Shown here piece by piece: positions 1 through 64,000 of a stretch of DNA of 64,000 nt (its first letter is position 1; each line of letters begins with the position of its first letter). The stretch lies in contig JAFUMO010000050.1 in the NCBI GenBank assembly GCA_017482565.1, positions 20,295-84,294 of the forward strand, in the 5' to 3' direction. Position numbers and translations under genes: made by a program. Source of the stretch: Bacteroidales bacterium (GTDB lineage: Bacteria; Bacteroidota; Bacteroidia; Bacteroidales; UBA932). The notes below the pieces were generated by a model, which was given only the letters and a program-made list of their open reading frames with translations, ran no database searches and was not told the DNA's origin.

Positions 1-68
1 TGGTTTATCCGGGCCAGGTGAAAATCACCGTAATCCGCGAAACCCGCTCCGTAAGCTTTGCAAAATAG
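1..68 (+). CDS. rny: RNase Y, C-terminal tail (partial)
   Basis: The window opens inside the last codons of a plus-strand gene. The 21 readable residues contain YPGQVKITVIRET and end in SFAK, which matches the conserved C-terminus of RNase Y, the membrane-anchored endoribonuclease that initiates mRNA decay. The KH and HD domains lie outside the window, so only the tail supports the call. A strong hairpin terminator follows directly. Confidence 0.72.
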   Translation, partial: VYPGQVKITVIRETRSVSFAK

Positions 69-82
69 GCTGCAAATCAGCA

Positions 83-125
83 ATACAAAAAAGAGGATAT
101 CCAGGCGGGTATCCTCTTTTTGTAT
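83..125 (+). terminator. Rho-independent terminator after rny
   Basis: Arms AAAGAGGATA and TATCCTCTTT flank a short loop and are followed by a T run. It ends the RNase Y transcript and, being nearly symmetric with an A run on its left, could also stop minus-strand transcription from the DUF4325 gene. Confidence 0.85.
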
Positions 126-165
126 GTCATTATTTGTACCTGTGGATCACAAGAAAAGACTTTAC

Positions 166-456
166 CTACACGGTTGTAAGATGTCTGCGACGCAATGCAG
201 TAAGCACACTCTCTGAAGCAACAGGATTAAGCCCTCTGAAAGTTGTCTTGCTCTTCAGTTCTGAAAGGGACATAACCAGCAACAATTTGGCAATACACTC
301 ATCCGCAAAAGAATTGCTTACAACATTAACACCTGTAAAATCCAACACCACACACTCATTCTGTTCAATCATAGGCAATAAACTTTCACGAACACGTTTT
401 CCAAGAAGACGTGTACCTAAGTTCTCTCCATATTCTCTGAAATTAAATATTACCAT
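166..456 (-). CDS. STAS-like domain protein (DUF4325)
   Basis: A 96-residue protein with the STAS-like DUF4325 pattern: a central strand VVLDFTGV, then a helix rich in SFADECIAKLL. Such proteins are usually encoded directly beside a GHKL (histidine-kinase-like) ATPase, by analogy with anti-sigma antagonist and kinase pairs. Here the start overlaps the end of the upstream gene (450..908) by 7 bp, so the two are translationally coupled. The upstream gene keeps only the C-terminal half of the ATPase, so the normal partner is missing or altered. The family assignment is by motif recall; the biological role of the pair is not known to me. Confidence 0.6.
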   Translation of the reverse strand: MVIFNFREYGENLGTRLLGKRVRESLLPMIEQNECVVLDFTGVNVVSNSFADECIAKLLLVMSLSELKSKTTFRGLNPVASESVLTALRRRHLTTV

Positions 457-908
457 AGATCCTCCAATTCATTATCATTTAAAAACGTTTCATTATACTG
501 AGATGCCACATTAGTACGGTTTGCAACCACTTCAGCAGGATTGATTTCTTTATTTGTAATAAGCTGCAGATAAACTATTGTTCCTTGCCAGAAATCACTT
601 TCTACAATAAGTTCTTTACCGTCTTGAACTTTCATTGTATGATTCCCCGAACGCACTTCAAAGCTCAAACCTATATCTCGAGCCAAAAGAGATGTAGAAT
701 ACAATCCAAAGCCCATCCCCTTTCCATCTGTAATTGCATCTTTAATACATATCCTCAAGGCATCAGACTCAGATATGTCTGAATACTCATCTTTAGCAAA
801 TCTTGTCCTAAAAAATGAGCAGAATTTGGATTTGAACTCCATATAGAAATCAGCAATTACCTTCTCATCGTTTATAAGGAATCCTTTTATAATTTCAATA
901 TCAGTCAT
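450..908 (-). CDS. Chimera: ECF sigma region-2 start fused to C-terminal half of a GHKL ATPase
   Basis: A 152-residue open frame with two unlike halves. Residues 1 to about 45 (MTDIEIIKGFL..FFRTRFAKDEY) read like the start of a Bacteroidetes ECF sigma factor, the beginning of region 2. From about residue 47 the sequence carries the G2-type ATP lid GKGMGFGLYST and a typical GHKL C-terminus, ending near VANRTNVASQYNETF. The N box and G1 box of the ATPase are missing, as are sigma regions 2.2 to 4, so neither parent activity is expected. It sits 3 bp downstream of the caspase-like gene and overlaps the DUF4325 gene. It may be an in-frame deletion scar between two adjacent genes, or a retained fusion; there are no internal stops. 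Confidence 0.6.
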   Translation of the reverse strand: MTDIEIIKGFLINDEKVIADFYMEFKSKFCSFFRTRFAKDEYSDISESDALRICIKDAITDGKGMGFGLYSTSLLARDIGLSFEVRSGNHTMKVQDGKELIVESDFWQGTIVYLQLITNKEINPAEVVANRTNVASQYNETFLNDNELEDLW

Positions 909-911
909 TTC

Positions 912-1784
912 CTAGAAAAGGTTATTATTTTTTTTACAAGGCCTTCCCTCATTATCTATATCTTGAGGATATCTGGTAATATTTATCATTGTCCTATTCC
1001 ACATATCTATCGCTTCACTATATTTCATTTCCATTAATTTACCCTGATTCTTGGCAATAGAACAAGAAAGTGAACCATAAAAATTACCATCTTCAGCCTT
1101 GTATTCATAATTGGTCTGATAACTTTTACACGCAACTACAAAAAGCCAATCCACAGGCTTTCCTTTTCTTATTACATTAGGCTTATCGCAGGGGATTACA
1201 AAAGATTCGCTACTACCCCTCTTATAAACATCCTCTTCATCAGAAAGTCCCCTGGAGCCACTTCCACTATGACAAGCATCAGCAATAACTATAATTTTCC
1301 CTGCATACCCAACCTTGAATCTTAGCTTTGTCAAATAATCATTTAAAAAGTCATCGGTAATATGATTTTCACCCTCATATACACCATTGACAAATGATTT
1401 CATAGCATCATACGGAATCCAAGCCTCATCAAGGCCATCCTCTTTCTCATCACCATTCAGATCTGTAATTCTTTGCCCGTGACCTGAGAATTGTATATAC
1501 ACTATGTCATTTTTATTAGCAGCCTCAAGAAGTGCTTGGAATGCATCATTTATATTCTCAAATTTAGCCTCAGAATCTCTTAGTTCTACAATATAATCCT
1601 CACTAAAGCCTTGAACAAGCAAAGTCTTACGAATAATATCCAAATCATTTTGGCCATGTATTTTGCTCCAACCACTCTGTTCTGGATAATCCCCAATACC
1701 TATAAGCAATGCTCTCTTGTTCTGAGCCACTAAATCAGATATGTTAACAAGAGCACATATCATTATCAAACAGATGATTCTCAT
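912..1784 (-). CDS. Caspase-like (C14/metacaspase) protease, secreted
   Basis: A 290-residue protein with an N-terminal signal peptide (about residues 1-20, ending LVAQ) followed by a p20-like caspase fold. The catalytic dyad is visible: His102 in FSGHG and Cys171 in DACHSG. The acidic segment between (about residues 108-120, NGDEKEDGLDE) is typical of bacterial metacaspases. Bacterial members cleave after basic residues and are linked to stress, cell death or defence; this one would act outside the cytoplasm. It is first in a minus-strand group with the sigma/ATPase chimera (3 bp gap) and the DUF4325 gene. Caspase and ECF-sigma neighbours are common in Bacteroidetes, which fits the chimera's first half. 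Confidence 0.82.
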   Translation of the reverse strand: MRIICLIMICALVNISDLVAQNKRALLIGIGDYPEQSGWSKIHGQNDLDIIRKTLLVQGFSEDYIVELRDSEAKFENINDAFQALLEAANKNDIVYIQFSGHGQRITDLNGDEKEDGLDEAWIPYDAMKSFVNGVYEGENHITDDFLNDYLTKLRFKVGYAGKIIVIADACHSGSGSRGLSDEEDVYKRGSSESFVIPCDKPNVIRKGKPVDWLFVVACKSYQTNYEYKAEDGNFYGSLSCSIAKNQGKLMEMKYSEAIDMWNRTMINITRYPQDIDNEGRPCKKNNNLF

Positions 1785-1810
1785 ATTATTACCAATAATT
1801 CCACACTATA

Positions 1811-1818
1811 CAAATATA
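1811..1818 (-). promoter_or_regulatory. -7 box (TATATTTG) for the caspase-like gene
   Basis: On the minus strand TATATTTG matches the Bacteroidetes TAnnTTTG -7 element. Transcription would begin about 20 bases before the caspase start codon. No well-spaced -33 TTTG is seen, so strength is uncertain. Confidence 0.5.
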
Positions 1819-2021
1819 GGAAAATATATCAAGTTATAATATACAAAAAGTGTGAGGCAATCATTTATAAGTACGGAGGCTCTGGTATGCCCTGAAACGA
1901 ATAAATAATACCCCACACAAGTATCTAAAAGCACATGTAATGTGCTAATCAATACAAGCAAGAGTGTCATATTTCCTCGTTTCATTTGAAATTTGCCAGA
2001 TTTCCGTACAAGGATGAACAT

Positions 2022-2347
2022 TACACTTTCATCAAATATGTTACTGAATTACTCCAGTGACACAAATATAGCGAATGTTTATGACAATCTTAAAGTGGGG
2101 TATTAAATTCCAGGTATACCAAATTAAATTATCTCAAACAACTTTTACTATTAATGTAAGTTTTGTGAAAAAGTAACCAACAAAATTACAGGATATCATA
2201 TTTTTTACTATGTTATTTTCATGAGGGGGGAATTTCAAAAAACAAAATAATTTGCATTACATCTCCAACTTTTTCTTTTTCAGTAAAGGTGTTTTGAATA
2301 TTTTTTCTAATTTGCGCTCATTGAGGATACTTGATTATGTATAGATT
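2022..2347. other. AT-rich intergenic region
   Basis: About 325 bases between the minus-strand caspase group and the plus-strand BRO/DinD gene. A minus-strand TATATTTG (-7 type) lies at 2063-2070. A G run (GAGGGGGG) occurs near 2222-2230. I see no RNA gene, clear repeat or ORF. Confidence 0.5.
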
Positions 2348-3196
2348 ATGACAATGCAGGAGTTAAAAGTTTTTGGGGAAAAGCAGATTAGGACCGTATG
2401 GGATGAAGTGCAAGAAAAGTGGTATTTCTGTGTAAATGATGTTATATCAGTGTTAACAGACAGCATGGATCCCGTAGACTATTTTAAAAAGCTACGCAAG
2501 AGAGACCCCGAATTGGATCTTTTCGTGAGGGGGACAAATTGTCCCCCCCACCAATTTATATCAACAGATGGGAAAAGGCATTCTGCAAGATGTATGGATT
2601 TACAAAGCGTATTACGTTTAGTTCAATCTATACCATCAAAAAAAGCTGAACCTTTCAAACGATGGCTTGCTCAGACTGGCGCAGAACGGATACACCAGAT
2701 GCAAGATCCTGAACTTGGAATCCATCAGTCTCTAATGGATTATAAGAGACTGGGGTATTCCGATAATTGGATAAACCAGAGACTTAAGAGTATTGAAGTC
2801 CGTAAGGATTTGACTGATCAATGGAGAGTCCATAATGTTAAAGAAGGTGTTCAATATGCTACCCTTACAGACATAATATACCAGACATGGGCGGGACTTA
2901 CTGCCAGAGAATATAAAAATCTTAAAGGGTTGCATCAGGAGAATCTTAGGGATAATATGACTAACGAAGAGCTTGTCATGAACATGCTCGCAGAGCTTAC
3001 AGCTACAAATATTACTAAGGAAGAACATCCGCTTTCAATGGAAGAGCATGCTAAAGTTGCTGCCCGTGGGGGATCTGTTGCAAAGGTCGCAAAGGAGGCC
3101 TTTGAAACTCAAACAGGCAAGAAGGTTGTCAGCTCACTTAATATGAAGAAATATCTGGACTCCCAATTGCCGGAATTGGGATTTGAGGAAAAATGA
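2348..3196 (+). CDS. BRO-N domain / DinD-like DNA-damage-inducible protein
   Basis: A 282-residue protein. Residues 1 to about 110 form a BRO-N domain (RTVWDEVQEKWYFCVNDVISVLTDS opening in its first part, then the KRWLAQTGAERI region), found in phage antirepressors. The rest matches the DinD type (MDYKRLGYSDNWINQRLK, LTDIIYQTWAG, MTNEELVMNMLAELT). DinD antagonises RecA filaments in E. coli; here function is inferred from family only. The gene stands alone on the plus strand with its own terminator and lies next to other accessory genes. An internal palindrome, GGGGGACAAATTGTCCCCC (2528-2546 region), sits in the BRO-N coding part and could form a hairpin in the mRNA. Confidence 0.78.
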   Translation: MTMQELKVFGEKQIRTVWDEVQEKWYFCVNDVISVLTDSMDPVDYFKKLRKRDPELDLFVRGTNCPPHQFISTDGKRHSARCMDLQSVLRLVQSIPSKKAEPFKRWLAQTGAERIHQMQDPELGIHQSLMDYKRLGYSDNWINQRLKSIEVRKDLTDQWRVHNVKEGVQYATLTDIIYQTWAGLTAREYKNLKGLHQENLRDNMTNEELVMNMLAELTATNITKEEHPLSMEEHAKVAARGGSVAKVAKEAFETQTGKKVVSSLNMKKYLDSQLPELGFEEK

Positions 3197-3258
3197 ACCT
3201 TTTCTTAAAAACTTTGTTATACACTTGAAATAGTTTTTTTAAGTAAGGTTAAGTCGGG

Positions 3259-3300
3259 CAAACCCTGCAGTCTCGGGATGAGGTTGCGGGGTTTGTTTGT
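3259..3300 (+). terminator. Terminator after the BRO/DinD gene
   Basis: Arms CAAACCCTGCA (3259-3269) and TGCGGGGTTTG (3285-3295) pair over 11 bp with one G-T pair, followed by TTTGTTG. It lies about 60 bases past the stop codon. Confidence 0.72.
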
Positions 3301-3335
3301 TGTGGAATACAATCCAGGCGGCTCACCCATCTAAC

Positions 3336-3379
3336 GCAAAAAGCCCTCCTGCATCAACCAGTTGCAAGAGGGCTTTTGC
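3336..3379 (-). terminator. Terminator of the ilv operon
   Basis: On the minus strand GCAAAAGCCCTC and GAGGGCTTTTTGC form a stem around a loop and end in T-rich sequence. It is 24 bases past the ilvE stop codon and marks the end of the ilvDBNCAE transcript. Confidence 0.82.
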
Positions 3380-3403
3380 ATTAAATAACTTGTATGAATA
3401 TCC

Positions 3404-4432
3404 CTATAGGATTGTGCACCAGCCGTGTTTGTCCTCTATTTCGCCGTATTGGATGCCGGTGAGGGTTTCGTAGAGCTTGCGGCTCTTAGGGCCGCATTCG
3501 TCGCCGTATGGGTATGATGCGGTTACTGAGTCTGCTGCAAGTTTTTCCTTGTCTTCCACGAGCTTTACAGGGGTGATCACTACCGCTGTTCCGCACTGGC
3601 CCACCTCTTCAAATGTTGAGAGTTCCTCTACAGGAATGTCTCTTCTCTCCACCTCCATTCCAAGGTCTTCAGCCACCTGAATGAGTGATTTGTTGGTGAT
3701 TGAAGGGAGTACGGTCCTTGAGCAAGGGGTTATGTATTTGTTTCCCTTTATGCCAAAGAAGTTGGCTGATGAGAACTCATCTATATTCTTGGTCTCAGGG
3801 TTGAGGAACAATACATCCTTGTAGCCCTGTTTTACAGCTACTCCGGTTGCATACATTGCACAGGCATAGTTGCCGCCCACCTTGAACGAGCCGCTGCCAT
3901 TAGGGGCCGCACGGTCATAATCCCTTGCTATTACGGTCTTGATAGGGTCAAGCACCTTTCCTGCGTATGAACCTACAGGGAGGGTAATTACCATAAACAT
4001 AATGCCGTCCTGCTGCGGTACAAGGTTGATTGAAGGGATTGTTGTGATGAGGATAGGACGGATATACAATGATGCCCTCAGTTCATAAGGAGGCAGGAAA
4101 TCAATGTTTTCCTGTACTGCCTGGGTACACATCTTCTTGAAGAGTTCTTCGTCGGGACTGGGGATACCCAAAAATCCTGCAGAGCTCTGCATCCTCTTGG
4201 CATTCTGGTCCATACGGAAAATCCTAACCTTGCCGTCCTTTCCGCGGAAAGCCTTCAGCCCCTCAAAGCATGACATTCCGTAATGCAATGATGGTGAGAA
4301 TACTGTAAGGTTCAATGAATCTGCACTCTGGCTCTCAATCGGGCCCCATTTGCCGTCTTTGTAAAGGCATGTGAGAACCGTATTTGTCTTTGAATATGAG
4401 AATGACAGTTTTGTCCAGTCCATGTTTTTCAT
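3404..4432 (-). CDS. ilvE: Branched-chain amino acid aminotransferase
   Basis: Class IV PLP aminotransferase of 342 residues that makes the last step to Val, Leu and Ile from their 2-oxo acids. The PLP lysine is in the FKVGGNYA motif, and the FSSANFFGI motif is typical of the family. I chose the ATG at 4432 (MKNMDWTKLSFSY); a longer frame reaches back into ilvA but adds a non-homologous stretch. It is the last gene of the ilvD-B-N-C-A-E operon, starting 19 bases after the ilvA stop, and is followed by a strong terminator. Confidence 0.93.
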   Translation of the reverse strand: MKNMDWTKLSFSYSKTNTVLTCLYKDGKWGPIESQSADSLNLTVFSPSLHYGMSCFEGLKAFRGKDGKVRIFRMDQNAKRMQSSAGFLGIPSPDEELFKKMCTQAVQENIDFLPPYELRASLYIRPILITTIPSINLVPQQDGIMFMVITLPVGSYAGKVLDPIKTVIARDYDRAAPNGSGSFKVGGNYACAMYATGVAVKQGYKDVLFLNPETKNIDEFSSANFFGIKGNKYITPCSRTVLPSITNKSLIQVAEDLGMEVERRDIPVEELSTFEEVGQCGTAVVITPVKLVEDKEKLAADSVTASYPYGDECGPKSRKLYETLTGIQYGEIEDKHGWCTIL

Positions 4433-4451
4433 AATAGTGTAAGTTTTATAG

Positions 4452-5711
4452 TTAAACCAAAAATTCAAAGAGAAGAGGCTTGTCATTCAGATATTCGTAT
4501 GCAAATCCGTTCTCTTCCATCTTCTTTTCAAGTGTTTCAAGATCCTCGGGGTGTGCAAGCTCAATTCCAATTACAACCGGCCCCCTCTCCCTGCTGGTCT
4601 TTTTTGTGTAGGAGAAATGGGTGATGTCATCCTTTGGCCCCACAACATCCGTAATGAAGCTCCTCAATGCCCCGGCCCTCTGAGGGAACCTCACAATGAA
4701 GTAATGCTTCAGCCCCTGATGCAGCAGCGAGCGCTCCCTTATCTCCTCCATCCTGGTAATGTCATTGTTGCTGCCGCTTATGATGCATACAACATTCTTC
4801 CCCGCAATCTTATCCTTGTACTGTTCCAGCGCCGCAACCGCCAGTGCCCCTGCAGGCTCAACCACAATGGCATTCCTGTTGTACATTTCAAGGATTGAGG
4901 TGCACACAGCCCCCTCCGGCACAGTTATGATGTCATCCAGCACCTGGGAACAGATATTGTAGGTATAGTTGCCCACTTTCCTTACAGCCGCCCCATCCAC
5001 AAAGTTATTGATGGATTCCAGCTCCACTACCCTGCCTGCCTTGAATGACTCCTTCATTCCTGGTGCCCCTTCAGGTTCCACTCCAATGAGCTTTGTATTG
5101 GGGCTCATCTGTCTGATGCAGGCTCCAAGGCCGGAGGCCAGTCCGCCGCCACCTATCGGGATGAAGATATAATCTACAGGTTCCTTACACTCCTGGAGGA
5201 TTTCCATACCTATTGTGGCCTGTCCCTCAATGATCTGAGGGTCATCAAACGGCGGGATGAAAATTTTTCCCTCCCGGGCCGCAAATGAGACTGCCTCCCT
5301 GTTTGCCTCATCAAAATTGTCTCCGAAGAGGATAATCTCAATGTTGCCGTTGCCGAACATCCGCACCTGCTGGATCTTCTGCCTTGGAGTAGTCTTTGGC
5401 ATATATATATACCCCTTTATCCCCAGCCTGTTGCAGGAGAACGCAACTCCCTGGGCATGGTTGCCGGCACTGGCACAAACTACGCCACAGGCGCTTTGTT
5501 CCGCAGAAAGGTTGCGTATTTTATTATAGGCCCCCCTTATCTTGTAGGAGCGCACTATCTGCAGGTCCTCCCTCTTGAGGAGGATATTTGCATTATATTT
5601 TGCCCCAAGGTAAGGGTTTGAAGCAAGGGGCGTTGGGGCAAGTATCTCCCCCAACGTTATCCTTGCAGCTGATATCTTGTGCAGTTGTGGAAAGTATTGC
5701 GTGCTGTCCAT
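4452..5711 (-). CDS. ilvA: Threonine dehydratase (threonine ammonia-lyase)
   Basis: A 419-residue PLP enzyme that converts threonine to 2-oxobutyrate, the entry to isoleucine. The PLP lysine is in RSYKIRGAYNK (about residue 57), and the phosphate loop is GGGGLASGLG. Residues about 325-419 form a single ACT-like regulatory domain, so the protein is shorter than E. coli IlvA (514, two such domains). Its place in the ilv operon, rather than next to a degradative cluster, supports a biosynthetic, isoleucine-inhibited form. Confidence 0.93.
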   Translation of the reverse strand: MDSTQYFPQLHKISAARITLGEILAPTPLASNPYLGAKYNANILLKREDLQIVRSYKIRGAYNKIRNLSAEQSACGVVCASAGNHAQGVAFSCNRLGIKGYIYMPKTTPRQKIQQVRMFGNGNIEIILFGDNFDEANREAVSFAAREGKIFIPPFDDPQIIEGQATIGMEILQECKEPVDYIFIPIGGGGLASGLGACIRQMSPNTKLIGVEPEGAPGMKESFKAGRVVELESINNFVDGAAVRKVGNYTYNICSQVLDDIITVPEGAVCTSILEMYNRNAIVVEPAGALAVAALEQYKDKIAGKNVVCIISGSNNDITRMEEIRERSLLHQGLKHYFIVRFPQRAGALRSFITDVVGPKDDITHFSYTKKTSRERGPVVIGIELAHPEDLETLEKKMEENGFAYEYLNDKPLLFEFLV

Positions 5712-5726
5712 CCTTTTCTCCTGAAA

Positions 5727-6773
5727 TTAGTTGTTCTCAGGACGCAAAGACCTCACGGTCTCTCCTGCCCTCCACATCTCGCTGTCCCTAAGCTCCTTCA
5801 ACTCTGCCTCAAGCTTAACCCTGTAGTCTGGCTTGCTGTTTGAGTCAATTGAGATCTGAGCCTCATTTCCGCATTTAACCTCGTTGTAAAGCTCATTGAA
5901 TACAGGTTTGGTTGCATCGCGGAACTTCTTCCACCAGTCGAGGGCACCTCTCTGTGCAGTTGTAGAGCAGTTTGCATACATCCAGTCCATACCGTTCTCT
6001 GCAATCAGCGGCATAAGGCTCTGTGAAAGCTCCTCCACTGTCTCGTTGAATGCCTCTGAAGGGGTGTGGCCGTTCTCACGCAATGTCTCGTACTGGGCTG
6101 CAAACAATCCCTGGATAGCACCCATAAGTGAGCCGCGCTCTCCTGTAAGGTCTGAATATACCTCCCTCTTGAATGTGGTCTCAAAGAGATAACCGCTGCC
6201 TATACCTACTCCAAGGGCAATTACCCTGTCGTATGCCTTTCCGGTTGCATCCTGGTAGATTGCGTATGAAGAGTTCAATCCCCTCCCCTCAAGGAAAAGC
6301 CTTCTGAGTGAAGTTCCTGAGCCTTTAGGGGCAACCATGATCACATCAACATCTGCAGGTGGAACAATGCCTGTACGGTCATTGTAAGTGATGCCAAAGC
6401 CATGTGAGAAATACAACGCCTTGCCTGCTGTAAGGTGTTTCTTTACTGTTGGCCAAACAGCAATCTGCCCTGCATCTGAAAGGAGGAACTCAATGATGGT
6501 AGCCTTCTGGCATGCCTCCTCTATCTCAAACAGGTCCTTGCCCGGTACCCAGCCGTCTGCAACAGCCTTGTCCCAGGTCTTTGAATCCTTTCTCTGGCCT
6601 ACAATCACATTGAAGCCGTTATCCTTAAGGTTGAGCGCCTGTCCCGGGCCCTGGACACCATATCCTATAACTGCAACTGTCTCGTTTGCCAATACTTCTT
6701 TTGCCTTTTCCAATGTAAACTCGGCGCGGGTAACTACTTGCTCCTCAACACCACCAAAATTCAATTTTGCCAT
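5727..6773 (-). CDS. ilvC: Ketol-acid reductoisomerase
   Basis: A 348-residue enzyme for the second common step of Val/Ile synthesis (isomerisation and NADPH-linked reduction of acetohydroxy acids, Mg2+ dependent). The Rossmann motif AVIGYGVQGPGQ is near residue 35 and the cofactor loop GQRKDSKTW follows. The PKGSGTSLRRLF region and long C-terminal knotted domain fit the Bacteroidetes type. It lies 15 bases before ilvA and 6 after ilvN. Confidence 0.95.
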   Translation of the reverse strand: MAKLNFGGVEEQVVTRAEFTLEKAKEVLANETVAVIGYGVQGPGQALNLKDNGFNVIVGQRKDSKTWDKAVADGWVPGKDLFEIEEACQKATIIEFLLSDAGQIAVWPTVKKHLTAGKALYFSHGFGITYNDRTGIVPPADVDVIMVAPKGSGTSLRRLFLEGRGLNSSYAIYQDATGKAYDRVIALGVGIGSGYLFETTFKREVYSDLTGERGSLMGAIQGLFAAQYETLRENGHTPSEAFNETVEELSQSLMPLIAENGMDWMYANCSTTAQRGALDWWKKFRDATKPVFNELYNEVKCGNEAQISIDSNSKPDYRVKLEAELKELRDSEMWRAGETVRSLRPENN

Positions 6774-6779
6774 AGTACT

Positions 6780-7013
6780 TTAATTTATATATGCTTTCTT
6801 AATTTCCACTATATTGTTTATCTGACTTACAATCCTCTCAACCAGCTCTTTGTGCGCAGCCCAGCAGGTAATCCTGTACTCGCCCCACTCAGGCGCTGTC
6901 TTTGAGAACTCAAAACTCTCAACATCAATTCTTTTCTGCAGATACAGAGTTGAAATCCTGTTCAATATGTCCAACCTGTTCTTTCCTTCTGCCGTTACCG
7001 TAAACTTTTCCAT
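6780..7013 (-). CDS. ilvN: Acetolactate synthase small (regulatory) subunit
   Basis: A 77-residue ACT-domain protein (FTVTAEGKNRLDILNRISTL) that would bind valine and regulate IlvB. It is short, with one ACT domain and no C-terminal extension, close to the short IlvM/IlvN form. It sits 14 bases after ilvB and before ilvC, the usual order. Confidence 0.88.
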   Translation of the reverse strand: MEKFTVTAEGKNRLDILNRISTLYLQKRIDVESFEFSKTAPEWGEYRITCWAAHKELVERIVSQINNIVEIKKAYIN

Positions 7014-7027
7014 AATCTAAAAGCCTA

Positions 7028-8728
7028 TTATTTGAAAATTATATCATTCAATGTTTTTCCTGCAGGAATCATCGGGAATACATTTTCCTGCTCTACCATG
7101 GCCGCCTCAAGGAAGAACGGCCCGTCATGCCGCATCATCTGCTCCACCGCAGCCTCCAGCTCGCCTACATTCTCCACTCTGGCATATTTAATTCCGTATG
7201 AGGCTGAAAGCATCTTGAAATCCGGATTTACCAGATGGGTAAATGCGTATCTCCTCTCAAAGAACAGTTCCTGCCACTGCCTTACCATTCCCAGGTAAGA
7301 GTTGTTAAGGAGGACTATTTTAACCGGAATCCCTGTCTGGAGTATCGTTCCAAGCTCCTGTATGTTCATCTGGAGCCCGCCGTCACCGGAAAACAGGACA
7401 ACGTCACAATTTGGGTTGCCCGCCTTTGCCCCTATTGCTGCAGGGAGGCCGAATCCCATTGTTCCAAGACCTCCTGAGGTTACCCAGTTCATGTTCCCTT
7501 CCAGCTTTGAGTATCTTGCAGCGAACATCTGGTTCTGCCCCACATCAGTTACAATAACCTTAGGCTTCTCACCAGCTTTTATAACCGCATCCACAACCTG
7601 AGCCATTGTAAGGGTTGCCGAATTGAGCTGCGGCCCCATCACATTCTCCAGCTCAAACGCCCTCTTCACCCTATAGAAATCCATCCACTCACCTCTCTCC
7701 TTATATTCAAGCTTCCCACACAGAGCCTCCAGGAATACCTTTGCATCACTCTGGAGTGTAAGATGAGCCTTCACATTCTTGTCAAACTCAGCCATATCTA
7801 TATCCACGTGGATAATCTTGGCCTTTGGAGCATATCCCTTCACCTCGCCTGTAACCCTGTCTGAGAACCTCATTCCCACAGCAAGAATCACATCTGCATT
7901 CTGGGTCATTGCATTTGGGGCCACATTTCCGTGCATTCCCACCATTCCCACATAATTAGGGTCATCCTGTGCAATTGCACCCATTCCAAGGAGGGTAACC
8001 GCTACCGGAATATTTGCCTTGTCCGCACACTCCTTCAACATTCCACATCCTCCCGATATAATTACGCCGTGTCCTGCAATGATAAGAGGCTTCTGCGCAT
8101 TGTTCAGGTCACGGGCTGCCTCCTCCACCTTCGCCTGGAACCTTGGATCCTCAGGACAAGACTCCTTGCCCAACATCCTTACAGCCTCCTCCTTGTTGTA
8201 GCTGTAGTCCATCATCTCCACCTGGGCATTCCTGGTAAGGCTGATAAGTACCGGGCCCGGCCTGCCGCTCTGTGCAATATGGAATGCCTGAGCCATAACT
8301 GTAGGGATCTCAGCCGCAGAGGAGATCTGATAGCTCCATTTTGTGATTGGAATGGTAATGCCAATCATATCAGCCTCCTGGAAGAAATTTGTGCCAAGCT
8401 TGTCTGCATTCACTTGGGCTGTGATGCATATCACAGGGGTTGAATCCATCATGGCATCGGCTATTCCGGTAATGAAATTGGTTGCACCAGGGCCCGCTGT
8501 AGCCATACATATACCAACCTTTCCGGTACTCCTGGCGTAACCCTCAGCGGCATGCACCGCACCCTGTTCATGCCTTACAAGCACATGTTCCAGTCTGTCC
8601 ATGTAATCATACAGCTTGTCATATACAGGCATTATGGTACCACCAGGATAACCGAATATCGTGTCAACTCCCTCGTCCAAAAATGTATTCATAAGAGCTT
8701 CCGCTCCGCTCATTCTCCTTGTTTCCAT
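7028..8728 (-). CDS. ilvB: Acetolactate synthase large (catalytic) subunit
   Basis: ThDP enzyme of 566 residues that condenses two pyruvates, or pyruvate and 2-oxobutyrate. The N-terminal domain has [13 protein letters not shown] with the ThDP-activating Glu in [16 protein letters not shown]. The C-terminal ThDP motif is [21 protein letters not shown] use the ATG at 8728 ([12 protein letters not shown]); a TTG seven codons... six codons upstream at 8746 would overlap ilvD and adds nothing conserved. The gap from ilvD is 10 bases. Confidence 0.94.
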
Positions 8729-8738
8729 TTCAAAATCT

Positions 8739-10559
8739 TTAATCAATAATCCTTACTCCTCCAATATCTGCACTTCCTGCCAATGATGCGTATGCCTTCA
8801 GTGCCCTGCTTATCTTCCTTTCCCTGTTCCTTGGCCTGTATCCGTTGCCCTTCTCCAACGCTTCCCTCCTGCCCTGCAGCTCTTCCTGTGAGAGTTCCAC
8901 ATTTATCTTCCTCTCAGGGATATCTATTGTTATTGTGTCTCCATTCTCTATCAGTGCTACAGGCCCCTTGCTTGCAGCTTCCGGTGAAATGTGCCCTATT
9001 GAGAGGCCGCTTGTACCGCCAGAGAACCTTCCGTCGGTGATGAGGGCGCAATCCTTGTCAAGTTTCATGCTCTTGAGGAAAGAGGTTGGATAAAGCATCT
9101 CCTGCATTCCCGGCCCCCCTTTTGGCCCCTCATACCTTATCACTACCACATCCCCTTTCTTCACCTTTCCCCCGAGGATTCCGTCCACCGCATCCTCCTG
9201 GCTCTCAAATACCACTGCAGTTCCCTTGAACTTGAGGATATGCTCCGCCACTCCTGCTGTCTTAACTATACATCCGTCGGGAGCTATGTTTCCATAAAGT
9301 ACTGCAAGTCCTCCGTCTTTTGTATAGGCGTGCTCCAGATCCCTGATGCACCCCGCCGCCCTGTCTGTATCCAGCTCCTTATAGGTACTTTCATTTTCCC
9401 CCATATTTACCGTACGGACATAACCGGGAGCCGAATGGTATAGGGCCTGCGCCCACTCAGAAGCTATGTTACAATTTGTTACATTACAATCTGTAAGCGC
9501 GTCCTGTAATGAAGGATAGTCAACTCTTCCGGCTGAACAGTTCAGATAACCGCCTTTTGCCAACTCCTGCATAATTCCCATAACGCCTCCTGCACGGTTC
9601 ACATCCTGTATGTGGTATTCACAGTTGGGGGCAACCTTGCAAAGTACCGGTATCTGCCGTGAAAGCCTGTCCACATCCTTCATAGTGAAGTCAACTCCCG
9701 CCTCGTGCGCAATTGCAAGGAGGTGCAGGACTGTATTTGTTGAGCCGCCCATTGCTATATCAAGCATCATGGCGTTCTCAAAAGCCTCTTTTGTTGCTAT
9801 TGAACGGGGCAGGACCGCCTCATTTCCATTGAAATAATAATCATTTGCAAGCTCCACCACCAGCCTGGCTCCTTTTTCAAAAAGCCTTTTCCTGTTTGCA
9901 TGAGTTGCAAGCACGGTACCGTTACCCACCTGTGCAAGGCCCAATGCCTCTGTAAGGCAATTCATTGAGTTGGCTGTAAACATGCCTGAACAGCAGCCGC
10001 ATGTAGGGCATCCCTTCTCCTCGTACTCCTGAAGATCTTCTGCAGAAACCTGAGGATCTGCACCTTTTACCATTATATCCACAAGGTCACAATCCTTTCC
10101 CTTTACATTTCCCGCCTCCATTGGACCTCCGGAAACGAACACGGCAGGGATATTGAGCCTCATGGCTGCCATAAGCATACCGGGAGTTATCTTGTCACAA
10201 TTTGATATACAGATCATTGCATCAGCACAATGGGCATTGCACATATATTCAACACTGTCTGCAATTATCTCCCTTGAAGGCAAAGAATAAAGCATTCCGT
10301 CATGCCCCATTGCTATACCGTCATCTATTGCTATGGTATTGAATTCTGCCGCAAAGCAGCCTAGCTTCTCTATCTCACCTTTTACAAACTGTCCTATATC
10401 ATGCAAATGCACATGCCCCGGAACAAACTGGGTAAAAGAGTTCACTACAGCTATCACAGGTTTTCCAAAGTGTTTCTTCTCCATTCCGTTTGCCCTCCAC
10501 AGGGCCCTGGCTCCAGCCATCTTCTTTCCGTTTAAAGTCTTGCTGCTTCTGAGTTCCAT
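8739..10559 (-). CDS. ilvD: Dihydroxy-acid dehydratase
   Basis: A 606-residue iron-sulfur dehydratase, the third common step of Val/Ile synthesis. Cluster cysteines are visible in [10 protein letters not shown] and [11 protein letters not shown]. It is the first structural gene of the operon and begins 26 bases after the attenuator T run, so read-through of that terminator controls all six ilv genes. Confidence 0.95.
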
Positions 10560-10585
10560 ATCTGGTTACAATTTATAACTTCCTC

Positions 10586-10628
10586 AAAAAAAAAGACCGC
10601 TTAAGGAAGGAATCCATTAAGCGGTCTT
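10586..10628 (-). terminator. Attenuator (leader terminator) of the ilv operon
   Basis: On the minus strand the arms AAGACCGCTTAA (10628-10617) and TTAAGCGGTCTT (10604-10593) pair perfectly over 12 bp, followed by nine T. It lies between the leader peptide and ilvD. An alternative pairing joins 10640-10650 to 10610-10620 (10 of 11 bases) and overlaps the first arm and loop, which would act as the antiterminator. Confidence 0.88.
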
Positions 10629-10649
10629 GAATTTATAACTTAAAGGATT

Positions 10650-10772
10650 CTACATCATCATTGGAATAATAATCACCACCACAGACAGGGCAATAATAGA
10701 AATGGACACCAGCAGGTTCACTGCCAGGTTCTTCTGAATAGACATTCCTATTATGTTCTGTGTGCCGTTCAT
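10650..10772 (-). CDS. ilvL: ilv leader peptide (40 codons)
   Basis: An ATG frame of 40 codons rich in Ile, Val, Leu and Met. Codons 31-36 (10682-10665) are three Val then three Ile, in the context SVVVIIIP, followed by three Met and TAG. The same SVVVIIIP core occurs in the E. coli ilvGMEDA leader peptide. The stop codon touches the antiterminator arm at 10640-10650. A ribosome stalled at codons 31-36 would leave that arm free and block the terminator; one that reaches the stop would cover it and allow termination. This is the classical logic of branched-chain amino acid attenuation. The gene is too short for most annotation pipelines. Confidence 0.85.
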   Translation of the reverse strand: MNGTQNIIGMSIQKNLAVNLLVSISIIALSVVVIIIPMMM

Positions 10773-10809
10773 AATGATGTAAAATCTTCTGTTTTCCGTT
10801 CTAACGGTG

Positions 10810-10817
10810 CAAAGCTA
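10810..10817 (-). promoter_or_regulatory. -7 box (TAGCTTTG) of the ilv operon
   Basis: Minus-strand TAGCTTTG fits TAnnTTTG. The transcript would start near 10803, about 30 bases before the leader-peptide ATG. A good -33 TTTG at the right spacing is not evident. Confidence 0.55.
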
Positions 10818-10878
10818 TAAAACTTTTTGTTACGTTGTTCTCCAAAAATGGACTTTTTTATAAAAAAGTTACAAATTG

Positions 10879-12540
10879 TTACATACTGCGGATAAAGAAT
10901 GACCAGAGTTCGGCTTTCAAATCCTCCCAGGTCTTGGCTGTAGATGATGCATACTTCTGTGTGTAATTGTTAAGAAGCCTGGTCACCTCATCCTTCTTGC
11001 CCTCTTTAAGGAGCTGTGCAGCCTCTTTCTCTATAAGTGCATTCTCCTTCATCATCTGTGACTCATAATTTGCAACCTGCTCCTCAAGGAGATGCCTGGT
11101 CTTGTCCCAGTTGATGGTTGAAATCCTGTTTGTCTCCCTGTAAGACCATATTGCCGCATCTTCCCTATATCTGTGCTGGCCACATATGCCCCAATCCTTT
11201 GGAAGCTCTGTTACACCTGCATAAATAGGAATCCTCGGACTCTGTGCAGGGTTGTCAAATGAGAAGTAAGCAATACCGCCAATCTCATCAGGCAACCAGT
11301 CGCGGCACTGCATGATGTGAGAATATGAACACTGGATAACTGCAATTGTCCTTACCCTTGGGGTAACATCCTTCTTAAGTGAGTTGAGGAGGGTCCTCAT
11401 GTCTCCAGGCATGAATGTAGATACAGGATAAACGGTATCCTTATATGCTATTGTCTTGCCATCCTCTACCCTTCTCCTGTCAACCTCAATTGCAAGGTCC
11501 TTCACCTGGTCATACTCAGTACCTTCATATGTCTCGCGGTAAAATGCGAACATATCCTCTGGGGAAACCTTCTTCTCAGGCTTCACTGAGAAAGGAATCT
11601 CATCTGCATCATACTGGAGGTTCAATGAAGGGGCCAGAGTGCTCAACACAAAATACTCGCGGATTGAAAAAGGCTTCTTGCCGCTTGAAACAACCTTCCA
11701 GAAGATATAGTCTCCCTCACCGTCCCAGTATCCTATAGCTTTTGAGCGCTCCTTGAGGTCCTTTGAATACATGAAATTGTCGGGATCATTGAAATCAACC
11801 TTTCCTATTCTTGGGATATTTGCAGAAACTCCCACATGGTCATCAGGGATTCTCTGGGCAACCCATAGTGCTCCAGGCTTGTCTGCAGGGGCTTTCTTTG
11901 ATTTCTTTGCCTTTGGATCCGCAGGCAGCTTCCCGTTTCCATAAATCTCAAAATGCCATACCTCCTTCTTGTCTGCAACTGTAAGGCACTCACCGCCATC
12001 AGCATAGCCGTACTCCTCAGCCAACGCACCCATAACTGCAATAGCCTCCCTTGCTGTAGCACATCTCTCAAGAGCTATCCTCTCAAGTTCCTCAATCATG
12101 AAGAGGCCATCCTCCCTCTTGAGCTCCCTCTTGCCTACTGTAGTGGTCTCACCAATTGCAAGCTGCTTCTCATTCATACAAGGATATGCCACATTAAGGA
12201 ACCTGTATGTAGGTACTGCAGGAGCAGGAATCTCACCTTTCTTAACCACATTGCGCATATCATCCCTCTCCTCATTATGAAGCAGGCCCCAATAGATTGC
12301 CTGAAGCTCACCAGGCTTGTAGGTCTTGCTCTCTTCCATAGAAAGCCATGTGCGGTAATTTGAGTCACATGAATGTGCTGTCATAACCGAGCCGTCTGAA
12401 CTTGCATTTTTTCCAACCATAATTGAAGTACAGCTCTCCGCATAATTCTCATCATCCGGATGCCATCCGTAGCTCTGTGCAATTGCCGCCCCCGACATCA
12501 TCAGGCACACGGCTGCAACAAATAATCTTTTGATTTTCAT
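10879..12540 (-). CDS. C69-family dipeptidase, secreted
   Basis: A 553-residue protein with a signal peptide (residues 1-21, cleavage after AIAQ likely) and the peptidase C69 fold, an Ntn-hydrolase family that releases dipeptides. The expected nucleophile is Cys37 in ESCTSIMVGKNASSDGS. Further family signatures are the SYRETNRISTINWDKTR region and a C-terminal coiled helix. It probably works in the periplasm on diet- or host-derived peptides, which suits an amino-acid fermenter. It is a single-gene unit. An 18-base AT palindrome (10852-10869) lies just after the stop codon and may be a weak terminator. Confidence 0.88.
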   Translation of the reverse strand: MKIKRLFVAAVCLMMSGAAIAQSYGWHPDDENYAESCTSIMVGKNASSDGSVMTAHSCDSNYRTWLSMEESKTYKPGELQAIYWGLLHNEERDDMRNVVKKGEIPAPAVPTYRFLNVAYPCMNEKQLAIGETTTVGKRELKREDGLFMIEELERIALERCATAREAIAVMGALAEEYGYADGGECLTVADKKEVWHFEIYGNGKLPADPKAKKSKKAPADKPGALWVAQRIPDDHVGVSANIPRIGKVDFNDPDNFMYSKDLKERSKAIGYWDGEGDYIFWKVVSSGKKPFSIREYFVLSTLAPSLNLQYDADEIPFSVKPEKKVSPEDMFAFYRETYEGTEYDQVKDLAIEVDRRRVEDGKTIAYKDTVYPVSTFMPGDMRTLLNSLKKDVTPRVRTIAVIQCSYSHIMQCRDWLPDEIGGIAYFSFDNPAQSPRIPIYAGVTELPKDWGICGQHRYREDAAIWSYRETNRISTINWDKTRHLLEEQVANYESQMMKENALIEKEAAQLLKEGKKDEVTRLLNNYTQKYASSTAKTWEDLKAELWSFFIRSM

Positions 12541-12594
12541 AGGTAACTGATTATTGATTAGTTAAGTGTTAATAATTTCAATAAAGCGTGTTCA

Positions 12595-12602
12595 CAAATA
12601 TA
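12595..12602 (-). promoter_or_regulatory. -7 box (TATATTTG) for the C69 dipeptidase
   Basis: Minus-strand TATATTTG about 55 bases before the start codon matches the Bacteroidetes -7 element. No convincing -33 box. Confidence 0.5.
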
Positions 12603-12633
12603 TAAAAAAATCCTCACTGTCACACTTTTTGGC

Positions 12634-12707
12634 GTATCCCTGCAAGTGCCCCTCCCATGGATACGGGAGGGCTTTCCCAAAACAAATACCGCCGGCAAGT
12701 GGGGCAG
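12634..12707 (+). other. Structured leader with competing hairpins upstream of the NfeD-like gene
   Basis: Within 75 bases three GC-rich pairings compete: GTATCC (12634-12639) with GGATAC (12659-12664); CCCTCCC (12650-12656) with GGGAGGG (12665-12671); and TGCCCC (near 12647-12652) with GGGGCA (near 12701-12706). The word GCAAGTG occurs in both GCAAGTGCCCC and GCAAGTGGGGC. It could be a structured 5-prime leader or a degenerate terminator; no U run follows. Confidence 0.35.
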
Positions 12708-12758
12708 GATATGGTTTTTGGGAATTATTTCATTAAATTGGCATCAAAATTTTGAGAC

Positions 12759-14144
12759 ATGAAAAGCTTTGCAACTCTCTTCATATCAATCTTCATCATA
12801 CTATCCTGCCCAATTGGCTCAAGAGCGCAGGAAAAGGCGGTCAGATCCTTCTATATCATTGGGCTGCACAAGGAGATTGACAAATCTTCCGCAAGGATGT
12901 TCACGGATGCACTCAAGCAGGCGCAGACAGAAGGGGCAGATTATTGCATCCTGGACCTGAACACCTACGGAGGGGCACTGGATGCGGCCGATTCAATCAG
13001 GACAGCCATAATGCACTCCCCCATACCGGTGGTTGCGTTCATCAACAATCAGGCAGCCTCTGCCGGAGCCCTAATTTCCATAGCATGCGATTCAATTTAT
13101 ATGAGGAACGGGAGTTCCATTGGGGCTGCAACAGTTGTAGACCAGAGCGGAGAGGTTCTTCCCGACAAATACCAGTCCTTCATGCGGGCCATGATGCGGG
13201 CCACAGCCGAGAGCCACGGGATAAGGCACATCATTTCCGGGAATGACACACTTGAGATATGGCGCAGGGACCCACTTATAGCGGAGAAGATGGTGAGCGC
13301 AGACAGCGTCCTGAGCTTTACCCCAAGCGAGGCAATAGCCAACGGGTACTGTGAAGGAAAAGCTGAGAACACCGCAGAGGTAATTGCACATATAAACAAC
13401 TATAAACAAATTGATTATACCATTACAGAGCACAAATCATCGCTGCTTGACAAGATTATATATTTCTTCCTCAGCCCTATAATCCAGGGGCTGTTGCTTA
13501 TGCTCATAATAGGAGGAATCTACTTTGAATTCCAGAGCCCCGGCATAGGTTTTCCGCTCGTTGCCGCAATAGTGGGTGTGGTGCTCTATTTTGTACCGCT
13601 CTACCTGGAAGGGTTCGTGCAGAACTGGGAGATAATCTTCTTCATCCTCGGCCTGGTACTGCTGGCCGTGGAGGTGTTTGTACTGCCGGGGTTCGGCATT
13701 GCGGGGATATGCGGAATCGTACTGGTTGTAATTACATTGGCCTTTGCAATGATAGACAACGATATTGTATTCAATGCCGGTGACATCAACCTTATCCCTC
13801 TGGTGAAGCCTTTTGCCATTGTGCTTGTCTCCACAACCGCCATGCTCTTCCTCTCAATTTATCTGGCGGGCAAGCTTCTCCCTTCCAGGGCATTTTCCCA
13901 TATTGCATTGAAGACCAGCCTTTCGTCAGGAAGAGAAGGTTTTGTAGGGGTTGAAAAAGAGAGTCTTGCGGAGCTTGTGGGAAAGGATGCAGTTGTTGCC
14001 ACAGACCTGAAGCCTCAGGGGAGCGTGGAGATTGAGGGGAAAACCTGGCAGGCACAGCTCAATTACGGTTATGCCCACAAAGGTGAAATTGTTGAAATTT
14101 TCAGACATGAGGGGGGGCGCCTTTATTGCAAAAAAAAGATTTAA
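12759..14144 (+). CDS. NfeD-family membrane serine protease (ClpP-like)
   Basis: A 461-residue protein with an N-terminal signal peptide (to about residue 23), a ClpP-class protease domain and a C-terminal membrane plus NfeD OB-fold region. The probable nucleophile is Ser101 in NQAASAGALIS and the general base Lys137 in PDKYQS. About four transmembrane helices lie at residues 225-380, and the OB domain (VGKDAVVATDLKPQGSVEIEGK) ends the protein. The long form is thought to process membrane proteins such as stomatin-type partners; no stomatin gene lies next to it here. It is followed by the carAB promoter. Confidence 0.85.
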   Translation: MKSFATLFISIFIILSCPIGSRAQEKAVRSFYIIGLHKEIDKSSARMFTDALKQAQTEGADYCILDLNTYGGALDAADSIRTAIMHSPIPVVAFINNQAASAGALISIACDSIYMRNGSSIGAATVVDQSGEVLPDKYQSFMRAMMRATAESHGIRHIISGNDTLEIWRRDPLIAEKMVSADSVLSFTPSEAIANGYCEGKAENTAEVIAHINNYKQIDYTITEHKSSLLDKIIYFFLSPIIQGLLLMLIIGGIYFEFQSPGIGFPLVAAIVGVVLYFVPLYLEGFVQNWEIIFFILGLVLLAVEVFVLPGFGIAGICGIVLVVITLAFAMIDNDIVFNAGDINLIPLVKPFAIVLVSTTAMLFLSIYLAGKLLPSRAFSHIALKTSLSSGREGFVGVEKESLAELVGKDAVVATDLKPQGSVEIEGKTWQAQLNYGYAHKGEIVEIFRHEGGRLYCKKKI

Positions 14145-14156
14145 TGACTAATTTTG
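14125..14156 (+). promoter_or_regulatory. Promoter of carAB
   Basis: ATTG (14125-14128), a 20-base spacer and TAATTTTG (14149-14156) fit the Bacteroidetes -33/-7 pattern. The box overlaps the end of the NfeD-like gene and lies 34 bases before the carA start. Confidence 0.65.
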
Positions 14157-14190
14157 TCCGATTTTGTTAAACCCATACACACTTAAATAA

Positions 14191-15249
14191 ATGCAATCAG
14201 TTAAAAAAGCTAAGCTTGTATTGGAAAATGGCCTTGAATTCCAAGGTTTTTCCTTTGGTTTTGACCAGCCTGCATGTGGAGAGGTTGTCTTCAGTACCGC
14301 CATGGTAGGATATCCGGAGAGTCTTACAGACCCTTCTTATTCAGGACAGATACTATGCGTGACCTACCCTATCATCGGAAACTACGGTGTTCCGGCTGAC
14401 GAGGTGGAGAACGGCATTTCTAAATATTTTGAGTCGGACAAGATCCAGGTAAAGGCGCTGGTGATTTCTGACTATTCTTTCAACTACAGCCACTGGAATG
14501 CTGCAAAGAGCCTGGACCAATGGTTGAAGGAGAACAAGATTCCAGGCATCTTCGGCATTGACACCAGGGAGCTTACCAAGGTCTTGAGGAACAACGGTTC
14601 AATGATGGGCAAGATTGTGCAGGAGGATTGCAATGCTGAGCTTGCATGCGTGAACCCTAATGTGGTGAACCAGGTTGACCAGGTGAGCTGCAAGGAGGTG
14701 ATCAGGTACAATGAGGGACGCGGCAAAAAGGTTGTCCTTCTTGATTGCGGTGTAAAGAACAGCATTCTCAGAACCCTCACACAGAAGGATGTTGAGGTTA
14801 TAAGGGTTCCATGGAACCATAACTTCAATGAGATGGAGTATGACGGACTCATCATTTCAAACGGTCCGGGCAACCCTGATTTCTGCACTGAGGCAGTAGA
14901 GAACATCAAAGCTGCTATGGGTAATGACAAGCCTGTCTTTGGAATCTGTATGGGTAACCAGCTGCTGGGCAAGGCTGCCGGTGCAAAGACAGAAAAGCTC
15001 AAGTTCGGGCACAGGACACAGAACCAGCCGGTAAGGAGAGTAGGTACAACAACCTGCTACATAACTACCCAGAACCACGGCTACGCACTTGACGCCGCTA
15101 CACTTGGCGCCGACTGGGAACCTATGTTCGAGAACCTCAATGACGGTTCAAACGAGGGTATCAGGCACAAGAGCAAGCCTTTCTTCTCTATACAGTTCCA
15201 GCCTGATGGTGTAGAGTTCCTATTTGATGAATTCATTAAAATGTTGTAA
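14191..15249 (+). CDS. carA: Carbamoyl-phosphate synthase small subunit, glutaminase site altered
   Basis: A 352-residue CarA: an N-terminal CPSase domain (residues 1 to about 135) and a class I glutamine amidotransferase domain. Cys253 is in place in FGICMGNQLLG, but the usual GHQ is GNQ, and the catalytic His and Glu of the HPE motif near the C-terminus are replaced: the sequence reads FSIQFQPDGVEFLFDEF. The stretch that normally follows HPE (ASPGP) is also deleted. The S1-subsite motif FGHR and the QNHGY motif remain. By comparison with known CarA (Cys-His-Glu triad) glutaminase activity should be lost or weak, so the complex may depend on free ammonia. The partner carB follows 4 bases later. 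Confidence 0.9.
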   Translation: MQSVKKAKLVLENGLEFQGFSFGFDQPACGEVVFSTAMVGYPESLTDPSYSGQILCVTYPIIGNYGVPADEVENGISKYFESDKIQVKALVISDYSFNYSHWNAAKSLDQWLKENKIPGIFGIDTRELTKVLRNNGSMMGKIVQEDCNAELACVNPNVVNQVDQVSCKEVIRYNEGRGKKVVLLDCGVKNSILRTLTQKDVEVIRVPWNHNFNEMEYDGLIISNGPGNPDFCTEAVENIKAAMGNDKPVFGICMGNQLLGKAAGAKTEKLKFGHRTQNQPVRRVGTTTCYITTQNHGYALDAATLGADWEPMFENLNDGSNEGIRHKSKPFFSIQFQPDGVEFLFDEFIKML

Positions 15250-15253
15250 TATA

Positions 15254-18200
15254 ATGGAGAAAATTAGCAAAGTACTTCTTTTGGGTTCCGGAGCGCTTAA
15301 GATAGGCGAGGCCGGAGAGTTTGACTACTCGGGTTCGCAGGCCATCAAGGCCATGAAGGACGAGGGGATTGAGACAATCCTGATCAACCCTAATATTGCA
15401 ACAGTACAGACATCTGAAGGTGTTGCAGACAAGATATACTACCTCCCTGTAACTCCATATTTTGTGGAGCAGGTAATAAAGAAGGAGCAGCCTCAGGGCA
15501 TCCTCCTCGCATTTGGCGGACAGACCGCACTCAACTGCGGTGTTGAGCTCTATAGGACCGGTATCCTAGAGAAATACAACCTTAAGGTTCTTGGCACCCC
15601 TGTACAGGCCATTATGGATACAGAGGACCGTGAGCTATTCAACAGGAAACTGGATGAAATTGATGTAAAGACAATCAAGAGCCACGCTGTAGAGAATCTT
15701 GAAGATGCGGTGGCTGCAGCAAAAGAGCTGGGCTATCCTGTAATCATCCGTGCTGCATATGCACTCGGAGGTTTGGGTTCAGGCTTCTGCAACAATGAGG
15801 AGGAGCTTGTGAAACTTGCAGAAAAATCATTTACATTCTCGCCACAGGTTCTTGTAGAGAAATCATTGAAGGGCTGGAAGGAGATTGAGTTTGAGGTTGT
15901 AAGGGACAAATATGACAACTGCATCACAGTCTGTAACATGGAGAACTTTGATCCTCTTGGAATCCACACCGGTGAGAGTATCGTTGTTGCCCCTTGCCAG
16001 ACACTTACAAACTCAGAGCTCCACAAGCTCAGGGAGATTGCAATAAGGATTGTAAGGCATATTGGCATTGTGGGTGAGTGTAACGTGCAGTATGCATTTG
16101 ATACAGAGAGCGAGGACTACAGGGTAATTGAAATCAATGCCCGCTTGAGCCGCTCTTCTGCACTTGCTTCAAAGGCTACAGGTTATCCGCTGGCATTTGT
16201 GGCCGCAAAGATTGGTTTGGGTTACGGGTTGTTCGAGCTCAAGAACTCGGCTACAGGCACTACCCCAGCCTTCATGGAGCCTTCATGCGACTACATAGTA
16301 TGCAAGATGCCACGTTGGGACCTTTCAAAATTCCAGGGCGTAAGCCGTGAGATTGGTTCTTCAATGAAGAGTGTGGGTGAGATTATGTCTATAGGCCGTA
16401 CCTTTGAGGAGGTTATCCAGAAAGGTATCCGTATGATAGGCCAGGGCGCACACGGTTTTGTGGCAAACAAGGAGATTGTGGTTAATGACATTGATAAAGC
16501 CCTCCGCCAGCCTACCGACAACCGTATCTTTGTAATTTCAAAGGCATTCAATGCAGGATATACAGTTGACCAGATCCACGAGCTCACAAAGATTGACAAG
16601 TGGTTCCTGGACAAGCTTTACAATATCATCATTACCGGCAAGGAGCTTATGGCCCTCAACAGCACTGATGAGCTCAGCTATGACCTCCTTAAGATTGCAA
16701 AACGCCAGGGTTTCTCTGACTTCCAGATTGCAAGGCTCGTACTTAAGGAGCTTACTGCACAGGATTCGGACAAGGGTCTGCTTGAAATAAGGAAATACAG
16801 AAAATCATTGGGTATCCTCCCAGTTGTAAAACAGATTGACACACTTGCAGGAGAGTATCCTGCAAAGATCAACTATCTGTATCTTTCATACAGCGGAGAC
16901 AAGCACGACATTGAGTTTGCAGATGACAAGAAGTCAATCATCGTCCTCGGTTCCGGCGCATACAGGATAGGAAGCTCTGTTGAGTTTGACTGGTGTAGCG
17001 TAAACGCCCTCACAACCATCCAGAAATGCGGCTGGAGAGGTGTAATGATCAACTACAACCCTGAGACAGTATCTACAGACTACGATATGTGCGACAGGCT
17101 CTACTTTGATGAGCTTACATTTGAGCGCGTACTTGATATCCACGACCTTGAGAACCCTCACGGAATGGTGGTTTCTGTAGGCGGACAGATTCCTAACAAC
17201 CTTGCACTGAAACTTGACGCAAACGGCATAAATATTCTTGGTACACAGGCCAAGTTCATTGACAACGCTGAGGACAGGCACAAGTTCTCATCTATGCTGG
17301 ACAGGCTTGAGATTGACCAGCCTAAATGGAAGGAACTCTCTACAATGTCTGATGTATATGAGTTTGTGGACAAGGTGGGCTTCCCTGTACTTGTAAGGCC
17401 TTCTTATGTACTGTCGGGAGCTGCAATGAATGTATGTTCAAACAAGGTTGAGCTGGAGCAGTTCCTTAATCTTGCTGCCAATGTTTCCAAGAAGCATCCT
17501 GTAGTGGTTACTGAGTTCCTCCAGAATGCCAAGGAGATTGAGTTTGATGCAGTTGCCGACAAGGGTAATGTAATTGCATACGCAATTTCCGAGCATATTG
17601 AGTTTGCCGGCGTACACTCTGGTGACGCCACAATCCAGTTCCCTCCACAGAAACTGTATGTTGAGACTGCCCGCAGGATCAAGAAGATCTCACGCAAGAT
17701 TGCAGAGGCCCTCCAGATTACAGGTCCGTTCAATATCCAGTTCCTTGCAAAGGAGAACGACATTAAGGTAATTGAGTGTAACCTTAGGGCTTCACGAAGC
17801 TTCCCGTTCGTATCCAAAGTGCTTAAGATCAATCTTATTGAGCTTGCAACCAAGGCTATGATAGGCGAGCCTTACGAGGTTCCCCACAAGAGTGCGTTTG
17901 ACCTGGATTATGTAGGCATCAAGGCTTCGCAGTTCTCATTTGCACGTCTGTTGAAGGCAGACCCTGTACTTGGTGTTGACATGGCATCTACCGGTGAGGT
18001 TGGCTGCCTGGGTGATGATACAAATGAGGCTATCCTCAAGTCAATGCTTTCTGTAGGCTACAGGGTTCCACAGAAGAACATCCTCCTTTCAACTGGAGAC
18101 GCCAAGAACAAGGCAGACCTGCTTGCCGCAGCCAAGATGCTTGCAGATAAAGGCTACAGCCTGTTTGCAACCGGAGGTTCATGGAAATATCTTGTTGAGA

Positions 18201-18478
18201 ACAATATCCCTGCAACAAGGGTTTACTGGCCTACTGAGCCTTCTATGGAGCCTCAGGCAATGGATATGCTTACCAACAAGCAGATTGACATGGTTGTGAA
18301 CATCCCTAAGAACCTTACTCAGGAAGAGCTTGAGAACGGTTACAAGGTAAGGCGTGCGGCAGTAGACTTCAACATTCCGCTCATTACCAATGCCCGCCTT
18401 GCAAGCGCATTCATCAACGCATTCTGCAATGTTCCGTTGGAGAGCATCCAGATCAAGAGCTGGGATGAGTATAAATAA
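15254..18478 (+). CDS. carB: Carbamoyl-phosphate synthase large subunit
   Basis: A 1074-residue CarB with two tandem ATP-grasp halves (starts KVLLLGSGALKIGEAGEFDYSG and SIIVLGSGAYRIGSSVEFDW) and a C-terminal MGS-like allosteric domain (from about residue 945, LLSTGDAKNKADLL). It makes carbamoyl phosphate from bicarbonate, ammonia and two ATP for pyrimidines and arginine. I chose the ATG at 15254 (MEKISKVLLLGSG); an upstream start would overlap carA. Both halves look intact. Confidence 0.96.
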   Translation: MEKISKVLLLGSGALKIGEAGEFDYSGSQAIKAMKDEGIETILINPNIATVQTSEGVADKIYYLPVTPYFVEQVIKKEQPQGILLAFGGQTALNCGVELYRTGILEKYNLKVLGTPVQAIMDTEDRELFNRKLDEIDVKTIKSHAVENLEDAVAAAKELGYPVIIRAAYALGGLGSGFCNNEEELVKLAEKSFTFSPQVLVEKSLKGWKEIEFEVVRDKYDNCITVCNMENFDPLGIHTGESIVVAPCQTLTNSELHKLREIAIRIVRHIGIVGECNVQYAFDTESEDYRVIEINARLSRSSALASKATGYPLAFVAAKIGLGYGLFELKNSATGTTPAFMEPSCDYIVCKMPRWDLSKFQGVSREIGSSMKSVGEIMSIGRTFEEVIQKGIRMIGQGAHGFVANKEIVVNDIDKALRQPTDNRIFVISKAFNAGYTVDQIHELTKIDKWFLDKLYNIIITGKELMALNSTDELSYDLLKIAKRQGFSDFQIARLVLKELTAQDSDKGLLEIRKYRKSLGILPVVKQIDTLAGEYPAKINYLYLSYSGDKHDIEFADDKKSIIVLGSGAYRIGSSVEFDWCSVNALTTIQKCGWRGVMINYNPETVSTDYDMCDRLYFDELTFERVLDIHDLENPHGMVVSVGGQIPNNLALKLDANGINILGTQAKFIDNAEDRHKFSSMLDRLEIDQPKWKELSTMSDVYEFVDKVGFPVLVRPSYVLSGAAMNVCSNKVELEQFLNLAANVSKKHPVVVTEFLQNAKEIEFDAVADKGNVIAYAISEHIEFAGVHSGDATIQFPPQKLYVETARRIKKISRKIAEALQITGPFNIQFLAKENDIKVIECNLRASRSFPFVSKVLKINLIELATKAMIGEPYEVPHKSAFDLDYVGIKASQFSFARLLKADPVLGVDMASTGEVGCLGDDTNEAILKSMLSVGYRVPQKNILLSTGDAKNKADLLAAAKMLADKGYSLFATGGSWKYLVENNIPATRVYWPTEPSMEPQAMDMLTNKQIDMVVNIPKNLTQEELENGYKVRRAAVDFNIPLITNARLASAFINAFCNVPLESIQIKSWDEYK

Positions 18479-18497
18479 GAATTATTGAAAAAAGAAT

Positions 18498-18540
18498 AAG
18501 ACTCGGGAATAAACACTTTATGCCCGGGTCTTTGTTTTTA
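18498..18540 (+). terminator. Terminator after carAB
   Basis: AAGACTCGGG and CCCGGGTCTTT pair around a 15-base loop and are followed by a T-rich run. It stands only 10 bases before the antiporter gene. Confidence 0.78.
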
Positions 18541-18550
18541 TTTACAGGAT

Positions 18551-19525
18551 ATGATTGACATTTTATTACTGATTATAGGACTTGCACTCATACTCGTTGG
18601 TGCAAACTATCTTGTGGATGGCGCCAGCGCCATTGCAAAAAAAGCCGGCCTTTCCGATTTCATAATTGGAATGACAATTGTTGGAATAGGCACCTCCACC
18701 CCTGAAATGGTGGTAAGCTTCGCCTCAGCCATAAAGGGGAATGCAGACATAGCAGTAGGAAACGTAGTGGGCTCAAACATCTTCAATGCCCTTATGATCC
18801 TGGGCCTTACCGCCCTATTCTACCCTATCAGGCTCACATCAAACAATGTAAAGAAAGACATCCCGTTTGCCCTGCTGGCAGCATTTGTCCTCTGCACAAT
18901 GGGGTGCTCAACCTGGCTCGACGGCACACAGGTGAACACCATATCCAGAGTGAACGGAGTGCTCCTTCTCTGCCTGTTCGGGGTATTCATGGCCTACACC
19001 ATATATTCCAGCAGCTCACAAGGTGGAAACGATCCCCTTCCCGACAATCTGTCGGGAGGAAAAAAGATGCCTCCTGTATGGCTCTCACTGATAATGATCC
19101 TGGGAGGCCTGTGCGGACTTGTATTTGGAGGGGACATGTTTGTAAACTCCGCATCTGCAGTTGCCCGCAGCCTGGGCATCTCTGACGCCGTAATTGCCGT
19201 AACCATTGTTGCCGGCGGCACCTCAATGCCCGAGCTGGCATCCTGTCTTGTGGCAGCCTACAAGAAAAATACCGACCAGGCCCTTGGAAATGTCATAGGC
19301 TCAAACATCTGCAACATCTTCCTCATCCTGGGGGGCAGCGCCACCATCCACCCGCTTGTAATGAGCGGCACCAAACCGGTTGACCTCATTGCCCTGATGA
19401 TTTCATCCGTACTCATCTTCATGTTTGCCTTCACCTTCAAGAAGAAACAGATAGACCGTATAGAAGGCGCCCTGCTGGTAGCCCTCTACGTAGCATTTGT
19501 TGTGTGGACAATAAAGGGGTTGTAA
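18551..19525 (+). CDS. Calcium/sodium antiporter (CaCA family, YrbG-like)
   Basis: A 324-residue inner-membrane protein with about ten transmembrane helices in two inverted repeats. Each repeat carries the ion-binding alpha motif: GIGTSTPEMVVS with GNVVGSNIFNALMILG in the first, and AGGTSMPELASC with GNVIGSNICNIFLILG in the second. It exchanges Ca2+ for Na+ or H+. The gene is alone, between the carAB terminator and its own. Confidence 0.92.
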   Translation: MIDILLLIIGLALILVGANYLVDGASAIAKKAGLSDFIIGMTIVGIGTSTPEMVVSFASAIKGNADIAVGNVVGSNIFNALMILGLTALFYPIRLTSNNVKKDIPFALLAAFVLCTMGCSTWLDGTQVNTISRVNGVLLLCLFGVFMAYTIYSSSSQGGNDPLPDNLSGGKKMPPVWLSLIMILGGLCGLVFGGDMFVNSASAVARSLGISDAVIAVTIVAGGTSMPELASCLVAAYKKNTDQALGNVIGSNICNIFLILGGSATIHPLVMSGTKPVDLIALMISSVLIFMFAFTFKKKQIDRIEGALLVALYVAFVVWTIKGL

Positions 19526-19562
19526 GGTTGCTATAGCATTAGAATCCCAACCGAATCACTTT

Positions 19563-19603
19563 AATCGCCCTCTCAGGTATCTGGGAAGGCGATTTTGTTT
19601 TAC
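19563..19603 (+). terminator. Terminator after the antiporter gene
   Basis: AATCGCC (19563-19569) and GGCGATT (19588-19594), with a second short inner pairing, then a T-rich run. Confidence 0.72.
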
Positions 19604-19671
19604 TTGTTAAACATTTGTTAAACCAGATTACCTGGTTTCCGTCACAACTTTTTATCAAAAATTTTTATGGT

Positions 19672-20256
19672 CTAAAAACTAGTAATTCCTATCCTGGAAA
19701 CATGGTTAGCATATTTATTTCCTATCATATCCATAATCTCTTTACGCAATATGAATTTTGGATTACAGAGAAATAATGAATTTTCTTGTTCTATAAAAGT
19801 GTAGTTAAGATTTAAGCCAATCCAATAATCCTTGTCTTCAAAATTAAACGGAAATGGAGGGATTAATAAAAAATCTCCAACTTTATCTTTGTCTAAATTC
19901 TCAATAGAGTCTTTTTCTATTAAAGCGCCTAACATAAATTTGTTAGTTCTCTTTTTATCTTGGGAATAATCACACGCTGCACTGAATTCTAATGCAATAA
20001 TGACAGAAGACTTTTTATCGTTCCTTTTTAAACCCGGAAATGTTCTCGCAAACCAATCGTCATAAGAAAGCTTAACTATATTGTTAAAAACATTATCGAA
20101 TTGTTCTGCCTGAATTTCACAAACTGCGCCTCTCTCTGTTTTTAGTCTCTCTTCCATTTTATATTCATCTACGTGGAATATTGTATTTAACCTGGCAGGA
20201 GAGAACATCGGAGGAAATACTATCTCTGAATGTTTTTTCGTTTTAAGTGGCTGCAA
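19672..20256 (-). CDS. Unknown protein, probable C-terminal fragment
   Basis: A 194-residue open frame I do not recognise with certainty. Visible features are LEFSAACDYSQDKKR in the middle and two aromatic-rich strands near the end; no signal peptide or membrane segment. The frame stays open upstream of its first Met (SCYWKEYLQPLKT) straight into the helicase relic at 20275-20630. It may therefore be the tail of a larger gene whose front was lost when the two were joined. The Cys-Asp core in a hydrophobic strand suggests an enzyme or sensor domain, but I cannot name one. Confidence 0.4.
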   Translation of the reverse strand: MQPLKTKKHSEIVFPPMFSPARLNTIFHVDEYKMEERLKTERGAVCEIQAEQFDNVFNNIVKLSYDDWFARTFPGLKRNDKKSSVIIALEFSAACDYSQDKKRTNKFMLGALIEKDSIENLDKDKVGDFLLIPPFPFNFEDKDYWIGLNLNYTFIEQENSLFLCNPKFILRKEIMDMIGNKYANHVSRIGITSF

Positions 20257-20274
20257 GTATTCTTTCCAATAGCA

Positions 20275-20630
20275 CGACTCAAAGCTACATAGGTCTGTCC
20301 ATAGGTAAGTGCTCCTTTGCCAAAATTGATGGCAACCTTGTCAAAAGTCAAAGACTGGCTTTTGTGGATTGTAATTGCTCATGCAAGTCGTAATGGATAT
20401 TGAGTCATTTTGCCAATGACTTTCTTCTCAACCACCTTTGCAGCTTCATTGTATTGGTACTCAAATGCTTCCCATACTTCCATCTCCACCTCACACTCTA
20501 CGCCATTTTCCAATCTAACCTTTATTATATCCTCTGAAAGTTCTGATACTACGCCAATAGTACCATTGACACAGCCATTTTTCTTGATATTTCGGATGAA
20601 TATAACCAGACATACATATACAGTTTTGAT
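20275..20630 (-). pseudogene. PIF1/RecD-like helicase relic
   Basis: Read on the minus strand, the region encodes the C-terminal part of a PIF1-like helicase: NGCVNGTIGVVSEL, then YQYNEAAKVVEKKVIGKM, YPLRLA, ITIHKSQS and KGALTYGQTYVALSRA. An in-frame TGA (20379-20381) replaces the Trp expected after YPLRLA. No helicase motifs I to IV are found upstream, where the frame soon hits stops. The relic is therefore truncated at both ends and interrupted. It marks old accessory DNA. Confidence 0.78.
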
Positions 20631-20676
20631 TATTTACCCTTCGACATCTACTGCCACTTTATACCATTGAACCATA

Positions 20677-20713
20677 CAAAGCGAAGTCCCAATCACTTAC
20701 AGGGCTTCGTTTG
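20677..20713 (-). terminator. Terminator after the DUF4143 ATPase gene
   Basis: On the minus strand CAAACGAAGCCC and GGGACTTCGCTTTG pair with one small bulge around a 12-base loop. It lies about 45 bases past the ATPase stop. The trailing T run is weak. Confidence 0.6.
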
Positions 20714-20756
20714 ACTCTATATGAATTGCTTCAAATATTCTGCCAGAAAGACAGTT

Positions 20757-22055
20757 TTAGGACTTTCTTAGAAATCCCTCCACAGCATAAAGTCCGATGT
20801 TTTCCATCCAACCCTGATCAATATAGTTCTTCATTGAGACCCTTAGACCTTTCAGAGAAGGATTCTTGTCAATATATGTTTTTAGAGACTTTGAGCGAAC
20901 ACTTTCCTCAGACTTCACTTCTATAGGGATAACCCTGTTCTCAGTCTGAACTGCAAAATCAATTTCAATCTCTGTATCATTACCAGAGAAATAGTATGTA
21001 GGCAACTGGATCCTTGCTAATTGCTCATTCACATAACATTCCGTAAACGCTCCTTTGAACTCTGTGAAACAATTATCGCCAACCAGCATCTGGGAGGCAG
21101 GCACATCTGTCATTGCACCAAGAAGTCCAACGTCAAGCGGGAATATCTTGAATACATCAAAGTCTTCGTAAAATTTAAGCGGCATCTCAACCTTTGAGAC
21201 ACGATGTATCTTATATATGAGTCCGGCATCCTTTAGCCAAGTGATAGCTACCTCGAAATCTTTTGCACGACTACCCTTGCGAACTGCTCCATAAATGAAT
21301 TTCTTATTCTCTTTTGCGAGATGCGATGGAAGAGAGTCCCAGACCTGTTCTATACGTGGCACCTCTTTCTTCGGAGCGTGCTTTGAAAAGTCTCTGCGAT
21401 ATCCAGCCAAGATCTCCTTTTGAATTCTACGAACTGCCTGCAATCCTTCTCCCTCGACATAAGCTTTAACCGCTTCTGGCATACCACCCACATAATAGTA
21501 TTGTCGAAGAAGATCGATATATTTGTCACTGAGAGTATTTACTATGTTCCAATCACAGTTCAACAACAATTCAACCAACTGTTTATTGCCTGTCGCAGTC
21601 AGAAACTCGTGAAATGACATTGGAAACATCGGCAAAATTTCCACCATTCCTACAGGGAATGATTGGTTCTGGTGAATTGATATTCCAAGGAGTGAACCAG
21701 CCACAACCACATCATATTCCGGAGCGTCTTCCTTAAAATACTTCAAACATCCGAGCGCAGCAGCACTTTCCTGAATCTCATCAATAATTATCAAGGTCTT
21801 TCCCGGCTTAATATCCTCGTTGGTATGAGCGGAAAGCGTACGAATAATGCGACTTATATCACTATCCGGTTCGAAGATGGCCCTGGCAACTGCATCCTTG
21901 TCAAGATTGACATATGAGTAATTATCATACTGTTTCTCGCCAAACTTCTTAATTATATGAGTCTTGCCAACCTGCCTAGCTCCATCTACAACGAGGGGCT
22001 TATGATTTCTACGACTCTTCCACTCAATAAGTTGCAAGTATATCTCTCTTTTCAT
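20757..22055 (-). CDS. AAA_14 / DUF4143 family ATPase
   Basis: A 432-residue P-loop protein. Walker A is VDGARQVGKTHI (about residues 24-35), Walker B is LIIIDEIQE (about residues 88-96). The C-terminal DUF4143 part carries a nuclease-like core (residues about 365-385, EIDFAVQTENRVIPIEVKSEE, with Asp, Glu and a Val-Lys pair) resembling PD-(D/E)XK folds. These proteins are abundant in Bacteroidetes and archaea, often as many paralogues; their role is unknown, with mobile DNA links suggested. It is a single-gene unit in a decayed region. Confidence 0.85.
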   Translation of the reverse strand: MKREIYLQLIEWKSRRNHKPLVVDGARQVGKTHIIKKFGEKQYDNYSYVNLDKDAVARAIFEPDSDISRIIRTLSAHTNEDIKPGKTLIIIDEIQESAAALGCLKYFKEDAPEYDVVVAGSLLGISIHQNQSFPVGMVEILPMFPMSFHEFLTATGNKQLVELLLNCDWNIVNTLSDKYIDLLRQYYYVGGMPEAVKAYVEGEGLQAVRRIQKEILAGYRRDFSKHAPKKEVPRIEQVWDSLPSHLAKENKKFIYGAVRKGSRAKDFEVAITWLKDAGLIYKIHRVSKVEMPLKFYEDFDVFKIFPLDVGLLGAMTDVPASQMLVGDNCFTEFKGAFTECYVNEQLARIQLPTYYFSGNDTEIEIDFAVQTENRVIPIEVKSEESVRSKSLKTYIDKNPSLKGLRVSMKNYIDQGWMENIGLYAVEGFLRKS

Positions 22056-22284
22056 ATCACAAATATTCTGACGTTAAACAACGTATTTTACACATAAATT
22101 ACGACGTTCAATCAGATTAATTCAACAAAAATTCTAACGAATAAGCGATACAAATTTACATTTTTTCTGACGAATACAAAGAGATTTTTGACAAATTATG
22201 TCTATCTACATGATATTAATGACATAATTATGCAATAAAGTAATTGGTAATTTTACAAGTATTTAAAATAGATGATAAGATAAT

Positions 22285-22315
22285 TTTGCAAAACTCAGAC
22301 AAATGCATATATTTG
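22285..22315 (+). promoter_or_regulatory. Promoter of the marR-hdr operon
   Basis: TTTG (22285-22288), an exact 19-base spacer and TATATTTG (22308-22315) make a consensus Bacteroidetes promoter. Transcription would start about 23 bases before the MarR start codon. Confidence 0.8.
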
Positions 22316-22344
22316 CAGATTAGTAAACCATTTTACTATCAAAT

Positions 22345-22884
22345 ATGATACTTGACAAACAGGTGGGTGTGTTCCTGAATCTGGTACATAACCGCACAAA
22401 ACAGTATATTACAGGGATTTTCCAGCAGCATGGGTTCAATATCACCCCAGAGCAGTTCCTTGTAATGGATGCCCTGTGGGACAACGGGGTAATGTCCCAG
22501 CAGGAACTGGCAGACAACATAATGAAGGACAAGAACTCCATTGTAAAGCTCTTAGACGGGCTGGAGAAGAAGGATCTTGTAAGGAGGGTTGCAGACAAGG
22601 CAGACCGCCGCAAGAACATGATTGAGCTTACCCCATACGCCCTGAGCATAAAGGATGACGTAACTGATGCAGCCCTTGAGGCCATTAGCCACATCATAAA
22701 GGATATCCCAACGGATGAGCTGAGGTTATTCATCCGGACACTGGGCAAAATGGCAATCAACATGAATGAGGATACAGACCTTCTGGCGCTTGCAGGCAAC
22801 ACCCCTGCCCAACCTCAGGATTTCCCCATTCCCGACAACAACTCCCCTGCCCAACCGGAGGACTCCCAAACAACATTATTCTAA
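22345..22884 (+). CDS. MarR-family transcriptional regulator
   Basis: A 179-residue winged-helix regulator. The DNA-binding part spans residues about 35-105 (GVMSQQELADNIMKDKNSIVKLLDGLEKKDLVRRVADKADRR region), with a wing containing DKADRRKN. A Pro/Gln-rich tail of about 30 residues follows and is unusual for the family. It starts the transcript that contains the Hdr-like genes, 12 bases before the next gene, so it is likely to control them and itself. The ligand is unknown. Confidence 0.88.
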   Translation: MILDKQVGVFLNLVHNRTKQYITGIFQQHGFNITPEQFLVMDALWDNGVMSQQELADNIMKDKNSIVKLLDGLEKKDLVRRVADKADRRKNMIELTPYALSIKDDVTDAALEAISHIIKDIPTDELRLFIRTLGKMAINMNEDTDLLALAGNTPAQPQDFPIPDNNSPAQPEDSQTTLF

Positions 22885-22896
22885 ACGGAAATACAG

Positions 22897-23592
22897 ATGG
22901 GAAAACTATACGATAAACTTACAGAAGACTACAGGATTAAGGAGGGGCTCAAGGCCTGTATCAACTGCGGCACATGTACTGCAATATGCCCTGCAGCAGA
23001 ATTCTACAAATATGACCCCCGCAAGATAGTGGACATAGTCCAGAGCAAGGATGACCACGAGATTGAGAATCTCCTCAAGAGCGAGCAGATCTGGTACTGC
23101 GGCGAGTGCATGTCATGCCTCACCAGATGCCCCAGGAAGAATGCCCCCGGCCTTGTAATCATGGCCCTGCGCAACCTTTCAATGGAACTGGGCTACTTTG
23201 TGGAGAGCGAGAAGGGGCGCCAGCAATATGCCCTTGCCAAGATAATCAGCGGGAATATCCTCAACTACGGCTATTGCGTATATGCCCGCACATTAAAGGC
23301 TAAGGACCATCCCGAGGCCGGTCCTTTATGGGAATGGATTGAGCAGAACATGGATGATGTATATGAGCGGAACGGGGCAAACCTGGAAGGTGAAGGCCCG
23401 GGAGCCCTCAGGAGAATTCCTCAGGAAGACCTGGACCAGCTCAAGAAAATTTTTGACCACACAGGGGCCACAGCCCGCATTGAGGCCATAAACAGATACT
23501 CAATGGAAAAAGCCCGTGAAATGGGCCTTACTCCCGACGAATATTTCCATCATGTTTTCAACAACACAGAAAAAGAACATCTGAACCAATAG
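22897..23592 (+). CDS. HdrC-like dicluster ferredoxin subunit
   Basis: A 231-residue soluble protein with two [4Fe-4S] motifs: Cys21-24-27-31 (CINCGTCTAICP) and Cys68-71-74-78 (CGECMSCLTRCP). This pattern and the following helical part match HdrC, which wires HdrB to HdrA in heterodisulfide reductase-type complexes. The C-terminal 100 residues are longer than in typical HdrC (about 185-200 aa total). The hdrB-like gene starts 7 bases later, so the two should be translated together. Confidence 0.85.
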   Translation: MGKLYDKLTEDYRIKEGLKACINCGTCTAICPAAEFYKYDPRKIVDIVQSKDDHEIENLLKSEQIWYCGECMSCLTRCPRKNAPGLVIMALRNLSMELGYFVESEKGRQQYALAKIISGNILNYGYCVYARTLKAKDHPEAGPLWEWIEQNMDDVYERNGANLEGEGPGALRRIPQEDLDQLKKIFDHTGATARIEAINRYSMEKAREMGLTPDEYFHHVFNNTEKEHLNQ

Positions 23593-23599
23593 CCACATT

Positions 23600-24667
23600 A
23601 TGATATATCAGGGTAAACAAAAAATTTGGAGTGATTATCAGAAGGAGATTCCCGATGACCATTACTTCTACGTTCGCAGCTGCATACGCCAAAACCTCTT
23701 TCCAGCCAGCGAAAAGACCTTCCTGGACATCACCAGGAACAAGCTGGGGAAGGATTTCTTTGAGACCGAACACCACACAACCTGCGGAGGAATTGCCTAC
23801 CACTGCGATACAATCCCCCAGGAGACCTCAATGACCATAATTGCAAGGCAGTTTGCCCTCATGCACAAATATGGTTATGAGAACTATGTATGCTCCTGCA
23901 TAACCTCATTCGGGCTCTACACAGAGACCCTTGAGACCTGGCATGAGTTCCCGGAACTTGAAGCCAAGATAAAGGATAACCTCTGGAAGACATGCAAGCT
24001 GGAGTTTGCAAAACCAAAATATCTTGCGCATGCCAGCGACATCATCTACAAATACAGGAACCTGATTGCCGCACAGGCAAAATACAAGCTAATAAACAAG
24101 AAAACCGGCCAGCCGCTCAGAGTTGTGGAGCATATAGGATGCCACTACGGCAAGATGTTCCCGAGCAAGAGTGTGGGCGGGGCTGAGTACCCTTACGTAC
24201 TTGCCGGAATGATTGAGGCCTGGGGCGGAGAGGTGATTGACTACCCGGAGAGGAGGCATTGCTGTGGATACGGATTCCGCCAGTACCACATAAGGAGCAA
24301 CAGGGGCTACTCCCTCTCAAACACCCACAAGAAATTTGAGAGCATGGAGCCTTACAAGCCTGATATGATAATAACCAACTGTCCCGGCTGCCCGTATTTC
24401 CTTGACCGCTGGCAATACGTAATCTCAGAAATGGAAGGGAAAACCTACGGAGAGAACGGCCACGGCATTCCTGTATTCACCTACGAGGAGGTTGCAGGCC
24501 TGGTAATGGGCTACAACCCTTGGGACCTTGGGCTGCAGATGCATCAGGTTGGAGTGGAGCCTCTGCTAGAGAAGATAGGTATCCCATACGATCCAAAAGA
24601 GAAATACAAAGGTCCGGGCGGCAAGGATATCGGCAGGCCTGAACTTCCAACCTGCGGATGCCTGTAA
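23600..24667 (+). CDS. HdrB-like CCG-domain subunit
   Basis: A 355-residue protein with two CCG-type repeats, which bind non-cubane [4Fe-4S] clusters in methanogen HdrB, the site of disulfide reduction. The second repeat is complete (Cys181, Cys221-Cys222, Cys261 and Cys264). The first is degenerate: Cys28, then TTCGG with only Cys62 where a Cys pair is expected, then CSC at 98-100. So one of the two clusters may be altered. It is longer than archaeal HdrB (about 290 aa) and ends in a Cys-x-Cys tail. Its substrate is unknown; no CoB or CoM exists in bacteria. Confidence 0.85.
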   Translation: MIYQGKQKIWSDYQKEIPDDHYFYVRSCIRQNLFPASEKTFLDITRNKLGKDFFETEHHTTCGGIAYHCDTIPQETSMTIIARQFALMHKYGYENYVCSCITSFGLYTETLETWHEFPELEAKIKDNLWKTCKLEFAKPKYLAHASDIIYKYRNLIAAQAKYKLINKKTGQPLRVVEHIGCHYGKMFPSKSVGGAEYPYVLAGMIEAWGGEVIDYPERRHCCGYGFRQYHIRSNRGYSLSNTHKKFESMEPYKPDMIITNCPGCPYFLDRWQYVISEMEGKTYGENGHGIPVFTYEEVAGLVMGYNPWDLGLQMHQVGVEPLLEKIGIPYDPKEKYKGPGGKDIGRPELPTCGCL

Positions 24668-24709
24668 AATATCGGGAAGATAATTCCATTTAACTGAAAT
24701 ACTTTGAAA

Positions 24710-25732
24710 ATGAAAAATATAGTAGTAATTGGAGGTGGCCCTAGCGGTATGGAGGCAAGTGCACAGCTGCACAAGATGGGCTACAATGTAATTCTGGTGG
24801 AGAAGTCCCCTGCCCTGGGAGGGCATCTGGCCAAATGGGACCGGCTGTTTCCTCAAGGCGTTCATGCCGGAAACATTCTGGAGGGGATGATTTCAAACAT
24901 AAACGGAGTAAAATACTTCCTCAATGCAAATGTACAGAGCATCAATGCCCTTGGCAAATCCTACAACGTGATTCTGGACAACGGAATCACTGTCCTGGCA
25001 GATGCGGTACTCTTCGCAACTGGCTTTGATCTCTTCAAGGCAGAAAAGAAGGAGGAGTACGGTTACGGCATCTATGAGCACGTAATTACAAATGCAGACC
25101 TTGAAAACTGGTTCAGGACAAAGAATGACCAGAGGATTGTGGAAAACCCTAAAAGGATTGGATTTGTACACTGCGTGGGCTCAAGGGATGAGAAAGCCGG
25201 CAACAGATACTGCTCAAAAGTATGCTGCGCCACAGCCGTAAAGCAAGCCTGTGAGATAAAACAGGAATTCCCAGGTGCAGAAGTGTTCTGCTTCTACATG
25301 GACCTGAGGATGTTCGGCAGAGGATACGAGGACCTATACCTCTCTGCGCAAAAGGAATACGGAGTAAGATTTATCCGCGGAAGGGTTTCAGAAGTGGCTG
25401 AAAACATCAATAAAGAGCTGGTAGTAAAGGCAGAAGACACCCTCAGCGGCAAACCTCTGAAAGTGACTATAGACCTGCTGGTGCTTATGTCCGGAATGCA
25501 GAACTGCAGCGCCGGAGTAAAGGTTGCAGGGCAGATTGGAGTTGCAGGAATGGAGAATGACGGCTTCTTTGAAACCAAGGACAGTATCTACTCACTGCAG
25601 CAGGCCCTCAAGCCGGGAGTATTCTTTGCAGGAGCCTGCACCGGCCCCAAGACTCTTCCCGACAGCCTTCATGAAGCCCGTGCCGCAGCCCTTGCAATCC
25701 ACACTTACCTGCAGGCAAGGGACCATCAATGA
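24710..25732 (+). CDS. HdrA-like flavoprotein, core domain only
   Basis: A 340-residue FAD-binding protein. The Rossmann motif is VVIGGGPSGMEAS at the N-terminus; HCVGSRD (154-160) and CSKVCC (168-173) are the HdrA cysteine signatures, and the end (GVFFAGACTGPKTLPDS) is the second FAD contact seen in HdrA and QmoA. It lacks both the N-terminal part and the C-terminal ferredoxin domain of full HdrA (about 650 aa). I use the ATG at 24710; a TTG at 24704 is the alternative. It would accept or split electrons between HdrBC and another donor. The missing clusters may be supplied by the next gene. Confidence 0.83.
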   Translation: MKNIVVIGGGPSGMEASAQLHKMGYNVILVEKSPALGGHLAKWDRLFPQGVHAGNILEGMISNINGVKYFLNANVQSINALGKSYNVILDNGITVLADAVLFATGFDLFKAEKKEEYGYGIYEHVITNADLENWFRTKNDQRIVENPKRIGFVHCVGSRDEKAGNRYCSKVCCATAVKQACEIKQEFPGAEVFCFYMDLRMFGRGYEDLYLSAQKEYGVRFIRGRVSEVAENINKELVVKAEDTLSGKPLKVTIDLLVLMSGMQNCSAGVKVAGQIGVAGMENDGFFETKDSIYSLQQALKPGVFFAGACTGPKTLPDSLHEARAAALAIHTYLQARDHQ

Positions 25733-25761
25733 TGATGCATATCTGAAAAGGAGGAATAATT

Positions 25762-26085
25762 ATGGGAAAATTCGGATTTGCACTCAGCCCAAGCTCCAGA
25801 ATCAACCTGGACACATTAGACAATGTAAAATTTGCACACCTTATTGAAATTGAACCCGATGTGCTCAAATGCATGGCCTGCGGAAGCTGCACCGCAAGTT
25901 GCACCGCCGGCAAATTTGTGAAGACAAGCATGCGTAGCGCCATCCTTGCCCTGCAGAACGGCCGCAACGAAGAGGCCATCAGCCTCCTCAAGAGCTGCCT
26001 CCTCTGCGGAAAATGCACCATGGTCTGCCCCCGCGCCATAAACACACGCCATCTGATAATTTCAATACTCAAAGTATATCAATAA
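25762..26085 (+). CDS. Small dicluster ferredoxin (second HdrC-like protein)
   Basis: A 107-residue protein with two motifs, CMACGSCTASC (no Pro after the fourth Cys) and CLLCGKCTMVCP, close to HdrC and to the ferredoxin part missing from the short HdrA. A strong Shine-Dalgarno sequence, AAAGGAGG (25747-25754), lies 7 bases before the start, which is unusual in Bacteroidetes and suggests high translation. It is followed by an intercistronic hairpin before the membrane partner gene. Confidence 0.83.
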   Translation: MGKFGFALSPSSRINLDTLDNVKFAHLIEIEPDVLKCMACGSCTASCTAGKFVKTSMRSAILALQNGRNEEAISLLKSCLLCGKCTMVCPRAINTRHLIISILKVYQ

Positions 26086-26095
26086 GTTACGCTGA

Positions 26096-26133
26096 AGTCG
26101 TGTCACGGGTACAGTGTAAGTCGAGACACGACT
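26096..26133 (+). other. Intercistronic hairpin in the hdr operon
   Basis: AGTCGTGTC (26096-26104) and GACACGACT (26125-26133) pair perfectly around a 20-base loop, followed by an A10 run and the next ATG. It lacks a U run, so it is more likely an RNA-processing or translation-control element than a terminator. Confidence 0.6.
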
Positions 26134-26147
26134 GTAAAAAAAAAATT

Positions 26148-28037
26148 ATGAGAGAAAGAATAGCCGGTGGATATGATAATTTCGTACTTCCCTTCATGAT
26201 TGGGATGACGTTCATCTTCATCTACCTTTTCATTGCACTTATAAGGCTCTTCGCCCACATACCACCCAAGGACAGGATAAAGTTCTTCAAGTCGCTTGTT
26301 AATCCTAAAATTCTCTATATGAACTGCAGGGATATCCTGATGGACTGCCTGCTGCATGTAAAGATATTCAAGCGCAACCTGCTGCTGGGATATATGCACG
26401 CCAGCATTGCATTCGGATGGTTCATGCTTATAGTGGTAGGACACATAGAGATGTGGCTTTATGTTCCCCAGAGGAACGGCCTCCTTTACTACCCTGTCTT
26501 CTTCAGGTATTTTGTAAAACAGGAAGGGGACCTCACCCTCAAGGGAGCCTTCTTCTTCTTCCTGATGGATTTCTTCCTACTGATGGTCCTGTCGGGAGTA
26601 GGGCTTGCAATGTACAAGAGATTCCGCTCAACCGCCATGGGAATGAGGAGGACCACAAAACCATGCTTTGCAGACCGCGTGGCCCTGGCCTGCCTGTGGA
26701 GCATCTTCCCCCTAAGGCTCCTGGCCGAGAGCTTTACAGCCGGAATTGCCGGAGGAAGTTTCCTCACCAAACCAATGTACTGGCTATTTGCCAACTTCCT
26801 GAGCGATGACACCCATATACTCCCTACCTGGTGGGCCTATTCCACCGCTCTGGGACTCTTCTTCCTGGCACTGCCGTTCAGCAGATATATGCACATCCCA
26901 ACGGAGGCATTCCTCATACTTTTGCGCAATGCAGGCCTTAAGGTTACAAAACCCCGCAAAGGATTTGCGGAAGCTGAAATCTACTCTTGCTCAAGCTGTG
27001 GAATATGCATAGACGCCTGCCCTATGAACATACAGAAGAAGAATCTGCCTTTCTCTTCAGTATATTTCATAAGGTTCCTCAGAAGACATAACACCAGGAA
27101 AATCAACCAAATCTCAGACAAATGCCTCATGTGCGGCAAATGTGTGGCCCTGTGCCCTGTTGGAATTGAATCCTGCGGTATAAAGAGAGCCCAGAGAGGA
27201 ACCCTGTACAACAGCATAAAGCATGACTACAGCTATCTGGCAGCAGCCCACCACACCCCTGCCGGGGCTCCTGAGATTCTTCCCGACAATATCACACCGG
27301 CTGCAATGATGGGTACTGCAACTGCTGTGGCAGCCCCTGCCACTGAAAAGGTGCTCTACTTTGCAGGGTGCATGACACACCTTACCACTTCAATCATAAA
27401 GAACCTCACAGAAATCTTTGAATCGTCGGGAACAGAATATGTGTTTGCAGACAAGGATGGTGGGGTATGCTGCGGAAGACCGCTCATCCTAGCCGGAAGG
27501 GAAGATGCTGCAAAAGAGGTGATTGCAAAGAACACCGAGCTTATCCGCAGCAGCGGGTGCAAAAAGGTGGTCCTCTCCTGCCCTATCTGCCTGAAGGTGC
27601 TCAGGGAGGAATACAATCTCAAGGGTATTGAACTGGTTCACCATACACAGTTCATAAACACCCTCCTGTCACAAGGAAAGATAAAGGTTGCAAAAGGGGC
27701 CGGCAGCATGGTATACCACAATCCTTGCGAACTTGGACGCGGATGCGGAATCTACAGGGAGCCGCTCAACGTACTGGAGCAGCTTGGAGAGCTCAAGAGG
27801 GCCGCAAAAGAGGGCAAGGAGAGCATTTGTTGCGGCGGAAGCCTTGGCAGCCTTACCCTCAGCTACGAAGACCGTGGAAAAATCACCCAGGGCTCACTTG
27901 CGGCACTCACCGTAAACAACCCTGAAAGGATAGTGACCGCGTGCCCTCTGTGCCTTAAGACCTTCTCCGACAAGAGTGACAGACCGGTGGTTGACATAGC
28001 CCAAATTGTAAACGAGAACATTTGCTCAGTAAGGTAA
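26148..28037 (+). CDS. Membrane iron-sulfur oxidoreductase (HdrDE/DsrK-M or Etf:quinone oxidoreductase-like fusion)
   Basis: A 629-residue fusion. Residues 1-260 hold about five transmembrane helices with a nitrate-reductase-gamma-like layout; His84 and His99 are possible haem or quinone-site ligands. A dicluster ferredoxin follows (CSSCGICIDACP 281-292, CLMCGKCVALCP 326-337). The C-terminal half has two complete CCG repeats: Cys408, Cys441-442, Cys478, Cys481; and Cys527, Cys561-562, Cys599, Cys602. This order matches membrane Fe-S proteins thought to pass electrons from EtfAB or HdrABC-type complexes to menaquinone. I chose the ATG at 26148; a longer frame starts inside the preceding gene. 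The gene ends the marR-hdr cluster. Confidence 0.83.
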   Translation: MRERIAGGYDNFVLPFMIGMTFIFIYLFIALIRLFAHIPPKDRIKFFKSLVNPKILYMNCRDILMDCLLHVKIFKRNLLLGYMHASIAFGWFMLIVVGHIEMWLYVPQRNGLLYYPVFFRYFVKQEGDLTLKGAFFFFLMDFFLLMVLSGVGLAMYKRFRSTAMGMRRTTKPCFADRVALACLWSIFPLRLLAESFTAGIAGGSFLTKPMYWLFANFLSDDTHILPTWWAYSTALGLFFLALPFSRYMHIPTEAFLILLRNAGLKVTKPRKGFAEAEIYSCSSCGICIDACPMNIQKKNLPFSSVYFIRFLRRHNTRKINQISDKCLMCGKCVALCPVGIESCGIKRAQRGTLYNSIKHDYSYLAAAHHTPAGAPEILPDNITPAAMMGTATAVAAPATEKVLYFAGCMTHLTTSIIKNLTEIFESSGTEYVFADKDGGVCCGRPLILAGREDAAKEVIAKNTELIRSSGCKKVVLSCPICLKVLREEYNLKGIELVHHTQFINTLLSQGKIKVAKGAGSMVYHNPCELGRGCGIYREPLNVLEQLGELKRAAKEGKESICCGGSLGSLTLSYEDRGKITQGSLAALTVNNPERIVTACPLCLKTFSDKSDRPVVDIAQIVNENICSVR

Positions 28038-28052
28038 AATAGCGTACTTTTG
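28021..28052 (+). promoter_or_regulatory. Promoter of the cysteate synthase-sulP unit
   Basis: TTTG (28021-28024), a 20-base spacer and TACTTTTG (28045-28052), overlapping the last codons of the membrane Fe-S gene. Transcription would start about 15 bases before the next ATG, so this pair of genes can be expressed apart from the hdr cluster. Confidence 0.68.
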
Positions 28053-28073
28053 TGCGCTTAAAAAACTACGATA

Positions 28074-29363
28074 ATGGAGATAAAACCAACTTCCTACAAA
28101 CTTGAGAACTGCGCCACAAAACGCCAGTTCCAGGATGAAACAGGCTGGATGCTTGCAGACCCCCAGCACAAGGACCCTGCTCTGGTAAGGGCCGTTTACG
28201 AGAAGAAACAGATTGAGTTCAAGGACAACTCATACGGAATATACAAGTTCGCAGACTGGATGCCAATCCAGAGGATGCTTGAGGGCTCATGCGCCCCTGT
28301 AACCTACAAGAGCGAGGCTCTTGCAAAGGAACTGGGCCTGGAGAACCTCTACATCACATTCAGCGGCTGGTGGCCTGAGAAAGGCGCCCAGATGCCAACC
28401 TGCTCATTCAAGGAGACAGAGGCATACTCGGTTTGCGCAAGGCTTCCAAAGGACAACAACAGGATTATGGTTGTGGCATCTGCCGGCAACACTGCAAGGG
28501 CATTCGCACAGGTATGTTCAAAGAACAACATCCCTGTAGTGATTGCAATCCCTCAGGACAACCTCAATGCCCTCTGGTTCCAGGAGCCCCTCAATGATTG
28601 TGTGAAGATCATCTGCTCCCCTGCCGGAACAGACTACTTTGATGCAATTGCCCTTGCCGCCAAGCTCAACGGCAGCGCCAGATACATGGAAGAGGGAGGA
28701 GCAAAGAACGTGGCCCGCAGGGACGGTATGGCAACCACAGTCCTTTCAGCGGCACAGGTTATAGGGCGTATTCCCGACAGCTATTTCCAGGCAGTAGGAA
28801 GCGGAACAGGTACAATTGCAGCATACGAATCAAACCTCAGGCTCCTTGAGGACGGCCGTTTCGGAAGCCACCTGATGAAGCTTATCCCTTCTCAGAACAT
28901 TCCGTTCACCCCTATGTACGATGCATTCAAGGCAGACAGCAGGGCACTTCTCCCGTTTGATGAGGACGAAGCCCGTGTAAAGGCCCTTGAGATTGACGCA
29001 AAAGTGCTTTCAAACAGAAAACCGCCTTACGGCATAGTTGGCGGCCTGTATGACGTGCTCAAGGCTACAGACGGAGACATGCTCCTTGCAACCAACCAGG
29101 AGCTTGCAGCAGCCTGCGAGCTGTTTGAGAAGCTTGAGGGATGTGACATCCACCCTGCAGCAGGCGTTGCCCTCCATTCACTCATGACAGCCGTTAAGGA
29201 AGGCATTGTGAAGAAAGACGAGACAATCATGCTCAACATAACCGGCGGCGGTGAGAAACGCTTCAAGGCCTCACACAACTGGGTAAACGTGGAGCCACAC
29301 CTTGTAATGGATGCATCAACCCCTGCTGAAGAGGTAATTGCAGCGGTTGACAAACTTTTCTAA
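28074..29363 (+). CDS. Probable cysteate synthase (threonine synthase-like PLP enzyme)
   Basis: A 429-residue fold-type II PLP enzyme. The signature FSGWWPEKGAQMPTCSFKET (PLP lysine 113), VVASAGNTARAF, EEGGAKNVARRDGM and VGSGTGTIAAYE follow, as I remember it, the cysteate synthase of Methanosarcina acetivorans rather than the HTGSFKD type of threonine synthase. Cysteate synthase joins O-phosphoserine and sulfite to give L-cysteate. In Bacteroidetes such as Alistipes and Odoribacter, cysteate feeds capnine and sulfonolipid synthesis. No other thr gene is nearby, and the next gene is an anion transporter of the sulfate permease family, which fits. Automatic pipelines may label it threonine synthase, the main alternative. 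Confidence 0.75.
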   Translation: MEIKPTSYKLENCATKRQFQDETGWMLADPQHKDPALVRAVYEKKQIEFKDNSYGIYKFADWMPIQRMLEGSCAPVTYKSEALAKELGLENLYITFSGWWPEKGAQMPTCSFKETEAYSVCARLPKDNNRIMVVASAGNTARAFAQVCSKNNIPVVIAIPQDNLNALWFQEPLNDCVKIICSPAGTDYFDAIALAAKLNGSARYMEEGGAKNVARRDGMATTVLSAAQVIGRIPDSYFQAVGSGTGTIAAYESNLRLLEDGRFGSHLMKLIPSQNIPFTPMYDAFKADSRALLPFDEDEARVKALEIDAKVLSNRKPPYGIVGGLYDVLKATDGDMLLATNQELAAACELFEKLEGCDIHPAAGVALHSLMTAVKEGIVKKDETIMLNITGGGEKRFKASHNWVNVEPHLVMDASTPAEEVIAAVDKLF

Positions 29364-29397
29364 CCTGAAAATTAACTTAAACTGACTATACTTTACG

Positions 29398-31110
29398 ATG
29401 AGTTTCAAATTGACTGAGGTATTCCAGCCCAAACTGTTTGAGCTATTCAAAAAAGGAAACTACAACAAGCAGACCTTCACCGCAGACCTCATTGCCGGTG
29501 TAATTGTAGGTATTATTGCTCTCCCATTGGCCATTGCCTTTGGTATAGCATCGGGAGTTTCTCCACAGCAAGGTCTCATTACAGCCGTAGTGGCAGGTTT
29601 TCTGGTATCATTCTTTGGAGGTTCCCACTTCCTCATTGGAGGCCCTACCGGAGCATTCATTGTAATCGTTTATGGAATTGTAGCCCAATACGGCATCTCC
29701 GGCCTTATCATAGCAACCGTAATAGCAGGTGTAATCCTGGTACTTATGGGTATCTTCAAGCTCGGAAGCATAATCAAGTTCATCCCCTATCCTATTGTAG
29801 TGGGATTCACCAGCGGTATTGCGGTAGTAATCTTCTCCACACAGGTAAAGGACTTCCTGGGGCTCACAATTGAGAACCTTCCAAGCGAGTTCATACCACA
29901 ATGGAGCGCATATTTCAGCCACATAGCCACATTCAGGCTCCACGAATTCCTTCTGAGCCTTGGCTGTCTGCTGGTAATCATCTTCTGGCCGAAGGTAACC
30001 AACAAGGTTCCTGGTTCCCTCATTGCAATCATCCTGGGAACAGCTGCCTCAATTCTCCTCACCAAATTCGGTGTGGTTGAGTTCGCAACTATCGGGAGCA
30101 AATTTCCAGAACTTGCAAATGGCATAGAGGTGCCAAAGCCTCAGGCTCCGCACATCACTTGGGATGTGGTACAGAACATGTTCCAGCCGGCATTCACAAT
30201 TGCCCTCCTCTGTGCAATTGAATCATTGCTTGCAGCAATGGTGGCAGACGGCGTAACCGGCAAGAGACACAATTCAAACACTGAGCTTATTGGCCAGGGT
30301 ATAGCAAACATCATCACTCCGTTCTTTGGCGGTATCCCTGCAACAGGCGCACTGGCAAGGACAATGGCAAACATCAACAACGGCGGTAAATCTCCGGTTG
30401 CAGGACTCGTACACGCAGTAGTGCTGCTGCTTATTTTCCTCTTCCTCATGCCGTACGCAGTATACATCCCGCTCGGATGCCTCGCTGCAATCCTTGTAAT
30501 GGTAGCCTACAACATGAGTGAATGGAGAACCTTCAAATACCTGTTGAAAGGAAACAAGACAGATGTATCTGTACTCCTTATAACCTTCTTCCTCACTGTA
30601 ATAATTGACCTTACAGTAGCAATTGAAGTAGGTCTGGTGCTTGCCATCATCCTCTTTGTAAAACGTATCTCTGAGACCTCTACTATCAAAGTTCTGGAAG
30701 GAGACACTGTGGCCGGCACAGAAAATGACGAAAAAGCCATGCTTGCAGACACCGAACACCTGGATATAGACCCTGCCGTAGAGGTATACGAAATTGACGG
30801 CCCTTTCTTCTTCGGACTTGCCAGCAAGCTTGACGAAATAGACAGGGATCTGCGCAAACAGGGCATCAAGGTACGTATCATCCGCATGAGAAAAGTACCG
30901 TTCATGGACTCAACAGGCCTCAACAACTTGAGGAGCCTTTGGAAACGCTCCCAGAAAGAGAACGTACAGATAATCCTCAGTGGCGTAAACGACAACGTCC
31001 TCGCCTACCTCAATAAAGTAGGCTTCGCCCAGGAACTCGGCAAAGAATACATCTTCCCTCACATCATCCCGGCCGTAGCCAAGGCCAACGAACTGAGCGG
31101 AAGGAAATAA
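29398..31110 (+). CDS. SulP-family anion transporter with STAS domain
   Basis: A 570-residue inner-membrane transporter. About 12-14 helices fill residues 25-430 (signatures IALPLAIAFGIASGVSPQQG and FFGGIPATGALARTMANIN), and a cytoplasmic STAS domain covers about residues 455-560 (MRKVPFMDSTGLNNLRSLW). SulP members carry sulfate, bicarbonate, dicarboxylates or other anions. It follows the cysteate synthase-like gene by 34 bases and probably shares its transcript, so sulfate or sulfite supply is a reasonable guess; bicarbonate is the alternative. A terminator ends the unit. Confidence 0.9.
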   Translation: MSFKLTEVFQPKLFELFKKGNYNKQTFTADLIAGVIVGIIALPLAIAFGIASGVSPQQGLITAVVAGFLVSFFGGSHFLIGGPTGAFIVIVYGIVAQYGISGLIIATVIAGVILVLMGIFKLGSIIKFIPYPIVVGFTSGIAVVIFSTQVKDFLGLTIENLPSEFIPQWSAYFSHIATFRLHEFLLSLGCLLVIIFWPKVTNKVPGSLIAIILGTAASILLTKFGVVEFATIGSKFPELANGIEVPKPQAPHITWDVVQNMFQPAFTIALLCAIESLLAAMVADGVTGKRHNSNTELIGQGIANIITPFFGGIPATGALARTMANINNGGKSPVAGLVHAVVLLLIFLFLMPYAVYIPLGCLAAILVMVAYNMSEWRTFKYLLKGNKTDVSVLLITFFLTVIIDLTVAIEVGLVLAIILFVKRISETSTIKVLEGDTVAGTENDEKAMLADTEHLDIDPAVEVYEIDGPFFFGLASKLDEIDRDLRKQGIKVRIIRMRKVPFMDSTGLNNLRSLWKRSQKENVQIILSGVNDNVLAYLNKVGFAQELGKEYIFPHIIPAVAKANELSGRK

Positions 31111-31145
31111 TCTTCCCGACAAAAATACCGGCAACTATAAACGAC

Positions 31146-31180
31146 AAAACGGAGGATCAAGCGATTCTCCGTTTTTGTTT
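31146..31180 (+). terminator. Terminator after sulP
   Basis: AAAACGGAG-GATC and GAT-CTCCGTTTT pair around AAGC, followed by TTGTTT. Confidence 0.85.
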
Positions 31181-31229
31181 ACAACTCCCTCTCCCACTCT
31201 TCGTCCTAAATCTAGTTGTTCTGCCAGCT

Positions 31230-31616
31230 TCAGTCATTTGAAGAGTCTTTTTTCTTGCTGATGTATTTTGTTTTAACATCACTTACAAACTGCCTCTTGG
31301 ATTCAGGCATCTGATCATATTTTGCTATCGGTTTCCTATATTTCTTTACAACAATAATATCCTCCCCTAAAACCGATTCTATCTTTGCAATGGTAGCAAT
31401 TGTAAAATTATGCTGACCACTCATCCATTTGGAAATCTCTGCATTCTTTTTCCCCATTGCAACAGCAAAATCTGTCTTGCTCCATCCTTTGCGCTCAAGG
31501 ATCTCATTAATGTGTGCAGCAATAGCAAACGAATGGGAACTCATACGCCTGCTCTCTTCAGGTATCCTGGAATATAACTCGTCAAACATAGGATCAGAGT
31601 AATATACTGTTGCCAT
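31230..31616 (-). CDS. XRE-type antitoxin of a HigBA-like pair
   Basis: A 128-residue protein with an HTH_3 domain at about residues 37-88 (GWSKTDFAVAMGKKNAEISKWMSG). A basic, Lys-rich tail follows. The start is the ATG at 31616 (MATVYYSDPMF), directly after the toxin stop (TGATATG arrangement); a TTG at 31625 is possible but overlaps. The toxin-first order is typical of HigBA. The protein probably represses its own promoter at the palindrome at 32149-32163. Confidence 0.75.
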   Translation of the reverse strand: MATVYYSDPMFDELYSRIPEESRRMSSHSFAIAAHINEILERKGWSKTDFAVAMGKKNAEISKWMSGQHNFTIATIAKIESVLGEDIIVVKKYRKPIAKYDQMPESKRQFVSDVKTKYISKKKDSSND

Positions 31617-31617
31617 A

Positions 31618-32109
31618 TCAGTCAATATATAAAATTAGATTGTAAATTTCTTGTGGTAAATTTTTTCCCTCTCTCTCCATATTCATCAATTCTCTATCAA
31701 TACTCTGCAGAATAGAGATATGACTGTGCAATTTTTCATCCTCCTCATAAGACCTTGTTGTCTTAAGTCCCCCACCTCCTACTATCAACAATTCATTTGA
31801 AATACGGATACAATATAGCCTTAATGTCCCATGCATTTTACTCTTATTGGAAGAAAACAATGGAATAGCACAAACCCTGTCACCGATTCCTCCTTCAGGT
31901 CTAAAGAAAGATTCCTTTACACCTTCCTGTACAATCCCGGCCAATGATTTTATTATCTGCTCAAAATCCTTCTGTAAAGAGATATTATCCACATCTTTAA
32001 ATGCAATCAAAAACTCCTGCAATTCAGTAGTTTCTTTCCCCTCCAACCTTATAGAGAATATCTCCGCAAACTCCGTCAACTTAAATGGAACAAACTCAAC
32101 CTGCCTCAT
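31618..32109 (-). CDS. Putative RelE/HigB-like toxin
   Basis: A 163-residue protein with a C-terminal strand pattern KMHGTLRLYCIRISNELLIVGGGGLK and a helix after it, as in RelE/HigB-like ribonuclease toxins of the longer Bacteroidetes type. It is encoded just before an XRE antitoxin under one promoter. There is no signal peptide. The toxin call rests on context plus this pattern; the alternative is a hypothetical protein with an XRE partner. Confidence 0.6.
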   Translation of the reverse strand: MRQVEFVPFKLTEFAEIFSIRLEGKETTELQEFLIAFKDVDNISLQKDFEQIIKSLAGIVQEGVKESFFRPEGGIGDRVCAIPLFSSNKSKMHGTLRLYCIRISNELLIVGGGGLKTTRSYEEDEKLHSHISILQSIDRELMNMEREGKNLPQEIYNLILYID

Positions 32110-32132
32110 ATTCAGCCCTATTATCTAAAATA

Positions 32133-32163
32133 CAAATATAGGTATAACATTGTATAAAACAAT
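32133..32163 (-). promoter_or_regulatory. Promoter and likely operator of the toxin-antitoxin pair
   Basis: Minus-strand ATTG (32163-32160), a 19-base spacer and TATATTTG (32140-32133). The palindrome ATTGT-N5-ACAAT (32149-32163) overlaps the -33 box and is a natural site for the antitoxin. Confidence 0.65.
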
Positions 32164-32251
32164 AAGTTTTCAGAAATATTTTTAACTTTTAAGTTAAAAG
32201 ACAATATGGGATTAATAAGCTATACACTTCGTATAATAATCAGCATTCCCT

Positions 32252-32818
32252 TTAATCCCAAGGCTCCCATCCTTCATAATCTACTGCATCCTCAGAGTCT
32301 GCAATGTCTTCTATAGTGCCTTCATGGAGGGTTTGGGTGGCGGAATCAGATGTGTCTTTTACGGCCTCCTCATAGACTTCATTGTCCATGTGGAAATAGC
32401 TGCTGTCAAGAGGATTGCTGTCGGAACCTAAAAAAATTGAAAGTATATTTTGGGGTGCAGCTGATTCATGGATATCTGAAATATTCTCTTCCCGACAATC
32501 CATGTCATAGTGTAAAGAATCATCTTGGATGCTGAATTTATCATCAATGGAACGGGGCAATGTGCCACACAGGCGCTCTTCTTTTACATTTTTAGCATAT
32601 CTGGAATGAGGTATGACCCATTGGTGGAAAAATGCAATATAGGCATAAGGAATCTTTCCATCACGCAGGATTTTATATAATTTCCGCCTGCTGCCTTGAA
32701 CTGTTGATGTGAGAAGTCCTTTGGGGTATAGAAGATCCACTGCTTCATCAAAATCAATATATTGCACACGTTGGCCGGTAATATGCCTGTCTATGCATTT
32801 TATAATCCTTTGCACCAT
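32252..32818 (-). CDS. Unknown protein with acidic, low-complexity tail
   Basis: A 188-residue protein I cannot name. Residues 1-85 look folded and basic, with a possible DNA-binding helix pair (FDEAVDLLYPKGLLTSTVQGSRRKLYKIL), ending near HQWVIPHSRY. Residues 86-188 are Ser/Asp/Glu-rich and likely disordered. I use the ATG at 32818 (MVQRIIKCIDRH) since a -7 box lies upstream at 32854-32861; the longer start at 32884 would be outside that transcript. The folded-head, disordered-tail plan resembles the XRE gene at 58006. Confidence 0.55.
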   Translation of the reverse strand: MVQRIIKCIDRHITGQRVQYIDFDEAVDLLYPKGLLTSTVQGSRRKLYKILRDGKIPYAYIAFFHQWVIPHSRYAKNVKEERLCGTLPRSIDDKFSIQDDSLHYDMDCREENISDIHESAAPQNILSIFLGSDSNPLDSSYFHMDNEVYEEAVKDTSDSATQTLHEGTIEDIADSEDAVDYEGWEPWD

Positions 32819-32853
32819 ACAAACTCCTGGGATCAGTTTAAAGTGTTTTCTTC

Positions 32854-32861
32854 CCAAAGAT
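32854..32861 (-). promoter_or_regulatory. -7 box (TATCTTTG) for the acidic-tail gene
   Basis: Minus-strand TATCTTTG, 36 bases before the chosen ATG. It decides the start because the upstream in-frame ATG would precede the transcript. Confidence 0.5.
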
Positions 32862-32948
32862 ACGGAATTAAACTTATTGTTCACCTTTCCAAACCTTTAC
32901 CCGCCCACCGTTGTTAAGTGTAATAGTAACACTTTAATAATGATATAT

Positions 32949-33719
32949 ATGAAAAAGTTGGTGAATAAGGTTGCTCTCATTACGGGAGCATCAAGCGGAA
33001 TAGGCAGGGCTACTGCGGAGAGGTTTGTGAAGGAGGGGGCCAAAGTGATAATTGCAGACCATAATCCGGAGAGGGCCCAAAAGCTGGCCGCATCTTTGAG
33101 GGATAATGAGTTCCATGCGGAGGCGGTGATGTTTGAGGCCTCTGACAAGAGGTGCGCGGCAAGGGCTGTTGACAAGGCCATTGAGCTGTTTGGAGGAATT
33201 GACTGCATAGTGAACAATATAGGAGGGAGTGACCTCTCAAAGGATTTGTCTGCAGGAGAACTGGATATCAATTATTTTGATGAGGTTATGCATGTGAATC
33301 TGCGGAGCATGATTGCCACCGCACAGGCTGCCCTACCCTACATGATTGGCCGCAAGGAAGGATGCTTTGTGAATGTGGCTTCCATCAGCGGTTTTCTGGG
33401 AGATTCCAGAGGTACCCTGTACGGGATAGGCAAGGCCGGAGTGATAAACCTTACCCGATATATTGCCACCCAGTATGGCAAATACGGGATCCGCTGCAAT
33501 GCTGTGGCCCCGGGACTCATCCTCACCCCTGCCGCAGTGGAAAACCTCACCCAGGAGGAAAGGGACAAGTTCCTCAGGCATAATTCTCTGCCATATGCAG
33601 GGAAGCCGGAAGACATTGCAAATGTAATTACATTCCTGGCCGGTGAGGATGCAAGGTACATCACCGGACAAACCATTGTGGCAGATGGAGGCATGAGCTG
33701 CCATAATCCTACATTATAA
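32949..33719 (+). CDS. Short-chain dehydrogenase/reductase
   Basis: A classical SDR of 256 residues. NAD(P) motif TGASSGIGRATAERF near the N-terminus, the NNIGGSD strand, catalytic Ser in VASISGF and YGIGK, and the C-terminal GQTIVADGGMSC. An Asp after the second strand (IADHNPERA) suggests NAD rather than NADP. The start ATG at 32949 (MKKLVNKVALITG) is preferred; 32940 (MIYMKK) is possible. The substrate is unknown. It faces the AtoE permease gene, so a role with short-chain hydroxy acids is possible but unproven. Confidence 0.85.
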   Translation: MKKLVNKVALITGASSGIGRATAERFVKEGAKVIIADHNPERAQKLAASLRDNEFHAEAVMFEASDKRCAARAVDKAIELFGGIDCIVNNIGGSDLSKDLSAGELDINYFDEVMHVNLRSMIATAQAALPYMIGRKEGCFVNVASISGFLGDSRGTLYGIGKAGVINLTRYIATQYGKYGIRCNAVAPGLILTPAAVENLTQEERDKFLRHNSLPYAGKPEDIANVITFLAGEDARYITGQTIVADGGMSCHNPTL

Positions 33720-33748
33720 AAAAGTTGGGGCACTTGAACGTGCCCCAA
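33718..33748 (-). terminator. Terminator between the SDR and atoE genes
   Basis: TTGGGGCAC (33725-33733) and GTGCCCCAA (33740-33748) form a perfect 9-bp stem with a 6-base loop. On the minus strand it ends in CTTTTTT, so it stops atoE; it may also serve the plus-strand SDR gene. Confidence 0.82.
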
Positions 33749-33753
33749 TCTGC

Positions 33754-35142
33754 TTATACCAGGAACAGGAATCCCAGCACCACTATAATCCCTACAATAA
33801 AGAGGTCTATCAGGCAGTAGCCCATTATATCCTTGGCATCCAGTTTGGCGATTGCAAGGGCCGGAAGTGCCCAGAACGGCTGGATGAGATTGGTCCAGGC
33901 GTCACCATAGGCAATTGCCATACCGGTTACCGAAGGGTCAACACCCAGCTGCACGCCTGCAGGAAGCATGATTGGTGCCTGGACTGCCCACTGCCCTCCT
34001 CCGCTCGGTACAAATATGTTCACCAATCCGGCGCTCAGGAAAGAGAGCATAGGGAATGTGGTCTCGTTTGAGATTGCAACACAAGCCTCACTAATCTGTC
34101 CCGCAAGTGATACGCCCTCTGCGGAAGATGAGGTCATAATCCCCATAATTCCTGCGTAGAATGGGAACTGCAGCAATATGCCCGCACATGAAGAAGATGA
34201 CTTTGTAACCGCTTTTACATACTTTATAGGGGTTTTATGAAGCACTATCCCAAGGAACATGAACAGCATGATCACACTATTCAGATCCAGTCCACCCTTA
34301 TCCACAAACAGTCTGATACAAAGATAACCCAATCCCATAACAGCCACTATTCCCGACAGCACAACGCTGTTGTTCAGCTTTTCAGATGGGGTAAGTCTCC
34401 ACTCCAATTTACACTCCTTTTCCCCTGTTGCACCACACAGTTCCCTCTCTTGAAGATCCTCTTCTTCCCCAAGAAGTGCAGGATCCACACAGAAAGTCTT
34501 GTCGGGAGAAGGATGCATGATTGTATTTACAACCGTAAGGGCAGCAATGATAACAAATGCAATGATAAGATTATATGTAGCAAAGATTGTCTGGGAAATT
34601 GGAATTGCATCAATAATTGTTCCTCTTGAAACTTCCACCAGTGAGGCCCCTTCTGTAGCCATTGCAAGGGGAATTGAAGCAGAAAGGCCAGAGTGCCAAA
34701 CCACAAAACCGCTGTATGCAGATGCAATAAGAAGTCTGTAGTCAACCCCTTTAACCTGCCTTGCAATCTCCTTTGCAAATATTGCTCCCACTATGAGGCC
34801 GAACCCCCAGTTGATCCAGCAAGCAATTGAAGAGACCAAAGTAACAGTAGTAATTGCTGCAGCAGGTGACTGCGGGAATGCAGCCATCTTGCGCAATCCC
34901 TTCTTAATAAGAGGAGCATCAGCAAGAGCCGAACCGCATACCAGCACCAGAGCCATCTGCATTGAAAAGGCCAGCAAGCTCCATACACCACCGCCCCAAT
35001 TTCCAATCACCTCCACAGGTGTCTGCCCTGTTGAGAACATGGCCGCCAAAGCAGCCACTATGGTAAGAATAATTGCAAAGACAAAAGGATCGGGAAGATA
35101 CTTCCTTATGAACTTCACCGACAAATCAATAAGTTTTCCCAT
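33754..35142 (-). CDS. atoE: Short-chain fatty acid transporter (AtoE family)
   Basis: A 462-residue membrane protein with about twelve helices. The motifs IACWINWGFGLIVGAIFA and FVPSGGGQWAVQAP are typical of AtoE/DcuC-like permeases for acetoacetate, butyrate and similar acids. A charged loop (about residues 225-255) splits the halves. With the lysine-to-butyrate operon just upstream on the same strand, it may release butyrate or take up acetoacetate. A minus-strand TAAATTTG (35209-35216) is a possible -7 box. Confidence 0.88.
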   Translation of the reverse strand: MGKLIDLSVKFIRKYLPDPFVFAIILTIVAALAAMFSTGQTPVEVIGNWGGGVWSLLAFSMQMALVLVCGSALADAPLIKKGLRKMAAFPQSPAAAITTVTLVSSIACWINWGFGLIVGAIFAKEIARQVKGVDYRLLIASAYSGFVVWHSGLSASIPLAMATEGASLVEVSRGTIIDAIPISQTIFATYNLIIAFVIIAALTVVNTIMHPSPDKTFCVDPALLGEEEDLQERELCGATGEKECKLEWRLTPSEKLNNSVVLSGIVAVMGLGYLCIRLFVDKGGLDLNSVIMLFMFLGIVLHKTPIKYVKAVTKSSSSCAGILLQFPFYAGIMGIMTSSSAEGVSLAGQISEACVAISNETTFPMLSFLSAGLVNIFVPSGGGQWAVQAPIMLPAGVQLGVDPSVTGMAIAYGDAWTNLIQPFWALPALAIAKLDAKDIMGYCLIDLFIVGIIVVLGFLFLV

Positions 35143-35250
35143 AATATAAAAATTTCATCCACAACTGAATTTTCGCAAAGAAAAGTGGCTCACCCGCCAC
35201 CCAATCCGCAAATTTACAAAAAATGTCCCCGTCCCGCACATAAACCACCT

Positions 35251-35321
35251 CCAAAATCTGCTCCGCAGCAAGAATGCCTACCACCGGGGCCCCCCACCAA
35301 AATCTGCCCTGCAGCAAGAAT
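35251..35321. repeat. Two 25-base direct repeats upstream of atoE
   Basis: CCAAAATCTGCTCCGCAGCA (start of copy 1, 35251-35275) and CCAAAATCTGCCCTGCAGCA (start of copy 2, 35297-35321) share 23 of 25 bases. Each contains a small CTGC/GCAG inverted repeat. They lie between the atoE leader and the lipoprotein terminator. Confidence 0.65.
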
Positions 35322-35338
35322 CTCTTCAACCAGAACAT

Positions 35339-35369
35339 AAAAAAAGCCCTCTGGATTCCAGAGAGCCTT
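35339..35369 (-). terminator. Terminator after the CxxC-repeat lipoprotein
   Basis: Minus strand: AAGGCTCTCTGG, AAT loop, CCAGAGGGCTT, then a T run. Confidence 0.85.
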
Positions 35370-35390
35370 ATATAACAGCTGACAGGATCA

Positions 35391-35813
35391 TTACTTTGCC
35401 TGCACCGCAGTTTTGGCAGCCTCAGCCTGCTTGCATTTCTCACATTTCTGGTCAGCAGGCTTGTTGCACTCGTGAGCCTGGCCCTCTGCATTATTTTTAC
35501 AGCCTTCACACTTGTGGTCAACCTGAGCCTCAGCTGTAGCCTTCTTCTCACAGTTTGCACACTTGTGGGCAGCCTGAGCCTCTGCTGTAGCCTTCTTCGC
35601 ACAATTTGCACATTTATGCACGGCCTGGGCCTCAGCAGTCGCATTCTTCGCACAGTTTGCACATTTGTGGGCAGCCTGGGCCTCAGCAGCTTTTGTACAC
35701 TCAGTGCACTCGTGGGCAGCTTTAGTCCCGGCAGCAGCCTCTTTGTTTGCGTTTGAATTTCCACATGCAGCGAAACAGAATGCTGAAACTGCAATAAGCA
35801 TCAATTTTTTCAT
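35391..35813 (-). CDS. Lipoprotein with tandem His-Lys-Cys-x-x-Cys repeats
   Basis: A 140-residue protein with a lipoprotein signal (lipobox FAAC, Cys17). From residue 34 on it is built of near-identical 17-residue units of the form HKCANCAKKATAEAQAA: four clear copies plus two shorter degenerate ones, giving six CxxC pairs, five preceded by His one or two residues away. The rest is Ala/Lys/Glu/Gln, helical and polar. The motif is not the haem motif CxxCH. Metal (zinc, copper or iron-sulfur) binding or thiol buffering in the periplasm is likely, but I know no named family. It has its own promoter and terminator and lies between butyrate genes. Confidence 0.8.
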   Translation of the reverse strand: MKKLMLIAVSAFCFAACGNSNANKEAAAGTKAAHECTECTKAAEAQAAHKCANCAKNATAEAQAVHKCANCAKKATAEAQAAHKCANCEKKATAEAQVDHKCEGCKNNAEGQAHECNKPADQKCEKCKQAEAAKTAVQAK

Positions 35814-35860
35814 GGTAGTGTATATTTAAGGTTTATAATTTACTTTTTTAGTTCAACAGA

Positions 35861-35892
35861 CAAATCTATATAAAATGAAAAAGAATTACAAA
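35861..35892 (-). promoter_or_regulatory. Promoter of the CxxC-repeat lipoprotein gene
   Basis: Minus-strand TTTG (35892-35889), 20-base spacer, TAGATTTG (35868-35861); about 40 bases of leader before the ATG. Confidence 0.68.
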
Positions 35893-35927
35893 TTTTAACC
35901 TTAAAATACCAAATTATGGGTATAAGA

Positions 35928-35970
35928 CACCCGGATAGAATGTAAGTGACTCATACACACTATCCGGGTG
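35928..35970 (-). terminator. Long hairpin at the end of the lysine/butyrate operon
   Basis: CACCCGGATAG (35928-35938) and CTATCCGGGTG (35960-35970) pair perfectly over 11 bp around a 21-base loop, 35 bases past the etfA stop. The T run after it on the minus strand is poor (TCTTATACC), so it may protect the 3-prime end as much as terminate. Confidence 0.65.
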
Positions 35971-36004
35971 AAATATTTACAAGTAACGGATTATAAACCC
36001 ATTA

Positions 36005-37021
36005 CTATTTCTTGATCTCTTTTGCCAATCTCTCAGTAAGCATAGGGACAATCTTGTTGGCATCGCCAACAATACCAAGGTCTGCTACCTGGAAAATAGG
36101 AGCAAACTTGTCCTTGTTGATAGCGATGATAAGCTCAGACTCCTCCATACCTGCCAAGTGCTGGATAGCACCTGAGATACCGCAAGCAAGGTATAGGTCC
36201 GGACGTACAGTCTTACCTGTCTGGCCAACCTGTCTGTCATGATCCATGATGCCGGCATCAACCATAGCACGTGAAGATGAAACCTCACCACCTATAACCT
36301 CTGCAAGAGCAGCAAGTTTCTCAAAGTTCTCCTTGTTGCCTACACCTCTACCGCCAGATACAAGTACCTTAGCCTCAGTAATGTCAACAAGACCTTTCTC
36401 AGCCTTAACTGTCTCAAGGAGCTTAACTGCAAATTTGGATGCATCAAATGTAGCGGTAAAAGGAATGATGTTACCTGTTCTGCTTGCATCCTTCTCCTTC
36501 TTCTGCATAACGCCAGGACGTACTGTAGCCATCTGTACACCCTCTTTTGCAGCAACAATGGTAGCCATAAGGTTACCGCCGAATGCAGGACGGGTCATCA
36601 TAAGCTTTCTTGCCTCCAGCTTAGGATCTGAACCGTCTGAAATCTCAAGTTTGGTACAGTCTGCTGTAAGACCTTTCTCCAGTCTTGCAGAAAGCCTTGG
36701 AGCCAAGTCTCGGCCGATGGTAGTTGCACCGAACAAAACGATATCTGGATTCATAGCTGTGATAACCTGGTATACAGCCTGAGTATACTGCTCAGTTACA
36801 TAATCTTTAAGTTCAGGAGCATCAACTACTATAACGTCATCTGCACCGTAAGCTATCAGCTCATTAGCCTGATCAGCAATGTTATGGCCAGCGAAAATAG
36901 CAACAACTTTATCGCCCAAAACATCAGCCAAATCCCTTGCTTTGCCTATAAGCTCAAGAGCAACAGGTTGTATAACACCCTCTCTCTGCTCTGCGAATAC
37001 ATATACATTCTTATTATTCAT
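36005..37021 (-). CDS. etfA: Electron transfer flavoprotein alpha subunit
   Basis: A 338-residue EtfA. The N-terminal domain starts NVYVFAEQREG; the C-terminal FAD domain carries SRAMVDAGIM, VGQTGKTVRPDLYLACGISG and the IAINKDKFAPIF motif. With EtfB it takes electrons from or gives them to butyryl-CoA dehydrogenase. It is the last gene of the operon, 20 bases after etfB. Whether the pair bifurcates electrons cannot be judged reliably by eye. Confidence 0.93.
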   Translation of the reverse strand: MNNKNVYVFAEQREGVIQPVALELIGKARDLADVLGDKVVAIFAGHNIADQANELIAYGADDVIVVDAPELKDYVTEQYTQAVYQVITAMNPDIVLFGATTIGRDLAPRLSARLEKGLTADCTKLEISDGSDPKLEARKLMMTRPAFGGNLMATIVAAKEGVQMATVRPGVMQKKEKDASRTGNIIPFTATFDASKFAVKLLETVKAEKGLVDITEAKVLVSGGRGVGNKENFEKLAALAEVIGGEVSSSRAMVDAGIMDHDRQVGQTGKTVRPDLYLACGISGAIQHLAGMEESELIIAINKDKFAPIFQVADLGIVGDANKIVPMLTERLAKEIKK

Positions 37022-37041
37022 TTCTTCTTAAGTTTTGGCGA

Positions 37042-37821
37042 TTAAATGATAAATTTCTCTTTAAGTTTGCTTACGATCAAGCCAACTGCATGCTCAGCAT
37101 CAACCTCGTGAACCTCACCAGCAGCCTTAACACCTTTAGTGAATGATTTGTAAACTCTTGTACCTGATCCTTTCAAACCAAGCATCTCAAGAGGGAGATT
37201 TACTTTATCAACACCCCATACAGCAACTGGCTTGTCAAATGCATCAACGATACCAGCCACATTCATATAACGTGCCTTGAAACCGCTTGCAAGAGCAGTA
37301 AGAAGAACAGGACCGGCTACCTCAAGCATCTGGTAACCCTCTTCTGTCTCTTTCTTTACCAAGAATTTGCCATCTTTATACTCAAGACCTGCAACGTATG
37401 AAACCTGTGGGAGGCCAAGGTGCTCAGCAATCTGAGGACCTACCTGAGCTGTATCACCGTCAATTGCCTGACGGCCTGCAATGATGAGGTCATACTCAAG
37501 GTTCTTCAATGCAGCAGCAATAGTGTGTGATGTAGCCAAAGTATCAGCGCCACCAAACTCTCTACCGGTCAACAAAATAGCCTCATCAGCACCCATAGCG
37601 TAAGCCTCTCTTAGGATAGCATCTGCCTGAGGAGGGCCCATTGTAATTACTGTTACGTGTGCACCATACTGGTCTTTCAACTGTAGAGCCATCTCCAAGC
37701 CACCTTTATCATCAGGGTTCATAATGCTTGGAACGCCGTCACGGATAAGTGTACCTGTTACAGGGTTAATCTTGATTACTGTAGTGTCAGGTACTTGTTT
37801 AATACAAACTACTATTTTCAT
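37042..37821 (-). CDS. etfB: Electron transfer flavoprotein beta subunit
   Basis: A 259-residue EtfB (KIVVCIKQVPDT start, then GTLIRDGVPSIMNPDDKGGLE and the AGRQAIDGDTAQVGPQIAE motif). It carries AMP, or the second FAD if the complex bifurcates. It is placed between bcd and etfA, as in most butyrate clusters. Confidence 0.94.
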   Translation of the reverse strand: MKIVVCIKQVPDTTVIKINPVTGTLIRDGVPSIMNPDDKGGLEMALQLKDQYGAHVTVITMGPPQADAILREAYAMGADEAILLTGREFGGADTLATSHTIAAALKNLEYDLIIAGRQAIDGDTAQVGPQIAEHLGLPQVSYVAGLEYKDGKFLVKKETEEGYQMLEVAGPVLLTALASGFKARYMNVAGIVDAFDKPVAVWGVDKVNLPLEMLGLKGSGTRVYKSFTKGVKAAGEVHEVDAEHAVGLIVSKLKEKFII

Positions 37822-37832
37822 ACTGTGTGATT

Positions 37833-38972
37833 TTACTTAAATAATTTTGCTGCAATTACCATTCTCTGAACCTCTGAAGTTCCCTCGTAGATCTCGGTGA
37901 TCTTAGCATCACGCATCATTCTCTCAACAGGATACTCTCTTGTGTAACCGTAACCGCCGTGGAACTGTACAGCCTTGGTAGTTACCTCCATTGCAGTTTC
38001 AGCTGCGAACAATTTACACATGGCAGCATCAGCTGAGAAAGGCTGGCCCATATCCTGTTTCCAGGCTGCAGATCTTACCAGAAGGCGTGCTGCCTGTACT
38101 TTGGTCTCAAGATCAGCCATCTGGAACTGGGTATTCTGGAATGCAGAAATAGATCTGCCGAACTGTTTCCTCTCTTTAGTATATTTTACAGTCTCATCCA
38201 TAGCGCCCTGAGCTATACCAAGAGCCTGTGATGCGATACCGATACGGCCACCGTCCAAAGTCTTCATTGCAACCTTGAAGCCCTCACCCATCTTGCCGAG
38301 CATATTTGCCTTAGGAACGCGGCAGTTCTCAAATATAAGCTCACAAGTAGCAGAACCTCTGATACCAAGTTTATGCTCCTTCTTACCGATAGAGACACCA
38401 GGAGTACCTGCCTCTACAATGAAAGTAGTGATACCTTTGTTCCCTTTTGACTTGTCAGTCATGGTGGCAAAAACATATACGTGTGCTGGACATGCATAGG
38501 TAATGAAGATCTTGCTTCCGTTAAGGATATAGTCATCACCGTCCTCTACTGCGGTTGTCTGCTGGCCTGCAGCATCGGTACCTGCGTTTGGCTCTGTAAG
38601 ACCAAAGGCACCAATCCACTCACCGCTTGCAAGTTTTGGAAGGTATTTCTGTTTCTGCTCCTCAGTACCGAACTCCCAAATTGGAGACATACACAATGAA
38701 GTGTGAGCTGAAAGAATTACACCGGTAGTGGCACATACTCTTGAAAGCTCCTCAACAGCTATAGAATACATGATATGGTCACCACCAGCACCACCATAGT
38801 TTTTAGGAATGTAGATACCAAACAGACCTAATTTTGCCATTTTCTCAACGGTCTCCATAGGGAATCTCTCAGTATCATCCACCTCTGCAGCAAGAGGTTT
38901 TACCTCTTTCTCAGCAAATTCTCTAATCATTTGCTGGAACAATTGCTGTGTTTTAGTAAGTCCGAAATTCAT
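37833..38972 (-). CDS. bcd: Butyryl-CoA dehydrogenase (short-chain acyl-CoA dehydrogenase)
   Basis: A 379-residue acyl-CoA dehydrogenase. The FAD motif FGLTEPNAGTDAAG, the middle sheet, and the C-terminal catalytic-Glu motif ITEIYEGTSEVQR are all present. It reduces crotonyl-CoA to butyryl-CoA with EtfAB. It is 11 bases upstream of etfB and follows atoA in the operon. Confidence 0.93.
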   Translation of the reverse strand: MNFGLTKTQQLFQQMIREFAEKEVKPLAAEVDDTERFPMETVEKMAKLGLFGIYIPKNYGGAGGDHIMYSIAVEELSRVCATTGVILSAHTSLCMSPIWEFGTEEQKQKYLPKLASGEWIGAFGLTEPNAGTDAAGQQTTAVEDGDDYILNGSKIFITYACPAHVYVFATMTDKSKGNKGITTFIVEAGTPGVSIGKKEHKLGIRGSATCELIFENCRVPKANMLGKMGEGFKVAMKTLDGGRIGIASQALGIAQGAMDETVKYTKERKQFGRSISAFQNTQFQMADLETKVQAARLLVRSAAWKQDMGQPFSADAAMCKLFAAETAMEVTTKAVQFHGGYGYTREYPVERMMRDAKITEIYEGTSEVQRMVIAAKLFK

Positions 38973-38983
38973 ACTTTAGTTAT

Positions 38984-39646
38984 TTAATTTAAGTTTACCT
39001 GTTTTAAGTTTTCAGAAATGATAAGCTGAGCCTCTGTGGCAGCCTGTACCTGCTCTACAGTGAACTCCGGGTTAATCTCAGTAAGAACAATGCCCTGTGG
39101 GGTAACCTCCATTACACCCATCTCAGTGATAATCATGTTCACCTGGCCTGCTGCTGTAAGCGGAAGACGGCATTTTTTAAGAATCTTATGGTTCCCTTTT
39201 GCTGTATGCTCCATAGTGAGGATAACCTTCTTGGCACCAACGAGCAGATCCATAGCCCCACCCATACCTGGGGTCTTCTTGCCTGGGATCATCCAGTTTG
39301 CCAAGTCACCTTTCTCATCTACCTCCAGTGCACCAAGAAAAGTTACATTAACGTGACCGCCTCTGATTACACCGAAACTTGTAGCTGAATCAAATGAAGC
39401 CGCACCTGGCTGATAAGTAATGTATCCACCACCTGCATTTACCCAATGCGGATCCTCTGTACCTTCTGCAGGTGTAGGGCCCATACCGAGCAAACCGTTC
39501 TCAGACTGCAATGTAACACTCACACCCTCTGGAAGGTAGTTAGGGATAATGGTTGGAAGGCCTATACCCAAGTTAACTACATCACCGTCTTTAATCTCTA
39601 GAGCTGCCCTCTTGGCAATAAATTCTCTAATCTGATTCTTGTCCAT
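38984..39646 (-). CDS. atoA: CoA-transferase beta subunit (butyryl-CoA:acetoacetate type)
   Basis: A 220-residue subunit with the catalytic Glu49 in the SENG motif (LQSENGLLGMGP). It pairs with AtoD, encoded at the far front of the same operon, to exchange CoA between butyryl-CoA and acetoacetate. The acetoacetyl-CoA formed needs a thiolase, which is not in this window. The split of atoD and atoA across ten genes also occurs in the Porphyromonas lysine locus, as I recall it. Confidence 0.9.
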   Translation of the reverse strand: MDKNQIREFIAKRAALEIKDGDVVNLGIGLPTIIPNYLPEGVSVTLQSENGLLGMGPTPAEGTEDPHWVNAGGGYITYQPGAASFDSATSFGVIRGGHVNVTFLGALEVDEKGDLANWMIPGKKTPGMGGAMDLLVGAKKVILTMEHTAKGNHKILKKCRLPLTAAGQVNMIITEMGVMEVTPQGIVLTEINPEFTVEQVQAATEAQLIISENLKQVNLN

Positions 39647-39680
39647 AATGTATTTAGTTAGTTTATTATATCCGCAGATA

Positions 39681-40466
39681 TTATTTGTTTCTCTTCACAA
39701 ACTCTTGTGCAACGAATGATGCAACATCATCAGCATAGGTATTTGCGCCAAAACCTGCATCATATCCAAGCTCCTTTGCAAGTTCGTGGCTGATTCTTGG
39801 TCCACCACATACAACAATCATCTTGTCCCTCAAGCCCTCAGCCTCCATAAGCTCAATAAGCTCAGTAAGGTTCTGGATATGTACATCCTTCTGGGTAACT
39901 GTCTGTGAAACAAGAATTGCATCTGCCTTAAGCTCAATTGCACTGGCAAGGAACTCCTCGTTAGGCACCTGGCTGCCGAGGTTGTATGCCTCAACCATAT
40001 CATATCTCTCAAGGCCATAGTGTCCTGCATAACCCTTCATGTTCATAATGGCGTCAATACCTACAGTGTGGGCATCAGTACCTGTACTTGCACCAACAAG
40101 TACCAGCTTCCTGCCTATGTTCTCCTTAATGTACTCGTCACACTCATGCATATCCATGGTGTTGCTCTCTACCTTTGGAACATAGATGTTTGAGTAGTCT
40201 ACTGTATGTGTAAGGTTGCCGTAGCAGTTGAAGAATGTAAAGCCTGGAGTAAGCTCCTTTGCAAAAGCAACAAGGGGATTCTCAAAACCCATCTTCTTCA
40301 TAAGAAGTTTTGCAGCCTCCTCTGCCTCTGCCCCATTAGGGACAGGAAGTGTGAAGCTCACCTGAACCTTACCGTCATTCATTGTATCACCGTATGGCTT
40401 TACTTTAGCCAAATCTAGAGTCTGGTCAAAATCCTTTGCAGACATTGAATATAGTCCACCAGCCAT
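39681..40466 (-). CDS. kamE: Lysine 5,6-aminomutase beta subunit
   Basis: A 261-residue B12-binding subunit. The cobalamin motif is GTDAHTVG with His133 as cobalt ligand, and Lys144 in NMKGYAGHYGLERY is the PLP lysine; both match the numbering of the Clostridium sticklandii enzyme. It moves the terminal amino group of beta-lysine to give 3,5-diaminohexanoate. A GGGAGG site lies inside the end of kamD, which stops 2 bases before. Confidence 0.95.
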   Translation of the reverse strand: MAGGLYSMSAKDFDQTLDLAKVKPYGDTMNDGKVQVSFTLPVPNGAEAEEAAKLLMKKMGFENPLVAFAKELTPGFTFFNCYGNLTHTVDYSNIYVPKVESNTMDMHECDEYIKENIGRKLVLVGASTGTDAHTVGIDAIMNMKGYAGHYGLERYDMVEAYNLGSQVPNEEFLASAIELKADAILVSQTVTQKDVHIQNLTELIELMEAEGLRDKMIVVCGGPRISHELAKELGYDAGFGANTYADDVASFVAQEFVKRNK

Positions 40467-40468
40467 TG

Positions 40469-42022
40469 TTATTTCCTCCCTTTCATTAAGTTAATAAATG
40501 GATTCATGTAGTTGGCACCCTTATCAACAACGCCGTCAAGACCTTTACCGCCAACTCTGCTTCTCTTCACATCACCGAAGATACCTTTCTCAAGGGCATT
40601 GAACAATCCCTCTGATGTCATCTGCTCAAGAAGTGCAATTGCATTGTCAAGAACCTCTTTTGCCCTGTTCCTGATTATACCACCCTCCTTGAACTCCATC
40701 TCATCACCTATGCTCTTCATGTTGTTGAAGATATATTTTGCGTTCTCAATTGAGAGGAAACGGTCGCTCATGAATGGAGTGTGAATAGCCTCTGTAGGCA
40801 TACCAAGGAGCTGCAGGCCCTGGCTTGTCCAGATACCTATCATGTTGAACAAGGCATCCTGCAAGTGGCCCCTGAAGATGTTTCCTGTCATGAATTTTGT
40901 AGGAGGCATATATTTGAGCGGAGCCTTAGGGAAGATTTCACGTGCCATCTGAGCCTGTGCAAGCTCATAAAGGAAACCGTTCTCAAGCATAGGGTCCATC
41001 TCAAATGCGTGTCCCAGACCCATCTGCTCCTCAGGAAGGCCTGCCAGCAATGCAAGCTGCTCGTTGATGAGGTCAGAAGCAAGTACTGTATGTGCAGCCT
41101 CCACAGCATCAGCTGTAGTAAGGTAGTTGTCCTCACCTGTGTTGATGATTACACCTGCAAAGCCGTTGATTATTCTTGACATATACTGGTCAACCAATGT
41201 CCTCTGCATGTTGATGTCGCGGAACAGGATACCGTAAAGGGCATCGTTCAACATAACGTCAAGCCCCTCAAATGCACCCATGATAGCAATCTCAGGCATA
41301 CACAAGCCAGAGCAGTAGTTACATACCCTGATATATCTGCCAAGCTCCTCACCAACCTTATCCATTGCCTCACGCATTATCTTGAAGTTGGCCTGTGTAG
41401 CGTAGGTACCGCCAAATCCCTCAGTTGTAACACCGTAAGGAACATAGTCCAACAAGCTCTGTCCGGTAGTCCTGATAACTGCAATGATGTCAGCACCCTG
41501 ACGTGCAGCAGCCTCAGCCTGGACAACATCCTCATATATGTTACCGGTAGCCACAATTACATACAGGTAAGGTTTAGGACCCTCGCCTATTGTATTGAGA
41601 TAGTTCTCCCTTCTCTCCCTTCTTGCCCTGATCTTTGCAATGCTTGAATCAATTACAGGCTGAAGGATATTGTCAAGGGATGCCTTGTCGGCAACCTCTA
41701 TTTTTGTAAGGTCCAGGGTACCTGCTGCAACTTTTTCTGCAACCTCCTGTGGATTCATGCCTGTATTCACCATTGCGTTTGCAATGTAGAAAAGGACACC
41801 CTCCCCAAGTACACCTTTAGATTTAAGGTCATCCACAATAACGTTAGGAAGCGGAACCTGATTCTCATCAACTCCGTCAATCCCCATAAGTCTGCACAAC
41901 GTACGCTCAACAGCTACAGTTGTCTTAGACTCAACAAAAGCTTGAACCTCATTGGCAATCTCCTGAGCCAACGACTTGGCATGTTCAACCTTTTTAAAAT
42001 CCAATCCTAATTTACTCTGCAT
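40469..42022 (-). CDS. kamD: Lysine 5,6-aminomutase alpha subunit
   Basis: A 517-residue TIM-barrel subunit that binds substrate, PLP phosphate and adenosylcobalamin with KamE. Typical regions are YVIVATGNIYEDVVQAEAAA, VPYGVTTEGFGGTYATQ and FRDINMQRTLVDQY. It is full length and next to kamE. It follows the MutS-like kamB by 12 bases. Confidence 0.95.
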   Translation of the reverse strand: MQSKLGLDFKKVEHAKSLAQEIANEVQAFVESKTTVAVERTLCRLMGIDGVDENQVPLPNVIVDDLKSKGVLGEGVLFYIANAMVNTGMNPQEVAEKVAAGTLDLTKIEVADKASLDNILQPVIDSSIAKIRARRERRENYLNTIGEGPKPYLYVIVATGNIYEDVVQAEAAARQGADIIAVIRTTGQSLLDYVPYGVTTEGFGGTYATQANFKIMREAMDKVGEELGRYIRVCNYCSGLCMPEIAIMGAFEGLDVMLNDALYGILFRDINMQRTLVDQYMSRIINGFAGVIINTGEDNYLTTADAVEAAHTVLASDLINEQLALLAGLPEEQMGLGHAFEMDPMLENGFLYELAQAQMAREIFPKAPLKYMPPTKFMTGNIFRGHLQDALFNMIGIWTSQGLQLLGMPTEAIHTPFMSDRFLSIENAKYIFNNMKSIGDEMEFKEGGIIRNRAKEVLDNAIALLEQMTSEGLFNALEKGIFGDVKRSRVGGKGLDGVVDKGANYMNPFINLMKGRK

Positions 42023-42034
42023 ATAATAGTTATA

Positions 42035-43381
42035 TTAGTTATTTAAGTTCTTTTTAGTACATTCAATCCACTGAGGGTCAATGCCAAGGCTCTCAGCAAT
42101 TGCAATTGCCTCGTGAGGCACCTCCCCGCAATGGGTCTGTTGGAGGGTATAGTCCATCACGCCATTTACCAATCCCTTTACCCTGTATCTCTTTACCTTA
42201 TCATTCAATATGTTGTAGTGGGTTGTAAGTACAAATCCTCCCCTTACCTGTCCAATCACATCAAGCAGCCCTTCTACAAGGGCGGTACCTTCAACAGGAT
42301 TTGTAGTCCTTGCCGGCTCATCTATCAGCGCCAGCAGGCTCCTCCCCTCCCTTATCTTCCTGATGACTGCATCAATTGCCATAATCTCACCTGCAAATGA
42401 AGAGACACCCTTCACAATGCTCTGTTCATCCCCTATGCACAACGCAACCTCATCCACCAGATTTACGCAACAATCGTGCGCAGCAACCCCAAAACCGAAC
42501 TGAGCAAGCAACTGGTTCAGCGCCAGAGATTTCAACACTACACTCTTGCCACCCATATTTGCTCCTATAATGGTAATCGGATCCCTTTCAAATGCAATGT
42601 CCACCGGATGGAACTCCCTCCCGGCCTCCGCCAGAACAGCCTTTACTGCCGGATTGAACATTCCGTTGTAGAAAGTTTCCCCCTCCTCCACAACAACAGG
42701 AAAACACAACCCCATCTTCTTCATCTGGGCAGCCTTTGCAATGAGAATATCCAGAAATGAAAGGTTCCTCAAGGCCAGTGCAAGATCAGATGCATAAGAT
42801 TGCAGTCTTCCCGACAAATCTCCCCTTATTTCCAGTTCCAGGTCTGCATTCTTCTGCAGCAGTACTGCCAGTTCAGCCCTCTTCTCATCGGGAAGCTCCT
42901 CTCCATTACCCTGAAGGGCCCTCATCTGTTTCCTTATATTCCTCAATTCATCTGAATAAGAATCATATACATAGAATGAAGGGATATTGAGGCTGTCTGG
43001 ATCCAGAATCTGCACAACAGCATCCAGCTCAGGCAAACCTACTGCCACAATACGCTGCTGCTCCAAAAGTTCCCTTACCTCACCGGAAACTATTGAAAGA
43101 TATTTGATTTCAAAGAGCTCAATATCATCCAGGACCACTCCAGCCTCAAGCCTGCCTATAGTTGTCTGTACATCCTTCAGACACATCAGCTTGGCAGCTA
43201 TCTGAGTACAGTCCTTGTCATAAATCTCATTAAGCCTGCGGTAATGGAAATCCAGCTCCCTCTTGGTCTGCATCATCTGGGAAGCAAGCAGCATCTTCCT
43301 TCCACAAGGAGACATAATATCCAATGTCTCAAACATATACCTTATGCCGCAATCTATATCAAGCGCAGACTTAAATGTCAT
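42035..43381 (-). CDS. kamB: MutS-related ATPase of lysine fermentation clusters (KamB)
   Basis: A 448-residue protein with a MutS-type ATPase C-terminus: Walker A GANMGGKSVVLK, Walker B region LLALIDEPARTTNP and the TTHYN switch. The mismatch-recognition domain of MutS is absent, so DNA repair is unlikely. The gene is conserved next to kamDE in lysine fermenters. A role as a chaperone that reactivates the B12 enzyme has been proposed, but I know of no proof. It overlaps kamC by 11 bases. Confidence 0.82.
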   Translation of the reverse strand: MTFKSALDIDCGIRYMFETLDIMSPCGRKMLLASQMMQTKRELDFHYRRLNEIYDKDCTQIAAKLMCLKDVQTTIGRLEAGVVLDDIELFEIKYLSIVSGEVRELLEQQRIVAVGLPELDAVVQILDPDSLNIPSFYVYDSYSDELRNIRKQMRALQGNGEELPDEKRAELAVLLQKNADLELEIRGDLSGRLQSYASDLALALRNLSFLDILIAKAAQMKKMGLCFPVVVEEGETFYNGMFNPAVKAVLAEAGREFHPVDIAFERDPITIIGANMGGKSVVLKSLALNQLLAQFGFGVAAHDCCVNLVDEVALCIGDEQSIVKGVSSFAGEIMAIDAVIRKIREGRSLLALIDEPARTTNPVEGTALVEGLLDVIGQVRGGFVLTTHYNILNDKVKRYRVKGLVNGVMDYTLQQTHCGEVPHEAIAIAESLGIDPQWIECTKKNLNN

Positions 43382-44390
43382 AATTGTTCTTAACTATATC
43401 ATAAACCGGAAGCCCTAAGGCATCCTGCAATTTTTCACACAAAATGTCACTGTCCAGAACATAACCGTTTGGAGCAGTGGGGTTCACACAAACAGCAACA
43501 AGCTTGCTCTTCTGCAGAACCTTAATCTTTCCCCCCCTCGCACAAAAGATCCTGTAAGCCTGTTCACCCACAAAAATCTTTGTAAAGTCCTTCACCACAA
43601 GGGTCACCTCCTTCACATTCCTGGAATCCGCAACCAGATTCAGCAGCTTGTCGGTAAGTGCCCCAACTGTATAGATCAACTTCATGCCGGCAGTTATATC
43701 TGTCTTGAGCGAACTCAGGGCCAGCGCCGAAGTCAATTTAAAGTCAATTATATTCCCCTCAAAATCAACACCCCACACACCACTTTCAATATCGCACAAG
43801 GTATCCCTGCTATCATCCTCAAGCTTAGGGAGCCCTATCATCTCCACCACAAACTTGGTCTTCTGCACCAATGTGTTTATGTTTGAAGAAAATGCCGCAC
43901 CCGTAGAAAGCACCATTGCCTTGCTGATTGCCGGAGAGGCCGAACTTAGCCTGGAAATTGCCCCGTCAATGATTGTAAGGCCAATCCCGAACTTCTGGAC
44001 CCCTGCAACCCACCTCCTCAATGATACTCCCGACGAAGGGCCGGAAATAAGCGCCTTCCCCCCTACAGATACCTTTGCAGTAACAATCCTCCCCAAAGAA
44101 CTTCTCTCATCTGTAATCTCAACCAGCTCACTCACAAGCCGTCTCTCCTTATAATGGGCCTCTGCGGTTGAAAAATACATCCCTTCCCTCAAGAATATCT
44201 CAGGTTTCTTGGTTGAAGTAACCTGATCCTTGTTCTCTCCATCTATACCTATAGAGGTTACCGCCACTTTCTTCTGGTGCAGCGGTAACCTGTACAGGAT
44301 ATAGTTCAAACACTCTGTCTTGCCAACGTTCTTCTCCAAGCCCACAATGGACAAGCTGTCATACTTTAGGATCTCTTTGATGAAAGGCAT
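43371..44390 (-). CDS. kamC: Conserved lysine-fermentation protein with P-loop-like motif (KamC)
   Basis: A 339-residue protein beginning SIVGLEKNVGKTECLNY, a P-loop-like GxxxxGKT. The rest has no motif I can name. It is always found beside the MutS-like partner in lysine clusters and overlaps it here, so the two proteins probably work together on the aminomutase. No membrane or signal segment. Confidence 0.78.
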   Translation of the reverse strand: MPFIKEILKYDSLSIVGLEKNVGKTECLNYILYRLPLHQKKVAVTSIGIDGENKDQVTSTKKPEIFLREGMYFSTAEAHYKERRLVSELVEITDERSSLGRIVTAKVSVGGKALISGPSSGVSLRRWVAGVQKFGIGLTIIDGAISRLSSASPAISKAMVLSTGAAFSSNINTLVQKTKFVVEMIGLPKLEDDSRDTLCDIESGVWGVDFEGNIIDFKLTSALALSSLKTDITAGMKLIYTVGALTDKLLNLVADSRNVKEVTLVVKDFTKIFVGEQAYRIFCARGGKIKVLQKSKLVAVCVNPTAPNGYVLDSDILCEKLQDALGLPVYDIVKNNYDI

Positions 44391-44408
44391 AGACAGAATA
44401 TTTATATG

Positions 44409-45659
44409 CTATTTCTTGGATCTCTCCTTTCTGCTCAATACAGATGGCTCAATAGCCATGCCTCTTCCCTCAAGCAGTGAAGAAACGCCCTCAATAGACT
44501 TGCTCTTGTTAGCCTGGCAATACTTGCAGTTGCACTCGTTCTTGTAATCTGTTGGCTCTGTATAAGTGGTAATTACACCCTCAAAGTTCCTGAGGACAAC
44601 TTTACCCGGAGCCTGTGAGATAACGTACTGAGGCATAACTGGAGTCTTTCCGCCTCCACCAGGTGCATCAACTACGAATGTAGGCACTGCATAACCAGAA
44701 GTATGGCCTCTCAAGCCCTCAATGATCTCAATACCTTTAGATACCGGAGTTCTGAAGTGCTCGATACCCATAGAAAGATCACACTGGTAGATGTAGTAAG
44801 GCCTTACCCTCATCTTAACCAACTCATGCATGAGTTTCTTCATGGTGTTCACACAATCGTTCACACCTCTGAGGAGAACTGTCTGGTTACCGAGAGGAAT
44901 ACCTGCGTTAGCAAGTTTTGCACAAGCCTCTGCAGCCTCTTTGGTTACCTCCTGAGGATGGTTGAAGTGGGTATTCAACCATATTGGATGATATTTCTTG
45001 AGCATATTTACAAGGTCATCTGTAATACGCTGAGGGCAAACTACAGGAGTCCTTGAGCCGATACGTACAATCTCAACATGAGGAATCTGCCTCAAGCGGG
45101 AAATGATGTACTCAAGCCTCTCATCGCTTACCATCAATGCATCACCACCTGAAAGGAGCACGTCACGAACCTGTGGAGTCCTTGCAATGTACTCAATAGC
45201 CCTGTCAATCCTCTCAATAGCACTCTCACCGTCCTTCTGGCCTGCGAAACGCCTTCTGGTACAGTGGCGGCAATACATTGAGCACATGTCAGTGATAAGG
45301 AGCAACACCCTGTCAGGATATCTGTGAGTCAAGCCTGGAACAGGAGAATCCTCATCCTCGTGAAGAGGGTCAAGGAGGTCTGCAGGAGACTGGTAAGTCT
45401 CTTTACCTGTAGGTACAGCCTGCTTTCTTACAGGACACTCAGGGTTGTTAGGGTCAATCAGGCTTACATAGTAAGGGGTGATTGCCATTCTCAAGGTCTG
45501 AAGGGTCTTCTTCACACCCTCCTCCTCCTCTGGAGTGAGGGATACGTATTTCTTCAGGTCCTCAAGAGTCTCAATTCTATTTTTAACCTGCCATTTCCAA
45601 TCGTTCCACTGCTCGTCGGTAACGTTAGGGAACAGCTCATAGCGTCTTGATTCTGCCAT
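44409..45659 (-). CDS. kamA: Lysine 2,3-aminomutase (radical SAM)
   Basis: A 416-residue radical SAM enzyme. The cluster motif is Cys126-x3-Cys130-x2-Cys133 (CSMYCRHCTRRR), the PLP lysine is in DAPGGGGKTP, and the C-terminal zinc site is ECNCKYCQAN. It turns L-lysine into L-beta-lysine, the first step of the pathway. A 10-base tandem repeat lies in the gap just before its start codon. Confidence 0.96.
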   Translation of the reverse strand: MAESRRYELFPNVTDEQWNDWKWQVKNRIETLEDLKKYVSLTPEEEEGVKKTLQTLRMAITPYYVSLIDPNNPECPVRKQAVPTGKETYQSPADLLDPLHEDEDSPVPGLTHRYPDRVLLLITDMCSMYCRHCTRRRFAGQKDGESAIERIDRAIEYIARTPQVRDVLLSGGDALMVSDERLEYIISRLRQIPHVEIVRIGSRTPVVCPQRITDDLVNMLKKYHPIWLNTHFNHPQEVTKEAAEACAKLANAGIPLGNQTVLLRGVNDCVNTMKKLMHELVKMRVRPYYIYQCDLSMGIEHFRTPVSKGIEIIEGLRGHTSGYAVPTFVVDAPGGGGKTPVMPQYVISQAPGKVVLRNFEGVITTYTEPTDYKNECNCKYCQANKSKSIEGVSSLLEGRGMAIEPSVLSRKERSKK

Positions 45660-45677
45660 TGTAATCTATTATTATTT

Positions 45678-45716
45678 GGTAACTATTGGTAACTATTGGT
45701 AACTATTGGTAATTAT
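45678..45716. repeat. Tandem repeat of GGTAACTATT
   Basis: Three full 10-base copies and a partial fourth fill most of the 53-base gap between kdd and kamA. On the transcribed strand the unit is AATAGTTACC and begins at the kdd stop codon. Confidence 0.9.
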
Positions 45717-46783
45717 GCGTAAAGTTCAGTAAAGATTTTCCTCAAAGCCTCACACTCCCTAAGCTCCTGAAGAGTAAATTCTGCGTGACCTTTAGTATAA
45801 CCGTTACCGATAATCATATTAACGTCTGAACCTATACCCTCTGCGCCAAGGGCTGCCTTTGTAAAGCTTGTGGCCATAGAGAAGAAGTATACTACACCGT
45901 CATCCTTAGTACAAAGGACTGCTGTCATCTCCTGATCCGGAACGTTTACACAGTTGATGGTAACATCTGCCATCTGCCCGTTTGTAAGTTTTGAAACAAG
46001 CTCGTTAACCTGAACCGGAGTCATGCCGCCAACACTCTCAACAACATCACAGAAACCAAGATCCTTGATACGCTGTGTACTTCTCTGTGAATTTGTAAGA
46101 CCGATAACCTTACCTGTTACACCAACACGCTTCTTGGCCTCGTAGCAGCAAAGCATACCTGATTTACCGCCGGCACCAAGGATAACTACATTCTGGCCAT
46201 ACTGGCAAAGTTTTGCAGTCTGTGCAGGAGCACCGGCAACGTCAAGTGCAGACAATGCAAGCTTCTCTGGAAGATCATCCGGAATCTTGGCATAGATACC
46301 GCTCTCAAACAGGATAGCCTTACCTTTGATGTCAACCTGGTCTACATCAGGACGGATCTCAAGAATCTCGTCAATCCTGAGTGGAGTAAGTGACAAAGAT
46401 ACAAGTGTAGCTATGCGGTCACCCTCTTTAAGGTCAATCTTGCCTTTAAGGGCATCACCAATCTTCTCAACTTTACCAAGAAGCATACCACCTGAACCTG
46501 TACGGCGGTTACGGTGCTTGCCCTGAAGCTCAACGTTAAGGAACATCTCTTTCTTAACCTCCTCAAGGATCTGCTCCTCTGTAGCACCCTCACCTGCCTG
46601 CTGTTTGGCATAGTTGTGGATATCAGTGAAAGATGCAGAGTCAATATTAAGTGTCTGGACGTCAATCAAGATTTCGTTGTCATAGATTTCGTCCATGTTG
46701 TTGTCAATTTTGTTGGCTGGCTGTGGAAGAACGCCAACTGGCTCAATCACGCGGTGAACGCCGTATTTATTACCTTTTTTCAT
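45713..46783 (-). CDS. kdd: 3,5-diaminohexanoate dehydrogenase
   Basis: A 356-residue NAD(P)-dependent dehydrogenase with a zinc-alcohol-dehydrogenase-like Rossmann part (VVILGAGGKSGMLC, about residues 206-219). It oxidatively deaminates 3,5-diaminohexanoate to 3-keto-5-aminohexanoate. Kdd followed by kamA is the order in Fusobacterium and Porphyromonas lysine loci. The stop codon merges with the tandem repeat. Confidence 0.93.
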   Translation of the reverse strand: MKKGNKYGVHRVIEPVGVLPQPANKIDNNMDEIYDNEILIDVQTLNIDSASFTDIHNYAKQQAGEGATEEQILEEVKKEMFLNVELQGKHRNRRTGSGGMLLGKVEKIGDALKGKIDLKEGDRIATLVSLSLTPLRIDEILEIRPDVDQVDIKGKAILFESGIYAKIPDDLPEKLALSALDVAGAPAQTAKLCQYGQNVVILGAGGKSGMLCCYEAKKRVGVTGKVIGLTNSQRSTQRIKDLGFCDVVESVGGMTPVQVNELVSKLTNGQMADVTINCVNVPDQEMTAVLCTKDDGVVYFFSMATSFTKAALGAEGIGSDVNMIIGNGYTKGHAEFTLQELRECEALRKIFTELYA

Positions 46784-46803
46784 TTTGTATGTATTTTAAA
46801 CTG

Positions 46804-47631
46804 TTATTTTCTTGGTTTCAAACCTAAAATCTCACGAGCCTCAGCAGAAGTGGCAACCTCTCTGCCCAACTCCTTGGCCATACGCACTACCTTAGCAACC
46901 ATCTCGCCGTTTGATTTTGCAAGCACACCCTTCTCAATGTAGATGCTGTCCTCAAAACCTACGCGCACGTTACCTCCCATTGCAATTGCAGCAGCTGCAA
47001 GGTTGAACTGATGGCGTCCGATACCTGTAGCTGTCCAGGTAGAACCTGCAGGGATGCTGTTTACAAGCCAGCAGAGGTTAGGAATGGTAGCAGGAGTACA
47101 TCCCGGCACTCCAAGAACGAAGTTGAACTGCATAGGTGCACCAGGCACCTGACCTTTCTTGGCCATATTGAGGACTGTATCAAGATGCCCCATCTCAAAG
47201 CACTCGTACTCAGGCTTGATGTCATTCTCAAGCATTCTCTGTCCGAATGCCCTCATCATAGGCATTGTATTCTCAAATACGTCATCACCGAAGTTGCATG
47301 TACCGCAGTCAAGTGTAGCCATCTCAGGGAAAAGCTCAGTAGGCTGGAGACGCTCCTCAGCTGTCATACCCACTGCACCGCCGGTTGAAGGGATAAGGAT
47401 TACATCAGGACACTCCTTAAGGATTGCATCAATGCACTCCTTGAAACGAGCCTTGCTCTGTGTAGGGGTACCGTCATCCTCACGCACGTGAAGGTGCACG
47501 ATTGCAGCACCTGCATCAACTGCAGACTTTGCCTCACGTACAATCTCCTCTACTGTGTAAGGAACTGCAGGGTTCTGCTCTTTGGTAACTTCTGCGCCAC
47601 AAATTGCAGCTGTAATGATAAGTTTAGCCAT
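46804..47631 (-). CDS. kce: 3-keto-5-aminohexanoate cleavage enzyme
   Basis: A 275-residue BKACE-family TIM-barrel enzyme. The zinc-binding HLH motif is in AAIVHLHVRED and a Glu in the C-terminal GGNVRVGFEDSIY. With acetyl-CoA it cleaves 3-keto-5-aminohexanoate to acetoacetate and 3-aminobutyryl-CoA. It sits between kal and kdd. Confidence 0.95.
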   Translation of the reverse strand: MAKLIITAAICGAEVTKEQNPAVPYTVEEIVREAKSAVDAGAAIVHLHVREDDGTPTQSKARFKECIDAILKECPDVILIPSTGGAVGMTAEERLQPTELFPEMATLDCGTCNFGDDVFENTMPMMRAFGQRMLENDIKPEYECFEMGHLDTVLNMAKKGQVPGAPMQFNFVLGVPGCTPATIPNLCWLVNSIPAGSTWTATGIGRHQFNLAAAAIAMGGNVRVGFEDSIYIEKGVLAKSNGEMVAKVVRMAKELGREVATSAEAREILGLKPRK

Positions 47632-47639
47632 ATCAACCG

Positions 47640-48032
47640 TTATTTTTTATTTCTCTGACATTTAACTGGAACTACGCAGGTACCGCTTGCCTTGCACACA
47701 AGGATAGGCTCCTCAAGTACGTCAGCAGCTGAATCTGATATATCAGGACGTGGTACGATAACTTTCTTGGCCTCAAAAACCATCTTTCTTGAAGAGTTGC
47801 CGGCAGAAACAATCTCTCCGGTAGCCTCAATATAGTCACCTGCATACACAGGAGCCATGAACTCAACATTGTCATAAGCCTTAAACAAACCCTCATCACC
47901 GTCATTGATGATAAGAAGCTCTGTAGCAACGTCTCCAAATAGGTTCAACATTCTTGCACCGTCAACAAGATTTCCACCGTAGTGTGCATCGTGACAGCTC
48001 ATTCTCACTCTGATCAAAGCTTTTTTAGTCAT
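47640..48032 (-). CDS. kal: 3-aminobutyryl-CoA ammonia-lyase
   Basis: A 130-residue single hot-dog-fold protein ([22 protein letters not shown] start; [14 protein letters not shown] core). It eliminates ammonia from 3-aminobutyryl-CoA to give crotonyl-CoA, the substrate of Bcd. The 8-base gap to kce and operon position support the call. Confidence 0.93.
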
Positions 48033-48052
48033 AGGAAAAGTATTTTAAATGT

Positions 48053-48700
48053 TTATTTTGAGTAAATATAATCAACGAAGACAGCTGGTGTATGTACCTG
48101 CTCTGGGGCAATCTCCCCTACCTTCACAACCTTCTCTGCCTCTACAATGACAAGGTCAGCTGCAGTTGCCATAAGCGGGTTGAAGTTCTGGGTTGTACCA
48201 ACATATACCAAGTTGCCGGCCTCATCAGCCAAGGTTGCTCCCAAAAGCGCCACATCAGCCTTGAGCGGTTTCTCCAAAAGATAATCCTTGCCGTCAATGT
48301 TGATGACGGTCTTGCCCTCAGCAACAACGGTACCCAAACCGGTTGAGGTGAGAACTCCGCCGAGACCTGCTCCAGCAGCCCTTACTCTCTCTGCCAAAGT
48401 ACCCTGAGGGCTGAACTCTATCTCCAGCTCACCTGAATTCATCTGCTCGCTGGTATTGGGATTGGTTCCGATATGTGAAACAATCACCTTTTTCACCTGC
48501 TTGTTTGTAATGAGCTTTCCATGTGCAACATCTGCATACGCTGTATCATTACAGATGAGGGTAAGATCCTTCACGCCACTCTTGGCCAACTCATCAAGAA
48601 TTGCAATTGGGCTTCCGGCAGCCAAGAAACCGCCAACCATTACTGTCATGCCATCCTTAACCTTAGAAACGGCATCCTGCAAAGAAATTCTTTTGTCCAT
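48053..48700 (-). CDS. atoD: CoA-transferase alpha subunit
   Basis: A 215-residue subunit (MVGGFLAAGSPIAILDEL; FSPQGTLAERVRAAGAGLGG), partner of AtoA at 38984. It is the first gene of the lysine operon, after a leader of about 57 bases. The pair likely transfers CoA from butyryl-CoA to acetoacetate or acetate. Confidence 0.92.
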   Translation of the reverse strand: MDKRISLQDAVSKVKDGMTVMVGGFLAAGSPIAILDELAKSGVKDLTLICNDTAYADVAHGKLITNKQVKKVIVSHIGTNPNTSEQMNSGELEIEFSPQGTLAERVRAAGAGLGGVLTSTGLGTVVAEGKTVINIDGKDYLLEKPLKADVALLGATLADEAGNLVYVGTTQNFNPLMATAADLVIVEAEKVVKVGEIAPEQVHTPAVFVDYIYSK

Positions 48701-48763
48701 TATAATTTTTGTTAAAATTTTTGCAAAAAACGCATTTACTTAACGACTGTATTTACAGCAAGG

Positions 48764-48794
48764 CAAAATTAGGTAAATAAAATATCATTTCAAA
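48764..48794 (-). promoter_or_regulatory. Promoter of the lysine fermentation operon
   Basis: Minus-strand TTTG (48794-48791), exact 19-base spacer, TAATTTTG (48771-48764). Transcription would start near 48757. This single promoter can serve all thirteen genes down to etfA. Confidence 0.82.
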
Positions 48795-48860
48795 TAACAA
48801 ACGTGTTATAAATTTAACAAAAATTTGAAATTTTAATTCCCAAATTTAAAGGATTATCTG

Positions 48861-48868
48861 TACATTTG
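48861..48868 (+). promoter_or_regulatory. -7 box (TACATTTG) for mscS-crt-hbd
   Basis: TACATTTG lies 46 bases before the mscS ATG, divergent from the lysine operon promoter; no clear -33 box. Confidence 0.55.
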
Positions 48869-48914
48869 TGTTGCTCTAAAAAAAAATTGTCACAACAAAC
48901 ATTAAAGAAATACC

Positions 48915-49829
48915 ATGCTACTTACAAATCTTCTTCAGGCACAGGCTATTCCGGCAGATTCACTGAAAGAACCCGCTGCAGTTATTGACCAGACCATCAA
49001 GACAATTATCCAGACTCCCGTTGACCAGCTGATATCAACCGGACTGGATTACGGCCTCAAGTTCGGGGTAAAGATACTCGCTGCCATACTCATCTACATC
49101 GTAGGAGCTTGGCTCATAAAGAAAATCAAGAGACTGATAGGAAAGATATGCGAGAAAAGGAACCTTGACACCTCACTGTCCACATTCCTGCTAAGCTTCA
49201 CAAGCATCTCTCTCTCCATCCTGCTCATCGTAACCACCATCAGCGTACTTGGGGTTGATACAACATCCTTCGTGGCTCTTCTTGCAGGATCCGGCGTTGC
49301 AATAGGTATGGCATTGAGCGGGACATTACAGAACTTTTCTGGAGGAATAATGATTCTTGTATTCAAGCCATTCAAGGTTGGCGACTTCATAGAGGCCCAG
49401 GGATACAGCGGAACAGTGACATCCATTGAGATTACCGCAACCCATATCAACACTCCCGACAACAAGAAGATTATCCTCCCTAACGGAGCCCTCTCAAACG
49501 GCACCATAAACAATTACTCAACCACAGGACTCAGAAGATGCGACTGGAACGTCTCAGTACCTTACGGGACAGACCTTGAAAAGGCAAAGGAAACAGGACT
49601 CGCCCTGATAATGAAACACAAGGCCGTTGTGAACGAGCCCGCAGCACCGCATGTATATCTCACAAGCTTTGAGGCCGGATATGTTGTACTCTCATTCAGG
49701 TCTTGGGTAAAGGTTGATGACTATTGGGACATCTTCTTTGAAATAAATGAGGAAATCTACAGGGAATTCCCTAAAAATGGCCTCAACGCCCCTATCCCCA
49801 AGATGGATATTACAGTAAAGAATGTATAA
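48915..49829 (+). CDS. mscS: MscS-family mechanosensitive channel
   Basis: A 304-residue inner-membrane channel. Three helices lie in residues about 50-160; the pore helix region LLAGSGVAIGMALSGTLQNFSGG and the beta domain motif VGDFIEAQGYSGTV are typical. It releases osmolytes on hypo-osmotic shock. It heads a group with crotonase (21-base gap), perhaps only by co-transcription. Confidence 0.92.
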   Translation: MLLTNLLQAQAIPADSLKEPAAVIDQTIKTIIQTPVDQLISTGLDYGLKFGVKILAAILIYIVGAWLIKKIKRLIGKICEKRNLDTSLSTFLLSFTSISLSILLIVTTISVLGVDTTSFVALLAGSGVAIGMALSGTLQNFSGGIMILVFKPFKVGDFIEAQGYSGTVTSIEITATHINTPDNKKIILPNGALSNGTINNYSTTGLRRCDWNVSVPYGTDLEKAKETGLALIMKHKAVVNEPAAPHVYLTSFEAGYVVLSFRSWVKVDDYWDIFFEINEEIYREFPKNGLNAPIPKMDITVKNV

Positions 49830-49850
49830 CAAACAATTATCATATAAACT

Positions 49851-50630
49851 ATGGAATATACAAAACTAATAGTAGAGAAACATGGGGCCGTATGCGTTGT
49901 GAAGATCAACAACCCTCAAGCCATGAACGCCCTCAACACAACAGTCCTGGGCGAACTTGATGCAGCCTTCACCGGAATTGAATGCGACAAAGAGCTTAAA
50001 GTTGTGATTATCACCGGAGAAGGCAGGGCTTTTGTTGCCGGTGCTGACATCTCGCAGATGAGCACAATGAATGCTACAGAAGGCAAGGCTTTCGGAGAGC
50101 AGGGTGCAGCAGTGTTCAGAAAGATAGAAAAGCTGCCCATACCGGTAATTGCTGCAGTTAACGGCTTTGCACTTGGCGGAGGATGCGAACTTGCAATGGC
50201 CTGCGACATCAGGATTGCTTCTGCAAAGGCAAAATTCGGACAGCCTGAGGTTGGCCTGGGCATTACTCCCGGCTTCTCAGGTACCCAGAGGCTTCCAAGA
50301 ATTGTCGGGATGGGTATTGCAAAGGAGCTCATATACACAGCTGACATCATTGATGCAGCTGAGGCTTACAGGATTGGCCTCGTAAACAAAATTGCAGAGC
50401 CTGAAGCCCTTATGGATGAGGCCATGAAGATGGCAAACAAGATTGCCTCAAAAGCCCCTATAGCAGTAAGATACAGCAAGGAAGCCATCAATACGGGAAT
50501 CCAGACAGATATTGATTCTGCTGTTGCCATTGAGGCAAACCTCTTTGGCCTGTGCTTTGCAAGCGAAGACCAGAAGGAGGGAATGGGAGCATTCCTCAAG
50601 AAGGAAGCCCCACAGTTCAAGAACAGATAA
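49851..50630 (+). CDS. crt: Enoyl-CoA hydratase (crotonase)
   Basis: A 259-residue crotonase with both catalytic glutamates: GGGCELAMACDIRIAS and FGQPEVGLGI; oxyanion loop AFVAGADISQM. It interconverts 3-hydroxybutyryl-CoA and crotonyl-CoA. Next to hbd and divergent from the lysine operon, it lets acetoacetyl-CoA reach crotonyl-CoA as a second route to butyrate. Confidence 0.92.
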   Translation: MEYTKLIVEKHGAVCVVKINNPQAMNALNTTVLGELDAAFTGIECDKELKVVIITGEGRAFVAGADISQMSTMNATEGKAFGEQGAAVFRKIEKLPIPVIAAVNGFALGGGCELAMACDIRIASAKAKFGQPEVGLGITPGFSGTQRLPRIVGMGIAKELIYTADIIDAAEAYRIGLVNKIAEPEALMDEAMKMANKIASKAPIAVRYSKEAINTGIQTDIDSAVAIEANLFGLCFASEDQKEGMGAFLKKEAPQFKNR

Positions 50631-50678
50631 TGGACATCAACTTATAAATAATAACTAAAATCTTTAAAACAAAACACT

Positions 50679-51524
50679 ATGAAAGTTGCAGTTGTAGGTA
50701 ACGGCACAATGGGTAACGGTATTGCCCAGACATTTGCAGTAGCCGGACATGACGTAATAATCAAGGGCCGTTCAGACGCTTCATTGGCTAAAGCCCATGC
50801 ATCAATTGAGAAAAGCCTTGCCAAAATGGTTGAGAAAGGCAAGATGGAGGCTGCCGACAGGGATGCAACCCTTGCAAGAATCAGGGACACCAAGGTTTAT
50901 GAGGATCTTGCCGACGTAGATCTCGTAGTTGAGGTTGTTGCTGAGGATATGGCTATCAAAGAGGAGATTTTCAAGACTTTGGACCAGATTTGCAAACCTG
51001 AGGCAATCCTTGCCACCAATACATCTTCATTGTCCATCACACAGGTTGCTTCCTACACAAGCCGTCCTGAGAAGGTTATAGGAATGCACTTCTTCAACCC
51101 TGTTCCAATGATGAAGCTTGTTGAGGTAATCAAAGGCCAGCTCACTTCAGATGAGGTTCACAAGACTGTAGTTGAGATTTCAAGACAGATTGGCAAAACC
51201 CCTGTTACAGTTAACGAGGCTCCTGGCTTTGTAGTTAACAGAATCCTTATCCCAATGGTAAACGAAGGTATCGGCATCCTGGCTGACGGCGTTGCCACAA
51301 AAGAGGAGATTGACGAGGCCATGAAGCTTGGTGCAAACCACCCTATGGGTCCTTTGGCACTTGCAGACCTTATCGGCCTTGATGTATGCCTTGCAATCAT
51401 GGAGGTACTCTACAATGAGTTCGGTGACACCAAATACAGGCCTCATCCGCTTCTCAGAAAGATGGTAAGGGCAAAACTTCTTGGAAGGAAGACCGGTGTA
51501 GGTTTCTACGATTACAGGAAATAA
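50679..51524 (+). CDS. hbd: 3-hydroxybutyryl-CoA dehydrogenase
   Basis: A 281-residue enzyme with N-terminal NAD motif VVGNGTMGNGIAQ, catalytic His in GMHFFNPVPMM, and the C-terminal dimer domain (APGFVVNRILIPMVNE). It reduces acetoacetyl-CoA to 3-hydroxybutyryl-CoA. Together with Crt it completes the central butyrate path apart from thiolase. Confidence 0.94.
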   Translation: MKVAVVGNGTMGNGIAQTFAVAGHDVIIKGRSDASLAKAHASIEKSLAKMVEKGKMEAADRDATLARIRDTKVYEDLADVDLVVEVVAEDMAIKEEIFKTLDQICKPEAILATNTSSLSITQVASYTSRPEKVIGMHFFNPVPMMKLVEVIKGQLTSDEVHKTVVEISRQIGKTPVTVNEAPGFVVNRILIPMVNEGIGILADGVATKEEIDEAMKLGANHPMGPLALADLIGLDVCLAIMEVLYNEFGDTKYRPHPLLRKMVRAKLLGRKTGVGFYDYRK

Positions 51525-51550
51525 GCTTTTTTCATCGGGAAAAAGACACA

Positions 51551-51590
51551 AAAAAAGGGTTGGCACAAAACTGTCAGCCCTTTTTCTTCT
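51551..51590 (+). terminator. Terminator after hbd
   Basis: AAAAAGGGTTG and CAGCCCTTTTT form a stem (one G-T pair) with a T-rich end. Confidence 0.82.
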
Positions 51591-51618
51591 CCACCCCCGG
51601 GCGGTTTTTTAAGGTCTT

Positions 51619-52749
51619 CTACAGATTATCCTTGCTTACAACAGGGTTTGCATATATTGAGAGGAAGATCTCCCTCAGCTCCTCCCTGTCAGCCTCCATT
51701 TTCTGCAGTTTATGCTCCATATAGGCTGCAAACTCCTCCTTCTGCTGTGCAGTATACTCAGAGGCAAACCTGCCGGTTGAATTGAGCATATCGTATGCAA
51801 TGTAGTTGTTGGGCCACAACTTATAGTTTGCGTTTATCTTCCTGTCCATGGACGCACCCAGGGCCTTGAATCTCTCATTCTTGTCCAAAGCTGCCGCAGC
51901 ATCTATCTCGGCTGCTGTCACAGGCTCATTGAAAGCAATGTGTATATTTCCCTTAGGCTGCATTATACCCGTAAGGATGCTGTTGAGGTCCTCCCCTTCC
52001 GCCTTCACATATTTCTGCCTCCTGCTCACATATATCTCCATTGCCTTTAGGATGTCACATGGCTCAAACTCATACGAAATGGATGCCGGCATGATATGCA
52101 GCTCCGAGAAATCCTTTACAAAATCACCGCTGCCGCTCATGTCAAACATCTTCAACACACCTTGTTCAGTCATATCCGCACCATCCTTTGTACGGCCGTT
52201 CCTCTGGGCAATCCAGATGGAGCTCTCCTGGCTTGAAACATTATACCTGATATATTCAGAAAGCTTCTTTGAAGTGATATATACCTCCCTTGGAGAAGTG
52301 CTCCTTACAACCTTTATCATCTTGTTTGAACGTGCAATATCTTCAATGAATGATGTGGTAATGAGGTTATCACCAACCGCTATCTCTGTTGTCTGCGCAC
52401 CGCATCTGTACAGCAGAAGCTGGATTATAGCAGAATCAAGCACTATATCCCTGTGGTTAGAAACTATCAGATACTTCTTCCCTCCCATGAAATGCTCCTT
52501 ACCGCTGCATGTAACATTATTTGCGGTATCCGCGAGTATCTTTGCCACTATTGCCGACATAACCCTCACCTGGAAATCCTCTTTTGTATGGCATGAGAGC
52601 AGCAAAGCTTTGAACCGGGCCACATCCTGCCCCGGGAAGAGATACCTGGCCACATTCACAAAAAGGGGGTTTGCTACAATCCTCTCCAGCGCCGGATGCA
52701 CTTCATCATCATTATATGGCCTGATATCATCAAATTTATTTGAATCCAT
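51619..52749 (-). CDS. Glycerol-phosphate/lysophosphatidate-type acyltransferase
   Basis: A 376-residue protein of the PlsC/PlsB superfamily. The catalytic HX4D motif is VSNHRDIVLDS (about residues 97-107), followed by a WIAQRNGRTKDGAD motif in place of FPEGTRS. It likely acylates a phospholipid or related precursor at the membrane face. Bacteroidetes often carry several such enzymes; the exact acceptor is unknown. Confidence 0.8.
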   Translation of the reverse strand: MDSNKFDDIRPYNDDEVHPALERIVANPLFVNVARYLFPGQDVARFKALLLSCHTKEDFQVRVMSAIVAKILADTANNVTCSGKEHFMGGKKYLIVSNHRDIVLDSAIIQLLLYRCGAQTTEIAVGDNLITTSFIEDIARSNKMIKVVRSTSPREVYITSKKLSEYIRYNVSSQESSIWIAQRNGRTKDGADMTEQGVLKMFDMSGSGDFVKDFSELHIMPASISYEFEPCDILKAMEIYVSRRQKYVKAEGEDLNSILTGIMQPKGNIHIAFNEPVTAAEIDAAAALDKNERFKALGASMDRKINANYKLWPNNYIAYDMLNSTGRFASEYTAQQKEEFAAYMEHKLQKMEADREELREIFLSIYANPVVSKDNL

Positions 52750-52777
52750 AACGTATTTTTTATAGGTATGTTTCAGG

Positions 52778-52785
52778 CAAAGTTA
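52778..52785 (-). promoter_or_regulatory. -7 box (TAACTTTG) for the acyltransferase gene
   Basis: Minus-strand TAACTTTG about 28 bases before the ATG, with TTG 20 bases further upstream. Confidence 0.55.
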
Positions 52786-52808
52786 AGAACTAAAAATCAA
52801 AAGTACAA

Positions 52809-54467
52809 TTAAAGGACCCGCCTCTTAAGGCAATAATATTGCGATACTATTGAGAATGAGTACATTACGGATAAAAACATTATTACACCCAACGAACCTG
52901 CAGTAAGCGCTGAATATAGCAGGTAAAGGAAATGCACACCTAACAGCTCAGTTAGGGAAGCTGAGATGAGATACAACCACTTGAAGTTTCTGGCGATACT
53001 GAAAAACAGCGCAATGGACGATGTTGCAAAAGGCAGTGCCAAGAAGAATCCCTCACCATATACAACCAGAAGTACCAACGTTGAAACCATCAGGATAATA
53101 TTTACACCCAGAAGAATTTTCCATGCATAAAAACGGTCCTTTCTCTCCTGCAGGCGGCAGAAAACCAATATCCACACAACCAGCACCAGAAGCATTGCCA
53201 AAACCATATAGTTGTCATAGTCTACATACCTCAGGTCAATGAAACTGAACTTCACGCCGCTATGCACAGCCGCCATGTAAGCTGCTGCTGTTCCAAGCAC
53301 AAAAGCTCCTGCCGCAAAGGTAAGGATATGCCTCATTGCCCTTAAAATACCCTTGAAGCCCAGCATCTTGTATTTCACATAAACATGCAGGACAAACAGG
53401 AACAGAGCACAGATGAGAATATTCAGTACCATATACCCGCCCTTTGAAAAAGCAAAAAGCCCAAGTACAGGGAGGGTAAAGAAGACTACATCCCCATCCC
53501 CCTCCAATGCATCATGCGCAGAGTATTTTGCATTGACAAGATATTCATGTATAACAGGTTGCAACTGATCTCCATAATGCTGTATTGAAGCAAGTGATAT
53601 ATTGGAGCAATTATCCAGGTCTGTATGGTAGAACTTTAGGTTATCTATCACGGCAAAGTTCATCCCTGGAATGGAATCCTTAACAACAGAAAAGTCCGTA
53701 TCGTTGGGAAGAAACCTGTACACGGCAGAAGTAAGTGACATTCCCGACGGCTTGCCGGTGTAAGAATACAGTTCAATAATCTTCTCATTCCCTGGCGAGG
53801 TTTCAAAGAGCAGAGCCGGCCCCCTCACCCCCCTCGCCTCTACGTTCACCACAAGGTTGACCCCCTCAAAAATATTGCGGTCCCTCTCCCATGCGCTCCT
53901 CATCCCATCCAGTTCATGCTCCTCAGCATCAGTAAAAAGCACCTTTATCCCCTGTTTCCACTCTTTTCTGTACTCCAAGGCAAGGGATACGCTCTCCAGA
54001 ATCACCCCTAACCCATATCCATCATCCGCTGCCCCATAAGAAAAGACTGTATCCCCTTTCACAATTTGCCTGTACCTGGAATCATAGTGGGCTACAAGGA
54101 GGATATAGCTGGCCTGCATGGAAGAATCTATGGAAGCCGGGCTGAATGTTGAATAAATGTTGGAGTAAGAAAATTCGCCACCTATTTTACTTGGAATTGT
54201 ATCATAATCAAAGATTTGGGTATCGCCACCCATCTGTTCCAGCCTATGAAAGAGATAATCCCGCAGAACTTTTCTCTCTTTGGGATGTTGTATAGAGTGA
54301 GGTTCCTTGCCAATGACCCGTATATCGTCAGAAACCCTCAGGGGAGAGAAATCCTGGGAGTCTCTGCCGTTTATATTGCGTTGGGGCACTATCTCCAGGG
54401 CAACAAGGACAGCAAGGGCCGTACAAATGTAAAAAGCTAATGTCTTGTATAAATTTCTAACTTCCAC
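52809..54467 (-). CDS. M28-family membrane aminopeptidase
   Basis: A 552-residue protein: one N-terminal helix, an M28 zinc peptidase domain (residues about 50-310) and six or more C-terminal helices, like ERMP1-type peptidases. Metal ligands are visible in LVAHYDSR, GAADDGYGLGVILE, DAEEHELDG and NVEARG; the last His is in KFYHTDLDN. The start codon is probably GTG (54467), 27 bases from a likely transcript start. It would cleave peptides outside the cytoplasm. Confidence 0.88.
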   Translation of the reverse strand: MEVRNLYKTLAFYICTALAVLVALEIVPQRNINGRDSQDFSPLRVSDDIRVIGKEPHSIQHPKERKVLRDYLFHRLEQMGGDTQIFDYDTIPSKIGGEFSYSNIYSTFSPASIDSSMQASYILLVAHYDSRYRQIVKGDTVFSYGAADDGYGLGVILESVSLALEYRKEWKQGIKVLFTDAEEHELDGMRSAWERDRNIFEGVNLVVNVEARGVRGPALLFETSPGNEKIIELYSYTGKPSGMSLTSAVYRFLPNDTDFSVVKDSIPGMNFAVIDNLKFYHTDLDNCSNISLASIQHYGDQLQPVIHEYLVNAKYSAHDALEGDGDVVFFTLPVLGLFAFSKGGYMVLNILICALFLFVLHVYVKYKMLGFKGILRAMRHILTFAAGAFVLGTAAAYMAAVHSGVKFSFIDLRYVDYDNYMVLAMLLVLVVWILVFCRLQERKDRFYAWKILLGVNIILMVSTLVLLVVYGEGFFLALPFATSSIALFFSIARNFKWLYLISASLTELLGVHFLYLLYSALTAGSLGVIMFLSVMYSFSIVSQYYCLKRRVL

Positions 54468-54500
54468 AGGAATATTTTACAATTAGATTTTTTACCTTTA

Positions 54501-54508
54501 CAAAGATA
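54501..54508 (-). promoter_or_regulatory. -7 box (TATCTTTG) for the M28 peptidase gene
   Basis: Minus-strand TATCTTTG in the 51-base divergent gap with the DUF255 gene. Confidence 0.55.
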
Positions 54509-54518
54509 AGAAAATAAG

Positions 54519-56285
54519 ATGTATAAAACTGCTTCGCCATACGTCAAAGAACTCTTGAAAGGGGAAATAGAGTGGCTCCCCTTCTCCATGGATACGCTCA
54601 GGAGGTCAATAAGGGAGAACAGGCCCATTTTTGTACACATAGGGAACATATCCAATATCCGCAAGCGCAAGGAAGCTTATGAACTCTTTAAAAACAAGGA
54701 TGTTATAGAAATCATCAGCAAAAACTTCACAGCTGTGGCACTGGACACTGAAGATGTCCCCGAAGCCTACCTCATAGGGATGGACCTCCTCCTTATCAAC
54801 GAACAGAAGATATCGGAGCATATAAACATCTTCTCCCTCCCGGGAATCAAGCCTGTAACATGTTTTTCAAGCCTGGATCCAGACGATTTCCTCTACATAG
54901 CCAACAATATTGTAATATCATTTGAGGACCACAGGGAAAAGTTGGAACAGGCCAGCAGATTCCTCACAAAGAGGCTCAAATTCTCCGGGATTGTAACCGA
55001 AAGGGAAAAGCCAAAGAATATATCCCCAAAATTGTTGCATGCATATATAAAGAGCTGGTCCACAAGATTTTTGGATAAAGAGAACAAATACAGGAGAGAA
55101 CCATACACAATTACTGCCAGGAATCTCCACTTCATATTGGAATATGCATGGAGATACCAGATAAAGGAGTATCTGGAATACATAGATGAGACCCTGACAC
55201 ACCTCTACTACTCTGCAATGTTCGATCCCATAGACGGAGGCATATTCAGGGAGGCCGAGGACTACACCTTCACACGCCCCACATTTGAGAAGAACATATA
55301 CCAGAACGCCAATGCCGCCATACTCTTCTCCACAGCCCACAAATACCTGAAAAGAAGGATATTCAAGGAGGCAGCAGAGCGCATAGTACATTTCCTTGAG
55401 GAGCAGATGCTCATTCCCGGGAAAGGCTACATGACATACATGACCCTCCACAGCCTTCCCGACGATTCCACATACTATAAGTACTCCCTGGCAGAACTCC
55501 GCCAGGCGTTCCCATTGAAATACAAGTCAATAGCAGCAAAATTGGGAATGGATACCTCTGAAGAAAGCTCTGTATACCAGAATATCATCAACACTCCAAA
55601 ATACTGGGAAATACTTCCTTCAGAACTGGAAATTCTGAAAAGTATAAGATACGGCAGGAAAAACGAGGTAATTTATGACAAGAGGGTAATGACCGGCTAT
55701 AACTGCAGGACAGCCGTTGCATTCTGTACATTGGCCCGCAACAGCAGAAAAGGGGAAAGGGAATCATATATCCAAATGGCAAAAGAGATAATTGACAACA
55801 TCCTGAGATACCGTAGGAAGGGAAAAATCAACCTCTATAAATACATCAGCTCAACAAATGTAGAGTACTCTATATCAGACCTGTATGACTACTCCCTATT
55901 TCTCAATTGCGTGCTGCATTGCCATGCTCTCACAAAGGATGTGAAATACATGGAACTGGCAAAAACCCTTACCGCATACATTATCTTCAACCACTACCAG
56001 CCGTCTACGGGGATGTTTACAAAAACAGCCAGATATGAGCCAAGAATACCGGTAAAAAGATCCCCGGTAATAGACTACAACACACTTTCATCAAACTCCA
56101 TAATGGCAGATAACCTTCTGCTGCTGCACAAGATGACAGGGGGGAATGACATCTACATCAGAACTTTCAAACAGCAGATATATAACATTGAGCCACAACT
56201 GATTGGAAGCGGACCATTCATGACAGGATGGGGCATGCAGGTACTCAACTGGCTTACAGAAGAGCCGCTACTCCCCGCGGAATAG
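54519..56285 (+). CDS. DUF255 (YyaL/SPATA20-like) protein without the thioredoxin CxxC
   Basis: A 588-residue protein with an N-terminal thioredoxin-like DUF255 domain (residues 1 to about 130) and an alpha/alpha toroid C-terminal part (residues 190-580). In the family the first domain carries a CHWC motif after SIGYSS; here the matching stretch is IGNISNIRKRKEAYELF, with no cysteine. The protein is also about 80-100 residues shorter than typical. So a redox role is unlikely and a sugar- or ligand-binding role of the toroid may remain. Its end overlaps the end of queA by 18 bases (convergent). Confidence 0.75.
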   Translation: MYKTASPYVKELLKGEIEWLPFSMDTLRRSIRENRPIFVHIGNISNIRKRKEAYELFKNKDVIEIISKNFTAVALDTEDVPEAYLIGMDLLLINEQKISEHINIFSLPGIKPVTCFSSLDPDDFLYIANNIVISFEDHREKLEQASRFLTKRLKFSGIVTEREKPKNISPKLLHAYIKSWSTRFLDKENKYRREPYTITARNLHFILEYAWRYQIKEYLEYIDETLTHLYYSAMFDPIDGGIFREAEDYTFTRPTFEKNIYQNANAAILFSTAHKYLKRRIFKEAAERIVHFLEEQMLIPGKGYMTYMTLHSLPDDSTYYKYSLAELRQAFPLKYKSIAAKLGMDTSEESSVYQNIINTPKYWEILPSELEILKSIRYGRKNEVIYDKRVMTGYNCRTAVAFCTLARNSRKGERESYIQMAKEIIDNILRYRRKGKINLYKYISSTNVEYSISDLYDYSLFLNCVLHCHALTKDVKYMELAKTLTAYIIFNHYQPSTGMFTKTARYEPRIPVKRSPVIDYNTLSSNSIMADNLLLLHKMTGGNDIYIRTFKQQIYNIEPQLIGSGPFMTGWGMQVLNWLTEEPLLPAE

Positions 56286-57494
56286 CAGCGAACTGTCTCC
56301 ATAGCTGAGGAACCTGAAGCCGTTATCCATGGCATATTTGTAAACATTCTTCCAGTTTTCACCGATAAATGCCGAAATAAGCAGCAGCAGAGTACTCTGA
56401 GGCTGATGGAAATTGGTCACAAGCACATCCACAACGCGGAATTTGTACGAAGGTACTATGATTATACCTGTCCTGGCCACCAACTTATCAAGTCCTTTGC
56501 GCTCCATATAGTCCAGAAGAGCCCCTACAGACTCCTTCAAGGTATAATTATACTCCTTCTCATACGGTTCCCACTGGCGTACGGCCTCAGGCTCACCATT
56601 CTCAATGCACTGCACTCCAAGGAAGTAGAGGGACTCCAGCGTACGGGTGGATGTAGTACCCACCGAGACCACCTTTTGGCCGTCCTTTAACCCCTTAAGT
56701 TTCAATAGGAAAGACTTGGTTACTTCAAAAGGTTCTGTATGCATCTTATGGTCCGCAATATACTCGCTCTTTACAGGGACAAAGGTACCTGCACCCACAT
56801 GCAGACATACGTGTTCACAGACAATTCCCATGCTGCTGAGCCCATCAAGTACAGCATCTGTAAAATGCAGGCCTGCCGTAGGGGCAGCAACGGATCCCTT
56901 TATTTGTGCATACAGTGTCTGATAGCGCTCATAATCAAGCGCTTCAGTATCCCTGTTCAGATACGGAGGGATAGGAATCCTGCCACATATATCCAAAACC
57001 TCTGAAAATGAGAGGGCTCCGTCCCACTTGAACCTCACCACGGATCCATTGTTGTCTCCCTTATGGAGGAGCTCAGCACGGAGATTGAGAGCTAAAGCCT
57101 CCTTGTCCTGCTCTCCGCAAATGAAATTTATATCCCCGCTCTTCCATTTTCTGGCATTTCCAATCACAACATTCCAGCAACAGCTCCCTGTAGAGGCAAA
57201 AGAGAGGGCATAATCATTGGGTTCAACAGGTTCCAGACAGAAAATTTCAATCACAGCACCAGTCTCCTTCCTGAAAAGAAGCCTCGCAGGGACAACCTTT
57301 GTGTTGTTGAATACCATCAGGGAATTCTCAGGGAGGAAAGAGGGCAGGGCAGAAAAGAGATCTTCAGCAATGCCGTTACTTTTATATATAAGAAGCTTTG
57401 AAGCATCACGTTTCTCCAATGGATATTTTGCGATCCTCTCATCAGGCAAAATATACGAGTAATCTTGAATCTTAATTTTAGGCTCCACAATCAA
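56268..57494 (-). CDS. queA: tRNA preQ1(34) S-adenosylmethionine ribosyltransferase-isomerase
   Basis: A 408-residue QueA, which attaches the AdoMet-derived ribosyl group to preQ1 in tRNA to form epoxyqueuosine. Signatures: YPLEKRDASKLL, FNNTKVVPARLL, VAAPTAGLHFT, HVGAGTFVPVK and VTNFHQPQSTLL. No ATG is available at the N-terminus: the start is TTG (57494) or GTG (57488). It is about 50 residues longer than E. coli QueA. Confidence 0.94.
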   Translation of the reverse strand: MIVEPKIKIQDYSYILPDERIAKYPLEKRDASKLLIYKSNGIAEDLFSALPSFLPENSLMVFNNTKVVPARLLFRKETGAVIEIFCLEPVEPNDYALSFASTGSCCWNVVIGNARKWKSGDINFICGEQDKEALALNLRAELLHKGDNNGSVVRFKWDGALSFSEVLDICGRIPIPPYLNRDTEALDYERYQTLYAQIKGSVAAPTAGLHFTDAVLDGLSSMGIVCEHVCLHVGAGTFVPVKSEYIADHKMHTEPFEVTKSFLLKLKGLKDGQKVVSVGTTSTRTLESLYFLGVQCIENGEPEAVRQWEPYEKEYNYTLKESVGALLDYMERKGLDKLVARTGIIIVPSYKFRVVDVLVTNFHQPQSTLLLLISAFIGENWKNVYKYAMDNGFRFLSYGDSSLLFRGE

Positions 57495-57504
57495 TTATTT
57501 TATG

Positions 57505-57512
57505 CAAAGGTA
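57505..57512 (-). promoter_or_regulatory. -7 box (TACCTTTG) for queA
   Basis: Minus-strand TACCTTTG a few bases before the TTG/GTG start, so the leader is very short. Confidence 0.5.
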
Positions 57513-58005
57513 TATAAATGTACCTCAAACTAAAAATAATTGAAATCCGGCATTTTGTTTACTTTTGTAAATTACATCTTTAAACCAATCGGATTACTTT
57601 TGTAATCAAATCGGACATCCACTTCAGTTACAACTGCCTCAAGGTCTCTATGGGGCTATAACCAATTTTTATTTTAGGTTATTTGTATTTTTATAGTACT
57701 CTATTCCTGTTAGTTACACATTTTTATTGAAGCTATATTTTAAATAGTGGGGCACCCTTTTGGTATAAAAAACCTGTAAAAAACGGCAAAAGTAGTATTA
57801 TTTTAATATTTATGTTATTGTTTACCAACTATTTATATGCTTTTATATATTGTATTAGTTAAAATAAATCAAGGTATCTCTAACACCTTGTATCATGGAG
57901 GATTGCGTTTATTTTTGTAAAATCTGTATACAAAACTAAATTTTTAATATCCGTTATTTTTGTAAAGTTTTTTGCTTACATTTGTATCCGTTAGATTTTA
58001 CATTT
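57513..58005 (+). promoter_or_regulatory. AT-rich intergenic region with five TAnnTTTG boxes
   Basis: About 490 bases without a gene. Plus-strand -7-like boxes occur at 57560-57567 and 57595-57602 (TACTTTTG), 57910-57917 and 57955-57962 (TATTTTTG), and 57977-57984 (TACATTTG, 21 bases before the XRE start). Four of them sit in the longer word TTAyTTTTGTAA. I see no RNA gene or ORF in between. Confidence 0.5.
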
Positions 58006-58680
58006 ATGAATAACCGTTTACAGCAATTTTTGGAGCTTGAAAACATCACTCCGGCACGTCTTGCAGACACTCTTGGAGTGCAGCGCTCCGGACTGTCACA
58101 TATTCTGTCGGGAAGAAACAAGCCGGGGTTTGAATTCCTAACCAAGCTGCTCACCAAATTTCCCCATATAAATTCGGAGTGGCTGATGATGGGAAAAGGG
58201 AAACCTTACAAGGAGATGATGGTCTCCCCAAACGGCACTACTCCTCTCCCATCTTCCCAAAATTCCGGATACGGCCAAAACAGGAATTCTGCATCTTCTG
58301 ATTTCGGGCAGAAGAAATTTTCATACGATAGTATACTATATAATGACATACCAAATAATAGTATACATTATCAAGGTATACAAGATAGCAGTTTACAGAA
58401 TAACAGTGTACAATATGATGATATACAGGTGGATGTTGCCACCCATTCAGGCGGTTCAACGGCAATTTTTCCAGAATCATCAGATATCAGGGACAACCAT
58501 AATGACACAAATACTTCTGTCATTCAAGGGATTACGCCAGATAATGCCGGTTCTGAACCCTCTGAGAATTGCGTAAACGGGCAAACCAAGCCCTTTGCCG
58601 GCAAAAAAAAGAGTATAAAAAGGGTTATTGTGTTCTATAGCGACGGAAGTTTTGAGGAGTTGTTTCCCCATATTGGATAA
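58006..58680 (+). CDS. XRE-family regulator with pentapeptide-period linker
   Basis: A 224-residue protein. Residues 1-68 are an HTH_3 domain (ITPARLADTLGVQRSGLSHILSGRNKPGFEF) with the WLMMGKG motif that follows it in Bacteroidetes phage-type regulators. A long polar linker follows; residues about 109-143 repeat every five residues as Ser/Asp-Ile-x-x-Asn. The C-terminus KRVIVFYSDGSFEELFP is a short conserved motif seen in related proteins. The start ATG at 58006 fits the -7 box at 57977. Targets unknown; self-regulation is likely given the long upstream region. Confidence 0.8.
   Translation: MNNRLQQFLELENITPARLADTLGVQRSGLSHILSGRNKPGFEFLTKLLTKFPHINSEWLMMGKGKPYKEMMVSPNGTTPLPSSQNSGYGQNRNSASSDFGQKKFSYDSILYNDIPNNSIHYQGIQDSSLQNNSVQYDDIQVDVATHSGGSTAIFPESSDIRDNHNDTNTSVIQGITPDNAGSEPSENCVNGQTKPFAGKKKSIKRVIVFYSDGSFEELFPHIG
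58330..58434 (+). repeat. Seven 15-base repeats inside the XRE gene
   Basis: Each unit starts AGTATAC or a near variant (GTATAC at 58331, 58361, 58376; GTTTAC 58391; GTGTAC 58406; ATATAC 58421) in exact 15-base steps, encoding five-residue units such as SIHYQ, GIQDS and SLQNN. Confidence 0.8.
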
Positions 58681-58730
58681 TTTGTGTTAAATTTGTGTTT
58701 TACCGGATTTGACACCTTATTATATATAAT

Positions 58731-59768
58731 ATGTACAAACTTATCAGACCTATAATCTTTTTCCTGTTCAATGGCGAGCAGGCTCATAACCTTACAGTCA
58801 AACTTCTTAAGTTCGCCCACTGTATTCCAGGGATGGGCTGGGTTCTAAGGACAATATTCTGTTACAGGAACCCCAAGCTGGAGAGGGAAGTATTCGGCAT
58901 AAAATTCAAGAACCCCGTGGGACTCGCTGCCGGCTTTGACAAGAACGGCAACTGCTACAATGAACTCTCAAGCCTCGGATTCGGTTTTGTGGAGATAGGA
59001 TCAATCACCCCGGAGCCACAGCCTGGCAATGCCAAGCCCAGATGCTTCAGGCTCCCTAAGGACAAGGCCATAATAAACAGGTTTGGAATCAACAACAACG
59101 GTGTAAAATATACCGTTGAATATATAAAGAAGCACCATCCTAAATGTGTGATTGGCGCCAGCTTGAGCAAATGCACCAAATCCTCAAATGAGGATGCCCC
59201 TAAGGATCTTGAGAGGTCATTCGCAATCCTGTACGATTTTGTGGATTACTTCGCCCTCAATGTATCCTGCCCCAATGTGAAGAACCTCTGCCAGCTCCAG
59301 GATATAGGCTTCCTCTCTGAGATAATTGACAAGCTTCTTACTCTCAGACGTTTCTATGATGATTACCGCCCTATCCTGCTCAAGGTTTCACCGGATATCC
59401 CGGAGAGCCAGCTTGATGAGATAATTGATCTTGTACTGGTTTCAGGTCTCGACGGCGTAATTGCCACAAATACCACCCAGAGCCGCGAAGGGCTGAAGAC
59501 AAGCAAGGAAGAGGTGAATGCAATAGGCAATGGCGGACTCAGCGGTGCACCTCTGTTTGAGAGGAGCCTTGAGAGGGTGAAATATATACACAAAAAGACT
59601 GAAGGCCAGCTCCCTATCATTGCAGTTGGCGGAATCATGACACCTGAGCAGGCCCACCAGATGCTTCAGGCCGGTGCATCACTGGTACAGATATATTCCG
59701 GATTCATATACAACGGACCTGGCTTTGTGAAAGACATCAACAAGTATCTTGTTAAAAAACTGAAATAA
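58731..59768 (+). CDS. pyrD: Dihydroorotate dehydrogenase, quinone-type (class 2)
   Basis: A 345-residue FMN enzyme that oxidises dihydroorotate and reduces menaquinone. The N-terminal amphipathic helix (residues 1-40) and GLAAGFDKNG motif are class 2 features. The base motif reads LNVSCPNVKNL: Cys180 stands where class 2 enzymes usually have Ser. A plus-strand TAAATTTG (58688-58695) may be the -7 box. Its stop overlaps the cinA ATG by one base (TAATG). Confidence 0.92.
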   Translation: MYKLIRPIIFFLFNGEQAHNLTVKLLKFAHCIPGMGWVLRTIFCYRNPKLEREVFGIKFKNPVGLAAGFDKNGNCYNELSSLGFGFVEIGSITPEPQPGNAKPRCFRLPKDKAIINRFGINNNGVKYTVEYIKKHHPKCVIGASLSKCTKSSNEDAPKDLERSFAILYDFVDYFALNVSCPNVKNLCQLQDIGFLSEIIDKLLTLRRFYDDYRPILLKVSPDIPESQLDEIIDLVLVSGLDGVIATNTTQSREGLKTSKEEVNAIGNGGLSGAPLFERSLERVKYIHKKTEGQLPIIAVGGIMTPEQAHQMLQAGASLVQIYSGFIYNGPGFVKDINKYLVKKLK

Positions 59769-61039
59769 TGGTAACGGCAACAATATGCACAATAGGCGAT
59801 GAGATACTCATAGGCCAGATTGTGGATACCAATTCATCCAAAATCTCCACCGCACTCAACTCAATTGGTGTAAAGGTGGTTTCAATGGTTTCAACTTCAG
59901 ACACTGAGGAGGACATCATAAATACGGTAGAGAATGCCCTGAGGACCAGTAATGTAGTGGTAATTACGGGCGGCCTTGGCCCTACAAAGGATGACATTAC
60001 AAAGAAGACGCTCGGCAAGCTTACAGGGGCCACAGCGGATGTGGAGAGCAAGGTGCAGCTGGAGATCATAACCAGAATCCTCTCAGCAAGGGGAATGGTT
60101 CCCCTCAGCCCGCTCAACAAGGCCCAGGCCCTGGTTCCCGACAGCTGCAAGGTGATTCCTAATGAATTCGGTACTGCCCCGTGCATGGAGTTTGAGATAC
60201 CACAGGAAAGATATGGCCACCCGGCCCTGATGTTCTCCCTGCCGGGAGTACCTTTTGAGGCTGAGGCTGCAATACCAAAGGTTCTTGAATCCATCCAGGC
60301 CCACTTCAAGCTGGAAAAGATATTCCACAAGACAATATGCACCTTTGGGATACCTGAATCCACACTTGCACAACAGATTGAACAATGGGAAGACAACCTC
60401 CCTGAGAACATACACCTCGCCTACCTGCCCAACCCTGTACTGGGGGTAAGGCTCAGGCTCTCCATCTATGGCGTGGATGAGCTGCAGGGACTGCAGGAAC
60501 TAGCTGAAAACCAGGCATCACTCAAGGAGATTATAGGTGATGCAATATATGGAGAGGGGACTGATTCCCTGCAAAAAGTCATCGGGAATATGCTCAAGGA
60601 GAAGGGGCAGACCGTGGGTGTTGCAGAATCCTGCACAGGCGGTTTCCTTGCCTCCCTGTTCACCTCCCAGCCCGGCTCTTCCGCCTATTTCTACGGAGGT
60701 ATCATTTCATATGACAACAGCGTAAAGACCAATACTTTGGGTGTAGAGAAAGAGGTGATTAAAAAATATGGTGCGGTAAGCAGGGAATGCGCAGAGCAGA
60801 TGGCTGCCGGGGCCAGAAGGGTACTTGGAACCGATTATGCAATTGCCACAACCGGCATTGCAGGCCCGGATGGCGGTACGCCTGAGAAACCTGCAGGAAC
60901 TGTATGGGTGGCAGTTGCCACACCTCAGGAGGTAATAAGCCGCAAATTCTCCTTCAACAGCACCCGCAGGAACATAAATATTGAGCGCTTTGCCTCCAAT
61001 GCCCTGAATATGCTCAGATTACAACTTAATAAACAATAA
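59768..61039 (+). CDS. cinA: CinA (competence/damage-inducible protein A, NMN deamidase)
   Basis: A 423-residue two-domain protein: an N-terminal molybdopterin-binding-like domain (CTIGDEILIGQIVDTNSS; TGGLGPTKDDIT) and a C-terminal PncC-type nicotinamide nucleotide amidase domain (GVAESCTGGFLASLFT; TTGIAGPDGGTPEKP). It recycles pyridine nucleotides and may repair modified NAD. Translationally coupled to pyrD. Confidence 0.94.
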   Translation: MVTATICTIGDEILIGQIVDTNSSKISTALNSIGVKVVSMVSTSDTEEDIINTVENALRTSNVVVITGGLGPTKDDITKKTLGKLTGATADVESKVQLEIITRILSARGMVPLSPLNKAQALVPDSCKVIPNEFGTAPCMEFEIPQERYGHPALMFSLPGVPFEAEAAIPKVLESIQAHFKLEKIFHKTICTFGIPESTLAQQIEQWEDNLPENIHLAYLPNPVLGVRLRLSIYGVDELQGLQELAENQASLKEIIGDAIYGEGTDSLQKVIGNMLKEKGQTVGVAESCTGGFLASLFTSQPGSSAYFYGGIISYDNSVKTNTLGVEKEVIKKYGAVSRECAEQMAAGARRVLGTDYAIATTGIAGPDGGTPEKPAGTVWVAVATPQEVISRKFSFNSTRRNINIERFASNALNMLRLQLNKQ

Positions 61040-61044
61040 ACACT

Positions 61045-62226
61045 ATGAATTTCAAAAACATGGCCTGCATGCTTGCAGCCGCAACAACTATGGGAACTAT
61101 GATTTCTTGTTCAAGCCCCGCCCCTACCAAAGATGAGATTGCAGTGGCAAAACTGGACTCTCTGTTTACTGAAAGATACTCGCCACAACCTAATCCTGGC
61201 GGTACAGTACTCATTATGAAAGGTGACTCTGTGCTCTATGAGAACAGTTGGGGAATTGCAGACACCGAGCTCAACACAAAGATTGACGGAAACACCTTCT
61301 TCAATATTGCATCAGTATCAAAGCAGTTTACCGCTGTAGCAATCATGAAGCTCCACGAAGAGGGCAAGCTTGACATCTACAAGAGCATCTACGATGTAAG
61401 CCCAAGCGTGAACAAGTTCCTTCCAAAGAAGAAAAAACCATTCTCAGACATCACTGTAAAGGACCTTATGGCCCACTCTTCAGGTATCCCTGACAGCAGG
61501 CCACGTACAGACCGCAACTTCATGCTCACAGCTACCGACATGGAGTCATTGCAGTATATGAAGGATCTCAAAGAGCTCAACTTTGAGCCAGGTACACAGT
61601 ATGAGTACATGAACCCTACATTCCAGCTCCTCTACATCATGATTGAGGCAGCCAGCGGAATGCCGTTTGAGCAGTACATGAGGGAGATGATCTTCACTCC
61701 TGCAGGTATGGAGGAGACACTATACTTCCAGGCAGACAGGGAGATTCCAAGAATGGCACACGGTTATGTGACTGAGGATGATGATGCACCTGCAGAGACA
61801 AAACAGTTCCGCCAGTATGATTACGGCGAAGAGACATTCTTTGCAACCAAGGCAGACGGCGGTATCTACACCTCTACCCACGAGTTCGTGCAGTGGGAGA
61901 AAGCCCTCAGGAACAACCTCTTCATGACTCCTGCAATGACTGCTGAGGCTCACGGCCCTGTAACAAAGATTACCGGCAGCACATTCAGCTCATACCAGAA
62001 CAGGCCTAATACCTCATACGGATACGGCTGGTTCATTGAGGACAACCCAGGCATGCCAAGAAAAGTTTACCACACCGGTGACAACGGCGGATTCCAGATC
62101 TACGCAGGCCGCTTCCCTGAGAAAGAGGTGCTGATGCTTGTATTTGAGAACCGTAATGACCACAGCCGCTGGGCAATGGTTGAGAAGCTTGATGCAATTG
62201 CAAAAGAGGCCGGCTGGCTGGACTAA
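61045..62226 (+). CDS. Beta-lactamase-type serine hydrolase, lipoprotein
   Basis: A 393-residue class C beta-lactamase-fold protein. It has a lipoprotein signal (Cys22 in MISCSS), the SxxK motif Ser90-x-x-Lys93 (ASVSKQFTA), the YxN motif in YEYMNPTF, and HTGDNGG in the third position. Such proteins in gut Bacteroidetes are mostly esterases or D-amino-acid peptidases, not resistance enzymes. It follows cinA by 5 bases and precedes a terminator. Confidence 0.9.
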   Translation: MNFKNMACMLAAATTMGTMISCSSPAPTKDEIAVAKLDSLFTERYSPQPNPGGTVLIMKGDSVLYENSWGIADTELNTKIDGNTFFNIASVSKQFTAVAIMKLHEEGKLDIYKSIYDVSPSVNKFLPKKKKPFSDITVKDLMAHSSGIPDSRPRTDRNFMLTATDMESLQYMKDLKELNFEPGTQYEYMNPTFQLLYIMIEAASGMPFEQYMREMIFTPAGMEETLYFQADREIPRMAHGYVTEDDDAPAETKQFRQYDYGEETFFATKADGGIYTSTHEFVQWEKALRNNLFMTPAMTAEAHGPVTKITGSTFSSYQNRPNTSYGYGWFIEDNPGMPRKVYHTGDNGGFQIYAGRFPEKEVLMLVFENRNDHSRWAMVEKLDAIAKEAGWLD

Positions 62227-62266
62227 TCCCCTCCTGCCCTTTCTGAAAAAAATACATATTAATATG

Positions 62267-62302
62267 AAATCCCGTTAGAACATATCTAACGGGATTTCTT
62301 TG
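62267..62302 (+). terminator. Terminator after pyrD-cinA-serine hydrolase
   Basis: AAATCCCGTTAGA (62267-62279) and TCTAACGGGATTT (62285-62297) pair perfectly over 13 bp, then a T-rich end. Confidence 0.92.
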
Positions 62303-62380
62303 TTTTAAAGATAATTCATTGTTATACAAATCAACCTATATAAACTTCACATATTACATAACATATTATAAAATAAACAC

Positions 62381-62388
62381 TATATTTG
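62381..62388 (+). promoter_or_regulatory. -7 box (TATATTTG) for hipBA
   Basis: TATATTTG lies 22 bases before the hipB ATG. The following TACT-N6-AGTA (62389-62402 region) is a possible small operator. Confidence 0.55.
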
Positions 62389-62409
62389 TACTGTATTTAG
62401 TAATATATT

Positions 62410-62721
62410 ATGGAATACACTCTTGATATATACTCCAATAAGCACGAGGTGCTGATGCAGAAGATGGCCAAGTACTGCAAATCACGCAGGCTGGAGCGTG
62501 GATACAGCAGGAGAACCTTGGCTGAGAGGACTGGAATACCTGCCCCAACCATTGAACGTTTTGAAAAGACCGGAAAAATTTCTTTTGAATCGTTCTGTAT
62601 ATTGGTTGTTGAGTTTGATTATTTACAGGAAATGGAACAAATCCTCTCAAAAGCCAAATATACAACCGGCAGCGAACTGGAAACCATAAACAGAAATAAG
62701 AATAGGATTAAAGGGAGATAA
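62410..62721 (+). CDS. hipB: HipB-like XRE antitoxin
   Basis: A 103-residue protein with an XRE HTH at about residues 23-75 (KYCKSRRLERGYSRRTLAERTGIPAPTIERFEKTG region). Its stop codon overlaps the start of the HipA-like gene (TAATG), the standard hipBA arrangement. It should neutralise HipA and repress the operon. Confidence 0.83.
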   Translation: MEYTLDIYSNKHEVLMQKMAKYCKSRRLERGYSRRTLAERTGIPAPTIERFEKTGKISFESFCILVVEFDYLQEMEQILSKAKYTTGSELETINRNKNRIKGR

Positions 62722-63845
62722 TGAAGCAGGTTGATAAAATAGAGGTATTCCATAATGATACTCCGGTTGGTGTACTGCAGATGACTCCAGATGGGAACAG
62801 ATGTGTTTTTGAGTATTCAAAAGTCTGGCTGAAAGAGGGCTTTTCCCTCTCTCCGCTTGAGCTGCCATTGGAATCAGGGCTCATATATTCACAACCCGAT
62901 GAGTTCGGCAATAATTTTGCAATTTTTGAGGACAGTATGCCTGATGGCTATGGACTTTATCTCCTGGACAGGATGCTCATGAAGGAGGGTAAAAGGCTCA
63001 AAGATCTTACTCCTCTTGAACGGCTTGCCATAGTTGGGGGAGGCGGGCTTGGTGCATTAATATATAAGCCACAAATAAATATCGGGAAGAGAACAGGTGG
63101 CAACATTAATATTGATGATTTTGATGACATTCAAATAAAGGCTATTAAAATCCTGTCAGAAGCTGGAAGCGGGGATGAACCGCTGTTATACTATAACAGT
63201 TCAAATTCAGGCGGTGCAAGGCCAAAGATAGCATTCAGGGAAAATGATGGGAGCCATTGGCTGGTTAAATTCCGTCATACTTATGATTCTCCTGAGATAG
63301 GAAAAGAAGAATTTCTCTATATGAATACAGCTGCTGAGTGTGGTATAACAATTCCCAGGACAAAACTTATGAAAGGAAAATATTTTGGGATAGAACGGTT
63401 TGATATTGAAGAGGGAAAGAGAATCCATACAGCAACGGCAGCAGCTCTTTTAAAGATTGATTTCAAAAACCAGGGAACTGATTATACAAATCTGCTTGCA
63501 CTCACAGGCTATCTTACACAAAACCCTGCTCAGGTTGAGCAAATGTACAGAAGAATGGTCTTTAACTTGGTATGTGACAATAAGGATGACCATGCCAAGA
63601 ACTTCAGCTTTATATGCAGGAATGGCGTTTGGAGCATTGCTCCTGCATACGACATAACATATTCACCTGAAGGCACAAACAGACAACATGCAACATCTCT
63701 ATTCTATGAAGGGAATCCTGGCAGAGAACTTGTCCTCAAAGCCGGAACAAAAATCAGGATACCCCAAAAAAGATGCGAGGAGATTATCAGGCAGATTGAA
63801 GACATATGCAGTACACGGCTACCACAATATTGTCCGTTAAAATAA
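62721..63845 (+). CDS. hipA: HipA-like serine/threonine kinase toxin
   Basis: A 374-residue protein with a HipA_N part (FEYSKVWLKEGFSLSPLELPL; FEDSMPDGYG) and the HipA_C kinase core: GGARPKI, KFRHTYDSPEIGKEE, and the catalytic segment NKDDHAKNFSF with AYDITYSPEG. In E. coli HipA phosphorylates glutamyl-tRNA synthetase and causes persistence. It is shorter than E. coli HipA (440 aa). All key residues appear intact, so it should be active. Confidence 0.87.
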   Translation: MKQVDKIEVFHNDTPVGVLQMTPDGNRCVFEYSKVWLKEGFSLSPLELPLESGLIYSQPDEFGNNFAIFEDSMPDGYGLYLLDRMLMKEGKRLKDLTPLERLAIVGGGGLGALIYKPQINIGKRTGGNINIDDFDDIQIKAIKILSEAGSGDEPLLYYNSSNSGGARPKIAFRENDGSHWLVKFRHTYDSPEIGKEEFLYMNTAAECGITIPRTKLMKGKYFGIERFDIEEGKRIHTATAAALLKIDFKNQGTDYTNLLALTGYLTQNPAQVEQMYRRMVFNLVCDNKDDHAKNFSFICRNGVWSIAPAYDITYSPEGTNRQHATSLFYEGNPGRELVLKAGTKIRIPQKRCEEIIRQIEDICSTRLPQYCPLK

Positions 63846-63867
63846 GATTGAGGGTAACGCAAAATGA

Positions 63868-64000
63868 TGTGACCCCAGAAAGTTGGACGGTTTAACATTA
63901 TTAAGAGGCGCTCTTAGATTGGAATAAAGCTCGGTATTGTACCGGGCTTTTTCCTTTTAGCCTCAGTTTGATTCTATCATTATTGTAGTAGCGTATGTAC
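63868..64000 (-). mobile_element. IS3-family (IS150-like) element, one end
   Basis: The word TGACCCCAGAAAGTTGGAC (from about 63870) resembles terminal inverted repeats of IS3-family elements (TG..CCC..AAAGTTGGAC). A transposase end lies just inside it. The element continues beyond the window; target duplication cannot be checked. Confidence 0.68.
63901..64000 (-). CDS. IS3-family transposase OrfB, C-terminal end (partial)
   Basis: The last 32 residues, YIRYYNNDRIKLRLKGKSPV followed by QYRALFQSKSAS, match the C-terminus of IS150-type OrfB transposases (YNxxRIxxKLxGxSPxQYR). The DDE catalytic part lies outside the window. Confidence 0.78.
   Translation of the reverse strand, partial: YIRYYNNDRIKLRLKGKSPVQYRALFQSKSAS

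Follow-up and report, generated by a model that had tools for sequence, protein, structure and literature searches.

The branched-chain amino acid genes in this stretch of Bacteroidales DNA are very probably controlled by a ribosome-mediated transcription attenuator, which lies just upstream of ilvD and acts on an ilvD-ilvB-(ilvN)-ilvC-ilvA-ilvE operon. The window (the whole 64,000-nucleotide stretch that was analysed) carries the elements of this switch on the minus strand between 10586 and 10817, and the elements are conserved and covary in related bacteria. Ribosome-mediated attenuation is a known, textbook kind of control. What appears to be new, judged from sequence comparison, is its spread before ilvD across the order with no Rfam match, together with a family variant built on a helix between leader start and leader stop.

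The leader and its operon

The operon and its upstream neighbour are arranged as follows:

10879-12540, minus strand (the same strand as the ilv operon): dipeptidase-like gene upstream of the leader
8739..10559, minus strand: ilvD, dihydroxy-acid dehydratase (domain/family search)
7028..8746, minus strand: ilvB, acetolactate synthase large subunit (domain/family search)
6780..7013, minus strand: 77-aa ORF in the place of ilvN, the small subunit (position only)
5727..6773, minus strand: ilvC, ketol-acid reductoisomerase (domain/family search)
4452..5711, minus strand: ilvA, threonine ammonia-lyase (domain/family search)
3404..4486, minus strand: ilvE, branched-chain aminotransferase (domain/family search)

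The operon looks patchy within the genus, because ilvD is present in only 14 of 37 genomes, which are drafts of 73-96% completeness. Elsewhere in the window, the minus strand at 912-1784 gives a weak match, under the curated cut-off, to the EACC1-associated caspase domain.

The leader itself contains the following features:

10810..10817, minus strand: putative -7 box TAGCTTTG of a Bacteroidetes-type promoter (pattern match to TAnnTTTG)
10771..10786, minus strand: arm 1, the leader start region (window fold; partner-swap tests in the family)
10650..10772, minus strand: leader peptide ORF of 40 codons, MNGTQNIIGMSIQKNLAVNLLVSISIIALSVVVIIIPMMM (sequence; start codon predicted)
10665..10682, minus strand: control codons, Val x3 (GTG x3) and Ile x3 (ATT x3) (sequence)
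10646..10661, minus strand: arm 2a, the partner of arm 1, comprising the last codons, the stop and the first antiterminator bases (fold; swap tests)
10639..10650, minus strand: arm 2, the antiterminator 5' arm GAATCCTTTAAG (fold against shuffles; order-wide antiterminator scan; family alignment)
10610..10621, minus strand: arm 3, the antiterminator 3' arm CTTAATGGATTC, inside the terminator 5' arm and loop (same tests as arm 2)
10593..10628, minus strand: intrinsic terminator hairpin, 12 bp (fold against shuffles; order-wide scan; family covariation)
10586..10594, minus strand: terminator T run of nine T, two of them inside the stem (sequence)

We take TAnnTTTG to be the -7 consensus of Bacteroidetes-type promoters, and the box was assigned on that basis; the same motif is found upstream of the leader in most same-genus relatives among those listed. 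Transcription is assumed to start at about 10803. On our own reading of the window sequence, no clear -33 TTG stands at the usual distance from the -7 box. The leader ORF runs from an ATG at 10772 to a TAG at 10650, and its last codons (three GTG, three ATT, one CCA and three ATG before the TAG) would give the peptide the C-terminus SVVVIIIPMMM. On this predicted translation, a run of codons for the products of the pathway, Val3-Ile3, stands in a short ORF before the ilv genes.

The first G of GAATCCTTTAAG is also the last base of the leader stop codon, and this arm pairs with CTTAATGGATTC at 11 of 12 positions. The initial annotation had described a slightly shorter stretch of the same helix (10 of 11 bases, 10640-10650 with 10610-10620), and the -7 box, 40-codon leader, Val3-Ile3 run, stop codon touching an antiterminator arm and 12-bp terminator with nine T that it had reported were likewise found in place. 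The terminator stem (10628-10617 with 10604-10593, 12 bp) lies between the leader ORF and the first gene, leaving 26 nt between the T run and the ilvD start, and formation of the antiterminator would exclude it. Each structure is more stable than expected from its composition, with none of 200 shuffles as good in any case: the terminator alone folds at -19.6 kcal/mol (z -6.7), the antiterminator alone at -11.2 kcal/mol (z -4.5), and the whole leader with a z of -5.0. A general terminator scan omitted the window terminator, probably on account of its loop limit of 8.

The arrangement suggests how the switch would work. With isoleucine and valine plentiful, the ribosome would reach the stop codon and cover arm 2, the terminator would form, and RNA polymerase would stop near 10586. 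If charged tRNA for isoleucine (or valine) ran short, the ribosome would stall just before arm 2, leaving arm 2 to pair with arm 3 and the operon to be transcribed.

Conservation before ilvD and other amino acid operons

The spread of the leader was assessed in 156 Bacteroidales ilvD upstream regions, 27 from a search for relatives, 29 from an order-wide search and 100 fetched by place; 129 of them were taken from the order-search matches listed, beyond the loci of the relatives search. A fragment (L028) and a duplicate of L016 (L044) were removed ahead of all counts. A region passed the scan if it had a terminator and, ahead of it, a short ORF in which 6 or more of 8 codons were for I, L or V; these thresholds were our own choice. 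This combination was found in 108 of the 156 regions, and in none of 312 dinucleotide shuffles and none of 156 reverse complements, so its occurrence before ilvD is beyond chance. Passing leaders occur in at least one member of 38 of 48 families and in none of the other 10, where families are the labels supplied with the genome collection and the loci are related, so that counts do not represent independent events. Within the window's own family 14 of 16 loci pass; of the two that do not, L002 shows the same layout and a weaker run. Counting against generality, 48 of the 156 regions were missed by the scan; a looser scan finds an I/L/V-rich short ORF in 21 of these 48, some of them plainly chance.

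A separate set of 80 ilvD loci with organism titles gave 35 that pass the leader-plus-terminator threshold, among them Odoribacter laneus, Heminiphilus faecis and Labilibaculum sp.; at least one of the 35 (L279) looks spurious. The closest IlvD in this set is 75% identical, some titles name other phyla, and some loci have little upstream DNA. Bacteroides graminisolvens has the leader ORF and no terminator accepted by the scan. Taken together, the sequence comparisons suggest that the ilvD attenuator is widespread in Bacteroidales. One locus labelled as belonging to the window's genus, L021 (genome G035), encodes an IlvD only 66% identical to that of the window and has a leader and antiterminator that are not of the family type; horizontal transfer or misbinning is possible there.

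The antiterminator is conserved in kind along with the control codons. The search covered the stretch from the last control codon to the terminator and looked for a helix to the terminator 5' arm or loop; in 98 of the 108 loci this helix beat 95 or more of 100 mononucleotide shuffles. When partners are swapped between loci, own pairs average -16.2 kcal/mol and crossed pairs -10.7 kcal/mol, with a median rank of 5 of 108 for the own partner. Outside the window's family the arm mostly begins within the last codons or the stop codon, and frequent arm pairs are TGAGAAAGGTA/AGCCTTTCTCA, GAGAATGG/CCATTCTC and GGTGGAAAGG/CCTTTCCACC; inside the family GGAATCCATTA commonly faces TAATGGATTC, often about 6 bases past the stop. 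In a 10-locus family alignment, both sides change at 12 of 12 terminator pairs (0/500 shuffles). The antiterminator in that alignment has 82% of its cells paired and double changes at 3 of 11 pairs, a count reached by 11 of 500 shuffles, so that its covariation within the family appears modest and weaker than that of the terminator. The ribosome-stall reading offered by the initial annotation is thus supported by most ilvD upstream regions of the order, where control codons and stems are kept in kind as the sequence around them changes.

That change of sequence around a constant I/L/V run also bears on a quite different reading, that the leader is a metabolite-binding riboswitch or a T-box with no leader peptide. 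In its favour, the region is a 5' leader with alternative structures ahead of an amino acid operon. In the window and 20 sources, however, no Rfam family reaches its gathering score, and the best sub-threshold E-values include leader families (Phe_leader, 0.098; Trp_leader, 0.13; both weak). We regard this reading as extremely unlikely.

Leaders matched to their products also occur before other operons of the same genome. A His5 leader, MRLFTNIRHHHHHILQKIR, stands before hisG (L289/L296, contig C27), with a terminator and an antiterminator equalled by 1 of 500 shuffles, and a Leu-rich leader, MYNLPNNHLRLLLYC, stands before leuA (L290/L295, contig C70), again with a terminator and with an antiterminator equalled by 11 of 500 shuffles. 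Leader codons and product therefore agree in three operons: Val/Ile with ilvD, His5 with hisG and Leu with leuA. A raw scan with no shuffle control shows a run of four or more His codons in a short ORF at 14 of 30 Bacteroidales hisG loci, with a terminator following at all 14. Among the control operons, neither trpE nor any chorismate-binding enzyme was found in the genome, and the 450 nt upstream of a thrA-like gene contain no product-rich leader and no terminator.

One might still suppose that the hairpin merely terminates the dipeptidase-like gene, with the short ORF and the alternative pairing incidental. That gene does lie upstream on the same strand, and the terminator would stop its transcripts too. 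However, gene and hairpin are separated by a promoter-like box and an I/V-rich ORF, and the remaining evidence given above (the empty shuffle and reverse-complement controls, the poorer pairing of swapped antiterminator partners, and the product-matched leaders before hisG and leuA) also argues for attenuation; we consider simple termination highly improbable.

Other orders of the phylum present a different picture. In 29 of 30 loci (L159-L188) ilvD is preceded by an I/L/V-rich ORF, 20-75 aa long and often 50-60 aa, with its stop 69-175 nt ahead of ilvD and mostly with no scan-detected terminator; for ilvD loci of other orders overall, 37 of 50 have no terminator by the scan. Several of the 30 have GGTCAATCCC-like arms right after the stop with a complement about 30-40 nt on, and 6 of the 30 have an exact inverted repeat of at least 8 bp after the stop. 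These are possibly a second type of branched-chain leader, on the evidence of their sequences. An Rfam scan of nine other-order loci gave no match except a SAM riboswitch (RF00162, 87.6 bits) elsewhere in L160, at 894-1004 on the minus strand, near the ilvD locus.

The frequent lack of a terminator in those orders would suit another ribosome-linked route, in which the pairing would regulate translation by exposing or hiding the ilvD start, or Rho would act on the leader, and the terminator would be secondary. In the window, however, the terminator is strong and covaries, and 50 nt separate the end of the pairing arms from the ilvD start. Such a route seems very unlikely here, and transcription attenuation remains the preferred reading.

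A helix between leader start and stop

The fold of the window includes a third, competing helix that the initial annotation did not contain. Positions 10786-10771, before and into the leader start codon, pair with 10661-10646, the last codons, the stop and the first antiterminator bases. A shuffle test for such a first arm in a single wide interval, over all 108 candidates, was largely negative: 14 of 108 candidates reached the 5% level, and the median z was -0.16. Applied to the window's family, the test gave 8 of 13 loci with at most 10 of 200 shuffles as good, and in one of them (L006) the best arm lies elsewhere in the leader. These results led to partner-swap tests.

The family comprises 16 loci, of which L021 and L154 stand outside the swap tests; leader start codons were our choice among in-frame ATGs. 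With the other 14 loci, own pairs of arm 1 and arm 2a score -17.7 and swapped pairs -10.4. With 10 dissimilar loci, which further omit the near copies L003, L005, L007 and L014, the values are -18.3 and -10.7, and none of 20000 permutations is as good. The signal peaks from ATG-24 to +20 and is absent from ATG+21 to +89 (p 0.37, 0.53), and this speaks against composition as the sole cause. Two other intervals give weak signals, ATG-75 (p 0.034) and ATG+66 (p 0.017). The comparisons thus point to a family variant, new here, in which the competing helix pairs the leader start region with the stop and antiterminator region, and does so with covariation.

Outside the family, the corresponding arm is placed differently. 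In 94 loci (L021 left out), with positions counted relative to arm 2, the partner is found inside the control codons or immediately ahead of them, 21-60 nt upstream of arm 2 (0/5000 permutations as good). The intervals at ATG+0 and ATG+21 also scored (0/5000 each); in short leaders they overlap the control codons and stop region, and positions were reset relative to arm 2 for that reason. A protector arm in or near the control codons is the textbook layout of an attenuator.

Within the window's family, the helix of the start region with arm 2a would favour termination when the leader is untranslated. A ribosome that stalled on the last Ile codons, or one that occupied the start codon, would open this helix. 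Since the helix includes the leader start region, leader initiation may be a second input. The family attenuator could accordingly be gated twice, opening either on a stall at the last Ile codons or on continued ribosome loading at the leader start behind the stalled one; we put this forward tentatively, as a possibility that falls somewhat short of an even chance.

Equilibrium folds, which ignore kinetics and represent the ribosome as a crude blocked footprint, support a second input only in part. For window RNA ending before the terminator 3' arm, the probability of the antiterminator is 0.27 with no ribosome, 0.99 with the start occupied and 0.00 with a ribosome at the stop. With the A site at Val1 or Ile1 it is 0.27 or 0.28, rising to 0.81 at Ile2 and 0.99 at Ile3; that stalls from Val1 to Ile1 leave it unraised counts against the model. 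Under another definition of the transcript, the values are 0.66 with no ribosome, 0.98 at both the start and the last control codon, and 0.00 at the stop.

Across 13 family loci the means are 0.67 with no ribosome, 0.94 with the start occupied, 0.86 at the last control codon and 0.41 at the stop. An occupied start raises the probability by more than 0.2 in 6 of the 13 and stalling does so in only 3. Against the proposal, the stop state is leaky (3 of 13 at 0.1 or less); with the antiterminator also favoured in the absence of a ribosome, these folds lend no support to a default-off state in the family. Outside the family, where L021 is counted here, an occupied start likewise gives a rise above 0.2 in 26 of 95 loci, and this too counts against the proposal. 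Those 95 loci average 0.59 with no ribosome. A ribosome early in the control run gives a mean of 0.90, one at the last control codon 0.45, and one at the stop 0.01, where 92 of 95 loci do not exceed 0.1. Ile makes up 27 of 39 residues in the last three control positions of the family and 67 of 285 elsewhere, which fits isoleucine as the main signal of the family.

Related systems and implications

The E. coli ilv attenuator works through three competing helices. Like the window, its ilvL leader of the ilvXGMEDA operon is a short ORF with Val and Ile runs before an ilv operon; ilvL also has Leu codons, and its first arm lies at the control codons rather than, as in the window's family, at the leader start region. 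The octamer SVVVIIIP is indeed shared with ilvL (MTALLRVISLVVISVVVIIIPPCGAALGRGKA), as the initial annotation had observed. Homology was rejected as the explanation: the leaders of four relatives with 85-86% identical IlvD end in AIIIP or NVIIIP, so the octamer reflects convergence on the codons, or chance, and not conservation of the peptide, and no sequence homology is claimed.

The phylum was reportedly named for leader-peptide attenuation in a 2004 survey by Vitreschak and colleagues. The Bacteroid-trp motif RF01692, presumably trp-related from its name, has no match to the ilv leader of the window. It is likewise a cis-regulatory candidate of Bacteroidetes, as presented in part of PMC2864571. 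The transcriptome study of Flavobacterium psychrophilum, in the section concerned, finds 'strong clues' that amino-acid operons are preceded by leader peptide attenuators; these candidates are in the same phylum and a different class or order, with hisG named as having a structured 5' element and ilv unmentioned in that section (PMC9723704). Small ORFs reminiscent of attenuation leaders are mentioned for B. thetaiotaomicron in a passage of PMC7366714. The initial annotation had held such leaders to be usually missed in Bacteroidetes annotation. As far as these passages go, attenuation has already been reported as likely in the phylum (PMC9723704), and the kind is therefore known, and less obscure than claimed. 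Neither an ilvD leader peptide of Bacteroidales nor the start-to-stop helix was found in the literature searched, most subscription journals being outside that search. In another phylum, the uORF attenuator of Corynebacterium ilvBNC is likewise leader-coded control of a branched-chain operon, a likeness drawn from description only in portions of PMC10272879 and PMC11857589.

The leaders described here offer comparative evidence that transcription and translation in Bacteroidales are coupled closely enough for ribosome-stall control. They supply more than 100 natural variants of one switch, and they point annotators to leader ORFs and early terminators upstream of ilvD, hisG and leuA. Should the start-to-stop helix act in the way suggested here, it would give an attenuator another means of fixing its default state, and under double gating leader initiation would be an input of its own beside charged isoleucyl-tRNA. 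A further prediction is that the level of ilv expression in these bacteria would depend on how much isoleucine is supplied.
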